From assembly GCA_027493525.1 (NCBI GenBank), contig JAOSKN010000001.1:1240001-1304000 (forward strand): 64,000 nt of DNA. The letters run 5' to 3'. Origin of the DNA: Planctomycetota bacterium (lineage in GTDB: Bacteria; Planctomycetota; SZUA-567; H5-PLA8). The notes under the pieces are model-generated. The model saw only the letters and a program-made list of their open reading frames with translations, had not been told where the DNA came from and made no database searches. The translations under genes and the position numbers were made by a program. This document shows, one piece after another, positions 1 through 64,000 of the stretch. Position 1 is the stretch's first letter; the number at the start of each line of letters is the position of its first letter.

Positions 1-695
1 GGCGCTTTCGACAGGCGCGGCACGGCCAGGATCGGAGTCGAAGGGACCACCGCGCCGGCATGGGCGTTCCGCGAGAGGCGCAGCGCGTCGTCGATGCCGG
101 TGGGCGTCTCGAGCGCCGTAAGTTCGTCGAAGCTCGCCGCGCCCGGCGCGCCGCCGAGGTAGAGCCCGTCGAAGGCCTCCGCGCCGCCTGCCGCATCCAC
201 CGGCGCGTCGCCGGGCCGGCCGTCGAGATAGAGCGCGGGCTCGCCCTTGTTCCATGAAAGGATCACATGCCGCCAGCCGTCGCGTTGCCGGGACTTGGGA
301 TCCTTTTCGGCGGAGTCGGGCGGGATCCAGTCGTAGACCGGCTTGCGCACGGCGCGGCTTCCGACGCGGAAGCGCAGCCAGCCCGGATCGGCCTCGCGCT
401 CGAGCGCGAACCCGCCCGCGCCCAGGATCACGCCGGGCTCGCCCTTGTCCTCGTCGACGCGGAGCATGAAGTGCAGGCTCCCGCTCTCGCGCGCGCAGGC
501 GGCGGGCAGGTCCAGCGCCCGCTGCGCGGGGCCGCTCACGCGCAGCCCGCCGCCGCGGAAGCCCCGCGCGATCCACTCCCCGGCGGAAGCCTGCGCCTCC
601 AGCCCGCCTTCGCGCGGCGCTTCGCCGGCGACGGCCGCCAGGCTCAGCGCCGCCACGACAGCCAGCATCACGGACACGATCCCGAACGGCGACAT
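1..695 (-). CDS. LamG-domain secreted protein (3' end beyond window)
   Basis: Partial gene of 231 codons; its C-terminus lies beyond base 1. The ATG at 695 is preceded by GGGGGAG five bases upstream. The first 24 residues (MSPFGIVSVMLAVVAALSLA...) form a signal peptide. The rest reads as a concanavalin/LamG sandwich: HFMLRVDEDKG near residue 75, then WRHVILSWNKGEPALYLDG and GLYLGGAPG, the usual order for this fold. Such domains in related bacteria bind or display on glycans or proteins; the ligand cannot be told. It lies 39 bases downstream of the LacI gene on the same strand, so co-transcription is likely. Fold good, function unknown. Confidence 0.75.
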   Translation of the reverse strand, partial: MSPFGIVSVMLAVVAALSLAAVAGEAPREGGLEAQASAGEWIARGFRGGGLRVSGPAQRALDLPAACARESGSLHFMLRVDEDKGEPGVILGAGGFALEREADPGWLRFRVGSRAVRKPVYDWIPPDSAEKDPKSRQRDGWRHVILSWNKGEPALYLDGRPGDAPVDAAGGAEAFDGLYLGGAPGAASFDELTALETPTGIDDALRLSRNAHAGAVVPSTPILAVPRLSKA

Positions 696-734
696 GCGTG
701 CTCCCCCTTGGCTTGAGGTTCCTCGCGGCCGCGC

Positions 735-1817
735 TCATGTCTTCCGCGGCGCGCAAGTCGATTCGCGTACGAGCAGCTCCGGCGTCAGCAGCGTCTCCCC
801 CACCCGCTCGATGCGCCGCTCGATCAGCGCGTTCAGCAGGTCCATCGCGCTCCGGAGCATGGACGCCACCGGATAACGAACGGTGGTCAGGCCAGGCCCG
901 GCCCAGCCGCGCGGCTCCGGGTTGTCGTCGAAGCCCGTAAGCGAAAGATCCTCGGGTACGCGCAGGCCGGCCTGCGCCAGCTCCACCGCCACGTCGAAGG
1001 CGTACACGTCGCCCGGACAGACGAGCGCGGTCAGCGCGCCCGCGCGCGCCGCCTTGGCCGCCTCCGCCGCGAACGCGCGAGTCACCTCGCCGTGCGTCTC
1101 GGGCGAAACCGGCCAGCGGCGCTTAAAACCTTCCGGCTCATGCAGCCCCAGATCGGCGCGCGCCCGGTCGAAGGCCTCCTCGCGCAGATCGAGCTGCCAA
1201 TTCTGCGTGCCGCCATGCGCGCGGAAATACCCGACGCGGCGATGCCCCAATTCCGCGAGATGATGCACGATCCGCCGGATCGCGCCGCGCTCATCGAGGT
1301 TCACCGTCGGGATGGGCCGCAGCGGGTCGAATTGCGAGTTGTAGAGCACCACCGGGAGATCGGCCTGCAACCCGAACGCGACCTCCAGGTCCAGCACCTG
1401 CCCCAACACCCCGTCCGCATTCAGGTCGCCCACCGGCAGGCAGAGCGGGCCGTCGCGGTCGCGGTCGTACAGATGCACCGCGACGACCTCGCGCCGTTCG
1501 GCGGCCTGCTGAATGGCGAGGGCCAGCGGCTGCATCAGTGTCCAGCTCTTATGCGCGCCGCGCAGGAAGACGTCCTTGGCGATCACGAACGCGATCACCC
1601 CAGTCCGCGCGCGGGAACCCGCCCCGCGGCCCGTGCCTCTGCGCAGGCTGCGCGCGACCGGATCGGGCGTGTAACCCAGCTCGCGCACGGCCTGCTGGAC
1701 GCGCTCGCGAACCGCTTCCGAAGGAACCGCGCTCGCGTTCAGCACCAGGCTGACCGTCGAGCGGCTGACACCGGCTCGTTGGGCTACATCGAGGATACCC
1801 GGTTTGCGCTTGCGCAT
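735..1817 (-). CDS. LacI-family transcriptional regulator
   Basis: About 360 residues, the usual LacI length. The N-terminus has the LacI helix-turn-helix, ILDVAQRAGVSRSTVSLVLN, followed by the hinge helix region (VARSLRR). The remainder is a periplasmic-binding-protein-like sensor domain with typical pieces such as DGVLGQ, LAELGHRRVGYF and LTGFDDNPEPRGWAGPGLTTVRYP. It should be a cytoplasmic sugar-responsive regulator; the effector is unknown. A GTG at 1829 is an alternative start; neither start has a clear Shine-Dalgarno, and the ATG was chosen because the HTH then begins at the usual distance. It sits between a beta-propeller gene and a LamG gene, all on the minus strand. Its AT-rich upstream region contains symmetric elements and may be autoregulated. 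Confidence 0.9.
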   Translation of the reverse strand: MRKRKPGILDVAQRAGVSRSTVSLVLNASAVPSEAVRERVQQAVRELGYTPDPVARSLRRGTGRGAGSRARTGVIAFVIAKDVFLRGAHKSWTLMQPLALAIQQAAERREVVAVHLYDRDRDGPLCLPVGDLNADGVLGQVLDLEVAFGLQADLPVVLYNSQFDPLRPIPTVNLDERGAIRRIVHHLAELGHRRVGYFRAHGGTQNWQLDLREEAFDRARADLGLHEPEGFKRRWPVSPETHGEVTRAFAAEAAKAARAGALTALVCPGDVYAFDVAVELAQAGLRVPEDLSLTGFDDNPEPRGWAGPGLTTVRYPVASMLRSAMDLLNALIERRIERVGETLLTPELLVRESTCAPRKT

Positions 1818-1831
1818 TGAATGATCCACTG

Positions 1832-1928
1832 GAACGATCTAAAGATATACACCGAGACCGCTCGGAAGTCACACGAATTTATAATTCCTCTATATAGATG
1901 AAGTTATGTACTTGCTTTAGATCCGTTC
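1832..1928 (-). promoter_or_regulatory. AT-rich upstream region of the LacI gene with a long split inverted repeat
   Basis: GAACGATCTAAAG at 1832-1844 is matched in inverse by CTTTAGATCCGTTC at 1915-1928, with a one-base indel. Between them lie TCTATATAGA (1889-1898, perfect palindrome) and CCGAG-ACCG-CTCGG (1852-1865). The segment is far more AT-rich than its surroundings and lies directly upstream of the regulator gene. Two separated half-palindromes flanking a promoter would suit a looping tetrameric LacI protein, but this is inference. Confidence 0.4.
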
Positions 1929-1966
1929 TAAAAGCGAACCTTGGTAGGCAAGCCGAGCGCTCAGGT

Positions 1967-4915
1967 TCAGCGCTCACCCCACGCGGAAAGGCTTCCATCT
2001 TCCAGCGCGATGTAGACACGGCCATCGGCCAGCGCCAGTCCGTCGAAGACCGGCACGGCGGGCAGGGCCGCCTCGGCCAGCAGGTTGCCGTCGTTGAGGT
2101 CCACGATCCAGACGCGGCCGCCGTTTTCGCCGGGCATGGCGCCCGCGATCACGGCGCGCGCGCCGCTCAGCGCGACCGCGTTAAGCGTGACGCCCGCGGG
2201 GAGCTTGGCCGTCCAGAGCGGCGGAGGCGGCGGCGCGGGCTTGCCGTCGGCGCCGGGCGGGAGGGGCTCCTTCAAGACCGGCAGGGCCGCGCACTGCGAG
2301 CCGACCTGCACCTCCAGGTCCTCCCGCCACGCGCGGAGCGCCTTCTTCTCGAGCCGGAACTTCCACGCGGTGAGGTAAGCGTCGAGCATCGGATCGCGGT
2401 ACGTCGGCCGGCCCTTGGTCTCGAGCGTCTCAAGGGCTCCGGTTTTCGGGTCGAGCTTCAGGTCGTTCCAGCACAGGGCCTCGCCTTCCACTCGCAGCAG
2501 GTCGTTGCGCCGCTGGGCGCCGGGTCCGACGTGCCCGCTCCAGAGCGTCTTGCCGGTGGCCGGTTCAAGCGCCAGCAGGGCGACGCCGCCGTCGCACTCG
2601 GAGCCGCGGCCGGCGTTGGCGTAGAGCACTCCGCCGTGGACCAGCACGGTTCCGACCGCCGGCCAACTCGACTCGACAAGCCCGTGAGCGACGACGCGGC
2701 GTTCGAGCGGCGCGACGCGGGTGCGCCAGGCCAGCGCGCCGTCCTTGGCGCGGAGCGCATAGAGCCAGCCGTCATGGCAGCCCACGAAGCAGTAGCCGGC
2801 GTGCAGGGTCGGCGGCGAGTCGATCCGCGCGCCTAGCTGCGCGCGCCAAGCGAGCTTCCCGGTGGCGGCATCGCAGGCGAGCACTTCGCCCCGATCGCCG
2901 CAGGCGGCGACGGCGAGCCCGGCGCCGGCGACCGGCGCGGTGAGGGGCGCCGCGAGCCGCGCCTTCCAGGCCAGCGCGAGCGCGCCCGCCGGTTCCCGCG
3001 CCAGCGGGGTTCGCCAGAGCGCGTCCAGCTTCGCGGGCGCGGGGGCCTGAACGACGCCGCTGCGCGCGGCGTTGCCCCGGTACATCGGCCACCCGGGTTC
3101 CTGGGCAGGCGCTTCGACCTGGCCGAAGGCCGGGCCGGTCTCGAGCGGGCGGGGCGCGGCGAATTCCTTCCCGGTCAGCTCGGCGCCGTTGGGCCCGAAG
3201 GCGAGGAAGCCCAGTATCTGCCCCGGCGCGCACATGCAGTTATTCTGCGCCGTGTAGAACATCCCGTTTGCGGGAACCATGCCTTCCATGCACGCGCCGC
3301 GGGCCGCGCGGAAGGCGACCGTCTCGGACTTCTTCGGCGCTTCGCCGGGCGGCGCGAAGACCTGGTAAGTGCAGCCGCGGCTTTGCGTGACGATGTTCCC
3401 GACGAGGATCGATGGCGTGCAGCCCTGCGCGGGCAGCCAGGTCGGCATGGGGCCCTTCGACGCGCCGGTCAGGGGGTCGCGCCGCTGATTGCGGTGCCAG
3501 AGCAGCCCGTCCACGAGCGGCGTCCAGACCCAGGGCGTCTCCTGCGTCTTGGGATTGGGCTTGGGTTCCTGCTTGTCCTCCCAGAGCGGCTTGCCGTCGG
3601 CCTCGCCCAGCACGGCCAGCGACCCGGACTTCCGCTTGGTCAGCACCACGAACCCCGGGCCGGCCACGCTGAGCTGCAAATCGGGATCGGAGCCCAGTTC
3701 GGTATGCGGCAGGCGCCAGCGCTCCTTGCCGCTGGCGAGGTCCAGGGCGATGACTTCGTTGGCGGTCGGCGGGTTGCCGGTCTGCGCAAGCAGGTAGACG
3801 GTCTCGCCGGCGGCCAGCATGAGGTGCGCGGCGACGGGGACGGACCAGCGCGCCTCGCCGGTCCGGGCGTCGAAGGCCTGCACCGCGCCCGTCTCGGTCT
3901 TGTTGACCCAGGTCGCCCAGAGGCTGCCCTTCACCAACGGCGACTTGGAGACGTCGCGCCCTTCCCAGCACGCGGCGACGAGCACGTCCTTGAGCAACAG
4001 CAGCCGGTTGGCGGGGTACTTCGTCGGAAATACTTTCTCGACGCGCCCGCTTTCGGCGTCCACGGCGAGCACCTCATTCTTCCGCGCGGCGTAGACGCGC
4101 GCGGGGTCGGAGGCCAGCGGGCCGGCGTTGAGCCAGAAGAGCGCCGCGCCGTCGTCGCTCGTCTCGCAGTTGAGCTTCCAGAGCGGCAGGCCGTTGAAGG
4201 CGTTGCGCGCGACGAGGTAGTGGTCCTTCGCGCCCTTCGATTCGAGGTTCTCAATCTCCGTCGCGCTCAGCGCGAAGCAGCGCCCGCGCGAGATCACCCA
4301 GCCGCGCACCGAGGCCCAGCGGTTGAGGTTCTTCGGGAGCCCGTCGATCCAGCGCAGGCCCAGCGGAAACGAGACCAGCTTGTCGTTCGAGACCATGTTG
4401 CCGTCGGGGCCGTGGTGAACGTGCGTCCAGTCGTCCATCGCCTCGGGGCGGGGCTTCCGCCGGACGCTCCACGCCCCGCCCTGGCGCACGCAGAGCGCGC
4501 CTTCCGGCGCGACGACGCGCAGGAGTTCCGTCTCCGGCACGCCGAGCGCGGCGGGAGCTTCGATCACGAGCAGGTCCACGAGGTCGTTGACGTAGGGCAG
4601 CGCCTTGAGTTCGATCCGTTCGGCAAGCACGCGGCCGGCCAGCCCCTTCGCGTCGGCGGCTACGCGCGTCCGCGCCAGCGCGGCCTCGTCGAGCGCCAGC
4701 CCGTGGACCAGCATTTCACTTTGCGCGGCCAGTTCGGCCGGCAGCCCCGCGGCCCCCTCGCGCCCGCAATCGAGGACCACGCAGAGCCCCGTCTTGCGCC
4801 CGTAGGCCTGGAGGATCTCCCGCGCGTTGGCCTCGGCCTCGCCGCCGCGTACCGACTCGGACCACGCCAGGCTCAGCAGCAACACGCCGCAAATCGCCAG
4901 CTTGGAAACGCTCAT
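1967..4915 (-). CDS. PQQ-type beta-propeller protein with N-terminal methyltransferase-like domain, secreted
   Basis: 982 residues from the ATG at 4915, which has GGGGAG four bases upstream; an upstream in-frame start at 4954 lacks one. The protein opens with a signal peptide (MSVSKLAICGVLLLSLAW). Residues about 28-170 resemble a degenerate class I SAM-methyltransferase fold (GLCVVLDCG; LLRVVAPEGALCV). From about residue 180 on it is an eight-bladed-type PQQ/BamB-like propeller, with repeats such as VLACDAATGKLAWRAQL and LYALRAKDGALAWRTR. No CxxCH heme motif is present, so it is not a quinohaemoprotein of the known type. This fusion is common in Planctomycetes-like genomes; the function is unknown. 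It is divergent from a second propeller gene starting at 5146. Confidence 0.8.
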   Translation of the reverse strand: MSVSKLAICGVLLLSLAWSESVRGGEAEANAREILQAYGRKTGLCVVLDCGREGAAGLPAELAAQSEMLVHGLALDEAALARTRVAADAKGLAGRVLAERIELKALPYVNDLVDLLVIEAPAALGVPETELLRVVAPEGALCVRQGGAWSVRRKPRPEAMDDWTHVHHGPDGNMVSNDKLVSFPLGLRWIDGLPKNLNRWASVRGWVISRGRCFALSATEIENLESKGAKDHYLVARNAFNGLPLWKLNCETSDDGAALFWLNAGPLASDPARVYAARKNEVLAVDAESGRVEKVFPTKYPANRLLLLKDVLVAACWEGRDVSKSPLVKGSLWATWVNKTETGAVQAFDARTGEARWSVPVAAHLMLAAGETVYLLAQTGNPPTANEVIALDLASGKERWRLPHTELGSDPDLQLSVAGPGFVVLTKRKSGSLAVLGEADGKPLWEDKQEPKPNPKTQETPWVWTPLVDGLLWHRNQRRDPLTGASKGPMPTWLPAQGCTPSILVGNIVTQSRGCTYQVFAPPGEAPKKSETVAFRAARGACMEGMVPANGMFYTAQNNCMCAPGQILGFLAFGPNGAELTGKEFAAPRPLETGPAFGQVEAPAQEPGWPMYRGNAARSGVVQAPAPAKLDALWRTPLAREPAGALALAWKARLAAPLTAPVAGAGLAVAACGDRGEVLACDAATGKLAWRAQLGARIDSPPTLHAGYCFVGCHDGWLYALRAKDGALAWRTRVAPLERRVVAHGLVESSWPAVGTVLVHGGVLYANAGRGSECDGGVALLALEPATGKTLWSGHVGPGAQRRNDLLRVEGEALCWNDLKLDPKTGALETLETKGRPTYRDPMLDAYLTAWKFRLEKKALRAWREDLEVQVGSQCAALPVLKEPLPPGADGKPAPPPPPLWTAKLPAGVTLNAVALSGARAVIAGAMPGENGGRVWIVDLNDGNLLAEAALPAVPVFDGLALADGRVYIALEDGSLSAWGER

Positions 4916-5071
4916 GATTCTCCCCTGTGGCATCCGGGATCGCGCGTACGGCAAGCTCGTACTCCTTATACACCCCTGTGCGGACGACGCCCGCTTCTCT
5001 CCCCGTCGAACTTCGATTTAGACCAAGCCATACCTAACCAGGTAATTCGACGCGATAGAGATAATTCCAGG

Positions 5072-5119
5072 CCTGCGCAGGTCTGCCGGTTGCGAACCGG
5101 TGTACGATTGATATGTACA
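5072..5119. promoter_or_regulatory. Divergent promoter region with palindromes, including CCGGTTGCGAACCGG
   Basis: Between the divergent propeller genes are three symmetric elements: CCTGCGCAGG (5072-5081), CCGGTTGCGAACCGG (5086-5100, perfect 15-mer) and TGTAC-N9-GTACA (5101-5119). The 15-mer resembles CTGGTTTCAAACCGG at 9099-9113 in 12 of 15 positions. Candidate operators; the binding protein is unknown, though the nearby LacI regulator is an obvious candidate. Confidence 0.45.
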
Positions 5120-5145
5120 CGGTCTAATTGAAAGCGGCCCCTCCC

Positions 5146-7137
5146 ATGCGAACCTCGATAGTCTTCTGCCTCCTCCTATCCTCCGGCCTGCTCGCCAGAG
5201 CCGGCGAGAGCGTGGGCTGGCGGGGCGACGGCAGCGGGCGTTTCCCCGACGCACAGCCGCCGGTCGAGTTCGGTTACGTCAGCAAGACGCTCGCGGCACT
5301 TCGTGTCCGTGCGGAGAAGCCGGTCGACGCGGCGCCTGCCGGCGAGTCGCTGGCCGGCGGCACGATCCACGAATGGCTCGTCCTCGGCCCGCTCGAGGCC
5401 GGCCGCGACGACAAGAAGGAAGAAACCTTGCCCGGCGAAGCCCGCTTCGAAGCGGCAGAAGGCGCGAAGGTCGGCGAACTGGCCTGGAAGAAGATCGCGG
5501 CGCCGGCTGGCGTGCTCGACCTGAGCGAAGCCTTTCCGGAGGCGAAGAAGTCCCTCGCCTTCGCGCAGACCTGCGTTCATGCGCCTCAGGCCTGCGAAGC
5601 GGTCCTGGCCCTCACCACCAACAACGCTTTCGCGATCCTTTGGCTCAACGGCGAAGAAGTCTATCGGAAGGACTATCACGCCGCGCGCATCGTCCTGAAG
5701 CTGAAGGCGGGCTGGAACCGGCTGCAGTTCAAGGTCTTTCCCGGCAACAAGCATTGGTTTCTGATGCCCGTCTTCTCGGGCATGCCCGCGGATCCCCACG
5801 AGCCGCGCCATCTGGCCTGGATGACGACCCTCCCCGCGCGTGGCTGGGGCGGCGCCACGATCGTGAAGGACCGCATCTTCGTCCAATGCGAACCCGACCT
5901 GCTCGTCTGCCTCGACAAGGCCAGCGGCAAGGCGCGCTGGATCCGGGCCAGCGGCTGCTACGAAGCGGCCTCCGACGAAGAGCGCGCGGCGAACCCGGCC
6001 TTCGCGGCCATCACCGAACAGGTCCGGCAGCGCGAGGCGCTGGACGCGCAGTACCTCGCCGGCGAGGACCCCGCCAAGACCCGCGAGGCGCGCCATAAGC
6101 TGCAAAGCGAGATCCAGAAGGCCCTCGAAGCCATCGACAAGGAGAAGTACGGGCTCACGCAGGGCCAGGACGAACTGGGTCATGCCGGCTTCAACCCCGT
6201 CAGCGACGGCGAGCGTGTCTACGCGTTCTTCGCACACGGCATCAGCGTCTGCTACGACCTCGACGGAAAGCGCCTCTGGCAGCGCCGGGATCCGCATCCT
6301 CCGATCGAACACGGTTTCGCGTCCTCGCCGGCCCTCGCCGACGGCAACTTGATCGTCTACATGCGCGAGCTGATGGCCTTCGACAAGCTCACCGGAAAAG
6401 AAGCCTGGCGGATCAGTTGCAGCAAGCGCCCCGACGTGTACGACCCGGGGCGCTTTCACTCCTCGTTCGCCGTGGCGCGCGCGGGCTCGGTCGAGGTGAT
6501 TTTGCTCGGCAACGGCTCGGTGGTGCGCGCCTCCGACGGGCACGTGTTGTTCAGCCACGCGGAAATGGGAACGCAGCAGCAGATCCCGACGCCGGTGGTC
6601 GAGAAGGGCCGGGTCTTCAAGCTCAACACCAGCGGCCGGCTCTTCTTCTACGACTTGGCCGAACCGCAAACCGACGCGTTCGCGCCCAAGGTGAGCAGCG
6701 CCGTCGTCAAGGTGGACCGCTTCCCCACTTACTATCTGGACTGGTTCATGGCCTCACCCCTGATTCACGACGGGCTCGTCTACCTCGTGAACAACTTCGG
6801 CGTGCTCTGCGTGCTGGAGGCCGAGACGGGGGCGCCGGTCTACAGCCGCCTGCTCGACCTCGGGCAGCACCAGACGCATAACGAACTGGCCGCGCGCGGG
6901 GTGGGCGCCAGCCCCGTGCTGGGCGGCGACCGGATCTACCTCACCGGCAACCACGGCGTGGTCCTGGTGATCCAACCCGGCCGCGAATACAAGGAACTGG
7001 CCCGCAATCGCATCGACAACTGTTACCAGGGTCCGTACTGGCTGATCGGCGAACGCTGTTGCGCATGTCCCGTCTGCGACGGCAAACGGTTCTATTACCG
7101 CGGGGAGAACACCCTGTACGCCTTCGAGGCGAAGTAG
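5146..7137 (+). CDS. PQQ-type beta-propeller protein, secreted
   Basis: 663 residues from the ATG at 5146; a TTG at 5128 is an alternative start and neither has a good Shine-Dalgarno. A signal peptide (MRTSIVFCLLLSSGLLARAG) is followed by a jelly-roll-like region around residues 75-215 (FAILWLNGEEVYRKDYHAARIV), typical of carbohydrate-binding insertions. The rest is a PQQ-like propeller with motifs such as LLVCLDKASGKARWIRASG, MAFDKLTGKEAWRIS and GVLCVLEAETGAPVYSR. The product should be periplasmic or on the cell surface. It is divergent from the larger propeller gene, and the two probably share control. No catalytic residues can be assigned. Confidence 0.8.
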   Translation: MRTSIVFCLLLSSGLLARAGESVGWRGDGSGRFPDAQPPVEFGYVSKTLAALRVRAEKPVDAAPAGESLAGGTIHEWLVLGPLEAGRDDKKEETLPGEARFEAAEGAKVGELAWKKIAAPAGVLDLSEAFPEAKKSLAFAQTCVHAPQACEAVLALTTNNAFAILWLNGEEVYRKDYHAARIVLKLKAGWNRLQFKVFPGNKHWFLMPVFSGMPADPHEPRHLAWMTTLPARGWGGATIVKDRIFVQCEPDLLVCLDKASGKARWIRASGCYEAASDEERAANPAFAAITEQVRQREALDAQYLAGEDPAKTREARHKLQSEIQKALEAIDKEKYGLTQGQDELGHAGFNPVSDGERVYAFFAHGISVCYDLDGKRLWQRRDPHPPIEHGFASSPALADGNLIVYMRELMAFDKLTGKEAWRISCSKRPDVYDPGRFHSSFAVARAGSVEVILLGNGSVVRASDGHVLFSHAEMGTQQQIPTPVVEKGRVFKLNTSGRLFFYDLAEPQTDAFAPKVSSAVVKVDRFPTYYLDWFMASPLIHDGLVYLVNNFGVLCVLEAETGAPVYSRLLDLGQHQTHNELAARGVGASPVLGGDRIYLTGNHGVVLVIQPGREYKELARNRIDNCYQGPYWLIGERCCACPVCDGKRFYYRGENTLYAFEAK

Positions 7138-7182
7138 GCGCCACGACTGGCGGAATCCCGCGCGGCGAGCATAATCCCGGCC

Positions 7183-7794
7183 ATGCCCGACCCCGCGCTC
7201 CGCCACCTCGCCAAGTCCGATCCCGTGATGCGCCGGCTGATCCGTCTGCACCGGCCGTACGTCTTCGAACCCGACGCCCGCGTCTCGCCGTTCCAGTCCC
7301 TCGTCCGCGCCGTCGCGCACCAGCAGTTGAACGGCACCGCGGCGAACACGATCCTGAAACGCTTCGTCGCGCTTTTTCCGGGCCGGCGCTTCCCGCGTCC
7401 CGAGGACCTCGACGCGGTCGACGACGCGCGGATCCGGGCGGCCGGGTTCTCGCGCGCCAAGGTCGCCTCGCTCCGCGATCTGGCCGCCAAGACGCGAGAG
7501 GGCATCGTGCCGACGCCGAAGAAGATCGCGAAGCTGAGCGACGAGGAGATCGTCGAGCGCCTGACCGAGGTGCGCGGCGTCGGGCGCTGGACGGTGGAGA
7601 TGCTGCTGATCTTCAAGCTGGGACGGCCGGACGTGCTCCCCGCCGACGACTTCGGTGTCCGCAGCGGGTTCCGCAACGCCTACAAGCTGAAGGACCTGCC
7701 GGCGAAAAAGGCGCTGCTCGCGCACGGCGAGCGCTGGCGGCCTTACCGCACGGCGGCTTCCTGGTATCTCTGGCGCGCCGCCGATAAGGAGTAA
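7183..7794 (+). CDS. DNA-3-methyladenine glycosylase II-like (AlkA-type HhH-GPD)
   Basis: 203 residues, matching the short AlkA forms that lack the N-terminal domain of the E. coli enzyme. The helix-hairpin-helix LTEVRGVGRWTVEMLLIF lies near residues 127-144 and is followed by DVLPADDFGVRSG. The second Asp (D156) matches the catalytic Asp of AlkA. PFQSLVRAVAHQQLNGTAAN is the typical N-terminal helix of the HhH-GPD fold. It excises alkylated purines from DNA in base-excision repair. It starts 45 bases after the propeller gene on the same strand; the neighbours give no functional link. Confidence 0.92.
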   Translation: MPDPALRHLAKSDPVMRRLIRLHRPYVFEPDARVSPFQSLVRAVAHQQLNGTAANTILKRFVALFPGRRFPRPEDLDAVDDARIRAAGFSRAKVASLRDLAAKTREGIVPTPKKIAKLSDEEIVERLTEVRGVGRWTVEMLLIFKLGRPDVLPADDFGVRSGFRNAYKLKDLPAKKALLAHGERWRPYRTAASWYLWRAADKE

Positions 7795-7799
7795 CCAAC

Positions 7800-9043
7800 C
7801 TACCGCGGGCCGCGGATCGGGAGCGGCTTGCGCGTGCGCCACTTGCCGCGCGTGAAGTCCGGGAACTTCACCGGCGCGCTGCCCTGCTTCACCGACTCGA
7901 TCGAGAGCGGCATGATCGAACTCCAGGTCGCCGCGTCGTAGACGTCGATCGGCACTTCGGTCTTATGGCGCACCGCGCGAATGAATTCGTACAGCGTGAT
8001 GTAATCGCCTCCGCCGTGCCCGCCGTTCTTCTGCGCTTCCTTTTGCAGTCCGGCCCAGAGCGGATGCGCGTACTTCTTCATGTACGGCGCGAAGGGCTCG
8101 TACTTGTGGTGCTCGGGCGAGATCCCGTCGAGGTAGATCCCGTCCACGGTGCCCATGTAAAGCCCCTTCACGCCCTGCGCGCGGAAGATCAGGTCGTAGG
8201 GGCGCGGCAGGTTCGTGTCGTGGTACAGGGTGACGGTGACGCCCTTCACGGACTTGATCAGCGAACAGTTGATGTCGCCGAGCGCGAACTTCTTCTTCGC
8301 CAGCGGGTGGCGCGGGCCCAGGAGCTGGCGCGCGAAATCGTTGATGCCCAGCGCCTTGGAACTCATGCTGGTCAGGTACGCGAAGCGGTCGCCGCGGTTG
8401 ATGTCCGCCCACTGCGCGATCGGGCCGATCTGGTGCGTCGGGTACAGATTACCGTCTTGGTGCACCGAATGCGCGCCGCGCCACTTGAGCTGGCGGCTTC
8501 GCCTGGAGATCTTGGTGAAGCGGACGTCGTGCTGGTAGCCGGCCTCGAAGTGGATCAGCTCGCCGAAACACTTCTCACGAACCATGCGCAGCACGGTCAT
8601 GACATTCTGGAAGTAGCAGACGTTCTCCAGCATCATGCAGGGCATGCCGGTCCGCTCGCTGGTCTTCACCAGGTCCCAGCATTCGTCCAGGCTGGTGGCC
8701 GCGGGGACCTCGGTGGCGCCGTACTTGCCGTGCTTCATCGCCGCGACCATGGTGGGGACGTGAATCTCCCACGGGCCGCCGCAGACCACCGCATCGAGGT
8801 CGTCGCGGGCGCAGAGCGTCTCGAAGGACGACCTCCCGCCGACGTGGAGCGCCGGTTCGGTCCCGCGCATTTCCTTCGCGATGCCCTGCGCGCGAAGCGC
8901 GTTCTCTTTCCTGGAGTCGGCCAGCGCGCGCACCTCCACGCCGGGGATGGTGAGCAGCGTCTTCATCAGGAAGGTCCCGCGCCCCCGACGCCTACGACGC
9001 CCACGCGCACGGGCTTGAGCACGGCACGACCGCGCTTCTTCAT
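7800..9043 (-). CDS. Gfo/Idh/MocA-fold protein, GH109-like (alpha-N-acetylgalactosaminidase type), frameshifted
   Basis: The ATG at 9043 has AAGGAG seven bases upstream and begins MKKRGRAVLKPVRVGVVGVGG. That frame then hits a stop. Adding one base at about 8981 joins it to RGTFLMKTLLTIPGVEVRAL and a 414-residue protein. The broken site is the NAD-binding GxGxxG itself. Downstream features match the GH109 branch: ATEVPAATSLDECWDLVKTS, MLENVCY, a YPTHQIGPIAQWADINRGD block and YLTSMSS. GH109 enzymes cleave alpha-GalNAc by an NAD-dependent redox mechanism; the substrate here is inferred. The gene follows the GntR-type regulator by 107 bases on the same strand, and a palindrome lies in the gap. 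The frameshift may be a sequencing error. Confidence 0.8.
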
Positions 9044-9098
9044 GCAAGAACTCCTTCAGCCTGGATGGAGGACCTGGGGGCAGGGCCGCTTCGAATGC

Positions 9099-9113
9099 CT
9101 GGTTTCAAACCGG
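9099..9113. promoter_or_regulatory. Palindrome CTGGTTTCAAACCGG upstream of the GH109-like gene
   Basis: GGTTT-C-AAACC is a perfect 11-base palindrome, about 55 bases before the GH109-like start. The surrounding 15 bases match the palindrome at 5086-5100 in 12 positions, sharing GGTT-N3-AACCGG. Candidate operator. Confidence 0.4.
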
Positions 9114-9150
9114 GGATTGTAGCCAGCATGCGGGCGCGTGCAGGGAAAAT

Positions 9151-10593
9151 CTACGGGTGCGCCCGGGCGGCCGTGCGCGCCAGGAGTTCGACGGCTTCCT
9201 CCGGCGGATACAGCCCGTCGCGGACCTGGTCGGCCAGCGGGGCGAAGACCTCGCCGATCACCCTCAGGTTTTCCCGCCCGAACCAGCTCGAGGGGCGCGC
9301 GCGGGCGAGCGCCGCGGTCTCGAACCGGAGCGCTTCCGCGCCGTTGGCGCGGCGGGGCTCCCGCGCCAGCGCGTGGCAGCAGCCGCTGCGCGCGACGACG
9401 CGTCGCGCTTCGTCGGAGTACAGGAAGCGCAGGAATTCCAGCGCCGCCTGGCGCTGCAGGCCGCGCGCCTGGACCGTGAGGTAATTGGCCGTCCAGACCG
9501 CGCAGCCCCCTGCGCCCAAAGGCAGGGGCAGCACGCGCGCGAAGGGCGGCAGCCCTCCGGGAATCATCTCGCGAAAGATCGCGTACATGCAGATGAGGCC
9601 CAGGCGGCCCTGGGCGAAGAGGCCGTGCATGCCGCCCCGCGCCTGCAGCTCCGCATTGCTGGGGATGCCCCGCCACTCGCACCCCAGGCGCCGCCACTCG
9701 CGGAAGAATTCGAGCACGTCCGGATGGGTCCAGTCGATGCGCCGCGTCTCCGGATCGACGAAGGCCAGCGAACGCGCCGCCAGGAACGGGAAGGCGTGAT
9801 CCTGCGAAGCGCACGCGAGCGTCTCCGGCAGGAGCCGGCCTTCGCGGCGCGCCGAGGCCAGGCCCTCCACCAGCGCCAGGAAATCGGGCCAACCGTAAGC
9901 CTCACCGGGCGCTTCGAGCCCCGCCTTCGCGATCAACTCCGCGTTGGCGTACTGCACCGGCAGGGACAGCGTCAGCGGCAGGCCGTAGACCCCGCCGCCA
10001 TGTTCCGCGGGCAGGGTCGCGAACGGAGGCAAGCGGTCCAAGCCCAGGTCTTGCTCGTGGAGCGGCAGCAGGCGGCCCTGTTCCGCGGCGCGGCCCACGT
10101 CGCGCTCCGTGTACTGGCACAGGTCGATCCCGTCCGTGGCCTGCTCACGCAGCAGCGCCGAAGTGTCCTGCCCGAAGCGCGCCTCCACCCGCACGGCGCC
10201 GTTCCGGCTCTGGAACCGTTCGATCAGCCCCAGCCACATCGCGCGGTGCGTGGGGAAGCCGTCGATCAGGTGGAGCGCCAGGCGCGCGCTCGCGCGCGTC
10301 TGCACGAACGGCGAGTAAGCCTGCCAAGCCGGCGTCTCGCTTGGCGGAGTCGGTTCATCGCTCAGGGCCGGCGCGGTCAGCCAGTAGGTGCCCCGCCCGC
10401 GCACGGAACGGACCTGGCCGCTGCGCTGGAGCTGCGCCAGAGCCCGGCGCACGGGAGTCTCGCTCACGCCGTACAGCCGCGTCAGCTCCTGGATGGTGGG
10501 CAGCTCGTCGCCGGCCTTGCGGTCGGCGGTTCGCGCATCCCGAACGATTCGCTCGCAGATGCGGTGGTAGAGGAAGTCCGTTCGACTGGCCAC
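9151..10593 (-). CDS. GntR-type regulator fused to an extracellular solute-binding-protein (family 1) domain
   Basis: 480 residues from the GTG at 10593; an in-frame TTG at 10635 is possible but lacks a Shine-Dalgarno. Residues about 4-72 form a GntR winged helix (HRICERIVRDA; LPTIQELTRLYGVSETPVRR; VRSVRGRGTYWL). From about residue 100 the protein follows the type II solute-binding fold of maltose-binding-like ABC proteins: MWLGLIERFQSRNGAVRVEA, DLCQYTERDVGR, YGLPLTLSLPVQYANAELI, PDFLALVEGLASARREGR and a C-terminal AALEFLRFLYSDEARR. There is no signal peptide or membrane segment, so the sugar-binding domain is cytoplasmic and probably senses an imported oligosaccharide. The usual GntR effector domains (UTRA, FCD) are absent. 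Its upstream region holds three palindromes and leads to a divergent GH42-like gene. Confidence 0.85.
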   Translation of the reverse strand: MASRTDFLYHRICERIVRDARTADRKAGDELPTIQELTRLYGVSETPVRRALAQLQRSGQVRSVRGRGTYWLTAPALSDEPTPPSETPAWQAYSPFVQTRASARLALHLIDGFPTHRAMWLGLIERFQSRNGAVRVEARFGQDTSALLREQATDGIDLCQYTERDVGRAAEQGRLLPLHEQDLGLDRLPPFATLPAEHGGGVYGLPLTLSLPVQYANAELIAKAGLEAPGEAYGWPDFLALVEGLASARREGRLLPETLACASQDHAFPFLAARSLAFVDPETRRIDWTHPDVLEFFREWRRLGCEWRGIPSNAELQARGGMHGLFAQGRLGLICMYAIFREMIPGGLPPFARVLPLPLGAGGCAVWTANYLTVQARGLQRQAALEFLRFLYSDEARRVVARSGCCHALAREPRRANGAEALRFETAALARARPSSWFGRENLRVIGEVFAPLADQVRDGLYPPEEAVELLARTAARAHP

Positions 10594-10637
10594 GTGGACG
10601 CGCCCCCGGCTAGGGTTCTCATGGGTATACACCAATC

Positions 10638-10654
10638 ATACATTATTAATGTAT
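10638..10654. promoter_or_regulatory. Palindrome ATACATTATTAATGTAT (candidate GntR operator 1)
   Basis: Perfect 17-base palindrome with TACAT/ATGTA half-sites, 45 bases upstream of the regulator start. The TACAT...ATGTA arms recur at 10815-10829. Confidence 0.5.
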
Positions 10655-10711
10655 CTTTTCTAGAATTGATGCCCAGGTGCAAGAATAGCCCGTATGAGGA
10701 ATCGGACCCAT

Positions 10712-10724
10712 CTTACATTGTAAG
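10712..10724. promoter_or_regulatory. Palindrome CTTACATTGTAAG (candidate GntR operator 2)
   Basis: Perfect 13-base palindrome in the same AT-rich stretch. The inner TTACATTGTAA shares the ACAT core with the flanking sites. Confidence 0.45.
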
Positions 10725-10814
10725 TGATTTATTTTATTAGTCTTATAATCATATACTGACTTAGGATCCACCACCTGAGCATTGAATTGGAATCGACCGG
10801 AACGAACAAAACAA

Positions 10815-10829
10815 TACATTTTCTATGTA
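10815..10829. promoter_or_regulatory. Inverted repeat TACAT-N5-ATGTA (candidate GntR operator 3)
   Basis: Perfect 5-base arms identical to those of the 10638 site, 75 bases before the start of the divergent GH42-like gene. The whole interval 10594-10903 (about 310 bases) is AT-rich, contains no gene, and should hold the divergent promoters. No confident -35/-10 pair could be fixed. Confidence 0.45.
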
Positions 10830-10903
10830 CTGTCAAGGTCTGAGGTGTATGGATTCCTGGCACAGACGTCCTTTTCCCAAGACGATGGGCAGGAGGTTCG
10901 ACC

Positions 10904-13816
10904 GTGAGACGATTCCGAAGCCCGATCCTGGCCGCCATCCTTATTTACATGTGGTCTGGCTTGGCCCTGGCCGGCGACGCCGAGCCCGAGGCCTGGCGGG
11001 TCAAGCTCTACGAAGAATGGAAGAACCTGAAGGAGCCTCCGGTTACTCCGTACGACGGCCCGTTCGGGGGCAGCCCGCGCGCCTTTTATGGCGAGGTGGA
11101 CTACAAGCACCCGGACAAGGAGATCATCGCCAACTGGAAGGCCTTGAGCGACTACTCGAAGTCCGGGCAATACGGGCGCTACGACTGGACCAAGGATCCG
11201 CGCCCGCTCAACGCCGCCTTCGAAGAGGCCATCCTCGAGGACTGGCGGCGCATGGGCTACAACTGCGCGTACAAGGGCAACACCTTCACGTTCATGGTCG
11301 GCAAGTTCCTCAAGGAAAAGGGCATGCTGGGCGCGATCGACCAGACGCTTTTCGGCAACGGCGGCCCCCCGCCCCTGCAGTTCGACGGCAAGGAAGGGCG
11401 CAAGCAGCGCGAGGCCTGCGGGAGTTTCTTCGACGCCGGCAACTTCCAGAAGGGCGTCAATACGATCTTCGGGATGGGTTTCCACTACGGCGAGCATCTC
11501 TTCACGGTTGGCGATCATCGCCTGACCTGCTCGTGGGACGAAGTCGGGATGCGCACGCGCGCGCAAATGGACTACCGCGACCCGATGCGCGCGGAGTTCC
11601 GCAAGTACCTCATGGAGGTCTGGTTTCAGGACGAGAGCCCCGATAAGGACAGCAACGGCGACGGGCGCACTTACAACGCCTTCACCGGCGAGACGCTGGC
11701 GAGCTGGGACGCCGTCGAGCCCATGCCGCTCTCGCTGGACTGGACGCAGCCCAAGTACAACAAGAACGGCACGCAGGAGTTCTCCGCGCTGCCGGACGTG
11801 GACGCCAAGCTGTTCGAGCAGCCCGGCCGCTACAAGCTGCTGATCGATTTCCACCGCTACTTCACCTTCGAGTTCTTCCGCCGCATCAACGAGGACGCCT
11901 CGAAGAAGATGAACGAGGCCGGCCAGGCGGGGCGGGTCTCGTGCTATCCGTTCGTGCAGCATTTCATCATCTGGCCGGGCTCCAACCAGCGCCACGGGAA
12001 CAGCTTCTACTGGTACCACCGCCTCAGCCCGGTGGTGAACGTCGAACACATGTGGCCGGACGCGCCGGTGATGAATCTCAATTACGCGATCACCGACCGC
12101 CTGGCGCCGCGCTTCAAGAACACGATCATGGGCTGGGTCTGGTTCTACTTCGGGCAGGAAGGCGCGGACATGTTCAACGGCCCGCACGATTGCGCCCGCG
12201 CCATGGCGCGCATGGTCGGGCATAACGTCGACGGCTCGCACCACTGGCTCTACAGCCCGCGCTACCGCGGCCGCGACCAGGGGCAGCGGCTCCAGATCGC
12301 CTACTGGCAGAACTTCTTCAAGCGCCACTACGCCGGCTTCCTGGCGCAATCCGAGCCGGTCAAGCCGCAGATCGCGATGCTGATGCCCGATTACACCGGC
12401 TACTTCTACCGGCTCTTCCAGTATCCCAAGCAGGACTTCGGCTGGATGGGCGAGGCGTTCCAGAACCTGCAGTACCCCTATCACATCCTGACCGAGGAGG
12501 AACTCGAGCTGAACCCGCAGACGCTCGACGACTACAAGGTTCTCTACGTGGTCGGCAGCGAATGGAGCACCCCGACGATCCGCAAGCGGATCGAGGACTT
12601 CATCGCGCGCGGCGGCGTGGTCCACGCCAACGTGGACAGCCTGAGCCTGGACATTCCGACCGGCAAGCGCCTGGACTTCCTCGAAAAGACCTTCGGCGCG
12701 AAGCTGGAGTGCAAGCACAAGAACTCGTTCTTCCCCAGCGCGGCGAGCGCCGAGGAAGCCGTGTGGGGCCTGCCGCTGAACCGCTGGGGCGGCCCCTTCA
12801 CCCTGCAAGGCCATTCGGTCCACCTGCCGGAAGACCCGCGCGCCTGGGCGAAGCTGTGGAAGCGCACCGGCGAGAAGTATGTCCTGGACGAGAACGGCAA
12901 GCCCAAGCGCGACGAGATGAACCGGCCGATCCTCGAGCCCGACTGCAAGATCGTCCGCGATTCGGAAGGCAAGCTGGTCCGCGACGACGAGGTCTGGGCC
13001 AAGCTCGACGAGATGCTCGCCTCGATGCCCAGGGAATCCCGCGGCCTGGCGCAGCAGCCTCTCGACATGCGCTCGCCGCCCGCGATCAAGTACCCTTCGG
13101 GCGCGCTCGCGAAGAACTGGGCCGAATTGGCCACCGCCCAGCCGGTCAATGGCGGGAAGCCGATCGCGTTCTGGGGCGAGAAGGTCGTCGGCATCGAGAC
13201 CGAGAAGACCGTCTGGCTCGGAACGCGCGAAGGCATGAACCTCCACGCGATCAGCCCGCGCATGAGCCACCACCGCACCACCGAGCCCTGCAACCCGTTC
13301 CCCTCCGAGATTCCGGAACTGTACGAGTCGCACCGCCCCTACGCCGAGGCCGTGGGCTACGCCGCGCGCAAGGCCGGCGTGACCCGCCCGGTTACGGCCA
13401 TGCGGGGCGACGAGCTGCCCATGAACCTCGAAGTCCTCCCGCGCGTGGACGCGAATGGGACGCTGATGGTGATCCTGGTCAATCACGATAAGACCGAAGC
13501 CGAATACGACCTCGGCGTGGACAAGGCCTACCTGAAGCCCGGCATGGAGGCCTTCGACCTGCTCAACGAGAAGACCGTCGAAACTGAAACGGACGGCGCG
13601 TTCAAGCTCGCCGTGCCCGCGTGGGGCGTCGCGGTCGTGGTCCTGGGCCTGCCCGAACGCCTCCAGCCCCTGAAGGCCGTGCAGGCCGAATTGAACAAGC
13701 TGGACCTCTCCGTGCCGCAGTACTTCAAGGATCGCCCGAGCCTGAACTTGCCTGAGCACGGCGTGCGGGTTCCCGATCCGGCCAACGACAAGCCCGAGTC
13801 GCAGGACTCGAAGTAG
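10904..13816 (+). CDS. Large secreted protein, GH42-like beta-galactosidase-related architecture
   Basis: 970 residues. The GTG start at 10904 has an ideal AGGAGG seven bases upstream. A signal peptide (SPILAAILIYMWSGLALAG) is followed by a long TIM-barrel-like region rich in aromatic residues (GMGFHYGEHLFTVGDHRLT; LDWTQPKYNKNGTQEF). Next comes a beta-galactosidase trimerisation/GATase-like segment: PQIAMLMPDYTGYFYRLFQY, YKVLYVVGSEW and RIEDFIARGGVVHANVDS. The C-terminus has a small beta domain (GTLMVILVNHDKTEAEYDLG). This layout is that of GH42-related proteins of Lentisphaerae/Planctomycetes, but the catalytic pair is not obvious. It is divergent from the GntR-SBP gene and probably its target, and is followed after 38 bases by a second protein of the same architecture. 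Confidence 0.7.
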   Translation: MRRFRSPILAAILIYMWSGLALAGDAEPEAWRVKLYEEWKNLKEPPVTPYDGPFGGSPRAFYGEVDYKHPDKEIIANWKALSDYSKSGQYGRYDWTKDPRPLNAAFEEAILEDWRRMGYNCAYKGNTFTFMVGKFLKEKGMLGAIDQTLFGNGGPPPLQFDGKEGRKQREACGSFFDAGNFQKGVNTIFGMGFHYGEHLFTVGDHRLTCSWDEVGMRTRAQMDYRDPMRAEFRKYLMEVWFQDESPDKDSNGDGRTYNAFTGETLASWDAVEPMPLSLDWTQPKYNKNGTQEFSALPDVDAKLFEQPGRYKLLIDFHRYFTFEFFRRINEDASKKMNEAGQAGRVSCYPFVQHFIIWPGSNQRHGNSFYWYHRLSPVVNVEHMWPDAPVMNLNYAITDRLAPRFKNTIMGWVWFYFGQEGADMFNGPHDCARAMARMVGHNVDGSHHWLYSPRYRGRDQGQRLQIAYWQNFFKRHYAGFLAQSEPVKPQIAMLMPDYTGYFYRLFQYPKQDFGWMGEAFQNLQYPYHILTEEELELNPQTLDDYKVLYVVGSEWSTPTIRKRIEDFIARGGVVHANVDSLSLDIPTGKRLDFLEKTFGAKLECKHKNSFFPSAASAEEAVWGLPLNRWGGPFTLQGHSVHLPEDPRAWAKLWKRTGEKYVLDENGKPKRDEMNRPILEPDCKIVRDSEGKLVRDDEVWAKLDEMLASMPRESRGLAQQPLDMRSPPAIKYPSGALAKNWAELATAQPVNGGKPIAFWGEKVVGIETEKTVWLGTREGMNLHAISPRMSHHRTTEPCNPFPSEIPELYESHRPYAEAVGYAARKAGVTRPVTAMRGDELPMNLEVLPRVDANGTLMVILVNHDKTEAEYDLGVDKAYLKPGMEAFDLLNEKTVETETDGAFKLAVPAWGVAVVVLGLPERLQPLKAVQAELNKLDLSVPQYFKDRPSLNLPEHGVRVPDPANDKPESQDSK

Positions 13817-13854
13817 CCGGTCGCTCCGCAATCGAACCGTAACGGAGGCTTCTC

Positions 13855-16800
13855 ATGCGCATCGCACGGCTCCTGTTCGCCCTCGCGGTCCTGCTCGGCG
13901 CCCTGGCGCCGCAAGCCGCCCGGGGCTGGGAATCCACGCCCGGCGAGACCGAGGCCTATCACAAGCTCCGCCTGACCGACGAGACCGAGCACACGAAGTG
14001 GGCGCGCCCCTACGCGCCGGGCAAGCCTCGCGTCCTCTTCTTCGTCGACAGCAACGGCGAGGGCATGAACGCGCACGGCCGCGAAGCGCTCGAATTCCTG
14101 CGCCGCTTCGACGCCGAAGTCGAGACGGCCTTCATGATCAACTTCTACGGCAATTACTGGCTGGGCTGCAACGCGGGCATCGAGCGGCTCAACCGGCTGC
14201 TTGAGCGCGACTGGGACGTGCTGGTCTTTCAGGACCTGCCGCCCTCCAAGAAGAGCAAGTACGGGAACGAGGCCTCCGCGCGGCAGCGCATGCTCGAGCT
14301 CGTCGCCAAAGGCGCGGGCGTGGTGCTGCTGGGGACCGACGACGGCGGCTGGTTGCCGGACAAGAAGCCGCTCGCGCAGGGCCCCGAGTTCCTGAAGGAT
14401 CTGGAGGGGGTCTCGTACTTCGAGGCCGGTCCCGCGCGCGTGGTCCAGCACGGCGAGATCCCGTTCATCCCCTGGGGCGTGGGCTGGGAAGCGCGCTACG
14501 ACCGCTGGCAGGAGCGCCTGGGGCGGATGATCCTCTGGGCGGCCAAGCGGGAGCCGGCGCTCCGGATCCAAGTGGCCCCGGCGTCGGCCACGTTCGAGCG
14601 CGCGCAGCTCCCCGCCGATGCCGGCAGCGTGAGCTGGGAAGGGCAGGCCGCCGGGCCGCTGGAGATCGAGGTCCGCCTGCGCCGCGACGACGGGCGCGTG
14701 GAGCCGCTCGCGAAGGCGAGCGCCCAGGCGTCGCCGGGAAAACTGGCGCTCAAGCTGCCGGCGCTGCGCGAAGGCGGTTACGCGATCGAAGCCTTCGCGC
14801 GCGGCGCCAAGGGTATCGAGTCCTGGACGGTCGCCGACATCAAGGTGGCTTCCGCCGACCGCGTGGCCGCCGTCGAGATCGACTCCGGCAAGCGCATGGA
14901 GTTCAAGCAGATCACCAAGGACGCCGCGGCGCAGAAGAAGCGCGACGAGGAACTCGGCGTACTGCTGCCGTACTTCGAGATCGGCGAGACGCTCTCCGGG
15001 CAGGTCGAGCTGACCGGCTCCGGCGCCGGCAAGCGCGTGCGGATCAACCTGCGCGGGCCTGACGAGCGCATCCTGCTGCGGCAGGAGGCCGAGGCGCAGG
15101 CGCGCGCGCCGTTCTCGTTCAAGGTCGAGCCGTGGTGGCCGATGGTCGTGCGGGTCGAGGCGCTGCTGCTGGACGGCGAGGCCGAGGCCAGCGCCGCCTA
15201 CGCCTACGCGCACGTCACTCAGCGCCGCCAGGGCGGCTTCCACTTCGTGCTCTGGGACTTCCCCGTCGAAAGCAGCGTCGCGCCGTACGTCGCCAAGGCG
15301 CTGCGCAAGATGGGGGTCACGGCGATCACGACCTCGCGCGGCGCGCCGCTCTGCGCCGCCGCGCACGGCCTGGCCTGGATCCCCTGGACCGGCGGGAACG
15401 TGACCTCCGGACACCTCGCCGAATGGACCGAGCAGCCGCCCGAAAAGGTCGGCGCGTACATGGTCGGGCACACGACGCGCTCCCGCCCCAGCGGCGTACT
15501 CGCGTATTCGCTCGGCGACGAGGGCAAGACCTCCGGCTACGGAACCGGCCCCGGCGCGGTGAAGCGCTGGCAGGAGTACCTGAAGCAGGCGTATGGCTCG
15601 ATCGAGGCGCTGAACGCGTCGTGGGAGACGCAGCATCCAAACTTCGAGGCCCTCACCCTGGCGCGGCCCAAGCCGATGCCCGAAGCCATGGGCTACGACA
15701 TGGCGATGTTCGGCATCGAAAACTTCGTGGGCTTCGCCAAGGCGCACCGCGAAAATCTGCGCAAGGTCGATCCCGGCGCGGCCATCGGTTTCGAGGGCAG
15801 CGGCGGTTTCGAAGGCGATCCGGAACTGTTCTGCAAGGACCTCGACTTCTGGGCGCCCTACGCCGGAGGCGTCGAGGAGGTCATGCGCAGCTTCGCGCCC
15901 CGCTCGTTCCTGCGCGGAAACTGGATGGGCTACCACGTCACGCCCGAAGGCCATCTGGGCGATTACTGGCGCGGCCTCACGCTGGGGCACAACAGCGTCT
16001 GGTTCTGGATGTGGTCCACGCACGGGGCCTGGAACGGCTGGCAGCACCCCGACCTGAACGGCGTGCCCGACGAGGTCGAGGCGCTGCTCGCGGACACGAC
16101 CTGCGTCCGCGAGGGCCTGGGCGATCTGCTCCAGCAGTACCGGATGCAGGAAGACGGCATCGCGATCCTTTATTCGCGCCCGTCCAACTACGCCATCGAC
16201 CGCCTGTCCAAGGACCAGTACATCCAGAAGGTCGAATGGGCGCACTACGAATGGTGGACCCTCGTGCGCGACCTGGGCTACCAGTTCCGCTACGTCAGCG
16301 ACCGGATGCTGGAGCGCGGCGAGTTCAAGCCCGGCGACGCGAAGATCCTGATCCTGCCCCAGGCGGTGGCGCTCGGCGAAAAGGAAGCCCAGACCGTCCG
16401 CGCGTTCGTCGAGGCCGGCGGGACCGTCATCGCCGATTTCTATCCCGGCCTCTACGATACCCACACCAAGCGCCAGGCTCGAAGCCCGCTCGAGGGACTC
16501 TTCGGCGTCAAGGGCGGGCAGCCCGCGGCGCTCAAGGCCGGCAAACTCCAGATCGAGACGCAATTCAAGGACGCCAAGCTCGCGCTCAAGGATCAGGACG
16601 TCGAAGTGGACACGACCGTGAGCCTCGCCGACGGCCAGGCCTGGGCCAACGTGGAGGGCACGCCGGCCTTCGTCGTCAAGCCGACGGGCAAGGGGCAGGC
16701 GATCCTCTTCAACTTCCCGGTCTGGAAGATCGTCCCCTCGCGCAGCCCCCCGCGAGGCATGGGCGGCGTGGCCGGGCGCGAAACCGTCTCCGAACCCGTG

Positions 16801-17410
16801 GGGCGCTTCTTCGCGGCGCTCTTCGAGGCGCTGGGCCTGAAGCGCCAGATCGTCTGCCAGCCGTACAAGAACAAGAGCGGCATGCCCTACATCCCCAACG
16901 TGGAGGTCGTGCGCTGGCGCGACGGCGAGTACGAACTCTTCTCGGTCTTCCGCAACAACAGCGAACTGGCCGCCAAGACCATGTGCAGCATCGTCACCCC
17001 CGACCGCAAGTGCCACGTCTACGACCTGCGCGAGGGCGTGAGCGCCGGAAACGCGGGGTACTGGTTTCACCGCATCCAGCCCTTCCGCCCCACCTTTTAC
17101 GCGCTGCTCCCGCAACCGCTTGCAGCCGCCGTCGGTCGTGCCGTCCGAGACCGCCCCCGCGCGCGGGACCCCCGTCAAGCTGCGCGTGCACGTCCCGGAC
17201 GCCCGCGGCAAGCACGCCGTGAAACTCCGCGCACGGCTGCCCGGCGGCGCGTACCTGGAGGAGTGGGATCCGGTCGCGATCGTCACCGCGGAACCCCAGG
17301 AACTCGTGCTCCCCATCGCCTTCAACGATCCGCCCGGCGCCTGGATCGTGGAAGCCACCGACGTCTTCGCGCCTCGGACGACCGTGGAGATTCCACTCCA
17401 GGTCAAGTAG
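13855..17410 (+). CDS. Large secreted GH42-like (beta-galactosidase-related) protein, frameshifted near the C-terminus
   Basis: 1184 residues after correction. The ATG at 13855 has CGGAGG six bases upstream, with a signal peptide MRIARLLFALAVLLGALAPQ. The middle is GH42-like: YSLGDEG around residue 560 may carry the acid/base Glu, LNASWETQHPNFEAL is the usual GH42 helix, and AIGFEGSGGFEG may carry the nucleophile. A GATase-like domain follows (ILYSRPSNYAID; ILILPQAVALGEKEAQTVR). At 17119-17122 the sequence reads CTTG; removing one T restores PQPLQPPSVVPSE and a beta-sandwich tail ending VEIPLQVK at 17410. Without correction the frame runs into the next gene as Arg-rich nonsense. Catalytic residue assignments are tentative. 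Confidence 0.75.
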
Positions 17411-17449
17411 GCTGTGGCGCGGCCGGGCTCGCGAACCGGGGCGGGCGAT

Positions 17450-20393
17450 ATGAAGTTCTACTTCTGCGAAAAATGCGGCAAGCGCCTTACCGACGCCGAG
17501 ATTCAGTCCGGCCAGGCCCGCGATAAGAAGCTCAAGGGCGTCTTCTGCGCCGACTGCGCCGTCGGCGTGCTGACCATGGAGTCCCTTCCGGTAAGCGAAG
17601 AATCCGCGCGCAAAATCCTAGCCCAGGAGCAGGAGGCCGCCGCGGAACAGGCCTGGTACTACTGCGAGAATTGCAGCGCGCGGGTCACCCGGGACGACTT
17701 GGCCGTCGGACTGGGCAAGGATAAGCAGCTCAAGGGCGTCTTCTGCAAGACCTGCGCCGAAGGCGTCCTGACCGTATCCTTCGACGCATTGACGCTCGAG
17801 CAGGCGCAGGAACTGACGCGCCGCGAACCGCGCCGACCCGCCGCGACTCGGACGCCCGCCGCGGGACGGCCGGCCTCGGACCGCCTGGTCGCTCCGCACC
17901 GCGCGCGCCCGCATGTGCAAGCGCACGGCTCGAACCCGCAGCGCAACCTGATTCTTGCGGCCGGCGCCGGCGTGCTGGTGCTGGGACTTCTGCTGTGGGC
18001 GCTCGGCGGTTCGAACGGCCCGGCGCGCGGGCAGCCGGCCAAGACGGCCAGACCCGAACCCGTCGCGCCGCCGCCGCCCGAACCCGTCGCGCCGCCGCCC
18101 GCGCACCCCGCCAAGACCCGGCCGACCTCTGAGGCTCCGGATGCGCCCGCGCCCGCGCCGGATCCGGCTCGGCCCGAGGCTCCCGCCGTACCTGTCGAGG
18201 CCGCGCCCTCGCCCGCGCCGCCGAATCCCGCGCCCGCCAGGGACCCGGCGCCGGGGACCGTGAACCTCTCCGACGGCCTCATGGCCTGGTGGAGCTTCGA
18301 CGAACCCGACGGCGCGACGAGCGTGCGCGACCGCTCCGGCAAGGGCCACGAGGGCGCGCTGAAAGGCAAGGCGGCTTTTGCGCAAGGCATCCGCGGCCGC
18401 GCGCTCGATCTCGACGGGCAGGCGAGCTACGTCGAGGTCGCGCCCTCGGATCTGCTGAGCAGCGAGGCCTTCACCGTCTCGTTCTGGATTTTCAGGCGCG
18501 TCGAGCAGGACAATTATGCCACGCTGAAGAAGGATTCCGTCAACCGGGTCGAAGGCTGGCTTCACCTGACCGCCAACCGGGGGACGATGTTCCTCATCAA
18601 CGGCAAGACCAAGGACCACCTGGATGGTTACAAGATCCCGCTGAACGAGTGGCATCACTACGCCGTGGTGTACGCCGGCGAAAGGACGACCTTCTACGGG
18701 GACGGAGTGGAACTCGGGCGCGGCGTGGCCTTCCGCCCGCGGCCCTACTCCGCGGGCGCGCTCTGGCTTGGCGCGGGGGGCTGGAAGAAGCGCGACACGC
18801 GCCTCGGCCTCGACGGCATGCTCGACGAGATCCGCATCTACCACCGCGCGCTCCAGCCGGCCGAGGTGCAGGCGCTGAGCCATGCCGAGCGCGGCGTGGC
18901 TCCGCCGGAGCCCGAGCCGCAGGCCGAACCTTCGCCGCGTGAGGCGCCCGCGCCCCAGACAACCGAGACGCCTTCGCCGGGCGCGCTGGCGGCCATCGAG
19001 GCCGCCAAGGCGCGCAAGGCGCTGGTGGAATTCCAGGCCCAGGCCGTCCGGCTGGCGCAGGCCGGGGAGTCCGGCGAGTTGAGCGCGTGGATCGAGGCGG
19101 GACTTGCGAATTCCGACCTGAAGGATCAGCGCAAACACATCGAGGCGTATCGCCTGGCCGTCGGCTGGGCAAAGGACCTGGGCCAGGCGGTGAGCCAGGG
19201 CATCGAGACTCTGAAGGAAGCCGATGGCGTGCGCCTCAAGCTGAAGACCGGCGCGCCGCTGCTCGTGGGCCGCAAAGGCGTGTTCCGGCTGCGCGAGTTC
19301 ACGGACGGCACGCTCCGGCTCCAGGGCGACGGCCTGTCGATGGACGTCCCGCTGTCCAACCTGCATCCGGAATTCGTCGCCGAATTGCAGGAGCGCGGGC
19401 TGGGCGCCGGCGCCCGCGCGCATCTGCTGCGGGGCTTCCTGCGCTGGTCGGCGGAGCCCCCCAAGCCGGGCCAGGCGCGCGCGGAACTCGACGCCGCGCG
19501 CAAGGCCGGCGCGCCGGGGGCGGAGGTCGATTTCCTTGCCGCGCTGCTGAATTTGGACTTCGCGGGCGGCCTCGAACGCGAGGCGGACAGGTCCTGGACT
19601 GGGATCGAGGCGCTCGCCGCCAAGCAACAGTGGCGCGACCTGCCGCCCTTGCTCGACGCCTTCCAGCAGCTCTACGGGGACACCGCGCTGGCGCGCTCCA
19701 AGGCCGAGGCCTTGAAAGCGCTCGGCGCTGAAGCCCGCGCGCGCACCGCCGACCTCCAGGAAGAAGGCCTGCTCGCCTATTGGGACTTCGACGAGGGCGA
19801 GGGCAAGACGGCCCGGAACCGCGCGGCGGACAAGTGCCACGGCCGCCTCGAAGGCGAAGCGGACTGGACGCCCGGCCTGAAAGGCGCGGCCGTGCGCTTC
19901 ACGGGCAACAAGGGCTGCGTGTTCGTCTCCGACGCCGGAGCTTTCGCGTTCAACAAGAGCAGCTTCACGATCTGCCTCTGGGCCCGGATCGAGAAGCCGC
20001 AGTACCTCATGGTCCGAGACAAGATCGGCTGGCGCGGCTGGCTCCTGAACGCCGATGAGTTCAACTATTCCGATTCGAAAGGCCCTGGCGTCTCCATCCA
20101 CCTGCCGGAGCGCATCAAGTGGGATCCCCAGCGCTGGCTGCATTACGCCGTGGTCATGGACCGCGAGGCGGGCACGACCGCGCTCTACCTGGACGGCGAA
20201 TTGAAGGCCCAGAAGCCGGTCGAAGCCAGCTCACAGAACATCGACGGGGGCGCGCTCCTGCTCGGCGGCCGGCCAAGCGGCGTGCCGCCTTACTTCCAGG
20301 GCGACCTCGACGAGGTCCGCGTCTACCTGCGCGCGCTTTCGCCGGAAGAAATCAAAGCCCGCTACAAGCAGTTGGCGCCGCTCAAACCCCTGA
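17450..20393 (+). CDS. Double zinc-ribbon, single-TM, two-LamG-domain membrane protein (frameshift at the end)
   Basis: About 980 residues. Two cytoplasmic CxxC zinc ribbons open the protein: YFCEKCGKRLT...GVFCADCA and YYCENCSARVT...GVFCKTCA. A membrane segment follows near residue 170 (LILAAGAGVLVLGLLLWAL), then a Pro/Ala-rich stalk. LamG domain 1 lies about residues 275-480 (LMAWWSFDEPDGATSVRDRS; MLDEIRIYHRAL), a helical region follows, and LamG domain 2 lies about 775-970 (LLAYWDFDEGEGKTARNRA; LDEVRVYLRALSPEEIKARY). The open frame runs on to 21001, but its last ~190 residues are Arg/Pro-rich and overlap the next gene. Removing one C from CCCC at 20387-20390 gives a stop at 20391-20393, right after the LamG end, so the end was placed there. 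Probably a surface glycan- or protein-binding sensor; the role is unknown. Confidence 0.75.
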
Positions 20394-20432
20394 CGTTCTT
20401 CGCACTTCCCCAACCCAGAAAAGGACGGCACC

Positions 20433-21761
20433 ATGTCTACCGAGTTCAGCATACGCGACGAGTTTCTCACCCCGGTCTCGCCCCGCGGGCTCAAGTTCGC
20501 CCAGGTTTCGGCGCGGGACAACCAGACCGGCCACGTCGGCCCGCTCTACGTGGCCAAGTGGACCGCGGACTCGAAGACGTTCGTCTTCGTCCGCGAGGCC
20601 GCCGACGACGGCGCGCATCCCGCCGGCATCTGGCGCTGCGACACCGAGTCGAATTTCGAGGTTGCTCCGGTGATCGAATTCCCCGAGGGCGAGGCGCACG
20701 GCATCCTGGAGCCCCGCGGCAAGGGCCAGTGCGTGGCCGCCCTGATGCTCCCCGACGGGTCGGGCGTGATCCACATCCACCACGTCGCGGATACCTTCGA
20801 GTTGCGCTTCACCTCGCTCGACGGCGCGCGCACCGAGACCTGGATGACCAGCCCCGCGACGATCGCCTCGCGCTGGATGTCCATCTCGGCCGACAGCGAG
20901 CGCGTCGCGTTCGGCGTCTTCCTCGGCGACGGCAGAGCCGAAGGGGCCCCGTGGGCCACGCGCGTCTTCGACCTGAAGAAGCGCTCCTGGTGGGACCTTG
21001 AACTGGGCAACCAGTTCCGGCGCCAGCCCGGCACGTACTCGCGTTGCAAGGACCCCGAACGCAGCCATTTCCTCACGACCAGCATGCCCGCCCCGAAGAT
21101 GTCCGACGGCTCCTGGCTGACGCCGCCCGACGGCTCCTGGCGCTGGAAAGACCTCCCCAAGAGCGATCCCCTGGGCGACGCGACGCTGGTGTACCACGAC
21201 GTGACCGGCAAGTGGGGCATCATGCCCCTCGGACGCAATGGCTCGCACATCTCCAGCCACGCGACCTGGCGCGGCGAGGATCTCCACTACGTGGCCGCCA
21301 TGTACCATACGGGGCCAAACCTCTGGCGCGCGCCGTTCATCGAGACCCGGCCGTACAAGTGCGGCCCCGAGCACTACTATGCGGGGCACAACGCGCCGGG
21401 CGCCGAGATCGTGGACCTCTCGCGCCATACGACCCGCGCCGACAGTTGCCATTTCGATTTCGACCGCGGCGGCAGGCATTTCGTCTCCGATACCGACGGC
21501 TACGTGAACCCCGGGCCGAACCTCCTGTACGTGGGCGCCTACGTCGAGGCCGGCGACGAACCCCCGTTCGTGCTCACGAAATTCCTCGGCATCACGCGCG
21601 CCTCCTGGCGCTGGAAAAAGAACGTCCAGCACTCGCACCCCCACCCCTGCCTCTCGCCCGACGGCCGCTACGCGCTCTTCCAGTCGGACTTCTTCGGCCG
21701 CCCGCAGGTTTTCGTGGCCTGGGACTTCGAGTTCCCCGAGCCCCGCGAAGGCCGGGCCTGA
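20433..21761 (+). CDS. PL22-like (oligogalacturonate-lyase-type) beta-propeller protein
   Basis: 442 residues; the ATG has AAAGGA seven bases upstream. No signal peptide, so cytoplasmic. The sequence is a seven-bladed TolB/WD-like propeller (YVAKWTADSKTFVFVRE; WMSISADSERVAFGVFLG). The C-terminal block VQHSHPHPCLSPDGRYALFQ followed by SDFFGRPQVF is the signature end of PL22 oligogalacturonide lyases, where His residues bind the metal; HATWRGEDLHYV and SCHFDFDRGGRHFVSDTDG supply more candidates. PL22 enzymes finish pectin breakdown in the cytoplasm. The match to the family core is good, but substrate specificity is not proven. It probably shares a transcript with the LamG gene 39 bases upstream. 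Confidence 0.65.
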   Translation: MSTEFSIRDEFLTPVSPRGLKFAQVSARDNQTGHVGPLYVAKWTADSKTFVFVREAADDGAHPAGIWRCDTESNFEVAPVIEFPEGEAHGILEPRGKGQCVAALMLPDGSGVIHIHHVADTFELRFTSLDGARTETWMTSPATIASRWMSISADSERVAFGVFLGDGRAEGAPWATRVFDLKKRSWWDLELGNQFRRQPGTYSRCKDPERSHFLTTSMPAPKMSDGSWLTPPDGSWRWKDLPKSDPLGDATLVYHDVTGKWGIMPLGRNGSHISSHATWRGEDLHYVAAMYHTGPNLWRAPFIETRPYKCGPEHYYAGHNAPGAEIVDLSRHTTRADSCHFDFDRGGRHFVSDTDGYVNPGPNLLYVGAYVEAGDEPPFVLTKFLGITRASWRWKKNVQHSHPHPCLSPDGRYALFQSDFFGRPQVFVAWDFEFPEPREGRA

Positions 21762-21774
21762 GGCGCGGGCGCAA

Positions 21775-21803
21775 TTTGCAGCGGGCCTGCGCAGGCCTTA
21801 GGT
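21775..21803 (+). promoter_or_regulatory. Possible promoter of the NOS gene with a palindromic spacer
   Basis: TTTGCA (21775-21780) and TTAGGT (21798-21803) are 17 bases apart. The spacer contains a perfect 14-base palindrome, GGCCTGCGCAGGCC (21784-21797). An operator centred between -35 and -10 is typical of MerR-type control, but the promoter elements are weak matches. The CCTGCGCAGG core also occurs at 5072-5081. Confidence 0.3.
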
Positions 21804-21837
21804 TGAAGGTCCGCCGCCGCGGCGGGAGGATCCTGCC

Positions 21838-24800
21838 ATGCCCGCAACGCCCGACGATCTGCACCAGCGCCTGGCGCGCGTGCCGCTCTTCGCCGCGTGG
21901 GCCGAGGACGACCGCCGGCGCCTCGCCGCGCACGCCGCGTTCCTCGACGCCGCGCCCGGCGAGACGATCCTGCGCGAAGGCGAATTCGGTGACCGGATGT
22001 TCCTGATCGAGCGCGGCAGCGTGCAGATTTTCACGCGCGGCTTCGACGGTTCCGATCTGGTGCTCGCGCGGCTGGAGCCCGGCCAGTGGTTCGGGGAGCA
22101 GGCGCTCCTGCCCGGCGGCAGCCCGCGCCGCAACGCGAGCGCCCGCGCGCTCGACGCGTGCCGCCTGGTGACGCTCTCGAGGGGCGACGTCGCCGCGGCC
22201 CTGGGCCGGCATCCGGAACTGCTGCGCCGCTTCCAGGACGCCGGCGCTGCGGAGCGCGCGCTGCGGGAGGCGCGGATCGGCGAGCAGCTCTTCGCGCAGC
22301 TCGGCGTCTCGTCCGGCTCGGCCGCGTACGAGCTCAAGACCTGGCCGGCGGGCGCGGTGATCTTTCGCGAAGGCGATCCGGGCGACCGCGCGTTCCTGGT
22401 GCTGCGCGGCCGGGCCCAGGCCAGCCGGCGCGAGGACGGGCGCGACGAGGTCCTGTCCGAGCTGCTCCCCGGCCAGTTCTTCGGCGAGCGCGCCATCCTG
22501 CAGGACGCCCCCGCGCGGCTTCCGTGCAGGCGCTGGAAGAGACCGAGACCGTCTCGCTCGACGGGACCTGGTTCCGCGAGGCCTGCGAGCAGAGCCCCAG
22601 CCTGCGCGCGCTGATGGATTCGCTCGCCAGCATGTACCTCCTGCCGCGCCGCGGCGTGCTGGCGCTGCAGACGGGCTCCCTGGACGGGCGTCCCAGCATG
22701 ACCGCCGTGCACAGCCTGCCCGACGGGCGGCGCGTCGTGAGCACGCGCCTGGTCGGCGTCGCGGCCTTCACGTCGCGGCGGGTCGGCGGCGGCGACCCGG
22801 ACGAGACGGTGCGCTTCGACGCCGCCGCGCGCGGGCAGTTCCGGGAACTCATGCTCCGCGAACGGCGCCTCGTCGGGCTGCACGCCGAAGGCGAGTGGCC
22901 GCTGCTCGGCGAGGCCCTCGGCTTTCTCCTCGACGACGTGCGGCTCGAGGCCTGGCAGCTCGCGCTCTTCCGGCAGCGCGGCGAGTTCCGCGCCGAGGAT
23001 CCCGAGCCGCTGTACGCCGAGAGCGAAGAACTCTGCGCCTGCACCCACACCACCTGCGGGCAGATCGCCCAGTGCCTGCGCGAAGGCTGCCACTCCGTCG
23101 AAGAGGTCGCCGCGCGCACCCGCGCCACGCTCGTCTGCGGCGGGTGCCTGCCCCTGGTGAAGGAGCTGCTCGGGCAGGCCGACTGGACCCCCGCGCGCGT
23201 CGTCGACTCGATCCCCTGCACGCCCGAAGTCCGCGCCTTCCGGCTGCGGCCGGCGGACGCGGCCTGCCGCGAATTTCGACCGGGCCAGCACCTCGTCCTG
23301 CAGGCGCGGATCGACAACCGCTGGGTCCAGCGCGCCTACACGCTCACCTCGGCCCCCGGCGCGGAGGCCTACGAGATCACCGTCAAGCGCGAGCCGCACG
23401 GCGTCTTCTCGCGCTGGCTTTTCGACCGCCTGGACTCCGATTCGCTGCTGCGCCTCTCCCCGCCCAACGGGGCGTACACGCTGCCGGAGGACCCCGCGCG
23501 CGACGTGGTCTGCCTCGTCGCCGGCATCGGCATGACGCCCGCGCTCGCCTTCGCCCGCTCCCTGGAGCGGTCGCCCCGCGCGGGCCGGCTGCACGTCGAC
23601 TACTCCGTCTCCGACGAAGCCCAGGCGGTGCGCGCCGGGGAACTGGCCCAGCTCCACGCGCGGCACGAGCGCCTCACCTTCAATCTGCGCGTCACGGGGC
23701 GCGTCGGCAGGCTCGGCCGGCGCGAGGTCCACCAGCTCGTCGAGGACTACCCCGAGGCCGACTTCTACCTGTGCGGCGGCGAGGCCTACACCGAGTCCGT
23801 CCGCGAACTGCTGGGGCTCTGCGGCGTGCCGCCCGAACGGATCAAGCTGGAGGTCTTCGTGGACGCGGGCAAACCGGCGCCGGCCGCCGCCGCCCCAGGC
23901 CCCGCCCCGGCCGCCGCCGAAGCGGCCCCGCCGCCCGCCCACCCGCGCGAACAGGCTCGCGAACTGCTCGAGGCCTTCTACACGGAAGCCGGCGCGCGCG
24001 AAGCCTTCGAGGCGCGCTGGCCGCAGGTCAACGGGCTCTTCGAATTCACCGGCACCTATCAGCAGACCGCCGAGGAACTCGCCTATGCCGCACGCATTGC
24101 CTGGCGCAACAGCATCCGCTGCATCGGGCGCATGTACTGGCGGGGCTTGACGGTCCGCGACTTCCGCCACGTGCGCTCCGCCGAGGGCATGTTCGAGGCG
24201 CTGTTCGAACACATCGAGCTGGCCACCAACCGCGGCAACCTCCGCCCCATGATGACCGTCTTCGCGCCGCTCAGCGTCGCCGGGACCGGGCCGCGCGTCT
24301 GGAGCCCGCAGCTTTTCCGCTACGCCGGCTACCGCGAGGCCGATGGGCGCGTCCTCGGCGACCCGGCCAACGTGGAACTCACCGAGGTCGCCCGGGCGCT
24401 GGGCTGGGAGCCGCCCGCGCGGCGCACACCCTTCGATCTGCTGCCGCTGATCGTCCAGGCCGAGAACGACGCGCCCCGCTGGCGCGCGATCCCGCCGGAA
24501 CTCGTCCTCGAGGTCCCCATCGTCCACCCGCAGTTCGCCTGGTTCGAGGACCTGCAGCTCAAGTGGTACGCGCTCCCCGCCGTCTCCTGCATGCGCTTCG
24601 ATGCCGGCGGCGTGACGTACGCGGCGGCGCCCTTCAACGGCTGGTACATGGGCACCGAAATCGGCGCGCGAAATTTCGGGGATGTCGCGCGCTACAACCT
24701 GCTCCCCGTCGTGGCCGCGCGGATGGGGCTGGATACCTCGAACGAACGCACGCTCTGGCGCGACCGCGCGCTCGTCGAACTGAACGCCGCCGTGCTCCAT

Positions 24801-25049
24801 TCCTACGAGAAGGCCGGCGTGACCATGATGGACCATCACGCCGCCAGCCACAGCTTCGACAAGTTCGAGGAACTGGAGCGGCGCGCGGGCCGGCCGGTGA
24901 ACGCAAAATGGAACTGGCTCGTCCCGCCCATCAGCGGCTCGGCGGTGACCGTCTTTCACAAGGAAGGCTGGCCCGAGGTGGAGCGGATTCCCAACTACTT
25001 CTACCAGCCGGATCCATGGAAGACCGGCTCGTCCTGGCGGCGGGAATGA
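21838..25049 (+). CDS. Self-sufficient nitric oxide synthase with tandem cyclic-nucleotide-binding domains and built-in Fe-S/FAD reductase (frameshifted)
   Basis: Reconstructed 1070-residue protein; start with GGAGG eight bases upstream. Domains in order: cNMP-binding 1 (about 10-125; FGEQALL, E87/R97) and cNMP-binding 2 (155-270; FGERAIL, E217/R227), both with the Glu-N9-Arg spacing of CRP-type phosphate cassettes. A linker follows, then a BFD-like [2Fe-2S] motif with C400-x-C402 and C434-x-x-C437. A ferredoxin-reductase module has RAYTLTS (FAD) and GIGMTP plus YLCGG (NAD(P)H). An Ala/Pro linker leads to a NOS oxygenase domain with heme ligand C762 in RNSIRCIGR and the arginine-binding E941 in WYMGTEIG. 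NOS turns L-arginine into citrulline and NO. A reductase placed N-terminal to the oxygenase resembles the Sorangium enzyme. A missing base near 22518 breaks cNMP domain 2 at R227; adding one G restores PARASVQALEETET. Confidence 0.9.
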
Positions 25050-25079
25050 TTCTTCGGATGCATCGGTGGAGGAACTGAA

Positions 25080-26954
25080 CTACCTGCCTTTGCCGCGACC
25101 TGGGCCGCCGGTCTTGGGCCCCCCGCCGCCCTGAGCTGGCGGATTGCCGCCTGCGCCGCCGCCACCGGAACCTCGGCCGACGCCCGAGCCGCTTCCACCT
25201 TCGCCGCCTCCGGATCCGGTGGATGGCTTTCCTCCGCCTTGGCCCGGATTGGAGCCTGAACGGCCGCCCCCGGAACTCGACCCAGGTCCTTTGCCTGCGC
25301 CCGCGCCGCTGCCGTTTCCATTCCCGCTGCCCGCGCCGCTGCCGTTTCCATTGCCATTGCCCGAGCCTGCGGCCGGACCTTTACCGCCTCCGGAGCCGTT
25401 TCCGGTTCCACCCGCGTTTCCGGTTCCGGCGCCGCCGTTGCCGCTCCCACCGGCCGCGCCGGTATGGCCCGCGCGCCTGCCGGCGCCCTCTCCTCCGGCA
25501 CTCGTACCCGTGCCCGTCGATCCGCCGGTAGCTTCGCCGCCGCCGGCGCCTGAGGAGGTCGGCCCGCTCGAGGCTGGATTCGAACTATCCGGCGCCGGAT
25601 CGGCGCCATCGGCCTCGCCATTCCCGGCGCTGGGCGGAGGCTGGGCGCCGTAACCGGTCGCCTTCAAGGTCTGGAAAAGGAAAGGCTCCCCGGGCGTGGA
25701 CTTGAACGGGACGACGCAGCCGTGGTCGGCGACCACCAGGGACTTCGCGCCCAGGCTGGCCAGCTCGAGCCTCCCGGCATCCACGAGCACCACGGTCCGG
25801 CGGTTCGCTTCGTCACGATTCACGCGAGCCTGCGCGCTCTGGGCGAAGATCTCGGGGCCTGCGTCGACCTTCATGGACCAAGGGTTCGCCTGCGCGCGTC
25901 CTTCCGTCTGGAAGGCCATCGAGCCGGCTTCGAGGGTGGGGAGGCATCGGTCGCCCTCAACCGCCAGGCGCAGAATGGAATCGGGATTGAGCCAAATCGT
26001 GCCGCCATCTTCCAGAGCGCATTCCACGCCCTGCTTCCAATCCGTGGGTAACGCGGACTTCTCGAGCGTAGAGGTTCCAACGGCCACACGCTCGCCGGCA
26101 AGGAGCACGCGCCCTTCGCTCAACGTCTCCGCTTGATCCTTCGCAGTCAGTTGGACGGTAACGCCGACGATGCGTTGAATGCGCGCCACGGGTTTTGAAG
26201 CGCTGGCCTGACGCGGCCGGTCCGCATGGACTGCGTTCGGAGCCTCTTCCCGGGACAACGGAGGCGGGGCCGCTTCGGCCAGCGCGGGTTCCGGGGCTTC
26301 CTCCGGCGCGGGCTCCGCGGCTTGGCGTGCCGTCTCCAGTTCCGGATCCAGCTCGGGCCCCGAGGCCTCCGCGTCGAGTTCTTCCGGGGCGTCCGGGACC
26401 TGCGCGATCCGTTCCGGCTGGGGCCGATACGAACGCTTCGCCGGAACCCACGTCTCGTTCTGCGCCTGCACGGGAGCCTGGCGCGGGGCCGGCGCCTCGC
26501 TCAAGAGCACGATCAGCGCCACCAAGGCCGCGGCTCCGGCCACGGGAATCCAAACGGCGCCCGTCTTCGCGGCATCGGCGCGCCTGAGGCGCAAGCTCTT
26601 TCGGCTCCGCTTCGAGGCGCTGCTCCGCTGGGAGACCGAGCGGCGCTGCGAAACGTGGCGCGCCTTGAGCGCCACCACCCTGGCGAACCGTTCGGTATCC
26701 GAGCCGTCCTGTTGAAGCCGGACACCCCGCATCACGGACTCGACGAAGCGCGCTTCGGTGGGACGCGCGGCCAGCAAGCCGGCGATCGCGCGCTCCATGC
26801 GCACCTGCTCCTGGAACCTGCGCGCGTGTTCGGGATGGGCCTCAAGCAACTCCGACAGCGTCCGATCTTCGGATTCGGACAGCACGCCGTCGAAGAAGCG
26901 CGCCATCAGCGTTTCGAATTCGGGAACCTGAAGCGAGGAGGCTTGGGCGATCAT
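25080..26954 (-). CDS. FecR-type anti-sigma/sensor protein with Gly-rich C-terminal tail
   Basis: 624 residues. Its ATG overlaps the sigma-factor stop by four bases (ATGA), suggesting translational coupling. The N-terminal ~90 residues are a helical anti-sigma-like domain (EFETLMARFFDGVLSESED; HPEHARRFQEQVRMERAIAG). One membrane segment (WIPVAGAAALVALIVLLSEA) lies near residue 150. An acidic, Pro-rich stretch leads to a FecR-like beta domain (about 285-440; LSEGRVLLAGERVAVGTSTL, VLVDAGRLELASLG). The last ~190 residues are almost only Gly, Ser, Asn, Ala and Thr with GNGNGSGAG-type repeats, a flexible low-complexity tail beyond the membrane. It probably controls the adjacent ECF sigma factor; the extracellular signal is unknown. 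Confidence 0.7.
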   Translation of the reverse strand: MIAQASSLQVPEFETLMARFFDGVLSESEDRTLSELLEAHPEHARRFQEQVRMERAIAGLLAARPTEARFVESVMRGVRLQQDGSDTERFARVVALKARHVSQRRSVSQRSSASKRSRKSLRLRRADAAKTGAVWIPVAGAAALVALIVLLSEAPAPRQAPVQAQNETWVPAKRSYRPQPERIAQVPDAPEELDAEASGPELDPELETARQAAEPAPEEAPEPALAEAAPPPLSREEAPNAVHADRPRQASASKPVARIQRIVGVTVQLTAKDQAETLSEGRVLLAGERVAVGTSTLEKSALPTDWKQGVECALEDGGTIWLNPDSILRLAVEGDRCLPTLEAGSMAFQTEGRAQANPWSMKVDAGPEIFAQSAQARVNRDEANRRTVVLVDAGRLELASLGAKSLVVADHGCVVPFKSTPGEPFLFQTLKATGYGAQPPPSAGNGEADGADPAPDSSNPASSGPTSSGAGGGEATGGSTGTGTSAGGEGAGRRAGHTGAAGGSGNGGAGTGNAGGTGNGSGGGKGPAAGSGNGNGNGSGAGSGNGNGSGAGAGKGPGSSSGGGRSGSNPGQGGGKPSTGSGGGEGGSGSGVGRGSGGGGAGGNPPAQGGGGPKTGGPGRGKGR

Positions 26955-27526
26955 GAGTAGCGCGCCCCCTGCCGCCGGCGCTCGACGCAATCCCGCAGTT
27001 TGTCGCGGAGCCGCACCAGGGTCTGGCGGATCGAATCGGCCGAACCACCCATCTCTTCGGCAATCCGGTCCGAGGTGGACCCCTCGGCGTAGCGCATGGA
27101 CACGATCTTCCGGAGGTGTTCCGGCAACTGATCCAGGCACATCTTGAGGTGCTGGGTATGGGATGCCAATTCGTCCGGCTCGTCCTGGACGGCCTCTCGA
27201 TCTTGCCGCGCCAGCCAGGCGACCGTATAGCGCTGCTTGAAGCCTCTTTCGCGCTGCACGCGGCGCCATTCGTTGAGCAGGTGATTCCGCGCGATGGCTT
27301 CCAGCCATGCCCAGAAGTTCGACTGGGGGCGAAGTTCGGCCAAGCGCCGCCAGGCCGTCAGGAAAATCTGCTGGCTCAGGTCGTCGGCCCACTCGGGGTC
27401 GGAAGCTCGCATGAGGCACATCGCGCGGACGGCGGGGCTGAAGCGCACGACCAGCTCCTCAAAGGACTTCACGTCGCCTTGGCGCGCGGACTCAACCAGT
27501 TCCGGCAAGTCCACGACCTTTGCCAT
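26951..27526 (-). CDS. ECF-family RNA polymerase sigma factor
   Basis: 191 residues, normal for the ECF class. Region 2 is clear (FEELVVRFSPAVRAMCLMRA; DLSQQIFLTAWRRL; SNFWAWLEAIARNHLLNEWR), as is region 4 (LDQLPEHLRKIVSMRYAEG; TSDRIAEEMGGSADSIRQTL). The WAWLEAIARNHLLNEWR block is typical of the Planctomycetes-enriched ECF groups. An AAGGAA lies a few bases before the ATG. It is first in a two-gene unit with the FecR-type gene and is divergent from a metalloprotease gene. Targets are unknown. Confidence 0.93.
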   Translation of the reverse strand: MAKVVDLPELVESARQGDVKSFEELVVRFSPAVRAMCLMRASDPEWADDLSQQIFLTAWRRLAELRPQSNFWAWLEAIARNHLLNEWRRVQRERGFKQRYTVAWLARQDREAVQDEPDELASHTQHLKMCLDQLPEHLRKIVSMRYAEGSTSDRIAEEMGGSADSIRQTLVRLRDKLRDCVERRRQGARYS

Positions 27527-27546
27527 GGCCGTTCCTTAAAGGAGAC

Positions 27547-27573
27547 ATGTCACGACCGGGGCGACCGTGACAT
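27547..27573. promoter_or_regulatory. Inverted repeat ATGTCACG-N11-CGTGACAT upstream of the sigma gene
   Basis: Perfect 8-base arms with an 11-base spacer, starting 21 bases before the sigma-factor ATG and 156 bases before the divergent protease ATG. It is either an operator or an RNA hairpin in the sigma leader. Confidence 0.45.
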
Positions 27574-27728
27574 CTACCGCGGCGATTTTGGGATCGCGTA
27601 ACCTGAGGAGAGCCCCAATCCATCCAACCTTACGATGCGATTTCGCCCCTGTTTGTAGATTTCGCCGTCACACCCCATCGGCTCCGCACATGCTAGGTCA
27701 CAAGTGAACGCGACCAGGAGACTTCAGC

Positions 27729-30700
27729 ATGGCCAACATTCCACCCCGAACCCCGAAAGTCCTTATCGTGAAGGAAGATAGGCGAAGGGCGCGCAGCGTC
27801 CTGATGGGCCTGGGCGCACTCTTCTTCTTGCTGGGATTGGGGTTACTCGCCAACGGCTCCCTATGGCCGGCACCTACTGATGAGCAAGTCCAGGTCGAAC
27901 AGGCGCCTATCCCTAATTCTGTCCTAGTGGCGTTTAAGCACGAGGCGCCCCTCGCCGACAAAGCGCCCCAAGGCGAGCAGCCGAGCGACGAGGTCATCCT
28001 GGTTCAATTCGAAGGTTGGGTTGAAAAGTACCTGGAAGCCGACGACGAATCGCGCCCCGAGCTGGCTCGCGAAGGGCTCGAGCTGGCGCCTCGCCGGCGT
28101 GAAATCATGTCCCGCCTGATCGAAGCAGCCCCGCGGCGGGCCCTGGAGCACGCCATTCCGGCTTACAAGGCCAAGCGCCTGCCCGAAGCCGTCCGCAAGC
28201 ACCTGGAACAGCAGGTCGATGCCCACGGCGACTTCCAGGTGGCGGGAGTGCTCGCGGAACCCGGGAGCGGCGAACCGCCCATTAAGCGCTGGGTCGAGCT
28301 GGACGGCGAGCGTTACCGGGCGCACGTGTACGGCCGCCGCCTGACCCAGAGCACCAAGCAAAACATTCCCCTGCACGGCATCGTGCTGGACCAGGAACTC
28401 GCGTTGAGCGAGAGCCCGCTGCGCGTCCTGGCCAAGGGGGAACTGCCCGACCCGAATCTCCCTGTGGCCAACGAAGACCTGCGCTGCCCGATCTCTCAGA
28501 TCGCCTCGCGCGAGGTCGTCGTCGATGCGGGCGGCGTCCTCTACTACCTGTGCAGCGGCGGGCACATCCTGGCCCTGGAGCAGGACCTGATCGCCCAGGA
28601 AGGCGGGACGAGCGGGGGCGGCGGGACCGTGGCGCAGTCCGCGTGGACCACGGGCAACAAGACGGTGCTGATCATCAACATCAAGTTCTCGGACACGACC
28701 ACGAACTACCACAGCGACACCACGCTGCTGAACATGATGAACGGCTGCAACACGTTCATGCAGGCGACGTCTTATGGCGCGACCTCCATGACGTCCACCT
28801 TCACGCCGCTGCTGACGCTGCCGAATCCCGAGTCGTACTACGTCACCAACGGCGACTACGTGCTGTACAGCCACGCCCGTTCGGCGGCTTCGAGCGCCGG
28901 ATACGTCTACACCGATTTCAACCTGGACGCCGTCTGCTGGAAGGGCGGTCCGGGCAGTTACGGCGGGCAGGCGTACGTCGGTTCGCGCGGCTGCTGGCTC
29001 AAGAGCGCCACCGCGGGCGTCGCGGCCCACGAGTTCGGCCACAACTTCCGGGCTCTGGCACGCCAACTACTGGACCGCCACGGGCGACAGCATCATCGGC
29101 GCGGGCAGCAACAACGAATACGGCGATGTCTTCGACAACATGGGTTCGGCCAGCACGGGCAATCAGTACAACGCCTACGAACGCAACCGGCTGGACTGGC
29201 TGCCCAGTTCCTATGTCCAGACCGCCGCGTCCAGCGGCACCTACCGCATCCATGCCTTCGACAAGGGCAGCCTCGCCAGCGGGAACGTCTACGCGCTGAA
29301 GGTGCTCAAGGACGCCGACCGGGATTACTGGCTCGACTTCCGCCAGAACCATACCGGCAACAAGTGGCTGATGAGCGGCGTGGACCTGCACTGGGATCCC
29401 TGGGCGCAGAGCAACGGCGGCAGCCAGTTGCTCGATACCACGCCCGGAACCTCCAACGGCAAGAACGACTCCGCCATCGTCATCGGCCGGACCTTCTCCG
29501 ATGCCGGCGCCGGCATCCACCTCACGCCCATCCGCAAGGGCGGCACGACGCCCGAATCCATCGACGTGGTCGTGAACCTGGGGACCTTCTCCGGGAACTC
29601 GGCGCCCACGCTCAATCTCTCCGCCAGCGCCACCGCGGTGGGCACGGGCATTACCGTCAACTTCACCTCCGGCGCGTCCGATCCCAACGGCGACACGCTG
29701 GCCTACTTCTGGGACTTCGGCGACAACACCTTCGGCGCCAACGCCGCGACGGCCAGCAAGAGCTGGAGCGCCGCGAAGGAGTACGTGGTCCGCTGCGTGG
29801 TCAGCGACATGAGGGGCGGCGAGACCAGCGACTACGTGGTCGTGACCGTGGGCGCCCCCGCCAACTTCCGGATCGCCGGCCGCGTCACCAACGGCGGCGC
29901 CGGCCTCCAGGGCGCGCGGGTGCATAACGGCCTGCCCACCAACGACACGAATTACCGCACCGCCTGGACCGATAAGGACGGCTATTACGAGATGGTCGAT
30001 CTCCCGGCCGGCTCGTATACCGTCGGCGCGGTCAAATACGGCTACGCGCTCTCCGCGGCCTTCGCCAATCCCGTGGTCGTGGGGCCCAACGCCGGCGGAA
30101 TCGACTTCACCGCGTCGATGCCAACCTACGCGATCGGCGGCACGGTCACCTCGGCCGGCGCGGCCGTGTCGGGCGTCACCGTCAGCGACGGTTTCCGCTC
30201 CGTACTGACCGCCTCCAACGGGTCCTTTACCATCTCCGGTGTGCCTGCCGGATCGTACACGCTCACGGCGGTCAAGTCGGGCCTCAGCTACAATCCCAAC
30301 GGCTGGAGCAACCCGGTCGTGGTGGACGGCGCCAACGTCACCGGCCGCAATTTCGTCGCGCCGCTGTACAGCATCTCCGGCGAGATTTCGGGCGTTACGT
30401 CTTCGGTGACGGTCAGCGACGGCACGCGCAGCACGACCTCGTATCAGACCGGCGGCGGCAAGAACAAGCGCTGGGTCTACACCCTCTCCGGCGTCCCGCA
30501 GGGCACCTATACCCTCACCGCCACGCTGACCGGCTACACGCTGGTCCCCAGCGGCTGGACCAATCCGGTCAGCGTGACGAGCAACCGGACCGGCATGAAC
30601 TTCGCCGCGGGTGGAGGTTCCACGGCCTACACCGTATCGGGCGAGATTCTGGGCGTCGCGCAGGCCGTCACCGTCAGCGACGGCACGCGCTCCACCACCA

Positions 30701-31188
30701 GCAAGCTCACCGGGAAGGGCAAGAACGCCAAATGGACGTATTCGCTGACCGGCGTGCCCGCCGGCACCTATACGCTCACGGCCAGCCTCGCGGGCTACGT
30801 CTTCACGCCCGCCAACTTCACGAATCCCGTAACCGTCAGCGCAAACCTGACGTCGAGGAATTTCCAGGGCGTCGCCGCCGGGCAATTCGCCAACGAGCCT
30901 CCGGTCATCATGAGCAGCCCCTGGGCTTCCCCTGCCCGGATTCGCGTGGCCAACGCCACGAAGCTGGGCGTGGTCGCGTACGATCCGGACGAAGGCCCCG
31001 ACGACCTGATCTACATCTGGACGAAGGTAAGCGGTCCCGGACAGGTCTACTACTCGGACAACTGCACGGTCGATGCGGACCAGGTTGAAGCGCGCTTCAG
31101 CAAGCCGGGAACCTATGTGCTCCGCGTCACGGTTCACGACGGCGACGACGCGGACACGGATACGGTGAAGGTGGTGGTGGTGCGTTAG
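27729..31188 (+). CDS. Metzincin metalloprotease with PKD and carboxypeptidase-regulatory-like repeats, frameshifted in the zinc motif
   Basis: 1152 residues after correction; ATG with AGGAG eight bases upstream. An N-terminal membrane/signal segment (MGLGALFFLLGLGLLANG) and pro-region precede the protease. The zinc site reads HEFGHNF in one frame and continues GLWH in the next: dropping one C at 29048-29049 gives HEFGHNFGLWH, the metzincin HExxHxxGxxH (H434, E435, H438, H444). NEYGDVFDNMGS supplies the Met-turn and resembles gametolysin (M11)-type enzymes. Downstream are a PKD domain (about 620-708), four beta-sandwich CarboxypepD-reg-like repeats (about 710-1047, the last two nearly duplicate) and a final PKD-like domain. 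It should be secreted or surface-anchored. If the frameshift is real, the gene is dead. Confidence 0.82.
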
Positions 31189-31623
31189 CCCCTTCGATCG
31201 CTCGAAAAAAGCAGGGGCCGGGGTTCGCACGCCGAACGCCGGCCCCTTGCGTTTCGGGAGCCGTGCCGGGCTTCTTCCTGCGCCTTTCACCACATCATGG
31301 CTTCGATCATAGCCATACGGCCAGGCCAAGGGCCGCGAATCCGGCGGCCGCTCCGCGTCGGAATCTTGCGACACCCGGTGACGCAGCTTGGCGCGCCGTT
31401 GCCTCAGCCAACGAGATCGTTATCACATGTGATTCCGCGCGCACGTGTGCCCCATCGTACCGCTCTGCAACCTACTGCTATGGAATATGTTACGAATCGA
31501 ATTGAAGAGCCCGCCGTCGCGCGTCCCTTCAGCCTGCCCAAATTCTTTCCGGAACGAGAATTGCGTGAACTGGATTGATTGGAAGTTGGGCGAAGTTCAA
31601 GGCCAGGATACCGTCCGAATCGC
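31189..31623. other. Intergenic region between the two protease genes
   Basis: 435 bases without a convincing gene. It holds a hairpin terminator at its left end and, at 31422-31433, a perfect 12-base palindrome ATCACATGTGAT in an AT-richer stretch. The palindrome lies about 190 bases before the C25 protease start and is a possible regulator site. No clear promoter was found. Confidence 0.5.
31213..31248 (+). terminator. Hairpin terminator after the metalloprotease
   Basis: A long GC-rich stem (AGGGGCCGG...CCGGCCCCT, with inner GTTCG/CGAAC arms) starts 25 bases after the stop. The T-tract after it is weak; a six-A run precedes it, so it could also work on the minus strand. Confidence 0.6.
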
Positions 31624-34600
31624 ATGAGAGTGCATGAGATGCGAACCCCGTGGAGCGCCCTCTTCGCCTGCGTCCTGCTGGCCGCAGCGCCTCTGCATGC
31701 CGCCACGATCACGTGGACGGGCAATGGCATCGACAGCAACTGGAACAATCCGAACAACTGGAGTTCCACATCGGTACCCGGACCTTTGGATACCGTCGTC
31801 TTCAAGAACAACCGCCCGGTCGTGGTGAACGTCCCCGTGACCGTCGCGAGCCTGACCATGAGCAACTACAACGCCTCGCTGACCCTCAACGCCAACCTGA
31901 CGGTCAACGGGGACTGGACGGTCGGCGGCACGGGCTTCACGCTGACCGGCGCCGGCGCTAACACGCTGACGGCCGGCCGGCTCACGATCGACACCAGCGC
32001 CTCCTACACCCAGACCGGCGGCCAGGTGCTGATTCAGGGCGCGGTGACCGTCAGCAACCATGCCACGTTCCGCGTGTCCGGCGGATCCTTCGTCGCCGCG
32101 GGCGATATCGATCTGAACAACCACAGCTACATGGTCATCGACGGCGGGCTCGTTCGCGCCGATGGCGACTTCAACATGAACAACCATTCCACGGTGGACC
32201 TGAACCCCGGCGGAACGCTCTCCATCGGCGAGTCGCTCAATCTGGAGAAACATGCCCAGTTCAACAACAACGGCGGCATGCTGCCCGTGACCGTGGCCGA
32301 CTTTTCGGCGCGGCCGGAAGCCGGCGGCATTCTCGTGGAGTGGCGCGTCGCTTCGGAATACGAGAACCTGGGATTCAACCTCTGGAGGCGCGCGGCGCCG
32401 CCCCATGCCGGCGCGGAGCCGGAGCGGCTCTGGCGCCAGGCCGGGTCCTTCCGCCAAGCCGGCTGGCGCATGGTCAATGAGAACCTGATCCCGGGCCGGC
32501 TCACCCACCCGACGCCCCGCGCCTACCGGTGGTTCGACGCGCCGGAGGAAGGCCGCTACGAGTACGCCCTCGAATCCGTCGCGCTGGACGGGAGCCGCGA
32601 GCTGTACCCCTTCGCCAGCGCGCCGGCGGCCGTCCTGCCGGCAGCCGGCGCCGCGCCGGACCCCGAGACGCTGGACGCGATCCTGGCGCGGATCGAACGA
32701 GCCCTCGCCGCGCAGCGCGCAGCGCGGAATCGCGAAGCCCTGCTGCGCGCCGCCGGCAACCTGCCTCGCGCGCGCATCGCGCCGCTCGATCCCAGGGGCG
32801 GCCCGGGCGCTCCCGCCGCCGGAGCGCGCGGCGCGGTAGCGGCTCGCGCCGCCGGGGACGAGGCCGAGGTGAACGAGCTCCCCGCCTACTCCGCGCCCGG
32901 CCTCAAGCTGCCCTTCGTCGCGCCGCCCGCGCGGGGTTACGACGCGGCCAAGCTCGTCAGCACCGGCCGCGGCGTGCTGCGCGTCGACCAGGCCGCGCTG
33001 CCGGCCGGGTACGACGTGGCGCGCCTGGACGTGCGCTACGAAGGCCGGCGCATGCGGGCTCTGGCCCTGGAAGGCGACGCCCTGTACCTGTACGCCCAAG
33101 GCTACGAGGACGCGTACACCGACCGGGATGCGTATTTCCTGCGCGCGGGCGCGCGAACCCGCGCCGGGCGGGCGCCGTCCGCGCGCGGACTCTTCAGTTC
33201 GAACCGGCCGGCCCAAGGCGCCGCCGGCGGCCATGCGCAACTCGAATTCGACGCCGTGTACTTCTCGTTCGGCAGCCAGCCGGTCGTGAACCGGCCGTAC
33301 TTCGCCTCCGAGTTCCTTACCTCCGGCAGCGCCCACGCTTTTCAACTGGCCACGCCGTTCGCGCAGAGCGACCCCGCCACGCTGAGCGTCACGGTCTACA
33401 GCCATTCGCCGGACGCCCACGAGTTGCAGGCGGTGCTGAACGGTACGCCGCTGGGCGCCGCGCGGTGGCAGGGCGGACAGCGCATGCTGCGCCTCACGTT
33501 CGACGTGCCGGCGGGGCTGCTGCGCGATGCCGCGGCCAACGCCATCGACCTGCTTACTCCGGATCTCGGCGTCCCGCAGACGGCGTTCCTGTATTCGATT
33601 GAAATCGATTACCGCAAGGCCCTGGCGGGGCCGGGGCCGGTCGAGATCCTGGACGGCGTGCGCGGGCTGGTGGAAGTCCGCGACCTGCCCAGCGACCGGC
33701 TGTGGGTCGTGGACGCGCGCAACCCGCGCGCGGCGCGGCTGGCGCCTTACGAGGTCCAGGCGCAGGACGGCGGCGGCTTCCGCGCGCGCTTTTGGGCCGT
33801 GGCCAACGGCCGAGGCCAGGGCTACCTCGTCGTGCCGCAGGGCGCCGAAGCGGCGCCGCTGGCCGTGACGGAGGTCCGCGTCGACCCGCTGCCCCGCGGG
33901 ATCGAGTACCTCGCGGTCGGCCCGGCCGCGTTCGGCGCGACCTTTGCGCCGCTGGTCGCCCGCCGGGAGGCGGAGGGCCTGGACGCTCGCTACGCGGACC
34001 AGCAGGCGCTCTTCGACGCGTACGGCGATGGCCGCTACGGACCGGCTGGCATCCGCCGCGCCGCCTTCAAATTGCGCGGGAGCCTCCAATACCTCTGTCT
34101 GGTCGGGCGCACCACCAGCGACTACAAGGATCGCGCCGCGCCGTACGGCATCGACCCGCTCTGCCCGACGATCCTGGCCTCGACGCCGACCTTCGCCGAG
34201 ATCCCCGCCGACCCGTTGTACGCGGACTTCGGGCGAGGCCCGCGTTTCGCCGTGGGTCGCTTCCCCGTCAATACGGCCGGCGAACTGGCCGTGGCGGTGC
34301 AGCGCACGCTCGACTTCGTGCCCATTCAAGGCGCCAGCGGAGGCCTGGGTCTGCTCGCCGCGGACCGCCGCGACCTGGAGGCCGGGCACTTCGGGCTGGG
34401 CTGCGAGGCCCTGGAGGCGGCCTGCCCGCAACTGACTTGGGACAAGGCCTACCTGGGACAGACCGCGCCCGCCGCCGCGGACCTCACGCAGGCCATGCGG
34501 GATGCCGCCAACGGCGGCGCCGACGTGATCGTCTTCAACGGGCACGGGGCCAGCAACCGGCTCTCGAGGGAGAACGTCCTCGATGCCGCCAAGGCCGCGC

Positions 34601-34965
34601 AGTGGACGGGCAACTGCGTCCTGATCCAGGCGACCTGCACGGCCAATTACTTCATGCACGACCTGCCGGCCATCGACACCAACGCGGAGTTGCTGCTGAC
34701 CCAGCCGCAAGGCGGCATCGCGGCGTCCATCGGGCCGACCACGTACACCCCGCATGGCATCCTGGTCGACTTCAACAAGCTGCTGCTTGAAGAACTGCAG
34801 CCGGGACGGAGCTGGGGCACGGCGCTCATGCATGCGCAACAGCGCGCGTGGACCCTATCCAGCCACATGGCGCGAACGCGGGACCCCAACGCGGCCCTCC
34901 TGAGGGCCCTGACGTACGGCGAGTGCCTGCTGGGCGATCCCGCGCTGCCGATCTATGCGCCCTGA
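31624..34965 (+). CDS. C25 (gingipain-type) cysteine peptidase with N-terminal beta-repeat region, secreted
   Basis: 1113 residues; the ATG at 31639 is an alternative start. Signal peptide MRTPWSALFACVLLAAAPLHA. Residues about 27-225 form a beta-rich passenger-like region that begins NWNNPNNWSSTSVPGPLDTV and has short repeats (VTVSNHATFRVSGGSF; DIDLNNHSYMVIDGG). A fibronectin-like piece follows (FSARPEAGGILVEWRVASE). The C-terminal ~330 residues are a C25 peptidase: H974 in VIVFNGHGASN and C1005 in IQATCTANYF form the His/Cys dyad, spaced 31 residues as in gingipains. ARFPVN-type and GECLLGDPALP motifs are also typical. The enzyme should act outside the cell on proteins; specificity is unknown. 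It directly follows the metzincin gene, so this is a secreted-protease locus. Confidence 0.85.
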   Translation: MRVHEMRTPWSALFACVLLAAAPLHAATITWTGNGIDSNWNNPNNWSSTSVPGPLDTVVFKNNRPVVVNVPVTVASLTMSNYNASLTLNANLTVNGDWTVGGTGFTLTGAGANTLTAGRLTIDTSASYTQTGGQVLIQGAVTVSNHATFRVSGGSFVAAGDIDLNNHSYMVIDGGLVRADGDFNMNNHSTVDLNPGGTLSIGESLNLEKHAQFNNNGGMLPVTVADFSARPEAGGILVEWRVASEYENLGFNLWRRAAPPHAGAEPERLWRQAGSFRQAGWRMVNENLIPGRLTHPTPRAYRWFDAPEEGRYEYALESVALDGSRELYPFASAPAAVLPAAGAAPDPETLDAILARIERALAAQRAARNREALLRAAGNLPRARIAPLDPRGGPGAPAAGARGAVAARAAGDEAEVNELPAYSAPGLKLPFVAPPARGYDAAKLVSTGRGVLRVDQAALPAGYDVARLDVRYEGRRMRALALEGDALYLYAQGYEDAYTDRDAYFLRAGARTRAGRAPSARGLFSSNRPAQGAAGGHAQLEFDAVYFSFGSQPVVNRPYFASEFLTSGSAHAFQLATPFAQSDPATLSVTVYSHSPDAHELQAVLNGTPLGAARWQGGQRMLRLTFDVPAGLLRDAAANAIDLLTPDLGVPQTAFLYSIEIDYRKALAGPGPVEILDGVRGLVEVRDLPSDRLWVVDARNPRAARLAPYEVQAQDGGGFRARFWAVANGRGQGYLVVPQGAEAAPLAVTEVRVDPLPRGIEYLAVGPAAFGATFAPLVARREAEGLDARYADQQALFDAYGDGRYGPAGIRRAAFKLRGSLQYLCLVGRTTSDYKDRAAPYGIDPLCPTILASTPTFAEIPADPLYADFGRGPRFAVGRFPVNTAGELAVAVQRTLDFVPIQGASGGLGLLAADRRDLEAGHFGLGCEALEAACPQLTWDKAYLGQTAPAAADLTQAMRDAANGGADVIVFNGHGASNRLSRENVLDAAKAAQWTGNCVLIQATCTANYFMHDLPAIDTNAELLLTQPQGGIAASIGPTTYTPHGILVDFNKLLLEELQPGRSWGTALMHAQQRAWTLSSHMARTRDPNAALLRALTYGECLLGDPALPIYAP

Positions 34966-35155
34966 CAGCCCGCAGCGCGTACGGACGCTCCATGGATTCT
35001 GGCCTCTCGACCCGTTCCTGCGCACTTCGCGGCAAAGGCAGGCTTGCCCCGGGCGCCCAGCGGGATGAAGTGTGGACTCCCGCCCTGCGAACCCAGGACG
35101 GCTAAGGTAAAGACAGGTTCGGACGAACGCGCGAAAGCGGTGGGTACGGAAGAAT

Positions 35156-35233
35156 TGGCATCCCCAGGGGGATTTGAACCCCCGTCCTCAGGCTGAGAAC
35201 CTGATGTCCTAGGCCGGGCTAGACGATGGGGAC
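35156..35233 (-). tRNA. tRNA-Glu (anticodon CTC)
   Basis: 78 bases including an encoded CCA. The acceptor stem GTCCCCA pairs with TGGGGAT (one G-T pair). The anticodon arm CAGG-TTCTCAG-CCTG gives CTC, and the T arm GGGGG-TTCAAAT-CCCCC is perfect. The D arm contains CTAGCCCGGCCTAGG. Confidence 0.95.
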
Positions 35234-35301
35234 GCCTGTATTTGGTTGTAAACCACACTGTGGGGCGAGGCAGTATACGAACTCCGCCCTACTCTGCAAG
35301 T

Positions 35302-35375
35302 TGGTTGCCCCGCTACGATTCGAACGTAGATTACCTGATCCAGAGTCAGGCGTCCTACCATTAGACGACGGGGCA
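35302..35375 (-). tRNA. tRNA-Gln (anticodon CTG)
   Basis: 74 bases including CCA. The acceptor stem TGCCCCG/CGGGGCA is perfect. The anticodon arm CCTGA-CTCTGGA-TCAGG gives CTG, and the T arm CTACG-TTCGAAT-CGTAG is perfect. It lies 68 bases before tRNA-Glu on the same strand, probably one transcript. Confidence 0.95.
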
Positions 35376-35395
35376 ACGTCCCGTGCAGGACACTA

Positions 35396-35423
35396 CAAGT
35401 AGGGCTCTCAAGGCTCACGTCAA
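35396..35423 (-). promoter_or_regulatory. Likely promoter of the tRNA pair
   Basis: On the minus strand TTGACG (35423-35418) and TACTTG (35401-35396) are separated by 16 bases, placing a start about 10-15 bases before tRNA-Gln. Confidence 0.45.
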
Positions 35424-35600
35424 GGGAATTTGAAGGGAACCCGAACGGGTCGCGGCGGTGAAGGTAGATGTCCCGCCTGACCTTGGCGAACGTGGAGCTT
35501 TCCGGTAGGGTAGCGCTCCTATTTTGGCCATCTGAGGCGGCGCCGGTCCCGAACCGGATTCCCCGTTCCTGGCCGGGTGAGGTGCGGTCGGCCGCGCGGC

Positions 35601-35629
35601 TTGACAACCTTTCCGGCTGGGGGTAGGTC
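35601..35629 (+). promoter_or_regulatory. Possible promoter of the FHA gene
   Basis: A perfect -35 TTGACA (35601-35606), a 17-base spacer and a weak -10 TAGGTC (35624-35629), 48 bases before the FHA start codon. The rest of 35376-35676 shows no gene. Confidence 0.4.
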
Positions 35630-35676
35630 CGTAACGACAAGCCCGGCCCGCATCGCCCAGCAGGAGTACCAGAGCC

Positions 35677-36306
35677 ATGTCGGCGTCAGTCACGGTCATC
35701 TTTGGCGGTCAGGAACAGGGCAACCACGACCTGACCGAAGAAAAAGTCGTCGTCGGCCGCGAGCCGACGTGCGGGATTCCCATCGACAACCTGGGCATCT
35801 CGCGCCAGCACTGCGCCTTCGCGCTCAAGGGCGGCGCCTACGTCGTCCAGGATCTGGGCTCGGCCAACGGCACCTTCGTCAACGGCAAGCGCATCGTCGA
35901 ACATTACCTCAACGACGGGGACGAGGTCGTCATCGGCAAGTACATCCTGCGCTTCAAGAACGAGGAACAGGCGAAGGCCGCGCCTAATCGCGAGAGCGTG
36001 GGCGTCCCCGACACGCTCAACACCTACGTCATGGACGGCGCGAAGATCCAGGAGCAGCTCGCCAAGATGCGCGCGGGCGGCAACGAAGGCGAAGCCGGCG
36101 CTCCGGCCCAACCCGGCCCCGGCGCCACGGCCAAGGATTACGCCAAGGCCCTCGACGTTCCCCAGCAGGGCGGCGAGATGGGCTCCCTCAAGACGCTCAT
36201 CATCGTGCTCCTCGTGGCCGTCTTCCTGCTCGTCGTGTTGGTCGTGCTCTTCGCGGCTGGGGTCTTCTCCGGCGGCGGTGGCGGCGGCGCGGCGCCGGCG
36301 CCTTAG
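35677..36306 (+). CDS. FHA-domain membrane protein
   Basis: 209 residues; AGGAG ten bases before the ATG. Residues about 5-95 are a forkhead-associated domain with GREPTCGIPIDNLGISRQHC, the conserved GR...SRxH core, and LGSANGTFVNGKRI. FHA domains bind phosphothreonine. A hydrophilic linker follows, then a C-terminal membrane anchor at about 170-197 (LIIVLLVAVFLLVVLVVLFAAG) and a short Gly/Ala/Pro end, so the FHA faces the cytoplasm. A Ser/Thr kinase gene lies 1 kb downstream and is the natural partner. It is followed after 20 bases by a small membrane protein on the same strand. Confidence 0.9.
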   Translation: MSASVTVIFGGQEQGNHDLTEEKVVVGREPTCGIPIDNLGISRQHCAFALKGGAYVVQDLGSANGTFVNGKRIVEHYLNDGDEVVIGKYILRFKNEEQAKAAPNRESVGVPDTLNTYVMDGAKIQEQLAKMRAGGNEGEAGAPAQPGPGATAKDYAKALDVPQQGGEMGSLKTLIIVLLVAVFLLVVLVVLFAAGVFSGGGGGGAAPAP

Positions 36307-36326
36307 TCCCCCGGCGCGGGCCTCCC

Positions 36327-36710
36327 ATGTTCGAAGCCCTTGCGGCGCTCCTCGCGGTCCTGCTCTGCGCGGGACTGCTGGGCGGCGCGGCTCTGTACAT
36401 GCTCCGCCTGGGCGTGCGCTTTTCGCTGGGCGATCTGGTGCTGGCCGTCTTCGTGGTGGGTCTGACGCCGGCGCTGGGCGGCATGGCCGCGGAGGAAGCG
36501 CCGGCGGGGATGAGGGCGCGGCTCTGGGCGGGCGCCCTCGCGCTGACCGCCCTGGCCGCGCTGTACCAGATCTATGGCATCTACTGGGCCTCGATCAAGC
36601 CCGCGCCGTCGCCCCAGGGTCAGTTCTGGCAGCGCTTCGGGCCGTCGCTGGCCTTGACCTTCGCCGGCGGCCTGGGCTTCGTCTGGATCGTCTTGGATCG
36701 GTCGCGCTGA
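36327..36710 (+). CDS. Small four-helix membrane protein, unknown function
   Basis: 127 residues with four predicted membrane helices: ALAALLAVLLCAGLLGGAAL, LVLAVFVVGLTPALGG, LWAGALALTALAALYQIY and SLALTFAGGLGFVWIVL. No known family was recognised. The close spacing to the FHA gene suggests an operon. The start has no strong Shine-Dalgarno. Confidence 0.7.
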   Translation: MFEALAALLAVLLCAGLLGGAALYMLRLGVRFSLGDLVLAVFVVGLTPALGGMAAEEAPAGMRARLWAGALALTALAALYQIYGIYWASIKPAPSPQGQFWQRFGPSLALTFAGGLGFVWIVLDRSR

Positions 36711-36718
36711 GCGGTTCT

Positions 36719-36895
36719 TCAGACATCGAAGTGCTTCGCGCTCACCGAACGGAGCCGGTCGCGGACGCAGCGTTTCCAGTCCGGCGGCAGGACCGCCTGG
36801 CTCTTCGGGCGCGCGCAGGCTTGGGGCTTGCGAGCGGCTTCGCCGGGGGAGCGCTCGCGGTGCGAGCGACGGTGGGGCACCAAGGTTCGAGACAT
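36719..36895 (-). CDS. Small very basic protein (58 residues)
   Basis: ATG at 36895 with AAAGGAG eight bases upstream, a stronger ribosome site than most genes here. Begins MSRTLVPHRRSHRERSPG and contains about 15 Arg/Lys residues, then DWKRCVRDRLRSVSAKHFDV. The lysine-rich mini-gene at 41246 has the same AAAGGAG and the same spacing. It is convergent with the small membrane protein, eight bases apart. No family was recognised; a nucleic-acid-binding role is only a guess from charge. Confidence 0.55.
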   Translation of the reverse strand: MSRTLVPHRRSHRERSPGEAARKPQACARPKSQAVLPPDWKRCVRDRLRSVSAKHFDV

Positions 36896-37281
36896 GGTCC
36901 AGGCTCCTTTCCGTCGCGCTGCCGTGCCCGGTGTTCATCCCAACGGCATGGAGGCGCACAGGGTTCACCAGGTTGTTCGGCTTGAGTGCTGAAATCTTAG
37001 GCACCTGTGATCTGATTTCAGTACATATTAGGACCGCTCGCACCTTGTGGCTTCCGATCTGGGGAATTCCGGCGAAATCTACACAACAGCCTTTCAATTC
37101 ACCGGTTAGAACAGGGAGAAGGCCGCGCAAGAGGGCAGGGAATGAGCGCGCTGCTCCGTCCAACCGGATGGGGGGGCTCGCGATGCGCCACGGCGGGCCT
37201 TGAGTCCTGGTCGGCAGAGCTCGAATTGCGGGGCGCTGCCGGCTGCTACCATTGGCATCCACGAGCGTTCGGGCGAGCGGC
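36896..37281. other. Intergenic region with inverted repeat CTGAAATC-N17-GATTTCAG
   Basis: 386 bases between the 58-residue gene and the divergent kinase gene. At 36989-37021 lies a perfect 8-base inverted repeat within the most AT-rich part, probably a regulator site or leader hairpin. No ORF is convincing and no promoter could be fixed. Confidence 0.45.
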
Positions 37282-40005
37282 ATGGCCGAAGAGCACGATC
37301 TTAGTTTCGGGAAGGTCGCCATCTCCAAGGGCTACTGCTCCAAGCAGCAGCTCATGGAGGCGCTCGAGACGCTCGAGCAGGTCCGCGGGCTCGGGCTCAA
37401 CGAGCAGATCGGCAGCATCCTGATCAAGAAAAAAGTGATGAGCGAGGAGCAGGTCCGCGAGGTCCTGCGCGCGCAGGCTCAGAAGTCGAAGATCAAGATC
37501 GCCAACTACGAGATCCTGGAGAAGGTGGGCCAGGGCGGCATGGGTTCGGTCTTCAAGGCGCGCCAGATCGCGATGGACCGGATCGTCGCGCTGAAGATCC
37601 TCGCGCCCAAGCTGGCCGAGGACCGTTCGTTCTGCGAGCGCTTCATCAAGGAGGCGCGCGCGGTCGCGAAGCTGAACCACCCGAACATCATCGTCGGGAT
37701 CGACGTCGGCCGGCACGGCAAATACTACTACTTCGCCATGGAGTTCGTGGACGGCGAGACGGCGCTGACGCGGCTGCGGGAGAAGAAGACGTTCACCGAG
37801 GCGGAGGCCCTGAGGATCGCCGCCCAGATCGCCAGCGCGCTGGAGCACGCGCACAAGCACGGGCTGATCCACCGCGACATCAAGCCCGACAACATCATGC
37901 TGCCCACGCGGGGCGAGGCCAAGCTCTGCGACCTCGGGCTGGCCAAGAAGATCAGCACCGACGCCAGCGGGACGTCCACCGGCGCGGCCGTGGGCACCCC
38001 GCACTACATCGCGCCCGAGCAGGCCCGCGGGCTGGACAACGTCGGCATCACGGCGGACATCTACGCCTTGGGCGGCACGCTCTACCACATGACCACCGGC
38101 CAGACGCTCTTCAAGGGCGAGAACTCGACGGTCATCATGACCCAGCACCTCTCGGCCGAAGCCCCCAACGCGCGGAATCTGGCCCCGGAACTCTCGGAGC
38201 ACTTCTGCCGCCTGCTCGAGAAGATGCTCGCCAAGGACCCCGCCGACCGGCATGCGTCCCCGACGGAGCTGCGCGAGGATCTGGAGCGCGTCGCCGCCGG
38301 CGCTTCGATGAAGGCGCCGTTGCCTCCCAATAGTTCTTCGAGCATGGAGCGCACGCCGCGGGAGAGCGTCAAACGCAAGAACCGCACCACGGGCCCGCAG
38401 CCGCCGGTCCGCGCCGCCGCCGGTCCGCGCCGCGGGGGCGAGCGGATCACCACCGGCCCGCGCGCGCCCATCGACCGTCCCGACCAGCCGACGGGGCCCA
38501 AGCCCAGCGTCAAGGCCAACCGAATCCTGGTCTTCGCCGCCGCCGCGATCGCGCTGGGCGTCGTCGTCGGCCTGGGCGTCGCCTCGAACGGGCCCGAAAC
38601 GCAGACCTCCTCCGCCCCGCCCAAGTCCGGGCCCGAGGAACCGGCCGATCCAGTCAATGCGGACGACCTGACGCAGACTTCCGCGACAAGCCCTTCCAGC
38701 GAGGCGGCCAAGACGGCCAACGTCGCGACGCCCGCGAGCGTGCCCTTCGCCCCGCCCGGCGGCGATGCCGGGCACGCGCCATGGGACGCCGCGCGCAAGG
38801 CCTGGCGCGAGACCCCCGAGGACCTCGCCGCCATCCTCGGGCTCTATAAGGCCGCCGAAAAAGGCCTCGCGCCGACCCGCGTCGGCGAACTGCGCCACGA
38901 GCGCGGGCGGATCCTGCAGGCCCTGCAGGACCAGTTCCAGCCCATCCTCGACGGCCGGCTCCGCGAGGCGCGCGTCAAGGCGCAGAACAACGATCTGCCC
39001 GGCGCCCTCGAGATGCTCGACGCCGGCGGATTCCCCAAGCGCCTGCTGGCCCCCGAGACCCAGGCGCTCCTCACCGAAGCGCGCAAGGAGTTCCAGCCGC
39101 CAGCCAGCGCGGCGATCGCCGTCCTGCGCAAGGAACTGCAGCAGGCGGGCGCCCAGACCAAGGTCCTGAACGCGCTCAACGACAAGGTCAACCAGCTCAT
39201 TGGCCAGCACAAGGGCGACGCCAAGGCCTTCGCCGAACTCAACGAGCTCAAGGGCCAGCTCAGCGAGCAGCTCAAAAAGGCGCAGGAAACCCACCAGGAC
39301 CGCCGCGAGGAATCCTTCGAGACCGCCGTTAACCGGGCCCACGAACTGTCCAAGAAAGGCGACCTCGCCGGCGCGCACAAGGTCCTGGAAGCGCTGGCCG
39401 GCGCCAAGCTTTCCAAGGACCAGTTGGACCTCGCCAACCGGCTACGCGACGACGTGAAGGACGCGCTCGACCACTTCCAGCGCGCGCGGCAGATCCTCGA
39501 AGGCATGGCCGGAAAGACTGAGAACGCGAAGGTGACCGACCGGAGCGGCCATTCCGTCCGATCCCCGGTGCTCCGCGCCGTTTCGGACAAGAACGGCCCG
39601 GCGGTCGTGCTGAAGGAAAGGGGCAAGGAGGTGGTCATCCCCCTTCTCGACGTCGAGGCCGAATGCCTGCTGGGCTTCGCGGGCGTGCGCAAGGCCAATC
39701 CCCAGGGCCGCCTGGCGCTGGGCGCCTACGATTGGTGGCTCGGGCATTATGCAGCCGCCTACCCCTTCCTTGAGGAGATCGACGCCGCCAAATTCCGCCG
39801 GGACGCCGCATACTACATGGACCGGATGGACCGGGAGGCGGGCGAGTTGATGGATCAGATCCTCGCGCTCTACAGCCAGGCGCAGGATGCCAAGCTTCCG
39901 AAGATGCTCCGCGAGGAACGGCAGAAACAGGCCGCCCCGCTGCTGGAGCGGCTCAAGCGCGATTACGCTACGACGAGGACCTACCGTGAGCGCAGCAAGG
40001 ATTAA
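37282..40005 (+). CDS. Transmembrane Ser/Thr protein kinase (PknB-like)
   Basis: 907 residues from the ATG at 37282; a TTG at 37252 is an alternative start. An N-terminal helical module (about 8-62; FGKVAISKGYCSKQQLMEAL, IGSILIKKKVMSEEQVREVL) often precedes kinases in this group. The kinase domain spans about 72-340: GQGGMGSVFKAR glycine loop, K105, HRDIKPDN with catalytic D199, DLG with D217 (DLG instead of DFG is normal in bacterial kinases), and APEQ. A basic/Pro linker leads to one membrane helix (ILVFAAAAIALGVVVGLGVA, about 415-435) and an external ~450-residue helical, TPR-like region. It should phosphorylate Thr/Ser targets, and the FHA protein at 35677 is a likely reader. Confidence 0.93.
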   Translation: MAEEHDLSFGKVAISKGYCSKQQLMEALETLEQVRGLGLNEQIGSILIKKKVMSEEQVREVLRAQAQKSKIKIANYEILEKVGQGGMGSVFKARQIAMDRIVALKILAPKLAEDRSFCERFIKEARAVAKLNHPNIIVGIDVGRHGKYYYFAMEFVDGETALTRLREKKTFTEAEALRIAAQIASALEHAHKHGLIHRDIKPDNIMLPTRGEAKLCDLGLAKKISTDASGTSTGAAVGTPHYIAPEQARGLDNVGITADIYALGGTLYHMTTGQTLFKGENSTVIMTQHLSAEAPNARNLAPELSEHFCRLLEKMLAKDPADRHASPTELREDLERVAAGASMKAPLPPNSSSSMERTPRESVKRKNRTTGPQPPVRAAAGPRRGGERITTGPRAPIDRPDQPTGPKPSVKANRILVFAAAAIALGVVVGLGVASNGPETQTSSAPPKSGPEEPADPVNADDLTQTSATSPSSEAAKTANVATPASVPFAPPGGDAGHAPWDAARKAWRETPEDLAAILGLYKAAEKGLAPTRVGELRHERGRILQALQDQFQPILDGRLREARVKAQNNDLPGALEMLDAGGFPKRLLAPETQALLTEARKEFQPPASAAIAVLRKELQQAGAQTKVLNALNDKVNQLIGQHKGDAKAFAELNELKGQLSEQLKKAQETHQDRREESFETAVNRAHELSKKGDLAGAHKVLEALAGAKLSKDQLDLANRLRDDVKDALDHFQRARQILEGMAGKTENAKVTDRSGHSVRSPVLRAVSDKNGPAVVLKERGKEVVIPLLDVEAECLLGFAGVRKANPQGRLALGAYDWWLGHYAAAYPFLEEIDAAKFRRDAAYYMDRMDREAGELMDQILALYSQAQDAKLPKMLREERQKQAAPLLERLKRDYATTRTYRERSKD

Positions 40006-41146
40006 CCGCGCCCTGCTCCTGGCCGCGTGCCTCGCCGCCGCGGGCTCGGGCGCCGCGCTGCGCGCCGGCGAGGCGAAGGTCTCCTGGGCCGACGTCGAGC
40101 GCTGGGCCCAGGGCGGGGACGCGCCCAAGCCCGAGCCCAAGGCCGACCCGAAGCGCGAGCCCGCTCCCGAGCCCAAGCCCGACCCGGGGCCCGCGAAACC
40201 CAAGCCCCCGGAGCCCGACGCGCCCCCCGACGAAAACGCCTGGAAGCGCCCCTACCCCACCACGCGCCGCGACGAGCCGCCGGACTGGAAGCTGCTCAAC
40301 GCCAAGTGGCCCCCGTTGGTGCGGGAGCGGGAGGAGAACTGCAAGAAGTACAACGACCTCAGCGGCTACATCGACCTGTACCGCGATTTCGACCAGTACG
40401 ACAAGCTGCTCCAGTACCTCATGGAGAAGATCGCCAACCCCAAGGTCATGCAGAACAAGGACCAGATGCGGGAACTCTGCGAGCTGTTCTGGAAGGCCGC
40501 CCTGGTCTCGCCCAGCAGCGTGGACGCGCAGATGCTGCAGAACGCCTACGAGCAGTGGAAGCAGCGCGAATCCAGCCGGTTCGAGGGCTGGGATGCGTGG
40601 ATGAAGAAGCAGGAGGAGCTCTACAAGAAGGGCCGCGGCATCCGGAAGGAGATCCAGGACCTCGAATTCCAGGGCGACGAATCGCCCGAGCCGCTCTGGA
40701 ACCTGGCCGAGGCCTTCCGGGACGACCTGCCGCCTTCGCGGCTGATCCAGGTCCGCGTGCTCTTCAAGCTGCGCGCGTGGTTCCCGAAGTACCACGCGGT
40801 GCGCTCGGGCGAAGTCCAGCGCCGCATCGTCAACCTGCTCCACTACGACCTGCGCCTGCCCGAGGACGCGATCCCCGAGGCGCGCACGATGCTCGAGGAG
40901 TTCCCCAAGCACGCCTGGACCAAGAACGGCGACGCGATGTGGACCCTCGCCGAGGCGCTCAAGGACCAGGGCTACGCGTCGCAGCAGAACCATGCCAAGG
41001 CGCAGACGTTCTGGAAAGAGGCCCTGCAGACCTACGAGGAGTTCCAGAAGCGCCACGGGCCGCACAGCAACAACCAGCCCGGTCCGAACGCCGGCCCCAG
41101 TTCCAGCGCCCAGCGGGTCTCGGAGCTGCGCGGCAAGGTCCGTTGA
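39986..41146 (+). CDS. Exported helical protein of unknown function
   Basis: 386 residues from the GTG at 39986 with GAGGA six bases upstream; it overlaps the kinase end by 20 bases, so the two are coupled. Signal peptide INRALLLAACLAAAGSGAAL, then a charged Pro/Lys/Glu linker (PKPEPKADPKREPAPEPKP). A helical domain follows, rich in Trp and Tyr (YDKLLQYLMEKIANPKVMQ; LWNLAEAFRDDLPPSRLIQV; YEEFQKRHG), resembling TPR-like tetrahelical repeats. It is likely periplasmic and possibly contacts the external part of the kinase. No family was recognised. Confidence 0.7.
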   Translation: MSAARINRALLLAACLAAAGSGAALRAGEAKVSWADVERWAQGGDAPKPEPKADPKREPAPEPKPDPGPAKPKPPEPDAPPDENAWKRPYPTTRRDEPPDWKLLNAKWPPLVREREENCKKYNDLSGYIDLYRDFDQYDKLLQYLMEKIANPKVMQNKDQMRELCELFWKAALVSPSSVDAQMLQNAYEQWKQRESSRFEGWDAWMKKQEELYKKGRGIRKEIQDLEFQGDESPEPLWNLAEAFRDDLPPSRLIQVRVLFKLRAWFPKYHAVRSGEVQRRIVNLLHYDLRLPEDAIPEARTMLEEFPKHAWTKNGDAMWTLAEALKDQGYASQQNHAKAQTFWKEALQTYEEFQKRHGPHSNNQPGPNAGPSSSAQRVSELRGKVR

Positions 41147-41174
41147 ACTTCAAGCCGCCAGGCCCGGCATGGTC

Positions 41175-41207
41175 AAAAAAAAGCGGGCGGCGTCAGACGC
41201 CGCCCGC
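41175..41207 (-). terminator. Rho-independent terminator for the lysine-rich mini-gene
   Basis: Perfect 10-base stem GCGGGCGGCG/CGCCGCCCGC (41183-41207), 5-base loop, followed on the minus strand by eight T residues. A textbook intrinsic terminator 40 bases after the mini-gene stop. Confidence 0.9.
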
Positions 41208-41245
41208 GGATGCCCGCAAGACTGCTGCGACAGTAAGAAGTTGGG

Positions 41246-41311
41246 CTACTTCTTCTTCTTCTTGGTCGCCTTCTTCTTGGCCTTCTTCTTGGCCTTCTTC
41301 TTCTTCGCCAT
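41246..41311 (-). CDS. Lysine-rich mini-protein (21 residues)
   Basis: Begins MAKKKKAKKKAKKKAT and ends in five Lys and a stop: 15 of 21 residues are Lys, with Ala and one Thr between. AAAGGAG lies eight bases before the ATG, a strong terminator follows, and two hairpins lie in its leader, so it looks like a complete transcription unit. The pattern recalls the lysine-rich tails of histone H1-like bacterial proteins, but here it is the whole product. It could bind nucleic acid, or the codon run could matter for regulation. Too short for family assignment. Confidence 0.6.
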   Translation of the reverse strand: MAKKKKAKKKAKKKATKKKKK

Positions 41312-41935
41312 GGGTATGACTCCTTTCCCGTTAACGGGCAGCCTCAGGAATCTGAGGCTCTGACCCTGACCCACCGCCGACGTGTCCCTTGATAGGGGAT
41401 CTGGCGCCCAGCACGCGGCGCCGTCCGGCGGCCCTGCTACCTTGGTCGGGCATCAGTCCCGAGTGGCGCGCACGGCGCCTGGCTGCGGAGCCGCGGCGGG
41501 TTTGCATCGGAGTCTGCGGGAAAGTGCGGGCGTCTTCCCGAAACCCCAGTCGCCGCGAACGCCGTACCGGCGCGCGCACGTCCGCTCTTAGAAGGAGTGG
41601 ACCCGAACAAGGCTTCACTGCTCATGCCGACCGGCCCGCACAGGCCGACCGGTTGGTTAATCGTCGATCGCGAAGATGGCGAGGATGAAGGGCCACGGTG
41701 GGTTTGCGAGGAGCAACGCTTCGCGGGGCGCGGGCTCGTGATCAACACGCGTTCCTCTCTCCGCCTCACCTTCGATCGCGACAAGTACGATCCTGCCGCC
41801 GGTACTTCACGTCCACTTCGAAGGCTACGGAGAAGTAGTTACATGAATCAGGCCATTTTCGTCAAGACCTAAGCGTGAAAATTTTTTTACATGCGCGCTT
41901 GAAGCCGCGCCCTCGCGCGCTACCCGAACGCCGCT
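41312..41935. other. Intergenic region with leader hairpins
   Basis: 624 bases. Next to the mini-gene lie CCCGTTAACGGG (41327-41338, perfect palindrome touching the Shine-Dalgarno) and AGCCTCAG-N4-CTGAGGCT (41340-41359, 8-base stem). The remainder has short open frames on both strands (for example 41597-41872), but none has a supported start or recognisable sequence. A T-rich run lies near 41885. Confidence 0.5.
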
Positions 41936-43591
41936 TCACGCGCGCGAATCGTTCGCGAGCGCGTCAAGCAGCGCGAGCGCGCGGCGCGCTTCCGCGCATT
42001 CGGCGTCGAGCTTCAAGGCCTGCCGATACGCCTGCCGCGCCTCGGCAAGATGGCCCTGCCGCTGCAGCGCGCGCCCGCGCCCGCATGCCGCTTCGGTCAG
42101 GCGGGGCTCCAATTCCAGCGCGCGGCCGAAGTGGAAGAGCGCTTCTTCGTCCTTCAGCACGGAGAACGCCGCCAGCGCGAGGTGGTGATGGGCGGCCGCG
42201 TCGCGCGGATTCTCGCGCATCGCCGCTTCGTAGCGCACCCTCTCGGTCCGGTAGCGCCGGTAGCCTTCCAGCGCGAAGCGCAGCGAGTGGTAGGCGCAGG
42301 CGTCCTGGGGCGCGGCGAGCGTGGCGCGCTCGAAGGCGTCCACGGCCAGCGCGATCTGCCCCTGCCGCAGCGCCAGCGCGCCGCGTTCGAACCAGAGCCG
42401 CGCGGCATCCGGGCGCCGTTCGCAGGCCTGGTCCAGGACCAGCGCCGCCTCGTCGCGCCGCCCGTCGTCTTCCAGGAGCCTGGCGCGGAGCGCCGCGGCG
42501 GCCGCGTCGGTGCGGGCGTCCGCGGCGCCGGCCATGCGCAGCGCCTCCCGCAGCCGCCGGTCCAGCGCGGAGGCGTCCAGCGTGCGCCGCGCGAAGCGCG
42601 CGCGCGCGACCTCGGCCAGCGCGAGGTCCAGCAGCGCCGCCGCGCGGCGAGCCGGAAGTTTCTCGGCCTCGGCGGCCTCGCGCTCCAGGCGTTCCAGGGC
42701 CTCGCCGACCTGCCGCGCCGTGCCGTCCCGCGCGTCGGCCGTGCCCAGGAGTTCGCGCAGCCGGCCCAGCACCTCGCAGGCTTCCAGGCAGCGCGGATCG
42801 GCGCGGACCGCGCGGACGTAGCGCGCCTCGGCCTCTTCCAGCAGCCCGGCCGTCTCCAGCAGTTCGCCCTGATGCAGGAACAGCCGCGCCTGCTCGGGGA
42901 AGCGGACCGCGGACTCGGCCAGCTCCGCCAATTCGCCGTTCAGGTCGCTGGGACCGTTCAGCTCCAGCGCGTGCGCGAAGCCCACGTTCAACGCGGCCTC
43001 GACGTTCTGAGGTTCCAGCGCGGCGGCTTTGCGGAACGCGCTCAGCGCCCGCTCGCGCTCCCCGCGCAGCAGGTAGCCGCCGCCGAGGGCGTTGTAGGCT
43101 TCCGCGGAGCCGACCTCCAGCTTCACCGCGCGCTCGAGGTACTCGATCCGCTCATGGACGATCCGGTATTCCAGCCGCGCCAGTTCCAGGTTCGTCGTGA
43201 CTTCGGGCGAAGGCTCCACGCCCGGGCGCGCGGCTTTCTCGACCTCCAGCGCCTTCTCGTAGCAGCTCAGGCCGGCCTTCAGGTCGCCCAGGTCGGCCAG
43301 CACGTTGCCCAGGTTGTTCAGGTAGGTGGCGCGCCCCGGCTGCAAGGTCGCCGCGCGCCGGAAGCAGCGTTCGGCCTCGCGCAGGTCGCTGCGGCGGTAG
43401 TGCAGCGCGCCCAGCCGCCCGTACAAGGTCGCGTCGTTGGGCGAGCGCGCCAGTTCGCGGCGCAGTTCGGCGATGGCGCGATCCAGCGGATGGATATCGA
43501 CCCGCCGCGCGGGGCTCGACGGCGCGCGTACGCGGGCGGTCGGACGGCGGCGAATCGAAGTCTTACGGGCCGGCGATGCGGCTTGGCTCAC
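41936..43591 (-). CDS. Tetratricopeptide-repeat protein
   Basis: 551 residues; the GTG start has a GGGGGGGA stretch upstream and overlaps a small upstream ORF by four bases. Basic N-terminus (KTSIRRRPTARVRAPSS), then about twelve TPR units, e.g. ATLYGRLGALHYRRSDLREA, AEAYNALGGGYLLRGERERA and PEQARLFLHQGELLETAGLL. The C-terminus is again canonical TPR (HHLALAAFSVLKDEEALFHF; RALQRQGHLAEARQAYRQAL). No signal peptide, so cytoplasmic scaffold. It is the last gene of the minus-strand run that starts with pgk; its partner is unknown. Confidence 0.88.
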   Translation of the reverse strand: MSQAASPARKTSIRRRPTARVRAPSSPARRVDIHPLDRAIAELRRELARSPNDATLYGRLGALHYRRSDLREAERCFRRAATLQPGRATYLNNLGNVLADLGDLKAGLSCYEKALEVEKAARPGVEPSPEVTTNLELARLEYRIVHERIEYLERAVKLEVGSAEAYNALGGGYLLRGERERALSAFRKAAALEPQNVEAALNVGFAHALELNGPSDLNGELAELAESAVRFPEQARLFLHQGELLETAGLLEEAEARYVRAVRADPRCLEACEVLGRLRELLGTADARDGTARQVGEALERLEREAAEAEKLPARRAAALLDLALAEVARARFARRTLDASALDRRLREALRMAGAADARTDAAAAALRARLLEDDGRRDEAALVLDQACERRPDAARLWFERGALALRQGQIALAVDAFERATLAAPQDACAYHSLRFALEGYRRYRTERVRYEAAMRENPRDAAAHHHLALAAFSVLKDEEALFHFGRALELEPRLTEAACGRGRALQRQGHLAEARQAYRQALKLDAECAEARRALALLDALANDSRA

Positions 43592-43752
43592 GTACGAATC
43601 CCCCCCGGGATCGGCCCGCCGCGGCGACTTCGGGCGCGGCGGATCCGGTGAGGATCGGCCGGCGCGGTCGCACCCGTGGCGGGCTTGTGCTTCTTCCCTT
43701 CGACACAGGTGCGTGCGGGACTTGAGGCTTTTGCCCGGCGGCGGCCCTTCAT
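43588..43752 (-). CDS. Small basic protein (54 residues) overlapping the TPR gene
   Basis: ATG at 43752 with GGAG nine bases upstream. It begins MKGRRRAKASSPARTCVEGK and ends GGPIPGGIRT. Its TGA overlaps the TPR gene start (GTGA), as expected for coupled translation. Strongly basic (Arg/Lys-rich). No family was recognised; it could be a short leader peptide for the TPR gene. Confidence 0.4.
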   Translation of the reverse strand: MKGRRRAKASSPARTCVEGKKHKPATGATAPADPHRIRRARSRRGGPIPGGIRT

Positions 43753-43800
43753 CGAACGCTTCTCCGGCGGCTGTTGGGGCTTCGATTTCCCGAAGTTCCC

Positions 43801-43902
43801 CTAGACCTTGTGCTCGTCCTGGCGGTCCTCCCCCAGCAAAGATTCCTGCTTCTGAATCGTCAAAAACCAGCCCCAGGGAGTCCTAAAATCCTGCGAAATC
43901 AA
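43801..43902 (-). CDS. Possible 33-residue protein downstream of pgk
   Basis: TTG start at 43902 with AAAGGAGG four bases upstream, 38 bases after the pgk stop. The product contains DFRTPWGWFLTIQKQESLLG and ends GEDRQDEHKV. The exceptional Shine-Dalgarno is the main evidence; the start codon is weak and nothing similar is known to me. Confidence 0.35.
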   Translation of the reverse strand: MISQDFRTPWGWFLTIQKQESLLGEDRQDEHKV

Positions 43903-43940
43903 ACGCCCTCCTTTAATTACCCTGGGCACCCCCTGCCCGA

Positions 43941-45128
43941 TCAAGATTCCAGGACGGCGATGCCCGGCAACTTCTGCCCCTCCAGGAACTCCAGGCTCGC
44001 CCCGCCGCCGGTGGAGATGTGGGAGATCCGTTCGGAGACCCCGGCTTCGTTCACCGCCGCGACCGACTCCCCGCCCCCGACGACGCTGAAGGCCTGGCTC
44101 CCGGCGACGGCCTTGGCGACGGCAAAGGTTCCCGCGTTGAAGGGCGGCAGTTCGAAGACCCCCTGCGGCCCGTTCCAGACGACCGTCGCGGCTTTGGCGA
44201 TCTCCTGAGTGTAGCGCTCGACGGTCCGGGGCCCGATGTCCAGGGCCATCCAGCCATCGGGGATGCCGTCGGCGGGGACGACCCGGTACGGCGCCTGCGC
44301 CTCGAACTTCTCGGCGACGACGTGGTCCAGCGGAAGCAGGAGGGTCCTGCCCAGCTTCCGCGCCTGCTCCAGGACCGCCGCGGCCTCGCCGGTAAGGTCG
44401 GCCTCGACGAGCGACTTGCCGACGGGGAGGCCCTGCGCCTTCAGGAAGGTGTAGGCCATCCCGCCGCCGATGAGCATCGCGTCGCACTTGGGGAGCAGGT
44501 GCTTGAGCACCTGGAGCTTGCCGGAGATCTTCGCGCCGCCGAGGATCGCGACGAAGGGACGTCGGGGCTCGGCGAGCAGCGGGGCCAGCGCGTCGATCTC
44601 CTTCATCATCAGCAGCCCCGCGCAGCGCGCGGGCATCAGCCGGGGCAGCGCATGGACGCTGGCGTGCGCGCGGTGCGCGGCCCCGAAGGCGTCGTTGACG
44701 TAGACGTCGGCCAGCTCGGCGAGCTGCCTGGCGAAGTCCGCGTCGTCGGCCTCCTCGCCCTTGTGGAAGCGCAGGTTCTCCAGCAGGAGCGCCTCGCCGT
44801 CCTTCAGCTTCGCGACGGCCGCCCGGGCCGGCTCGCCGACGCAGTCCTCGGCGAAGGGGACCTCGCGGCCGAGGTGCCTGGAGAGGTTCGCGGCCACCGG
44901 GCGCAGGCTCATCTCGGGGACGCGCTTGCCCTTGGGGCGCTGGAAGTGGCTGCACAGGACCACTCGCGCGCCGCGCGCCTGCAACTCGCGGATCGTCGGC
45001 AGCACCGCGGTGACGCGCGTGTCGTCGTCCACCTGCCCGGTCTGCTTGTCGAGCGTCACGTTGAAATCGGCGCGGCAGAGCACGCGCTTGCCCTTTACCT
45101 CCATGTCCTTCAAGCGGCGAATGGCCAT
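43941..45128 (-). CDS. pgk: Phosphoglycerate kinase
   Basis: 395 residues from the ATG at 45128 (GGAG ten bases upstream), the normal length. Glycolytic ATP-forming step: 1,3-bisphosphoglycerate plus ADP to 3-phosphoglycerate plus ATP. Family signature RVLCRADFNVTLDKQTGQVD at the N-terminus, LCSHFQRPKGK, LLLENLRFHKGEE, DVYVNDAFGAAHRAHASV, the nucleotide-loop FVAILGGAKISGKLQVLKHL, VVWNGPQGVFE and GGGESVAAV, SHISTGGGASLEFLEG at the end. Cytoplasmic. No gap or other glycolytic gene is adjacent; small ORFs and a TPR gene follow on the same strand. Confidence 0.98.
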   Translation of the reverse strand: MAIRRLKDMEVKGKRVLCRADFNVTLDKQTGQVDDDTRVTAVLPTIRELQARGARVVLCSHFQRPKGKRVPEMSLRPVAANLSRHLGREVPFAEDCVGEPARAAVAKLKDGEALLLENLRFHKGEEADDADFARQLAELADVYVNDAFGAAHRAHASVHALPRLMPARCAGLLMMKEIDALAPLLAEPRRPFVAILGGAKISGKLQVLKHLLPKCDAMLIGGGMAYTFLKAQGLPVGKSLVEADLTGEAAAVLEQARKLGRTLLLPLDHVVAEKFEAQAPYRVVPADGIPDGWMALDIGPRTVERYTQEIAKAATVVWNGPQGVFELPPFNAGTFAVAKAVAGSQAFSVVGGGESVAAVNEAGVSERISHISTGGGASLEFLEGQKLPGIAVLES

Positions 45129-45287
45129 GAGCGAAGTTCTCCGTGTGGGCGGTCCGGCTGGAGCGGGGCGGTGCTTCCTGCCCTTCCGTGAAAACGAGTC
45201 CAGGTTAGCCTCGCTTGGACCGGCATCAAGCGCGCCGCGCCGGCCGCGGGCGCCGTCTTGCGCGAGCCTCGTGGAGCAGCGGCAGGC

Positions 45288-45563
45288 GTGGAACCGCCCG
45301 AACCGACCGGCAACCCGGTCTTCGACTACCGAGCCGGCTTCCGTCGCAGCGCGGCGGGCGTCCAGAAGCTGCTGCTCAGCGGGGGGCTGCTCGCGCTGCT
45401 GGCCGGCGCCGGCTGCGCGCTGCCTGCGGCGAGCCGGGCCTTCTCCATCTGGATCGCCTTGGGCGGGCTTGTCCTGCTCGCGGCGGGCGTGGCCTGGGGC
45501 TTCCTCTGGCGCCGCGCGCTGCGCGAGGGGTTCCGCAAGACCTACCGCGGCTTCGACGAGTAG
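45288..45563 (+). CDS. Small two-helix membrane protein
   Basis: 91 residues from the GTG at 45288 (GGAG upstream); a TTG at 45258 is possible. Two membrane helices, LLLSGGLLALLAGAGCAL and IWIALGGLVLLAAGVAWGFL, flanked by basic segments (RRSAAGVQK; WRRALREGFRK). It is divergent from pgk and convergent with an oxidoreductase gene. No family was recognised. Confidence 0.6.
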   Translation: MEPPEPTGNPVFDYRAGFRRSAAGVQKLLLSGGLLALLAGAGCALPAASRAFSIWIALGGLVLLAAGVAWGFLWRRALREGFRKTYRGFDE

Positions 45564-45606
45564 ATTCTGCTCAACCACGAAGGCACGGAGAACTGCCGTA
45601 TGGATT

Positions 45607-45701
45607 GTGCCACGGGTCGGCGCAGCCGCCCCGTGCTGGGAAGCCTATCCTTCCGCAGTGGCTGCCGAACGGCACGGGGCGGCTGCGCCGACCCGTGGCA
45701 C
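45607..45701. repeat. 30-base perfect inverted repeat with 35-base loop
   Basis: Arms at 45607-45636 and 45672-45701, beginning GTGCCACGGGTCGGCGCAGC, match base for base. The element ends five bases from the stop of the minus-strand oxidoreductase and starts 43 bases after the stop of the plus-strand membrane protein. It could act as a bidirectional terminator, but no T-tract follows. Size and perfection suggest a mobile or repetitive palindrome (REP/MITE-like). Confidence 0.85.
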
Positions 45702-45706
45702 GCGGA

Positions 45707-46768
45707 TCACAGCCGCACTTCCTTGCCGCGCTCGGCGCTGTCCAGCAGCGCCTCCATCATCTCCTGCACCAACAGGCCGTGCCGGAGCGGGGCCTCGCAC
45801 TTCACGCCATCGAGGATGCAGTCGACCCAGTGCGCGGTGTTGGCGTCGAAGCCGTTGGTCTCCTTCGGCACTTCGACGGCCTCGTTGGACGTCACGTAAT
45901 CGTGGGTGCGGTAGATGGTGAGCGGGCTCAGCTTCGCGCCGGCCTGGGTGCCGAAGAGTTCGATCTGGAGCTCCTCGGGCTGGTGGCTGGCCCAAAAGGA
46001 TTCGACCTGCACGCCGGCGCCGTTCTCGAAGCGGACGAAGCCGCCGGCGTAGTCGTCGGCCGCGTACTCGCTCCAGTAGTCCTTGGGCGGGCGCCGGCCG
46101 CCGAGGTAGCCTTCGCCGCGGGGGCCGAACTTCGCGCCGGCCACGCCGAGCACGCTCACCGGCCGCGGCATGCCCATCAGCCACCAGACCGCGTCGAGGA
46201 CGTGCACGCCCATGTCGCGCCAGGCGCCGCCGCCCTTGCGGACGAAACCCAGGCCCCAATGCGGGATGCCCAGCCGCCGCACGCTCCGCGCGCGCGCGTA
46301 GTAGACCTCGCCGAACTCGCCGCGCGCGAGGTATCCGCCCAGGATCCGGCAACCCGGGCCGAAGCGCGTCGAAAGGGACATCATGTTCACGACCTTGGCG
46401 GCCTCGGCGGCCTTGACCAGCTTCCGCGCCGGGGCCAGCGCGTCGGCGAGGGGCTTGGTCACGAGCACGTGCTTCCCGTTCCGCACGGCCTCCAGCGCCA
46501 CCGGCACGTGGAACTGGTTGGGCGTCCCGACGAAGACCGCGTCTATCCGCTCGTCGCGGCACATCTCCTTGTAGTCGGTGAAGCGCAGGATCCCGGGGAG
46601 GTTCAGCTCCTTCGCGAAGGCCTCCATGCGCTCGGGGAGCAGGTCGCAGAGCGCCGCGACCTCGGCGCGCGGGTTCTTCTGCAGCGCCTTGGCGTTGGCC
46701 TTCCCGATGCCCATGCCGACGATCGCCACGCGAACCTTGCCCGACTTGCCGCGCTTGCGCCTGGCCAT
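45707..46768 (-). CDS. Gfo/Idh/MocA-family NAD(P)-dependent oxidoreductase
   Basis: 353 residues from the ATG at 46768 with AGGAG eight bases upstream. Rossmann N-terminus KVRVAIVGMGIGKANAKAL (GxGxxx variant), ADP-ribose loop AALCDLLPERM, then PNQFHVPVALEAVRNGKHVL followed by VTKPLA, where TKP replaces the usual EKP and keeps the catalytic-region Lys. The C-terminal alpha/beta domain has AWRDMGVHVLDAVWWLMG with the conserved His. Related enzymes oxidise sugars or inositols; the substrate is unknown. Cytoplasmic. It resembles the GH109-like gene only in fold. Confidence 0.9.
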   Translation of the reverse strand: MARRKRGKSGKVRVAIVGMGIGKANAKALQKNPRAEVAALCDLLPERMEAFAKELNLPGILRFTDYKEMCRDERIDAVFVGTPNQFHVPVALEAVRNGKHVLVTKPLADALAPARKLVKAAEAAKVVNMMSLSTRFGPGCRILGGYLARGEFGEVYYARARSVRRLGIPHWGLGFVRKGGGAWRDMGVHVLDAVWWLMGMPRPVSVLGVAGAKFGPRGEGYLGGRRPPKDYWSEYAADDYAGGFVRFENGAGVQVESFWASHQPEELQIELFGTQAGAKLSPLTIYRTHDYVTSNEAVEVPKETNGFDANTAHWVDCILDGVKCEAPLRHGLLVQEMMEALLDSAERGKEVRL

Positions 46769-46855
46769 GCTGCGTTCTCCTGGTGCCCTGAAGTATGCTG
46801 TGCAAAGCAAGCATTATGAAGCCGGCGTGAGGCTTGGACAGCGGGGAATCCGATA

Positions 46856-47554
46856 TCAACCTTTCATCCCCGGCTCGATTTCAGGTGTTTTCAGGTAGTG
46901 GCGTTCGCAAATGGCGAAGGTAAAGAGCAGGATCAGGCCGGAGACCAGCAGATCGAGGGCAAGGTTGAATGGGATCCACTGACCGGTTCGCCTGTATGAA
47001 CTTGCCACTATGACTTCAATCGCAGGCAATGGCCAACCATATCCTCTGGTCTGCAATAATCTTCCAAATCGATTTTCTTGAATATACAAGTCCTCCTCAT
47101 TCCACCTATTCTTCGATACTTCCCATTCAATAGTATTTAAGAACACAATCAAACCGAGCGCCATGGATAGCGAAATCATCGTCAGGAGATGGATTCTGAA
47201 GCCATAAGTTCGCGGTTCATTACGATAGACGGCATGAGTCAAGCCAGTTGAAAATATCGGTAATCCAACTAAGACAATCAAATTGCAGAGCAGTGGTAAA
47301 TAGAACAGAATTGAATTCTCTTTATACACTCCTCCCGAACTGGAAATAAAAGAATGCTCAAAGCAAAGTGGCCACCCTCTTCGTTCGAATTGCCCTCCTA
47401 CCCAATGAAATTTCTGATAAGTGCCATAAGGCAGCAAATTCGCCCACACGAGCACTCCAAACACACACGCACCAACCGCTATGGGAATCCGGTGTTGCCT
47501 CCGCCAGGACGGCTTGCGTTCTCCAGCAGTGGTCGATAATTGCCTTATTTCCAT
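46856..47554 (-). CDS. Membrane protein of unknown function, unusually AT-rich
   Basis: 232 residues. Four membrane helices: IPIAVGACVFGVLVWANLLP, FYLPLLCNLIVLVGLPIFST, LLTMISLSMALGLIVFLNTI and LALDLLVSGLILLFTFAICE. Base composition and codon use (many AAT, ATT, TTA-type codons) are clearly more AT-rich than all neighbours, suggesting recent transfer or an orphan gene. AGAGGAG lies only two bases before the ATG, closer than usual. No family was recognised. Confidence 0.7.
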   Translation of the reverse strand: MEIRQLSTTAGERKPSWRRQHRIPIAVGACVFGVLVWANLLPYGTYQKFHWVGGQFERRGWPLCFEHSFISSSGGVYKENSILFYLPLLCNLIVLVGLPIFSTGLTHAVYRNEPRTYGFRIHLLTMISLSMALGLIVFLNTIEWEVSKNRWNEEDLYIQENRFGRLLQTRGYGWPLPAIEVIVASSYRRTGQWIPFNLALDLLVSGLILLFTFAICERHYLKTPEIEPGMKG

Positions 47555-47720
47555 AGCTCCTCTATTCTACCTCGAATACGGGCCGGCGAGGAAACGCCTT
47601 CATCGTTACCTTTCCTCTTCCATCTCCTCCAGGGTAGGCGTTGCGCGCCAATCCTGGGCTGACGTAGACAAGCCCGTTGGGCTTGAAAGCCGGCGCGCCG
47701 CTCTTCCCCCTTCCCCATCT

Positions 47721-47748
47721 CTAATCCCCAATCCCTAATCCGCAATGA
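47721..47748. repeat. Short tandem repeat (CTAATCC-type, two 14-base units)
   Basis: CTAATCCCCAATCC is followed by CTAATCCGCAATGA, in a stretch of further CCCCAT/ATCC-like runs just before fmt. Such runs are often part of dispersed intergenic repeats. A perfect AAGCCC-GTT-GGGCTT hairpin lies about 50 bases upstream. Confidence 0.45.
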
Positions 47749-47786
47749 AGCATTCCGCCTTCCGCGATTCGTGCTATCTTCCCGCC

Positions 47787-48773
47787 ATGCGCATCGTCTT
47801 CGCCGGGACGCCCGAGTACGCCGTCGCCAGCCTGCGCGCGCTCGCGAGCCTCGCGCCGGCGCACGAACTCGCCGGCGTCGTCACCCAGCCCGACCGGCCG
47901 CGCGGGCGGAAGGGCGAGCCGGCGCCGCCCGAGGTCAAGGTCGCCGCGCTCGAACTGGGGATTCCCGGCGAACGCATCCTGCAGCCCGAATCCATCAACC
48001 GGCCGGAGGCCCTCGCCGCGCTGCGCGAACTGAAGCCCGACCTGCTCTGCGTCGTGGCCTACGGCGGGCTGCTGAAGGACGAGGCCCTCGCGCTCCCGGC
48101 GCGCTACGCGCTGAACGCGCACGGCTCGCTCCTGCCGCGGCACCGCGGCGCCTCGCCGATCCAGGCCGCGATCCTGCACGGCGACGAGCAGACCGGCGTC
48201 TGCATCATGAAGATGGTCCGCGCGCTCGACGCCGGGCCGGTGCTGTGGTGGCGCGCGATCCCCCTCGGACCCGGCGAGACCGCCGGCAGCCTCCACGACC
48301 GCCTCGCGGACCTCTCCGGCATCGGCTGGATCGAAGCCGTGCGCCTGATCGAGGCCGGCAAGGAACGCTTCGAGCCGCAGGACGACGCGCGCGCGACGTA
48401 CGCGCCGAAGCTCGAGAAGGAATCCGGCGCGCTCGACTGGACGCGCGAGGCCATGTACCTCGAACGGCACGTCCGCGCGATGTCGCCGTGGCCCGGCGCG
48501 TGGACGACCGTGCGCGACGCCGGCGGCTTGGCGCCGCGCCCCCTGCGGATCGAACGCGCCGCGGTCGCGAGCGCGAAGCCGCCGGCCGGCGCGACGCCGG
48601 GAACGGCGTGGTTCGAACGGAGCGGCGAGCGCGGGCGCTGGTTCGCCGCCTGCGGTTCGGGCGCGCTGGAGCTGCTCGAGGTCCAGCAGTCCGGCGGGAA
48701 GACGATGGGCGTCGAGCCGTACCTGCGCGGCGCGGGGCGCGCGTACGCCGAAGGCGCGCGGCTGGGCGCATGA
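47787..48773 (+). CDS. fmt: Methionyl-tRNA formyltransferase
   Basis: 328 residues. Transfers a formyl group from 10-formyl-THF to initiator Met-tRNA. MRIVFAGTPEYAVASLRAL is the classic N-terminus. N110, H112 (LNAHGSLLPRHRGASPIQAA) and D148 (ALDAGPV) form the active site. The C-terminal OB-like domain (DWTREAMYLERHVRAMSPWP) ends KTMGVEPYLRG. It overlaps the next gene by four bases (ATGA). The usual partner def is not adjacent. Cytoplasmic. Confidence 0.97.
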   Translation: MRIVFAGTPEYAVASLRALASLAPAHELAGVVTQPDRPRGRKGEPAPPEVKVAALELGIPGERILQPESINRPEALAALRELKPDLLCVVAYGGLLKDEALALPARYALNAHGSLLPRHRGASPIQAAILHGDEQTGVCIMKMVRALDAGPVLWWRAIPLGPGETAGSLHDRLADLSGIGWIEAVRLIEAGKERFEPQDDARATYAPKLEKESGALDWTREAMYLERHVRAMSPWPGAWTTVRDAGGLAPRPLRIERAAVASAKPPAGATPGTAWFERSGERGRWFAACGSGALELLEVQQSGGKTMGVEPYLRGAGRAYAEGARLGA

Positions 48774-50659
48774 GCGGCGAGTCCGCCGGCGAGCCGCCGC
48801 CGCCGCAGGCCCCGCCCGGGCCGCGCGCATGGCCCTGGCTGCTCCCGCTGCTGCTGGCGCCGGCGCTGATCGCGCCCTGCTGGAACGCGCCTTTCACGCG
48901 CATCGACGACCCCGCGCTCTTCCTGAACAGCGCGACGCTGAAGCCCGAGACGCCGTACGCGGCCGTGCTGGACGACCATCCCGAGCAGTTCAACTACTAC
49001 CCGCTGACGATGCTGCGCTGGAAAGCCGAGCGCGCGCTCTGGGCCGCACTGCTGGGGCCCGCGCTCGGCGAGGACGCCTGGGCGGCGGGCCTGCGCCTCA
49101 GCAATCTTGTGTATCATCTGCTTGGTGCGCTGTTCCTCTGGCTGCTGCTGCGGCGCCTCGGCGCGGGGCCGGCATTGGCCGGCTTCGTGACCGCGGCCTT
49201 CGCGCTTCATCCGCTGGCGGTCGAATCGGTCGCGTGGCCGGCCGAAGGGAAGACGGCCTTCGCGGGGTTCTTCGCGCTCGCCGCGGCCTGGGCCTACGTC
49301 CGCGCGAAGGGCGCGGGCGGGCACGCGCTCGCCGCCGCGCTCTTCGCCGCCGCGCTGCTTTCCAAGCCCTCCGCGCTGGGCGTCGTCGCGGTCCTGGCGG
49401 TGTGGGAGCTGCTCGGCCGCCCGCGCCTGGACGACGCCGCTTCCGGCCGCCCCACGCGCGAGCCGCCGCGCCCGCTGGGGCTCGTCCTGCGCCTGCTGCC
49501 TTGGGCGGTCCTGGCCGGGCTCTGCGCCTACGCGAACCTGCGCGCGCACGCGCGGGCGCTGGCCGAACCGCCGGGCGGCTCGGTCTTCACCGCGCTGCTG
49601 ACCGACGTTCCGATCCTGGCGCGCTACGCGTGGAACCTGCTTATGCCGGTCGGGCTGAGCGCCTTCTACGGCGTCGCGGCGGCGACGAGCCTCGCCGACG
49701 GGCGCGTGTGGGGCTGCGGCGCGGCGCTGGCGGCGCTCTGCGGGGGCTTCCTGGCGCTGGCGCGCCCGGGCGAACGGCGCATGGTTCTCTTCGGCTTGCT
49801 CTGGTTCCTCGCCGCGCTGGGGCCGAACCTGAACCTGGCCGGGCTCACGCATCTGATGCAGGACCGTTTCATCTACCTCGCCGCGCCGGGCTTCTGGCTG
49901 GCGGCGGGACTGGCCGCGCGCGGCGGAGCCGAACGGATCCCCGCCGCGTGGGGCGCGCCGCCGCGGTGGGCGCCGCACGCCTGCGCCGGCGTCCTCTGCC
50001 TCGCGTGGAGCTTCGCCGCCGCGCAGCGCAGCCGGCTCTACGCCGACACGCAGGCGCTGCTCTTCGACGCCGTGCGCCGCGAGCCCGGGAACTCCTACGC
50101 GCAGTTCTTCCTGGCCGACGAGTTTCGCGCGACCGTGGCCGGGCTGCCCGGCAAGATGAAGCATCCCGCCGCGGGCGCGCTGATGCAGCGGCAGTTCGAG
50201 CACCTCGAGGCGGCCCTGGCCGCGCCCGATTTCAAGCGCAACCTCCATCGCGTCCGCATCCAGATCGATTACGGGCACATGCTCTGGCTGGCCGGGCGCG
50301 ACGACGAGGCGCGCGCGATCCTGCGCCGCGCGATCGACTCGAAGCAGGTCGTGAAGTTAACGAAAGACCTCGCCACGGCGCAGCAGGTCCTGGGCCTCAT
50401 CGCCTTCAAGCGCGGCGAGTACGAAGAGGCGCTGGGGCAGTTCGACGCCGCGATCCTCAACGCGCCCGCCGAGGTCTCGATTCAGATGCACCGCGCCAAG
50501 GCGCTCGCGGAGCTGGCCCAATTCGACGCGCAAGCCGGGCGCGGCGCCGACGCCGCGCGGCGCCGCGCGCTGGCCGTCGCCGCGCTCAAGCGCATCGCGC
50601 CCGAGGACGAAGCCTACGCCGACGCGCAGGCCCTGCTGAAGGAGTTGGAGCCGCCGTAA
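48770..50659 (+). CDS. TMTC-like polytopic membrane protein with C-terminal TPRs (copy 1)
   Basis: 629 residues. About ten membrane helices in the first 430 residues with the GT-C/TMTC pattern: acidic pair in FTRIDDPALFLNSATL, NYYPLTM, ALHPLAVESVAWPAEGKTAF, WNLLMPVGLSAFYG and LMQDRFIYLAAPGFWLA. The C-terminus has TPR units (QQVLGLIAFKRGEYEEALGQ). Eukaryotic TMTC proteins are O-mannosyltransferases; bacterial members are uncharacterised, so glycosyl transfer is inference. The start overlaps the fmt stop. A paralogue follows at 51213. Confidence 0.8.
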   Translation: MSGESAGEPPPPQAPPGPRAWPWLLPLLLAPALIAPCWNAPFTRIDDPALFLNSATLKPETPYAAVLDDHPEQFNYYPLTMLRWKAERALWAALLGPALGEDAWAAGLRLSNLVYHLLGALFLWLLLRRLGAGPALAGFVTAAFALHPLAVESVAWPAEGKTAFAGFFALAAAWAYVRAKGAGGHALAAALFAAALLSKPSALGVVAVLAVWELLGRPRLDDAASGRPTREPPRPLGLVLRLLPWAVLAGLCAYANLRAHARALAEPPGGSVFTALLTDVPILARYAWNLLMPVGLSAFYGVAAATSLADGRVWGCGAALAALCGGFLALARPGERRMVLFGLLWFLAALGPNLNLAGLTHLMQDRFIYLAAPGFWLAAGLAARGGAERIPAAWGAPPRWAPHACAGVLCLAWSFAAAQRSRLYADTQALLFDAVRREPGNSYAQFFLADEFRATVAGLPGKMKHPAAGALMQRQFEHLEAALAAPDFKRNLHRVRIQIDYGHMLWLAGRDDEARAILRRAIDSKQVVKLTKDLATAQQVLGLIAFKRGEYEEALGQFDAAILNAPAEVSIQMHRAKALAELAQFDAQAGRGADAARRRALAVAALKRIAPEDEAYADAQALLKELEPP

Positions 50660-50705
50660 CGCGCCTCAGTTTCAGCGACCCGCCCCGCTTCTCCGCGCGA
50701 GCCTG

Positions 50706-50727
50706 AAAAAGATGCACGCTGGTGCAC
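50706..50727 (-). terminator. Terminator-like repeat, copy 1
   Basis: On the minus strand, hairpin TGCAC-CAGC-GTGCA followed by TC and five T residues. It is the more distal of two similar terminators. Confidence 0.55.
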
Positions 50728-50826
50728 GGCTCGCGCGAGACGGGATCCACGGGTCATGGTTCCATGACGCCTCCTTTTTTTCGACTACCGACCGCGTTCG
50801 AAGTCGGGTCTTGTCTACGAGACCGT

Positions 50827-50852
50827 AAAAAAAGATGCACCGTTGTGCACGG
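50827..50852 (-). terminator. Terminator-like repeat, copy 2
   Basis: Minus-strand hairpin with seven trailing T residues; 25 of 29 bases match the copy at 50706. Confidence 0.65.
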
Positions 50853-51034
50853 TTCGCCATCAACATCCCGCGCCAAGGCTGCGGCGCGCTTCGGCCGCGG
50901 GGCGCGAGGTCCGCGCGCGGAGCCGCCAACTCCCGCGCGGGCCCCGCTCCTCGGATGAGGACGGGGAGCCCCATGCTCCGCGGGTTCAAGGCCCGGACGC
51001 GCGGCCAGGGGTTGACGCCCGGGCCCGCGGAGTC
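50827..51034 (-). ncRNA. Candidate small RNA between the TMTC-like genes
   Basis: Minus-strand promoter TTGACT (51069-51064), 17-base spacer, GATACT (51046-51041) predicts a start near 51034. About 200 bases later a hairpin TGCAC-AACG-GTGCA followed by TC and seven T residues (50827-50849) ends the unit. The interval can form strong stems, for example CTCCGCGGG with CCCGCGGAG. No known RNA family (6S, SRP, RNase P, tmRNA) was recognised. Prediction only. Confidence 0.4.
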
Positions 51035-51212
51035 CGGCGCAGTATCCCGGCCGGCGCGGGCAAAGTCAATGATATGTTTTATATTTTCATTAACTTTACT
51101 ATCTTAGACATCCGTTAAAAGGGGGAAAGCGGGGTGCGCCCGGGGCGGCCTCCGGCGCGGACGGGAGCAACGTCATTTCTGTTGCGCGACCCCTGAGAGT
51201 ACGCTGACGCCC

Positions 51213-53153
51213 ATGCCAGAGGACGGCGCCCTTGCCCCCGCCCTTCCGCGCCCCGCCGGCCGGCGCGCGGCGTGGGGCCTCCTGCCGCTGCTGCTGGCGC
51301 CGGTCCTGGTCTGGCGTTGCTGGGACGCGCCGTTCAGCCGCTACGACGACGCGCAAGTCTTCCACGACCCGCTGCTGCAGCCGGGGGCCTCGTGGGCCGG
51401 GCTGTGGGGCGCGCACCCGCAGCAGTTCTTTTACTACCCGCTGACGATGCTCGGGTGGCGCGTGGATCGCGAGGTCCTCGCGCCGCTGCTCGAGCCGCTC
51501 GCCGGGGAGCATGCGTGGCCCGCGGCGATCCGGCTGCACAGCCTGCTGCTGCATGTCCTCGGCGGGCTCTTCGTCTGGCTCGCGCTGCGGCGGCTGCGCG
51601 CCGGGGCGGCGCTGGCGGCCTTCGCGGCGGCGGGCTTCGTCCTGCATCCGACGGCGTGCGAATCGGTCTGCTGGGCGATCGAGCGCAAAAACGTGCTGGC
51701 CGGGACGCTGGGCTTCCTCGCGCTGTGGCTCTACGTCCGCGCCGCGTGTCCGCGCGGGCACGCGCTGGCGGCGCTGGCCTTTCTGGCCGCGCTGCTGGCG
51801 AAGGCCTCGGCGCTGGGCCTCTTCGCCGTCGCCGCCGCGTGGGAACTGCTGGGCCGCCCGAGCCTCGGCGCAGGCGAAGCGGAACCCGGCGCCGGCGCGC
51901 CGGCGCGCGCCTGGCCTCGCGCGCTCGCCCGGCTGGCGCCGTGGGCGGCGCTCAGCGCCTGCTTCGCCTGGCTCGGCTACCGCTTGCAGGCTGCCGCGAT
52001 CCTGCCGCCGCCCGGCGGGAGCGTCTTCACGGCCATCCTCACCGACCACCACGTGCTGCGGCGCTACATCGAGAACTTTCTCTGGCCGGCCGGCGCCAGC
52101 GCCTTCTACGGCATCGATCCGATCCGCTCGCTGGGCGACGCGCACTTCTGGCTCGACGCGGCCTTCGTGTATGGCTTCGCCGCCGCGACGATCCTGTTCA
52201 GCCGCCCCGCCGACCGGCGCGCGGCGGCCTTCGGCTGGCTCTGGTTCGCAGGGGCGATGGCGCCGACGCTGAACCTCGTCGGGATCACCTTCGTAATGCA
52301 GGACCGCTACGCGTACCTGGGCGCGCCGGGCTTCTGGCTCGCGCTGGGGTTGGCCGCGCGGGGCCTCTTCGCGCGCTGGGCGGCGCGCGGAGGCGCTTCC
52401 CCCCTGCCTTCGCGGGAAGGGGCAGAGGGAGGACCGAAGGCAAAGCCAAGCCTCCAAGCGCCGCTGGCGCTCGCCGCCGTCGCCGTCTTCGCGCTCTTCT
52501 GGGCCTGGGCGTCGCTTCAACGCGGCGGGCTCTTCGCCGAGACGGGCCTGCTCTTCGCCGACGCCGCCGCGAAGGAGCCGCGGAGCGCGTACGCGAACCT
52601 GTTTCTGGTCGGCGACCTGCGCGCGGAGGCCGAGCGGCTGTACCTCGCGGGCGAGAAGGACGCCGCGGCGGCACGGCTCGCGCGCTGCCGGGTCCACCTG
52701 GAGCGCGGCGTCGCGGCGCCGGACTTCGAGCGCTACCTGGCGCAGCCGGAGGCGCGCTTGCAGCTCGCGCGGCTGTACCTCGACGCCGGGCGCGCGGAGG
52801 AGGCCGCCGCGCAAGCCCGCGCCGCGCTGGCCCCTAGCTTCGATCTGCCGGTGAGCGAGGCCGAGCGCCGGGAGGCCGCAACGTTGCAGGGGCGCGCGGC
52901 GCTGAGGCTGGGCCGGCCGGACGAAGCGCTGGCGCAGTTCAACCGGGCGTTGCAACTCTCGCCGGACGACGCGGAGTCGCACCTCGGCGCGGCCAAGGCG
53001 CTGCTTTCGCTGCGGGACTTCTTCGCCGCGCGGCAGGCGCCGGAGCAGGCCGCGGAGATGCGGCGGCAGGCGCTGGAGGCGCTGCGCAGGGTGCCAAAGG
53101 ACGCGTGGAGTGTTGAAGAAGCGCGGGAGTTGTTGAGGCACGAGGGGGAGTAA
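51213..53153 (+). CDS. TMTC-like polytopic membrane protein with C-terminal TPRs (copy 2)
   Basis: 646 residues, colinear with the protein at 48770: FSRYDDAQVFHDPLL, FYYPLTMLGWRVDREVLAPL, VLHPTACESVCWAIERKNVL, NFLWPAGASAFYGIDPIR and FVMQDRYAYLGAPGFWLA, then TPRs (GRPDEALAQFNRALQLSPDD). Tandem duplication is likely. Compared with copy 1 it has an extra segment with SPLPSREGAEGGPKAKP near residue 400, encoded by an imperfect palindrome at 52397-52431. Activity is inferred as for copy 1. No clear Shine-Dalgarno. Confidence 0.8.
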   Translation: MPEDGALAPALPRPAGRRAAWGLLPLLLAPVLVWRCWDAPFSRYDDAQVFHDPLLQPGASWAGLWGAHPQQFFYYPLTMLGWRVDREVLAPLLEPLAGEHAWPAAIRLHSLLLHVLGGLFVWLALRRLRAGAALAAFAAAGFVLHPTACESVCWAIERKNVLAGTLGFLALWLYVRAACPRGHALAALAFLAALLAKASALGLFAVAAAWELLGRPSLGAGEAEPGAGAPARAWPRALARLAPWAALSACFAWLGYRLQAAAILPPPGGSVFTAILTDHHVLRRYIENFLWPAGASAFYGIDPIRSLGDAHFWLDAAFVYGFAAATILFSRPADRRAAAFGWLWFAGAMAPTLNLVGITFVMQDRYAYLGAPGFWLALGLAARGLFARWAARGGASPLPSREGAEGGPKAKPSLQAPLALAAVAVFALFWAWASLQRGGLFAETGLLFADAAAKEPRSAYANLFLVGDLRAEAERLYLAGEKDAAAARLARCRVHLERGVAAPDFERYLAQPEARLQLARLYLDAGRAEEAAAQARAALAPSFDLPVSEAERREAATLQGRAALRLGRPDEALAQFNRALQLSPDDAESHLGAAKALLSLRDFFAARQAPEQAAEMRRQALEALRRVPKDAWSVEEARELLRHEGE

Positions 53154-53169
53154 GGCTTGGCGGCGCGGC

Positions 53170-53382
53170 TCACAAGTCTTCCGGCTTCAAACCCGTCCGC
53201 TTTTCAATTCGAGCCAGCATCCGCGGGCCAATTTCTTCTCGGTCATGAAAGGCAAATACGAAATCCGGCCAGCCCTGTCGAGACAAGACCCGATGGGAAC
53301 CCACCTGCCTTTTGGTGGACCAGCCGATGCGATGGAGTGCCGATAGAACCTGTTTAGCCTTGGAGGACCGCCAACGGCTCAT
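53170..53382 (-). CDS. hicA: HicA-type mRNA interferase toxin
   Basis: 70 residues. The dsRBD-like fold with the catalytic His in QVGSHRVL (H30) is typical: VLSALHRIGWSTKRQVGSHR, then FVFAFHDREEIGPRMLARI and KRTGLKPEDL. Cleaves mRNA when free. Its start overlaps the antitoxin stop by four bases. The pair follows the fucosidase gene by 82 bases. The antitoxin is encoded first. Confidence 0.9.
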   Translation of the reverse strand: MSRWRSSKAKQVLSALHRIGWSTKRQVGSHRVLSRQGWPDFVFAFHDREEIGPRMLARIEKRTGLKPEDL

Positions 53383-53579
53383 GCCGGCACCGCAAAAAGC
53401 TCATCCAATTCCGGCACCTTTTCACCATGATCGATCCGGTCGGCGATGACGCGCAGGGCCAAGGCCTTGACCTTGGCGAGCGCCTGCTTGCGGGTTTTGC
53501 CATAGGCCATCACGCCGGGAAGTTCGCGAATCTCGGCGATCCAACGCCCGTCTTCCTCGCGTTCGATGTCCACCTTCAT
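53379..53579 (-). CDS. hicB: HicB-type antitoxin
   Basis: 66 residues with GGAGG five bases before the ATG. Partial RNase-H-like HicB domain: VDIEREEDGRWIAEIRELPG, VMAYGKTRKQALAKVKALAL. It lacks a C-terminal DNA-binding domain (no HTH or RHH), so autoregulation would need another mode. Binds and blocks the HicA product. Confidence 0.9.
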   Translation of the reverse strand: MKVDIEREEDGRWIAEIRELPGVMAYGKTRKQALAKVKALALRVIADRIDHGEKVPELDELFAVPA

Positions 53580-53661
53580 TCATACCTCCAATCCCCGTGG
53601 CAGTTCTTAGCATGCCCAAAGTCGGTTGGCAATACCGAGCCTGAAGCCGCAAGCCGAATCG

Positions 53662-54879
53662 TCATTGCGGGACCACGCCGTACTTCGGCTTGCCCTCGAA
53701 CTCGATCTTCAGCACCGCGCCCAGCGGGTCGGGCTCGCGCGGCGGGAGGCCCCAGAGCGTGAGCTTCTCGCCGTGCTGGCCCAGCATCAGCTCCTGCCCG
53801 GTGCTCATCAGGGTCGCGCGGCGGACCGGGGCGGCGAAGCCGGTCAAGACGATTGATGTACCGGGGTAATTGTTGAGGTATTCGTAGACGCAATTCCCCT
53901 TCTCGGTCGGCCAGCCGCAGTGATGCCACTGGAAGTTCGTGCGCGCCGCCCCATGGATCGCCTCGCCGTGGACGCGCATCCAGGCCCCGACTTGGCGCAG
54001 GATCGCGGCGGACTCGGCCGGCACGCGCCCGTCGGGTTCGGGGCCGATATTGAGCATGAAATTCCCGTCCAGGTGCACGATCCGCGTGAGGAGCCGGATC
54101 ACTTCGCGCGGGCTCTTGTGGTTGAAGTCGCCCGCGTGCCAGCCCCAGTTGTCGTTGAGCGTCATGTTGCTTTCCCACGCGCGGCCGGGCGGGCTGGCGG
54201 CGACGTGGTTCTCCGGCGTGTCGAAGTCCTCGGCCAGGTGCGAGCGGCAATTGATAATCAGGCCCGGCTGGAGCTTGCGCGCCATGCCGTTCAGCTCGTC
54301 CGCGCGCCAGCCTTTCTCGTCGTAGGGCCCCGGCCCGTCGTACCAAAGCACGTCGATCTTCCCGTAGTTCGTGCACAGCTCGCGCACCTGCCCGTGGACG
54401 TACTCGAGGAACGCCGCATGCCCGGCTTCGTCACCGTTCTGCTTCGCGAGCCAGCCCGGGTGCGACCAGTCCTTGAGCGAGTAGTACAGGCCCACGCGCA
54501 AGCCATGCCTGCGCAGCGCCTCGACGTACTCGGCGACGAGGTCCCGCCTGGGTCCGAGCTTGACCGTGGTGTGCTCGCTGAGCTTGGAATCCCACAGGCA
54601 GTAGCCGTCGTGGTGGCGCGTGGTGAGGGTCACGTACTTCATGCCGCCCTCGGCGGCGGTGCGCGCCCACTCTTCGGCGCAGCCGGGGCGCGGCTGGAAC
54701 CGGGGATAGAACTTGCGGTACTCCTCGAAGGGGATCCGCTCGCGGTTCATCACCCACTCGCCGCGTCCGGGGATCGCGTAGGCGCCGTAGTGGATGAACA
54801 TCCCGAAGCGCGCTTCGCGCCACCAAGCCATGCGCTCGGCGCGGGTCGGGTCGGGAAGCTGCGGGAGGCTGCTGATCAT
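53662..54879 (-). CDS. GH29 alpha-L-fucosidase
   Basis: 405 residues, no signal peptide, so probably cytoplasmic. Removes terminal alpha-L-fucose with retention. GH29 landmarks: WWREARFGMFIHYGAYAIPG, EWVMNRERIPFEEYRKFY, YVTLTTRHHDGYCLWDSKLS and IDVLWYDGPG, in which D181 is the nucleophile; LNIGPEPDGRVP is also typical. The acid/base residue is not identifiable with confidence, as is common in GH29. It is flanked on both sides by hicBA pairs on the same strand. Confidence 0.93.
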   Translation of the reverse strand: MISSLPQLPDPTRAERMAWWREARFGMFIHYGAYAIPGRGEWVMNRERIPFEEYRKFYPRFQPRPGCAEEWARTAAEGGMKYVTLTTRHHDGYCLWDSKLSEHTTVKLGPRRDLVAEYVEALRRHGLRVGLYYSLKDWSHPGWLAKQNGDEAGHAAFLEYVHGQVRELCTNYGKIDVLWYDGPGPYDEKGWRADELNGMARKLQPGLIINCRSHLAEDFDTPENHVAASPPGRAWESNMTLNDNWGWHAGDFNHKSPREVIRLLTRIVHLDGNFMLNIGPEPDGRVPAESAAILRQVGAWMRVHGEAIHGAARTNFQWHHCGWPTEKGNCVYEYLNNYPGTSIVLTGFAAPVRRATLMSTGQELMLGQHGEKLTLWGLPPREPDPLGAVLKIEFEGKPKYGVVPQ

Positions 54880-54963
54880 GATTCGGGATCCTCAGGGTCG
54901 TAGCTTGGGAGGAGATTAGCGGCGCGGGTCGGCGCGGCAAGTCGGTGCAGCAAGGCGTACGGC

Positions 54964-55155
54964 TCAGCGGCCGACCTCGGGCACTGACAGACCGCGGCAG
55001 ATTTTTCGGGCGAGAAGGTTGGCGATCTCGGTATGGCGAGGCACGGCTTCGATGGCGCCGGTCGCGGGGTTGGTCCAAAGCGAGTGCGCACCGCCCTCGC
55101 GCTTCAGGTGACAGCCGTGTTTGCGAAGATGACGCAACAGGTCGCCGCGCTTCAC
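54964..55155 (-). CDS. hicA: HicA-type toxin (second pair)
   Basis: 63 residues from a GTG start overlapping the antitoxin stop (GTGA). MKRGDLLRHLRKHGCHLKRE followed by GGAHSLWTNP is the classic HicA core, with the catalytic His H24 in GGAHS; EAVPRHTEIANLLARKICRG completes the fold. It belongs to a different HicA subtype from the one at 53170. Confidence 0.9.
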   Translation of the reverse strand: MKRGDLLRHLRKHGCHLKREGGAHSLWTNPATGAIEAVPRHTEIANLLARKICRGLSVPEVGR

Positions 55156-55394
55156 CCGACGATGACCTTTTCGCGGATCGCGTTCGCGGGCACGCCGCGC
55201 AAACCTTCTTTGAGCCGGTCTTCGAGAATGAGGGCGATGGCATCGGCCAGGCTGCGCCGCGCCTCGGCCTTTGTGCGGCCCTGCCCGTTGGCGCCGGGAA
55301 TCTCCGGGCAATACGCGACAAACCACTTGTCGTCGCGCTCGATGATCGCCGTGAATTCGTTGCGCAAAGGTCTGTGCTTTCGTGGCGCCGCCAT
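55152..55394 (-). CDS. hicB: HicB-type antitoxin (second pair)
   Basis: 80 residues. EFTAIIERDDKWFVAYCPEI followed by PGANGQGRTKAEARRSLADA is a standard HicB domain; the C-terminal IREKVIVG is short. It is divergent from cysS, with a 184-base gap. Confidence 0.9.
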   Translation of the reverse strand: MAAPRKHRPLRNEFTAIIERDDKWFVAYCPEIPGANGQGRTKAEARRSLADAIALILEDRLKEGLRGVPANAIREKVIVG

Positions 55395-55578
55395 CTTGAT
55401 CGTCACCCCGGGCCGGCCGTTGGAACCCCGCCTGACTCCCGGGCAGTATACCGCGGACTGCGCGCCGGAGACAGCCCCTCCCGCGCCCTTCCGCCGCTGG
55501 CATCCTGGCCCCGTCCGACTACCTTGGGATGTTTGGCGAAGCCGCAAGCCGAACGAACGAAGGAGCACGACCGTACCC

Positions 55579-57192
55579 ATGCTGCGCATCCTGAATTCGC
55601 AGTCGCGCCAGAAGGAAGAGTTCAAGCCGCTCGACCCGGCCGGGAAGCGCGTCGGGATCTACTGCTGCGGCCCGACGGTCTACGACAGCCTGCATGTCGG
55701 GCATCTGCGCGCGTACATCGTCCCCGACACGGTGCGCCGCTACCTGGAGTACAAGGGCTACCACGTCCGCTACGTGACCAACTTCACCGACGTGGACGAT
55801 AAGATCCTCAAGCGCGCGCTGGCCGAGAAGCGCGACTGGCGCGAGATCACCACGACGTACATCGCCGAGAGCCACGCGCTGATGCACCGGCTGAACATCC
55901 GCCCCGCCGACAGCTTCCCGCGCGCCACCGACCACATCCCCGAGATGCTCGAGATCGTCCGGCGCCTGCTCGAGGCGCAGAACGCCTACGTCGCCGCCGA
56001 CGGGGACGTCTACTTCGACACCGCCAGCTACGCGCGCTACGGGAACCTCTCCAGGCGCAAGCTCGAAGAGGAGGGAGCGAACCTCTCGGGGCGCATCGAC
56101 GAGGACCGCCTCGCCGTGAAGAAGAACAAGGGCGACTTCGTGCTCTGGAAGCTGAATCGGAACGACAAGGGCGAGCTGGCCAGGGGCGCCGAGCGGCTGC
56201 CGCGCTGGCCTTCGCCGTGGGGCGACGGCCGGCCCGGCTGGCACCTCGAGTGCAGCGCCATGTCGCACAAGTACCTCGGCGTGCCTTTCGACATCCACTG
56301 CGGCGGCATGGACCTGCTCTTCCCGCACCACGAGGACGAGAAGGCGCAGACCGAGTGCGCGTACTGCAAGGAGCTGAACGGCGCCGAGTCCGTCCGCTAC
56401 TGGGTCCACAACGCGTTCATCACCGTCAAGGCGCGCGACGAGGACGCGGGGCGCGAGGAGGTCCAGGCCGACGGCACCGTCAAGATGTCCAAGAGCCTCG
56501 GCAACGTGAAGTGGGCGCGCGAGATGATCTGGCCGGAAGGCCCCTACGACCCGATGGCCGTGCGCATGATGCTCCTCTCCAGCCACTACCGCTCGCCCAT
56601 CGTCTTCGAGCCGGCGATGCTCGACGAGGCCACCGCGAAGCTCGACCGGCTCTACAACGCCCTCGAGGGGCTCGACCGCGTCACCGGCGAGGATCCCACC
56701 GAGACGAAGAGCTGGAAGAAGACCTCCGAGGAGTTGGCGGCGCTGGAGGATCCGACCGCGCAGACGATCGGCGTCCCGCTGCTGAAGGCCGTGGGCCGCG
56801 CCGAGACGGCCTTCGAGTCGGCGATGGACGACGACTTCAACACCGCCGGCGCGCTGGGCGTGCTCTTCGAACTGGCCGCCGCCGTCAACCAGGAACTCGC
56901 GCGGCGCGGCGCGGCGGAGCCCTCGCCCGCCGAACGCGCCGGGTACGTCCACGCGGCGCGGACGCTGCGGCGGCTGCTGGGCGTGCTGGGGCTGCGCGAA
57001 CGGCGCGAGGTCGCGGCTTCCGGCGGCGGCGACACGCAGGGCTTCACCGACCTGATCCTCGAAGTCCGCAAGCTGGCCCGCGCCGGGAAGCAGTTCCCGC
57101 TCGCCGACGCGATCCGCGACGGGCTGGCGAAGCTGGGGTATGAGATCAAGGACCTGCCGACCGGGAAGTCGGAGGTGCGGAAGAAGGCTTGA
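55579..57192 (+). CDS. cysS: Cysteinyl-tRNA synthetase
   Basis: 537 residues from the ATG at 55579; upstream in-frame starts would add nonsense. Class I synthetase charging tRNA-Cys. Motifs: [20 protein letters not shown] (HVGH for HIGH, zinc Cys), [52 protein letters not shown] (KMSKS). The C-terminal DALR and anticodon helices follow ([20 protein letters not shown]). The segment with [20 protein letters not shown] is normal for the family. It is the first gene to the right of the second hicBA pair. Confidence 0.98.
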
Positions 57193-57346
57193 GGTTTGAA
57201 TAATACAGCTTTCCGTCCGCTTCCATTCCCGGCAGCAACTTGGCCCGATTCGTTCTCCTTTAAGGTAGATGCAGGCTGAACGCTGCACCTTGCGGCCTTC
57301 GGGGAGGCCGCGCTCCGCCTTATTGAACCATCGAAAGGTTGGCGCC

Positions 57347-58366
57347 ATGAACCGCACGCTTCGGGTGCTGCTCGGGCTGGTGGCGGTATGGACGTTCGCG
57401 GGGTCGCTGGCGCACGCTTCCGAGCAGGACGCCGAGGCCGCGCGGATCGAGGCGCGCCGGAAAGCGCGAGCCATGGCCGGCTTGCCGCCCGACGACCCCG
57501 CGGAGGCCGGCCGTACGCACGCCAAGGCGGGCGCCGCGGCGCCGGCGCTCGTGCCGGGCTTCGAGCCCCAGGCCGGCGGCTGGCCCGCCGATGCGCCCAA
57601 GGGCTTCCAGAAGGCGGTGAAGGTCGAGGGGCTCGACGAACCCGACGCGCTGTACCACCTTTTCGTCCCCAACGAGTACACGCCGCAGAAGGAATGGCCC
57701 GCGGCGCTGGTCCTGCACGGCGGCCCCGGCGGGAACGCGGGGAACCTCGTCCCGACCTTCGCCAAGCGGCTCACCGAGCGCGGCGTGCTCGCGATCTTCC
57801 CGCAGGCGCTGGGGAACAAGGTTTTGCTCGAATGGAATTATCCGCATCAAGTTCGCTACCTGCGCGCGATCGTCCAGCAAATCGCGCAGCGCTACCGCCT
57901 GGACCCTTCGCGCGTTTACCTGATGGGTCATTCGATGGGCGGCGGCGGGACGTGGTGCCAGGGCGCGCTGGGCAAGGACGTGTGGGCGGCCATCGCGCCG
58001 CTCTCGGGCTGGTACGCCGCGATGCCGCGCGTCAGTCCGGACCTGTACAAGGACCTGCCCGTCTACGCGATCCACGGCACGGCCGACGCGCAGGTTCCAT
58101 GCAGCCGGACCGATCTGGCCGAACAGGAGTTCAAGAAGCTGGGCAAGGCCGACTTCGTCTACCGGCGCCTCGACGGCGTGGGGCACGACGTCTTCACGGG
58201 CCAAGGCGAGGAACTGGACAAGCTCTGCGACTGGCTGGTGAAGCAGAAGCGCGCCGCGCCCGCGAACTGGGCCGGCGAGGAAGAGCAGCTCGTGAAGTAC
58301 GGGCGGTTCTTCAAGTGGTCGCCGGACGGTCCGCTGGGGAAATACGCGGAGGAGGGCGGGAAGTAG
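57347..58366 (+). CDS. Secreted alpha/beta-hydrolase (PHB-depolymerase/feruloyl-esterase-like)
   Basis: 339 residues; AAAGG upstream of the ATG. Signal peptide MNRTLRVLLGLVAVWTFAGSLAHA. LVLHGGPGGNAGNLVP gives the oxyanion loop, S196 in LMGHSMGGGGTW the nucleophile, D247 in IHGTADAQVP and H280 in GVGHDVF complete the triad. Such enzymes cleave ester side groups from plant polysaccharides or polyesters; the substrate is unknown. A GCGGCC...GGCCGC hairpin lies shortly upstream and may end the cysS transcript. Confidence 0.85.
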   Translation: MNRTLRVLLGLVAVWTFAGSLAHASEQDAEAARIEARRKARAMAGLPPDDPAEAGRTHAKAGAAAPALVPGFEPQAGGWPADAPKGFQKAVKVEGLDEPDALYHLFVPNEYTPQKEWPAALVLHGGPGGNAGNLVPTFAKRLTERGVLAIFPQALGNKVLLEWNYPHQVRYLRAIVQQIAQRYRLDPSRVYLMGHSMGGGGTWCQGALGKDVWAAIAPLSGWYAAMPRVSPDLYKDLPVYAIHGTADAQVPCSRTDLAEQEFKKLGKADFVYRRLDGVGHDVFTGQGEELDKLCDWLVKQKRAAPANWAGEEEQLVKYGRFFKWSPDGPLGKYAEEGGK

Positions 58367-58447
58367 GTGGGAGTTCTTGGAGTCTGCCGGGCGAGGAATC
58401 TTGACCTGAGAAAGCGGGAAGAATCAAATGGAAACTACAATTGTCAA

Positions 58448-58888
58448 ATGACCTATATCGCGGATATGGCGGCATGCGATTACTTTGGCTTGAATCATGG
58501 CGGCCATCTTATTGCCATTGGCTGGCTGGACAAAGCACATGACTACCCAAAAGGTACGTTAAAAGAAGATGATATTCTGCATCTAAATCACCTACTATTA
58601 AATCCCTTTCAACCAATGCTTTTCCTGGGGACGCACCAATGCAATCTCTGCGCATCTGATGGACCGGAAGGTTATCTAAACTTATTTGTTCCTGATCAGG
58701 GAGACATTCTTGTCGCACCCGAGCTGATCATGCACTACATCGAATTCCATAACTACTTACCACCACATCGATTCATGACTGCTTTGCGGAATTTGCCTGG
58801 CTCCAATGGCATAGAGTACGAGAGTAAACTAATTGCCAACAACGGATCATTCCTGTCATTGCCAGATAATACGTTTGGCGAACACTAA
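58448..58888 (+). CDS. Small cytoplasmic protein, AT-rich, probably of a DUF7919-like family
   Basis: 146 residues. The start MTYIADMAACDYF and the IAIGWLDKAHDYPKGTL block look like a family I know only as a domain of unknown function; the match is not certain. Residues HLNHLLLNPFQPMLFLGTHQ and YLNLFVPDQGDILVAPELIM follow. Composition is clearly AT-richer than the flanking genes, as in the gene at 46856, suggesting transfer. A seven-codon ORF (METTIVK) just upstream ends with a TGA overlapping this ATG. No strong Shine-Dalgarno for the main start. Confidence 0.6.
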   Translation: MTYIADMAACDYFGLNHGGHLIAIGWLDKAHDYPKGTLKEDDILHLNHLLLNPFQPMLFLGTHQCNLCASDGPEGYLNLFVPDQGDILVAPELIMHYIEFHNYLPPHRFMTALRNLPGSNGIEYESKLIANNGSFLSLPDNTFGEH

Positions 58889-59039
58889 GATCGATTTATG
58901 GCACAAAACAATGGCTGAACTGATCTATCTTGAAGCATGACCCGCAAATAAGGCTCAAAGCCTTCCCTCACTCACATCTTTCATGCAATCGACGCACCAA
59001 GGCGGTAAAACAGAACGACCCTACATTGAAAGGACCCCC

Positions 59040-59741
59040 ATGCCCGACGCCAAGCCCAACATCGTCTGCATCTTCGGACACCCCGACGACGCCACCTTCG
59101 TCATGGGCGGTACGGCGATGCTCTTGAAGGACCGCTACAAGATTCACGTGCTCGTCGTCACGCGCGGCGAGCGCGGCTACAAGTGGGCGGGACCCGGGCC
59201 GCTGGGGCCGCCGAACGCCGAGGTCGCCGCGACGCGTAGCGCCGAGGAGGCCCAGGCCGACGCGATGTTCGGCGCCGAGCCGGTCTTCCTCGACGAACCC
59301 GACTCCGAAATCTACGCGCACCGGGCCGTCTGCGAACGCGTCGCCGGCACCCTCGCCGAACTCAAGCCCGCCGCGCTCTTCACGCACTGGCCCTGCGAGA
59401 AGCCCGACCACGCCGCCGTCTGGGGCATCGCCTGGAAGGCGCTCCACCTCGCCAACCGCTTCTGGGAGACCGAGGTCTACATGGGCCTGATGAGCCACGA
59501 CGACCGCTGCGTCGTCAAGCCCGACATCCACGTGAACATCTCCGCCGTCTGGGAAGAGAAGCTCAAGATGATCGCCTTCCACAAGTCGCACGCCGAGGCC
59601 TGGACGAAGATCCTCAGCGACTACAACGGCTCCCTCGGCCGGCAGGTCTGGTGCGAGTACGCCGAAGCCTTCGCCACCGGCGCGCCGCTGATGGCCACGC
59701 GCTGGAAGCGAAAGGCGGGGAGCATTTTGATGGAGCTGTAA
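59040..59741 (+). CDS. PIG-L/LmbE-family deacetylase
   Basis: 233 residues; AAAGGA five bases before the ATG. Zinc motif IFGHPDDATFVMGG (H14, D16, D17) and HWPCEKPDHAAVWGIAWKA with further metal His are typical of PIG-L N-acetylglucosaminide deacetylases. Because bshC lies 2.4 kb downstream, this could serve as the bacillithiol deacetylase BshB, but the large family has many substrates and the assignment is only inferred. Cytoplasmic. Confidence 0.85.
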   Translation: MPDAKPNIVCIFGHPDDATFVMGGTAMLLKDRYKIHVLVVTRGERGYKWAGPGPLGPPNAEVAATRSAEEAQADAMFGAEPVFLDEPDSEIYAHRAVCERVAGTLAELKPAALFTHWPCEKPDHAAVWGIAWKALHLANRFWETEVYMGLMSHDDRCVVKPDIHVNISAVWEEKLKMIAFHKSHAEAWTKILSDYNGSLGRQVWCEYAEAFATGAPLMATRWKRKAGSILMEL

Positions 59742-59753
59742 GCGAAGTGAACG

Positions 59754-59828
59754 GTGAACAGTAACGGCACGGCATCGGGCGTCCGCCCGCAGCGTTCGCG
59801 GGGGCGAGAGCTTGCCGTTACTGTTCAC
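59754..59828. repeat. REP-like palindrome with 16-base perfect arms
   Basis: GTGAACAGTAACGGCA at 59754-59769 is matched by TGCCGTTACTGTTCAC at 59813-59828; a GC-rich inner part (CCGCCCGC...GCGGGGGC) pairs further. A partial copy of the arm start (GTGAAC) precedes it. Thirteen bases after the PIG-L stop, it may also end transcription. Looks like a dispersed repeat element. Confidence 0.75.
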
Positions 59829-59903
59829 TGGCCTCCCGATTCCAGTTTACTCTCGCCGCTTTGCCGAGTACGGTCCCCTCCTCCACCGCGTCCCGGAGCC
59901 TCC

Positions 59904-61241
59904 ATGCCCGACTACCGCCCGCTCTACCACGTCGCGCCGCCCACCGGCTGGCTGAACGATCCCAACGGCCTCGTCTGCCGCGACGGCGAGTACCACCTCT
60001 TCTACCAGTGGTGCCCGGACGTGAACGTCGACGGGATGCGCATGTACTGGGGACACGCGGTCAGCCGCGACCTGGCCCGCTGGGAGCACCTGCCGGTCGC
60101 GCTCGAGCCCGACGCGCTGGGCTCGATCTGGTCGGGCTGCGCCGTGGACGACGCGCGGAACACCTCCGGATTCTTTGGCGCCGGCGGCGGGCTGGTGGCG
60201 ATCTTCACGCATCATGCCGAGTTCGGCGCCGAACGACAGAGCCTCGCCTTCAGCGCCGACCGCGGGCGGACCTGGACGAAGCACGCGGGCAACCCCGTGC
60301 TGGGCGACGACGAGTCGCGAAACTTCCGCGACCCCAAGGTCTTCTGGCACGCCGAGACCTCGCGCTGGATCATGGTCGTCGGCGTGGACCACAAGCTCTA
60401 CGCCTCGGAGAACCTCCGCGACTGGACCTTCCTGAGCGCGCCGGAATTCTCCAGCGAGTGCCCCGACCTCTTCCCGCTCGAAGTCGAAGGGCGCGGCGAG
60501 CCGAAGTGGCTCCTGAGCCTCGGCGGATTCCGCTACGTCGCGGGGGACTTCGACGGCGTCCGCTTCTCACCCCTCAGCGGCCCGCATCTTGCCGATCACG
60601 GCCCGGACTTTTACGCCACGCAGAGTTGGGAAGCCGCGCCTGGCGGGCGGCGCATCTGGATCGGCTGGCTGAACCACTGGCGTTACGCGCGCGCGATACC
60701 CGAATTCGGCGCGCGCGGCGTCATGAGCATCCCGCGGGAACTGGCGCTGCGCGCGACCACCGACCAGGGCCTGCGCCTGATCCAGCGCCCGGTTCGCGAG
60801 CTTGAAAGCCTGCGCCGCGAGACCGTCGCGCCGTCCGGCGCCGAAGCGTCCTCCGGCAAGCGCTTCTACTCCGGCGACGCCTACGAACTGGAAGCCACGC
60901 TGGTCGTTGACGACGAGTTCGACCGCTGCGGCTTCCGGCTCCGCGCCTCGAAGACCCAGGAGACCCTCGTCGGCTACGACGGCCCCGCGGGCGGGGTCTT
61001 CCTCGACCGCGAACGCTCCGGCGGGACCGTCACGCGCGGCCGCTACGGCCTCGTGGGACGCGGCAAGCGCATCCCTCTCCGCGTCTTCGTGGACCGCGGC
61101 TCGGTGGAAGCCTTCTTCGACCACGGCCTGCGCGTCTTCTCCGCGCAGATCTTCCCCGACGCCGGCTCGCTGGACCTGGCATGGTTCAGCGAGAGCGGCA
61201 AGTGCCGCGCCGAGGACGTGAAGGTGCACCGGCTGGGCTGA
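59904..61241 (+). CDS. GH32 beta-fructosidase (levanase/sucrose-hydrolase type)
   Basis: 445 residues; GGAG five bases before the ATG, no signal peptide, so cytoplasmic. Five-bladed GH32 propeller with nucleophile D19 in WLNDPNG, transition-state D143 in FRDPKV and acid/base E185 in SSECPDLF. SWEAAPGGRRIWIGWLNHW is typical. A C-terminal beta-sandwich (LRVFVDRGSVEAFFDHGLRV) completes the family layout. Cleaves terminal beta-D-fructose; inulin, levan or sucrose cannot be told apart. It ends three bases before a convergent gene. Confidence 0.95.
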   Translation: MPDYRPLYHVAPPTGWLNDPNGLVCRDGEYHLFYQWCPDVNVDGMRMYWGHAVSRDLARWEHLPVALEPDALGSIWSGCAVDDARNTSGFFGAGGGLVAIFTHHAEFGAERQSLAFSADRGRTWTKHAGNPVLGDDESRNFRDPKVFWHAETSRWIMVVGVDHKLYASENLRDWTFLSAPEFSSECPDLFPLEVEGRGEPKWLLSLGGFRYVAGDFDGVRFSPLSGPHLADHGPDFYATQSWEAAPGGRRIWIGWLNHWRYARAIPEFGARGVMSIPRELALRATTDQGLRLIQRPVRELESLRRETVAPSGAEASSGKRFYSGDAYELEATLVVDDEFDRCGFRLRASKTQETLVGYDGPAGGVFLDRERSGGTVTRGRYGLVGRGKRIPLRVFVDRGSVEAFFDHGLRVFSAQIFPDAGSLDLAWFSESGKCRAEDVKVHRLG

Positions 61242-61244
61242 GGT

Positions 61245-61982
61245 TCATTCGCGCGCGGCGCCGGCCGGCCACACGATATCCTGCAGGATGACGCCTACCT
61301 CGCCTTCCTTCAACGCGGCTCCGGGGGCATAGGGCAAGAAAGCTACGCCGCTCGGGCGCGCGCCTGCCGCTGGCAGCTTCTTCAAAACCTGAACGAGGCG
61401 ATTCAGCATCTCGCCCGCGGGTTCCGCGCCGGGTTCCGTCCAAGATAGGGTCAGGCGCGAGGGCCGGTCCGAGGCATATTGGTCGAGTACCTGGAGCAAC
61501 GCCGCGGTCCGGTCGCGAACTCGGAGCGCGCGGCGCGACTCCGGATCTTCGTTCCGTTGGAGTGCCAATTCCAAGAGCCCGTCGGTCGAGTTGGACAGGA
61601 AAGCCTGTTCGTCGCGCGGCACGAAGGCGCGAGGCGAGCCGCGCCCCGGGCCGGGCAGCACCAGCCAGCCGTGCCGGCCGAAGAAGGCCGCCCACTGGAA
61701 TTCCTCAGGACAACCATCCACGTACTCGACGAGTTCCGAGGCTGTTTCCGCCGCACTGACTTGGCGATGATAGCAGGATACCCGACCCTGGCCGTTCACC
61801 CGCGCGGAATCGAACCGGACGCGCAGGATCACTTCGTCCCGCGCGTCGAGGTTCAATGGCTCGAAAGAAGCCAACTCCAGGCCCCGCGCGCGCGGCGAAT
61901 GGGCGCGAAGCATCCAGGTGGACATGCAGGCCGCAGCGCCCGCCAACAGCACCAGACTCACCCAAACGCCCCGCGTTGACAT
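61245..61982 (-). CDS. Membrane-anchored protein of unknown function
   Basis: 245 residues; AGGGG eight bases before the ATG. An uncleaved signal/anchor (VWVSLVLLAGAAACMSTWML) leads to an outside domain: FEPLNLDARDEVILRVRFDS, WAAFFGRHGWLVLPGPGRGS, LLQVLDQYASDRPSRLTLSW. No family was recognised. It is divergent from bshC. Confidence 0.65.
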   Translation of the reverse strand: MSTRGVWVSLVLLAGAAACMSTWMLRAHSPRARGLELASFEPLNLDARDEVILRVRFDSARVNGQGRVSCYHRQVSAAETASELVEYVDGCPEEFQWAAFFGRHGWLVLPGPGRGSPRAFVPRDEQAFLSNSTDGLLELALQRNEDPESRRALRVRDRTAALLQVLDQYASDRPSRLTLSWTEPGAEPAGEMLNRLVQVLKKLPAAGARPSGVAFLPYAPGAALKEGEVGVILQDIVWPAGAARE

Positions 61983-62122
61983 GCCGATCGCCCCTGGGCT
62001 GCCGACCCAACAAGAAAACGAGAATCGGCGGCGGAACTTGCAGAACCTCCAGCCCCCAGAACCCGCCTACGTCCCGATCCTGCCATTCAAGACCAGCCCG
62101 GCTTCGGCTAAGCTCTCGCGTC

Positions 62123-63703
62123 ATGCCCGCCACGATTCTAGGCACCGTCCCCTATGCCGCCGCCGGCTTCGGCGGGCGCCTCTGCGCGGACCTCGCCGGC
62201 GACTTCGCGCGCGTGAAGCCCTTCTTCCGCCGCGACCCGCGCAGCGAGTCCGACTGGAACGCGCTCTTCGAGGAACTCGACACGCATGCCCACCCGCGCG
62301 CGGAGCTCGCCGCGATTCTCGCGCGAGCCTGCGCGGAGTTCGGGCAACCGGACGAGGCGCACCGGAACGCCGCGCGTCTGGCCGAGCCCAAGACGTACGC
62401 GATCCTCACGGGGCAGCAGGCCGGGCTCTTCGGCGGGCCGCTCTACTCGCTCTTCAAGGCCCTTACCGCCGTGCGCTGGGCCCGCGAGCTGGAAGCCCGC
62501 CACGGCCCGGCGCGCCGCTTCGTCCCCGTCTTCTGGGTCGCCTCCGACGACCACGACCTCGACGAGGTCGATCACGCCTACCTGCTCGACGCCGACGCCC
62601 GGCTTCAGCGCTTGAAAGTCGAGATCCCCGCGGACCTGCGCGGGCGAGGCGCGGGGGACGTGAGCGTCGCTGGGACGCTTGAGGCGCTCCGCGCGCCGCT
62701 CGAGGCGCTGCTTCCCGGGGCCGCCGGCGCGCTGCTGGCCCCGTACCGCGCGCGGAACCTCGGCGGGGCCTTCGCCGAACTGCTCTCGGGCTGGCTCGGC
62801 GCGCTGGGGCTGGTCGTGGTCGAGTCCACCGCGCTGCGCCCGCTGGGCCGGGACCTCTTTGCGCGCGAGCTGGCTGAGTTCGAGGCCTCCAACCGGCTCG
62901 TGCGCGAGGCCGGCGAACGGATGCTCGCGGCCGGCTACGAGCCGGGCTTCGAGCCGCGCGGTTCCGGCGCGCCCGCGCCGCACCTCTTCGAGCACCGCGA
63001 TTCCGGGCGCGCGCGCATCGCCGCCGGGAACGCCGCGGGGCTGCGTGAGGCCGCCGCGCGCGAGCCCGGGCGCTTCTCGCCGGGCGCCGCGCTCCGCCCG
63101 GTCCTGCAGCAGCTCGCCTTTCCCGTGGCCGCGGCGGTGCTGGGACCGGGCGAGCTGGCCTACTGGGCGCAACTGCCCGAGTTGCACGACCGCTACGGCG
63201 CGGTCTGGCCGATGCTCGTCCCGCGCGCCACGTTCACGCTCCTCGACGGCAAGGTGGCCAAGGCGCGCCGCAGGCTCGACGCCGCCCCGGCCGACCTCTT
63301 CCTGCCTTGGGACGAGCTGCGCGCGAAGTATCTGAGCGGCGGCGCGCTCGGCGCGCGCCTCGATGCCGGCGCCGAAAGGATGCTCGCCGAGTTCGACGCG
63401 CTCCACGCCGAAGTCCGCGCGCGCGACCAGGGCCTGGAACCGCTCTTCGCCAAGGCGCGGCAGCGCATCGAGGGCGAACTCGCCCGCGTCGGCGAGAAGG
63501 TCAAGGCGAACGAGGCCGAACGCGGCGATTCGGGGCTCACGCGCCTGACCTGTCTCGCCGAATCCGTCCGGCCCAAGGGCCGCCCGCAGGAGCGCACCCT
63601 CTGCGCCGCCGCCTTCGCCGCGCGCGATCCGGGCCTCGGCGCCGCGCTTCTCGAGGTCCTTGACCCGCTGGTCTTCGCGCACGCGGTGGTGGAGCTATCC
63701 TGA
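62123..63703 (+). CDS. bshC: Bacillithiol biosynthesis cysteine-adding enzyme BshC
   Basis: 526 residues (family about 540). Adds L-cysteine to glucosaminyl-malate, the last step of bacillithiol synthesis. Family markers: AILTGQQAGLFGGPLYSLFK, FVPVFWVASDDHDLDEVDHA, LQQLAFPVAAAVLGPGELAY and MLVPRATFTLLDG, then a coiled-coil segment (LDAGAERMLAEFDALHAEVR). A PIG-L deacetylase (possible BshB) lies 2.4 kb upstream; bshA is not in the window. Its stop overlaps the next start by one base (TGATG). Confidence 0.93.
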   Translation: MPATILGTVPYAAAGFGGRLCADLAGDFARVKPFFRRDPRSESDWNALFEELDTHAHPRAELAAILARACAEFGQPDEAHRNAARLAEPKTYAILTGQQAGLFGGPLYSLFKALTAVRWARELEARHGPARRFVPVFWVASDDHDLDEVDHAYLLDADARLQRLKVEIPADLRGRGAGDVSVAGTLEALRAPLEALLPGAAGALLAPYRARNLGGAFAELLSGWLGALGLVVVESTALRPLGRDLFARELAEFEASNRLVREAGERMLAAGYEPGFEPRGSGAPAPHLFEHRDSGRARIAAGNAAGLREAAAREPGRFSPGAALRPVLQQLAFPVAAAVLGPGELAYWAQLPELHDRYGAVWPMLVPRATFTLLDGKVAKARRRLDAAPADLFLPWDELRAKYLSGGALGARLDAGAERMLAEFDALHAEVRARDQGLEPLFAKARQRIEGELARVGEKVKANEAERGDSGLTRLTCLAESVRPKGRPQERTLCAAAFAARDPGLGAALLEVLDPLVFAHAVVELS

Positions 63704-64000
63704 TGCCTCAAGATTTGATTGCCCCCATCCGCGCGCACCTCGACGGCCTGCTCGAGCACGCGCCGATCCGCACGGGCCCCGACCCCTGCGCGCTCTGGTT
63801 TTCCGCGCTGGACCTGCGCACGAAGCGCTATCCCGAGGACGCCGCGCGCCCCGAATCCATCGGCAAGCGCGTCTACCGTTACATCGACGCCCCGCACGGC
63901 AGTTCGCTCTACTGGGACCAGCCGCAGGTCGCCGCGTGCCACGCGCTGAGCGCGCGCCTGGGCGAGCCGAAGTACGCCGAAGCCGCCGATGCCTGCGTGC
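63703..64000 (+). CDS. Probable (alpha/alpha)6-barrel protein, truncated by window end
   Basis: 99 codons visible. Begins MPQDLIAPIRAHLDGLLEHA; contains LWFSALDLRTKRYPED and YRYIDAPHGSSLYWDQPQVA, then ACHALSARLGEPKYAEAADA, which has the helix-pair rhythm of (alpha/alpha)6-barrel carbohydrate enzymes of Planctomycetes-like genomes. Coupled to bshC by a TGATG overlap. Catalytic residues lie beyond the window. Confidence 0.55.
   Translation, partial: MPQDLIAPIRAHLDGLLEHAPIRTGPDPCALWFSALDLRTKRYPEDAARPESIGKRVYRYIDAPHGSSLYWDQPQVAACHALSARLGEPKYAEAADACV

Follow-up and report, generated by a model that had tools for sequence, protein, structure and literature searches.

A family of reductase-first bacterial nitric oxide synthases with tandem domains predicted to bind cyclic nucleotides

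Bacterial nitric oxide synthases (NOS) mostly consist of an oxygenase domain that borrows its electrons. A locus within a 64,000 nucleotide stretch of a Planctomycetota genome (the window) raises the question whether a bacterial NOS can combine its own reductase with a direct switch for cyclic nucleotides (cNMP) in a single polypeptide. At this locus two forward-strand open reading frames (ORFs) overlap in different reading frames. The N-terminal ORF (21838..22614, 258 aa), with an SD-like ggagg seen by eye ahead of its ATG, contains both cNMP-binding domains, and its last approximately 34 codons are an out-of-frame tail past the frame break. The second ORF (22086..25049, 987 aa) is truly coding from about 22515 and holds the rest of the second cNMP-binding domain, a linker domain, a BFD-like domain, the reductase and the NOS. 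The two pieces were analysed apart throughout and never joined.

Searching the N-terminal ORF with Pfam resulted in two stretches of the cNMP-binding family PF00027 (128.6 bits, E 8.7e-38). The first domain (CNB1, 21952..22209, forward strand as all features here) contains the phosphate-binding cassette FGEQALLPGGSPRRNAS (22090..22140) with Glu87 at 22096-22098 and Arg98 at 22129-22131. Of the second domain (CNB2) the part before the break covers 22336..22515 (57.5 bits, profile positions 2-62 of 89) and includes Glu217 (22486-22488); the remainder lies in the other frame and ends near 22590. The break itself coincides with a run of five C (22508..22512) within the second phosphate-binding cassette. 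Further downstream follows the linker domain (22647..23030, approximate limits), to which no Pfam family could be assigned alone. According to models of relatives and to the nitrite reductase profile TIGR02374 (NirB), which spans linker and BFD domain in the homologue P0070, it is NirB-like jointly with the BFD domain behind it. The BFD-like [2Fe-2S] domain (23034..23174) has its Cys codons at 23034, 23040, 23136 and 23145, and its nearest NCBIfam match is likewise NirB (45.6 bits, below the cut-off). The FAD/NAD(P)H ferredoxin-reductase module (23178..23861, PF00970) carries the motifs RAYT (23331), GIGMTP (23523) and CGG (23772) and is nearest to the flavohemoprotein Hmp among NCBIfam families, with 114.8 bits over 23178-23861 against a whole-protein cut-off of 432. 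In Pfam, Fer2_BFD (33.9 bits) and FAD_binding_6 (35.7 bits) exceeded their curated cut-offs. A Pro/Ala-rich linker, seen in the sequence (23862..23948), connects the reductase to the oxygenase domain (23949..25022). The latter matched NO_synthase (PF02898) over profile positions 7-362 of 362 with 499.8 bits (E 5.1e-150, above the curated cut-off), and a second NOS-domain search gave 503.3 bits. Its matches among solved structures were the NOS 2flq (E 1.3e-118) and the B. subtilis NOS 2an2 (E 1.9e-111).

The residues required for electron transfer and catalysis appear intact. In an alignment of 84 relatives the four BFD cysteines, the checked FAD and NAD residues and the heme Cys column were invariant (84/84 each), and the Arg-binding Glu was found in all 82 relatives with a letter at this position. 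The heme Cys762 and Arg-binding Glu941 named in a previous sequence-only reading of the window were found at 24120-24122 and 24657-24659. BFD domain and FAD/NAD reductase precede the oxygenase domain within the single ORF 22086-25049, which is the order of the Sorangium cellulosum enzyme (scNOS). The sequence thus predicts a reductase-first NOS that is likely self-sufficient.

At E 0.001, Pfam detected neither a helix-turn-helix nor a flavodoxin/FMN family in either piece, and no EF-hand family was found by Pfam in the two pieces. In place of the helix-turn-helix of CRP/FNR regulators, the CNBs are followed in the chain by the NirB-like linker and the BFD domain; a CRP/FNR regulator, a diflavin NOS and a member of the EF-hand branch discussed below are accordingly not what the two pieces encode. 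A PD40-repeat protein lies upstream on the same strand, an ECF-sigma/secreted-protein pair is convergent with the NOS gene, and no clear NO partner was seen in the window neighbourhood. A scan for regulatory signals returned no promoter-like element and 3 terminator-like elements, compared to a mean of 1.4 in shuffled sequences.

Searching databases for the same domain order, as the sequence-only reading had suggested, showed that the arrangement recurs. A total of 7992 candidates were scored in the homologue search. Among the best 120 of at least 334 homologues, 84 of the 119 that remain without the window's own protein (P0001) carried cNMP, BFD and NOS models; 33 had EF-hand models instead of the cNMP models, and two (P0114, P0119) had neither. 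All 84 fusions are single proteins of 933-1183 aa with up to 64% identity. From at least 577 confirmed relatives 80 loci were kept, of which 8 had the FNR and NOS parts in one ORF; seven of these were Pfam-tested, with L008 at a contig end left out. All seven revealed two cNMP stretches, BFD, FAD_binding_6 and NO_synthase in one ORF. They belong to named genomes from several phyla: Sericytochromatia (L002), Reyranella (L003), Pseudomonadales (L004), Gammaproteobacteria (L005), Rokubacteria (L006), Rhodospirillales (L007) and Polyangium (L009). A chance join of adjacent genes through an assembly fault can be rejected given the 84 single-chain homologues and the intact genes in seven named genomes. 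As judged from these sequences, the cNMP-NOS is a real and widespread family rather than one odd protein; it belongs to the reductase-first NOS as a variant and has a sister branch with EF-hands.

In the Pseudomonadales genome the gene 34 nt downstream of the NOS gene encodes a class III alcohol dehydrogenase (639 bits to TIGR02818, above the cut-off), and next comes an S-formylglutathione hydrolase. The same dehydrogenase is found at the gammaproteobacterial locus, where it is cut by the contig end and hence reaches only 486 bits, below the cut-off. This family is also known as GSNO reductase. The enzyme may remove NO adducts, or may only serve formaldehyde detoxification.

In the alignment of the 84 fusions the site 1 Glu was present in 82 and the Arg in 78 of the 83 relatives with a letter there, and at site 2 Glu and Arg were found in 79 and 74 of 84, respectively. 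Of the 84 proteins, 77 have a complete Glu/Arg pair at site 1 and 70 have one at site 2; 65 have both pairs and 82 at least one, P0022 and P0060 being the two exceptions. Glu and Arg positions rank 3rd and 10th in conservation among the 89 positions of CNB1 as well as 9th and 12th among the 85 of CNB2. The frequency of the most common residue at the pocket positions was 0.88-0.99 compared to domain medians of 0.59 (CNB1) and 0.54 (CNB2). At site 2, the Arg is replaced by His in 8 of the 84 rows, both residues are Ala in P0120, L004 and L005, and the residue after the Arg is mixed (A, S, T, N and others). In fusions with such a degenerate site 2 at most one site may work.

The sequence-only reading had assigned the pairs E87/R97 and E217/R227, i.e. 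a spacing of E-N9-R at both sites, which is ruled out by the alignment. At site 1 of the window E87 is present, the aligned pocket Arg is R98 and the spacing is E-N10-R; the column of R97 holds Arg in 59 relatives and otherwise His, Lys, Gln or other residues. At site 2 E217 is present and the position of the Arg coincides with the frame break, such that R227 was an artefact of reading past the break. The relatives have E-N8-R at this site, which is the PKA-type spacing. The wrong Arg assignments remove neither of the predicted pockets: while the proposed spacings have to be given up, the reductase-first NOS with tandem cNMP domains is borne out by the domain sets and the conserved cassettes.

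Which ligand the pockets might bind can be approached from the cyclases of the host genomes. Class III cyclases were found in all seven genomes of the named loci (15 matches for L002, 21 for L003, 23 for L006, 17 for L009 and one each for L004, L005 and L007) compared to 5 of 14 control genomes, an unmatched set; the planctomycete genome itself had 8 matches. Since class III cyclases are common, as seen in these controls, we regard their presence in the hosts as weak evidence for a cNMP signal. No cyclase was among the Pfam-tested neighbours (3 flanking and 10 other ORFs of the window as well as 8 proteins of the loci L002, L004, L006 and L009). At the purine-selecting positions of cyclases, Lys together with Thr, Asp or Ser is adenylate-type by rule. 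These positions were readable in 4 of the 8 planctomycete matches (L083-L086), all of which have Lys with Thr or Asp. In the genomes of L004, L005 and L007, the only cyclase of each combines Lys with Thr or Ser. Because the readable cyclases carry adenylate-type residues, cAMP is the likelier predicted signal than cGMP. From the previously suggested "cAMP or cGMP" we therefore retain the former and consider the latter less likely. A cGMP loop via H-NOX in the host found no support, with no match to PF07700 in the 88% complete genome.

Alternatively, the ligand of the cNMP-fold domains could be a different one, for instance c-di-GMP or a metabolite, or the domains could only serve dimerisation or docking, the NOS being constitutive or regulated otherwise. 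Some CRP-fold proteins indeed bind other ligands or none, and the Glu/Arg pair is lost at site 2 in 14 and at site 1 in 7 of the 84 rows (one of the latter being a gap in a short protein). Moreover, the NCBIfam matches include, below the cut-off, the family 2B encapsulin, in which a cNMP-fold domain occurs outside a transcription factor. However, at least one complete pair in 82 of 84 proteins and the conservation of the pocket residues far above the domain medians argue against such a reading, as do the nearest solved folds of CNB1, among them many kinase and channel domains with cNMP bound. We consider this alternative less likely than the binding of a cyclic nucleotide.

The frame break raises a second concern, namely that the planctomycete gene is a genuine pseudogene or yields a free cNMP pair and, as a separate protein, an internally started reductase-NOS, such that nothing would be fused here. 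Besides the break itself, the predicted protein P0001 of the host begins just past it. In addition, the rarity of NOS in the family and the phylum is what one would expect for a gene gained lately: it was found in one of seven genomes of the host's family, namely its own, and was absent from the other 6 searched, and occurs in 3 of 392 genomes of a phylum sample, own included. For rpoB, the best match of the host with a name is a Planctomycetes bacterium with 88% identity. A horizontal gain of the NOS gene by the planctomycete is likely. According to a codon-usage model the coding signal switches frame at 22513/22524, right at the C-run. The relatives are single proteins through this point; the homologue P0002 is continuous, with the first piece of the window aligning to residues 13-224 and the second to residues 227-1071. 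After the break 844 codons remain open; this stretch retains all four cysteines of the [2Fe-2S] cluster, the motifs for FAD and NAD, the heme-ligating Cys and the Glu that binds Arg. The same model detected two further same-strand coding switches with less than 10 nt between within the 64 kb, near 17107 and near 29046, the latter by eye inside a metzincin-like HEFGHNF/GLWH motif. Elsewhere in the genome one cyclase domain was matched as two adjacent pieces in different frames. The assembly comprises 7.46 Mb in only 6 contigs and yet has 88% completeness; together with the other frame switches this fits a long-read assembly with uncorrected indel errors. Because of the long open frame with intact residues, the other switches, the split cyclase and the assembly statistics, the break is probably not biological. 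Most likely it is an assembly error or very recent. That the sequence-only reading restored one base was right in kind, and a pseudogene or a pair of separate proteins appears rather improbable.

To relate the cNMP fusions to their sister branch we compared domains and trees. In the EF-hand branch, comprising Sorangium and cyanobacteria (33 of the listed homologues), EF-hands occupy the N-terminal slot. With the same Pfam library EF-hand_7 was found in the Sorangium protein P0101, and no cNMP family was detected in this one protein. The EF-hands and the BFD domain of the Sorangium NOS have been published (PMC7400543), as has its reductase-first order (PMC3701330). Trees were thinned from 198 oxygenase and 125 reductase sequences plus the window and were midpoint-rooted only. 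In the reductase tree (57 rows; L007, L008 and L098 are absent from this set due to too short best alignments) one change suffices for the 41 rows with cNMP domains and one for the 14 with EF-hands, with a support of 99. The oxygenase tree (80 rows) places its 14 EF-hand rows, together with the ungrouped P0114 and P0119, in a single clade (support 99). Of the 42 cNMP rows 40 fall into one clade (support 96), which also holds the ungrouped L008, while P0089 and P0091 lie outside; the nearest named row of the window is from Rokubacteria. This pattern fits a single sensor exchange, or one joining event per sensor, on a putative shared chassis. EF-hands in the N-terminal slot of the sister enzymes are as expected if the regulatory input on one catalytic chassis were exchangeable. 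That the window protein would be an ordinary EF-hand NOS of the Sorangium type and nothing new is very improbable: it shares the BFD-FAD-NAD-NOS order with named Sorangium proteins and is 43-45% identical to them over a stretch that covers 86-95% of the query piece, but its pieces lack an EF-hand family, no cNMP family was detected in the Sorangium protein P0101, and both trees place the two on separate branches.

Altogether we assign a probability of roughly 60% to the reading that the locus encodes a self-sufficient NOS, with the reductase before the oxygenase domain, in which two PKA-like CNBs bind cAMP (less likely cGMP) and gate the electrons to the heme. By sequence, the domain order, the intact redox and NOS active-site residues, the conserved cassettes and the same single-chain design in other bacteria are established, and from these we infer a cyclic-nucleotide gating of NO production. 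Electrons would pass from NAD(P)H via FAD and the [2Fe-2S] cluster to the NOS heme. The cNMP pair would sit ahead of the [2Fe-2S] domain in the chain, separated from it by a single linker domain, from where it could hold or free the [2Fe-2S] domain. Binding of cNMP would shift the helices of the pair and so release the [2Fe-2S] domain for docking onto the oxygenase domain. In animal NOS calmodulin plays the equivalent role for the FMN domain.

In models of relatives the linker domain is beta-rich, followed by two helices. The full-length model of the homologue P0002 reached a pTM of 0.58, with a pLDDT below 50 for residues 675-702, the equivalent of the Pro/Ala-rich linker, and for residues 432-435, the loop with the second [2Fe-2S] Cys pair. 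A second model, built from one Rokubacteria fragment and 8 other rows (two being the separate window pieces), had a pLDDT of 78.9 on a shallow alignment. Foldseek matches to the PKA regulatory subunit across both CNBs had an rmsd of 11-19 Å: in the models, the placement of CNB1 and CNB2 is not as in PKA, or is not resolved. The lists of solved folds were dominated by NOS or CNB1 matches and barely cover the linker and CNB2. Given the pTM of the full-length model, domain packing and gating geometry of the modelled fusion are tentative.

A NOS with cNMP-binding domains was not found to be described in the PMC literature searched (judged by titles and abstract starts, preprints being outside its scope), in agreement with the sequence-only reading, which knew of no described NOS under this control. 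The term "cyclic nucleotide" has no occurrence in the main text of PMC3701330, PMC6104048, PMC9500659, PMC7400543 and PMC12922734. The UniRef name of a Polyangium spumosum protein begins with "Cyclic nucleotide-binding domain-c". The architecture is thus visible in database annotation for some members, yet apparently undescribed in the literature. We give about even odds to the wider view that a bacterial NOS is switched directly by cAMP in one polypeptide, with an N-terminal sensor slot that holds a PKA-like cNMP pair in one family and Ca2+-binding EF-hands in the other, which would make these two second-messenger-gated families without calmodulin. If true, bacterial cAMP signalling would have NO as an output, whereas in animals the pathway runs the other way, from NO to cGMP. 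Such an enzyme would further allow a one-protein test of reductase-domain gating without calmodulin and could serve as a genetically encoded source of NO under the control of a small molecule. The EF-hand sister branch would offer a direct comparison of two candidate second messengers on the same chassis.

Among the bacterial NOS of the literature surveyed, the regulated multidomain exception is the Synechococcus PCC 7335 enzyme, with a C2 domain as control (PMC12922734), a globin domain (PMC6104048) and a high Ca2+ requirement (PMC9500659). Like the animal NOS it resembles the window protein in having an oxygenase domain and a covalently attached reductase with built-in control, but it differs in the reductase, which is of the diflavin type, and in the control elements, which are the globin and C2 domains, or in animals a calmodulin site, rather than cNMP domains. 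In both, the diflavin reductase follows the oxygenase domain. Bacillus-type NOS share the oxygenase domain, as seen from the match to the B. subtilis structure, but comprise this domain only, without reductase or sensor. With the PKA regulatory subunit and PKG the window family shares the tandem CNBs, the phosphate-binding cassettes, the fold and, at site 2 of the relatives, the E-N8-R spacing; in contrast, its output is a NOS instead of a kinase, the loop of site 1 is longer and the CNB packing is unmatched. The closest known system is the NOS of Sorangium cellulosum, reportedly described by Agapie et al. in 2009, which likewise has the [2Fe-2S], FAD and NAD modules before the oxygenase domain in one chain and is 43-45% identical over 95% of the query piece. 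The Sorangium and cyanobacterial forms, however, carry EF-hands, whereas the window family has two cNMP domains and forms a separate branch in both trees.

Beside the NOS gene of the window, at 25080-27526, an ECF sigma factor and a long Gly/Ser-rich protein are encoded next to each other. Both lie on the minus strand, i.e. opposite to the NOS gene.

Further along, at about 27729-31185, the gene of a PKD/CarboxypepD_reg protein is frame-broken at 29040-29070. This broken gene is the second one to suggest that the host assembly contains indel errors. Read by eye, the break falls within a metzincin-like HExxHxxGxxH motif. Another split gene of the host genome is a class III cyclase on contig C2 (G000:C2:1051285-1051801), where two adjoining pieces in different frames match one cyclase domain. 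A same-strand switch of the coding frame was also seen in the window at about 17107-17111, close to where a GH42-like beta-galactosidase gene, running from 13855, ends.

Among the 392 genomes of the phylum sample, the host's own included, the sole other near-complete NOS domain was found at locus L098 within a 589-aa frame, and it forms a long separate branch in the oxygenase tree. The homologue P0119 (1175 aa) provided Pfam matches to FAD and NOS and a weak one to BFD, while no Pfam sensor domain was detected at E 0.001; it possibly carries another sensor type.

Directly downstream of the intact cNMP-NOS gene, the Pseudomonadales locus L004 encodes a class III alcohol dehydrogenase together with an S-formylglutathione hydrolase (L004:10546-12503), and the gammaproteobacterial locus L005 a class III alcohol dehydrogenase (L005:10551-11404). 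Such dehydrogenases belong to the GSNO-reductase family. Upstream of the L004 gene, proteins of the TauD, nitroreductase and GDPD families are encoded. The small genomes of L004, L005 and the Rhodospirillales locus L007 (2.4-2.8 Mb) each contain exactly one class III cyclase match alongside cNMP-NOS, and offer a small system suited to a knock-out test.
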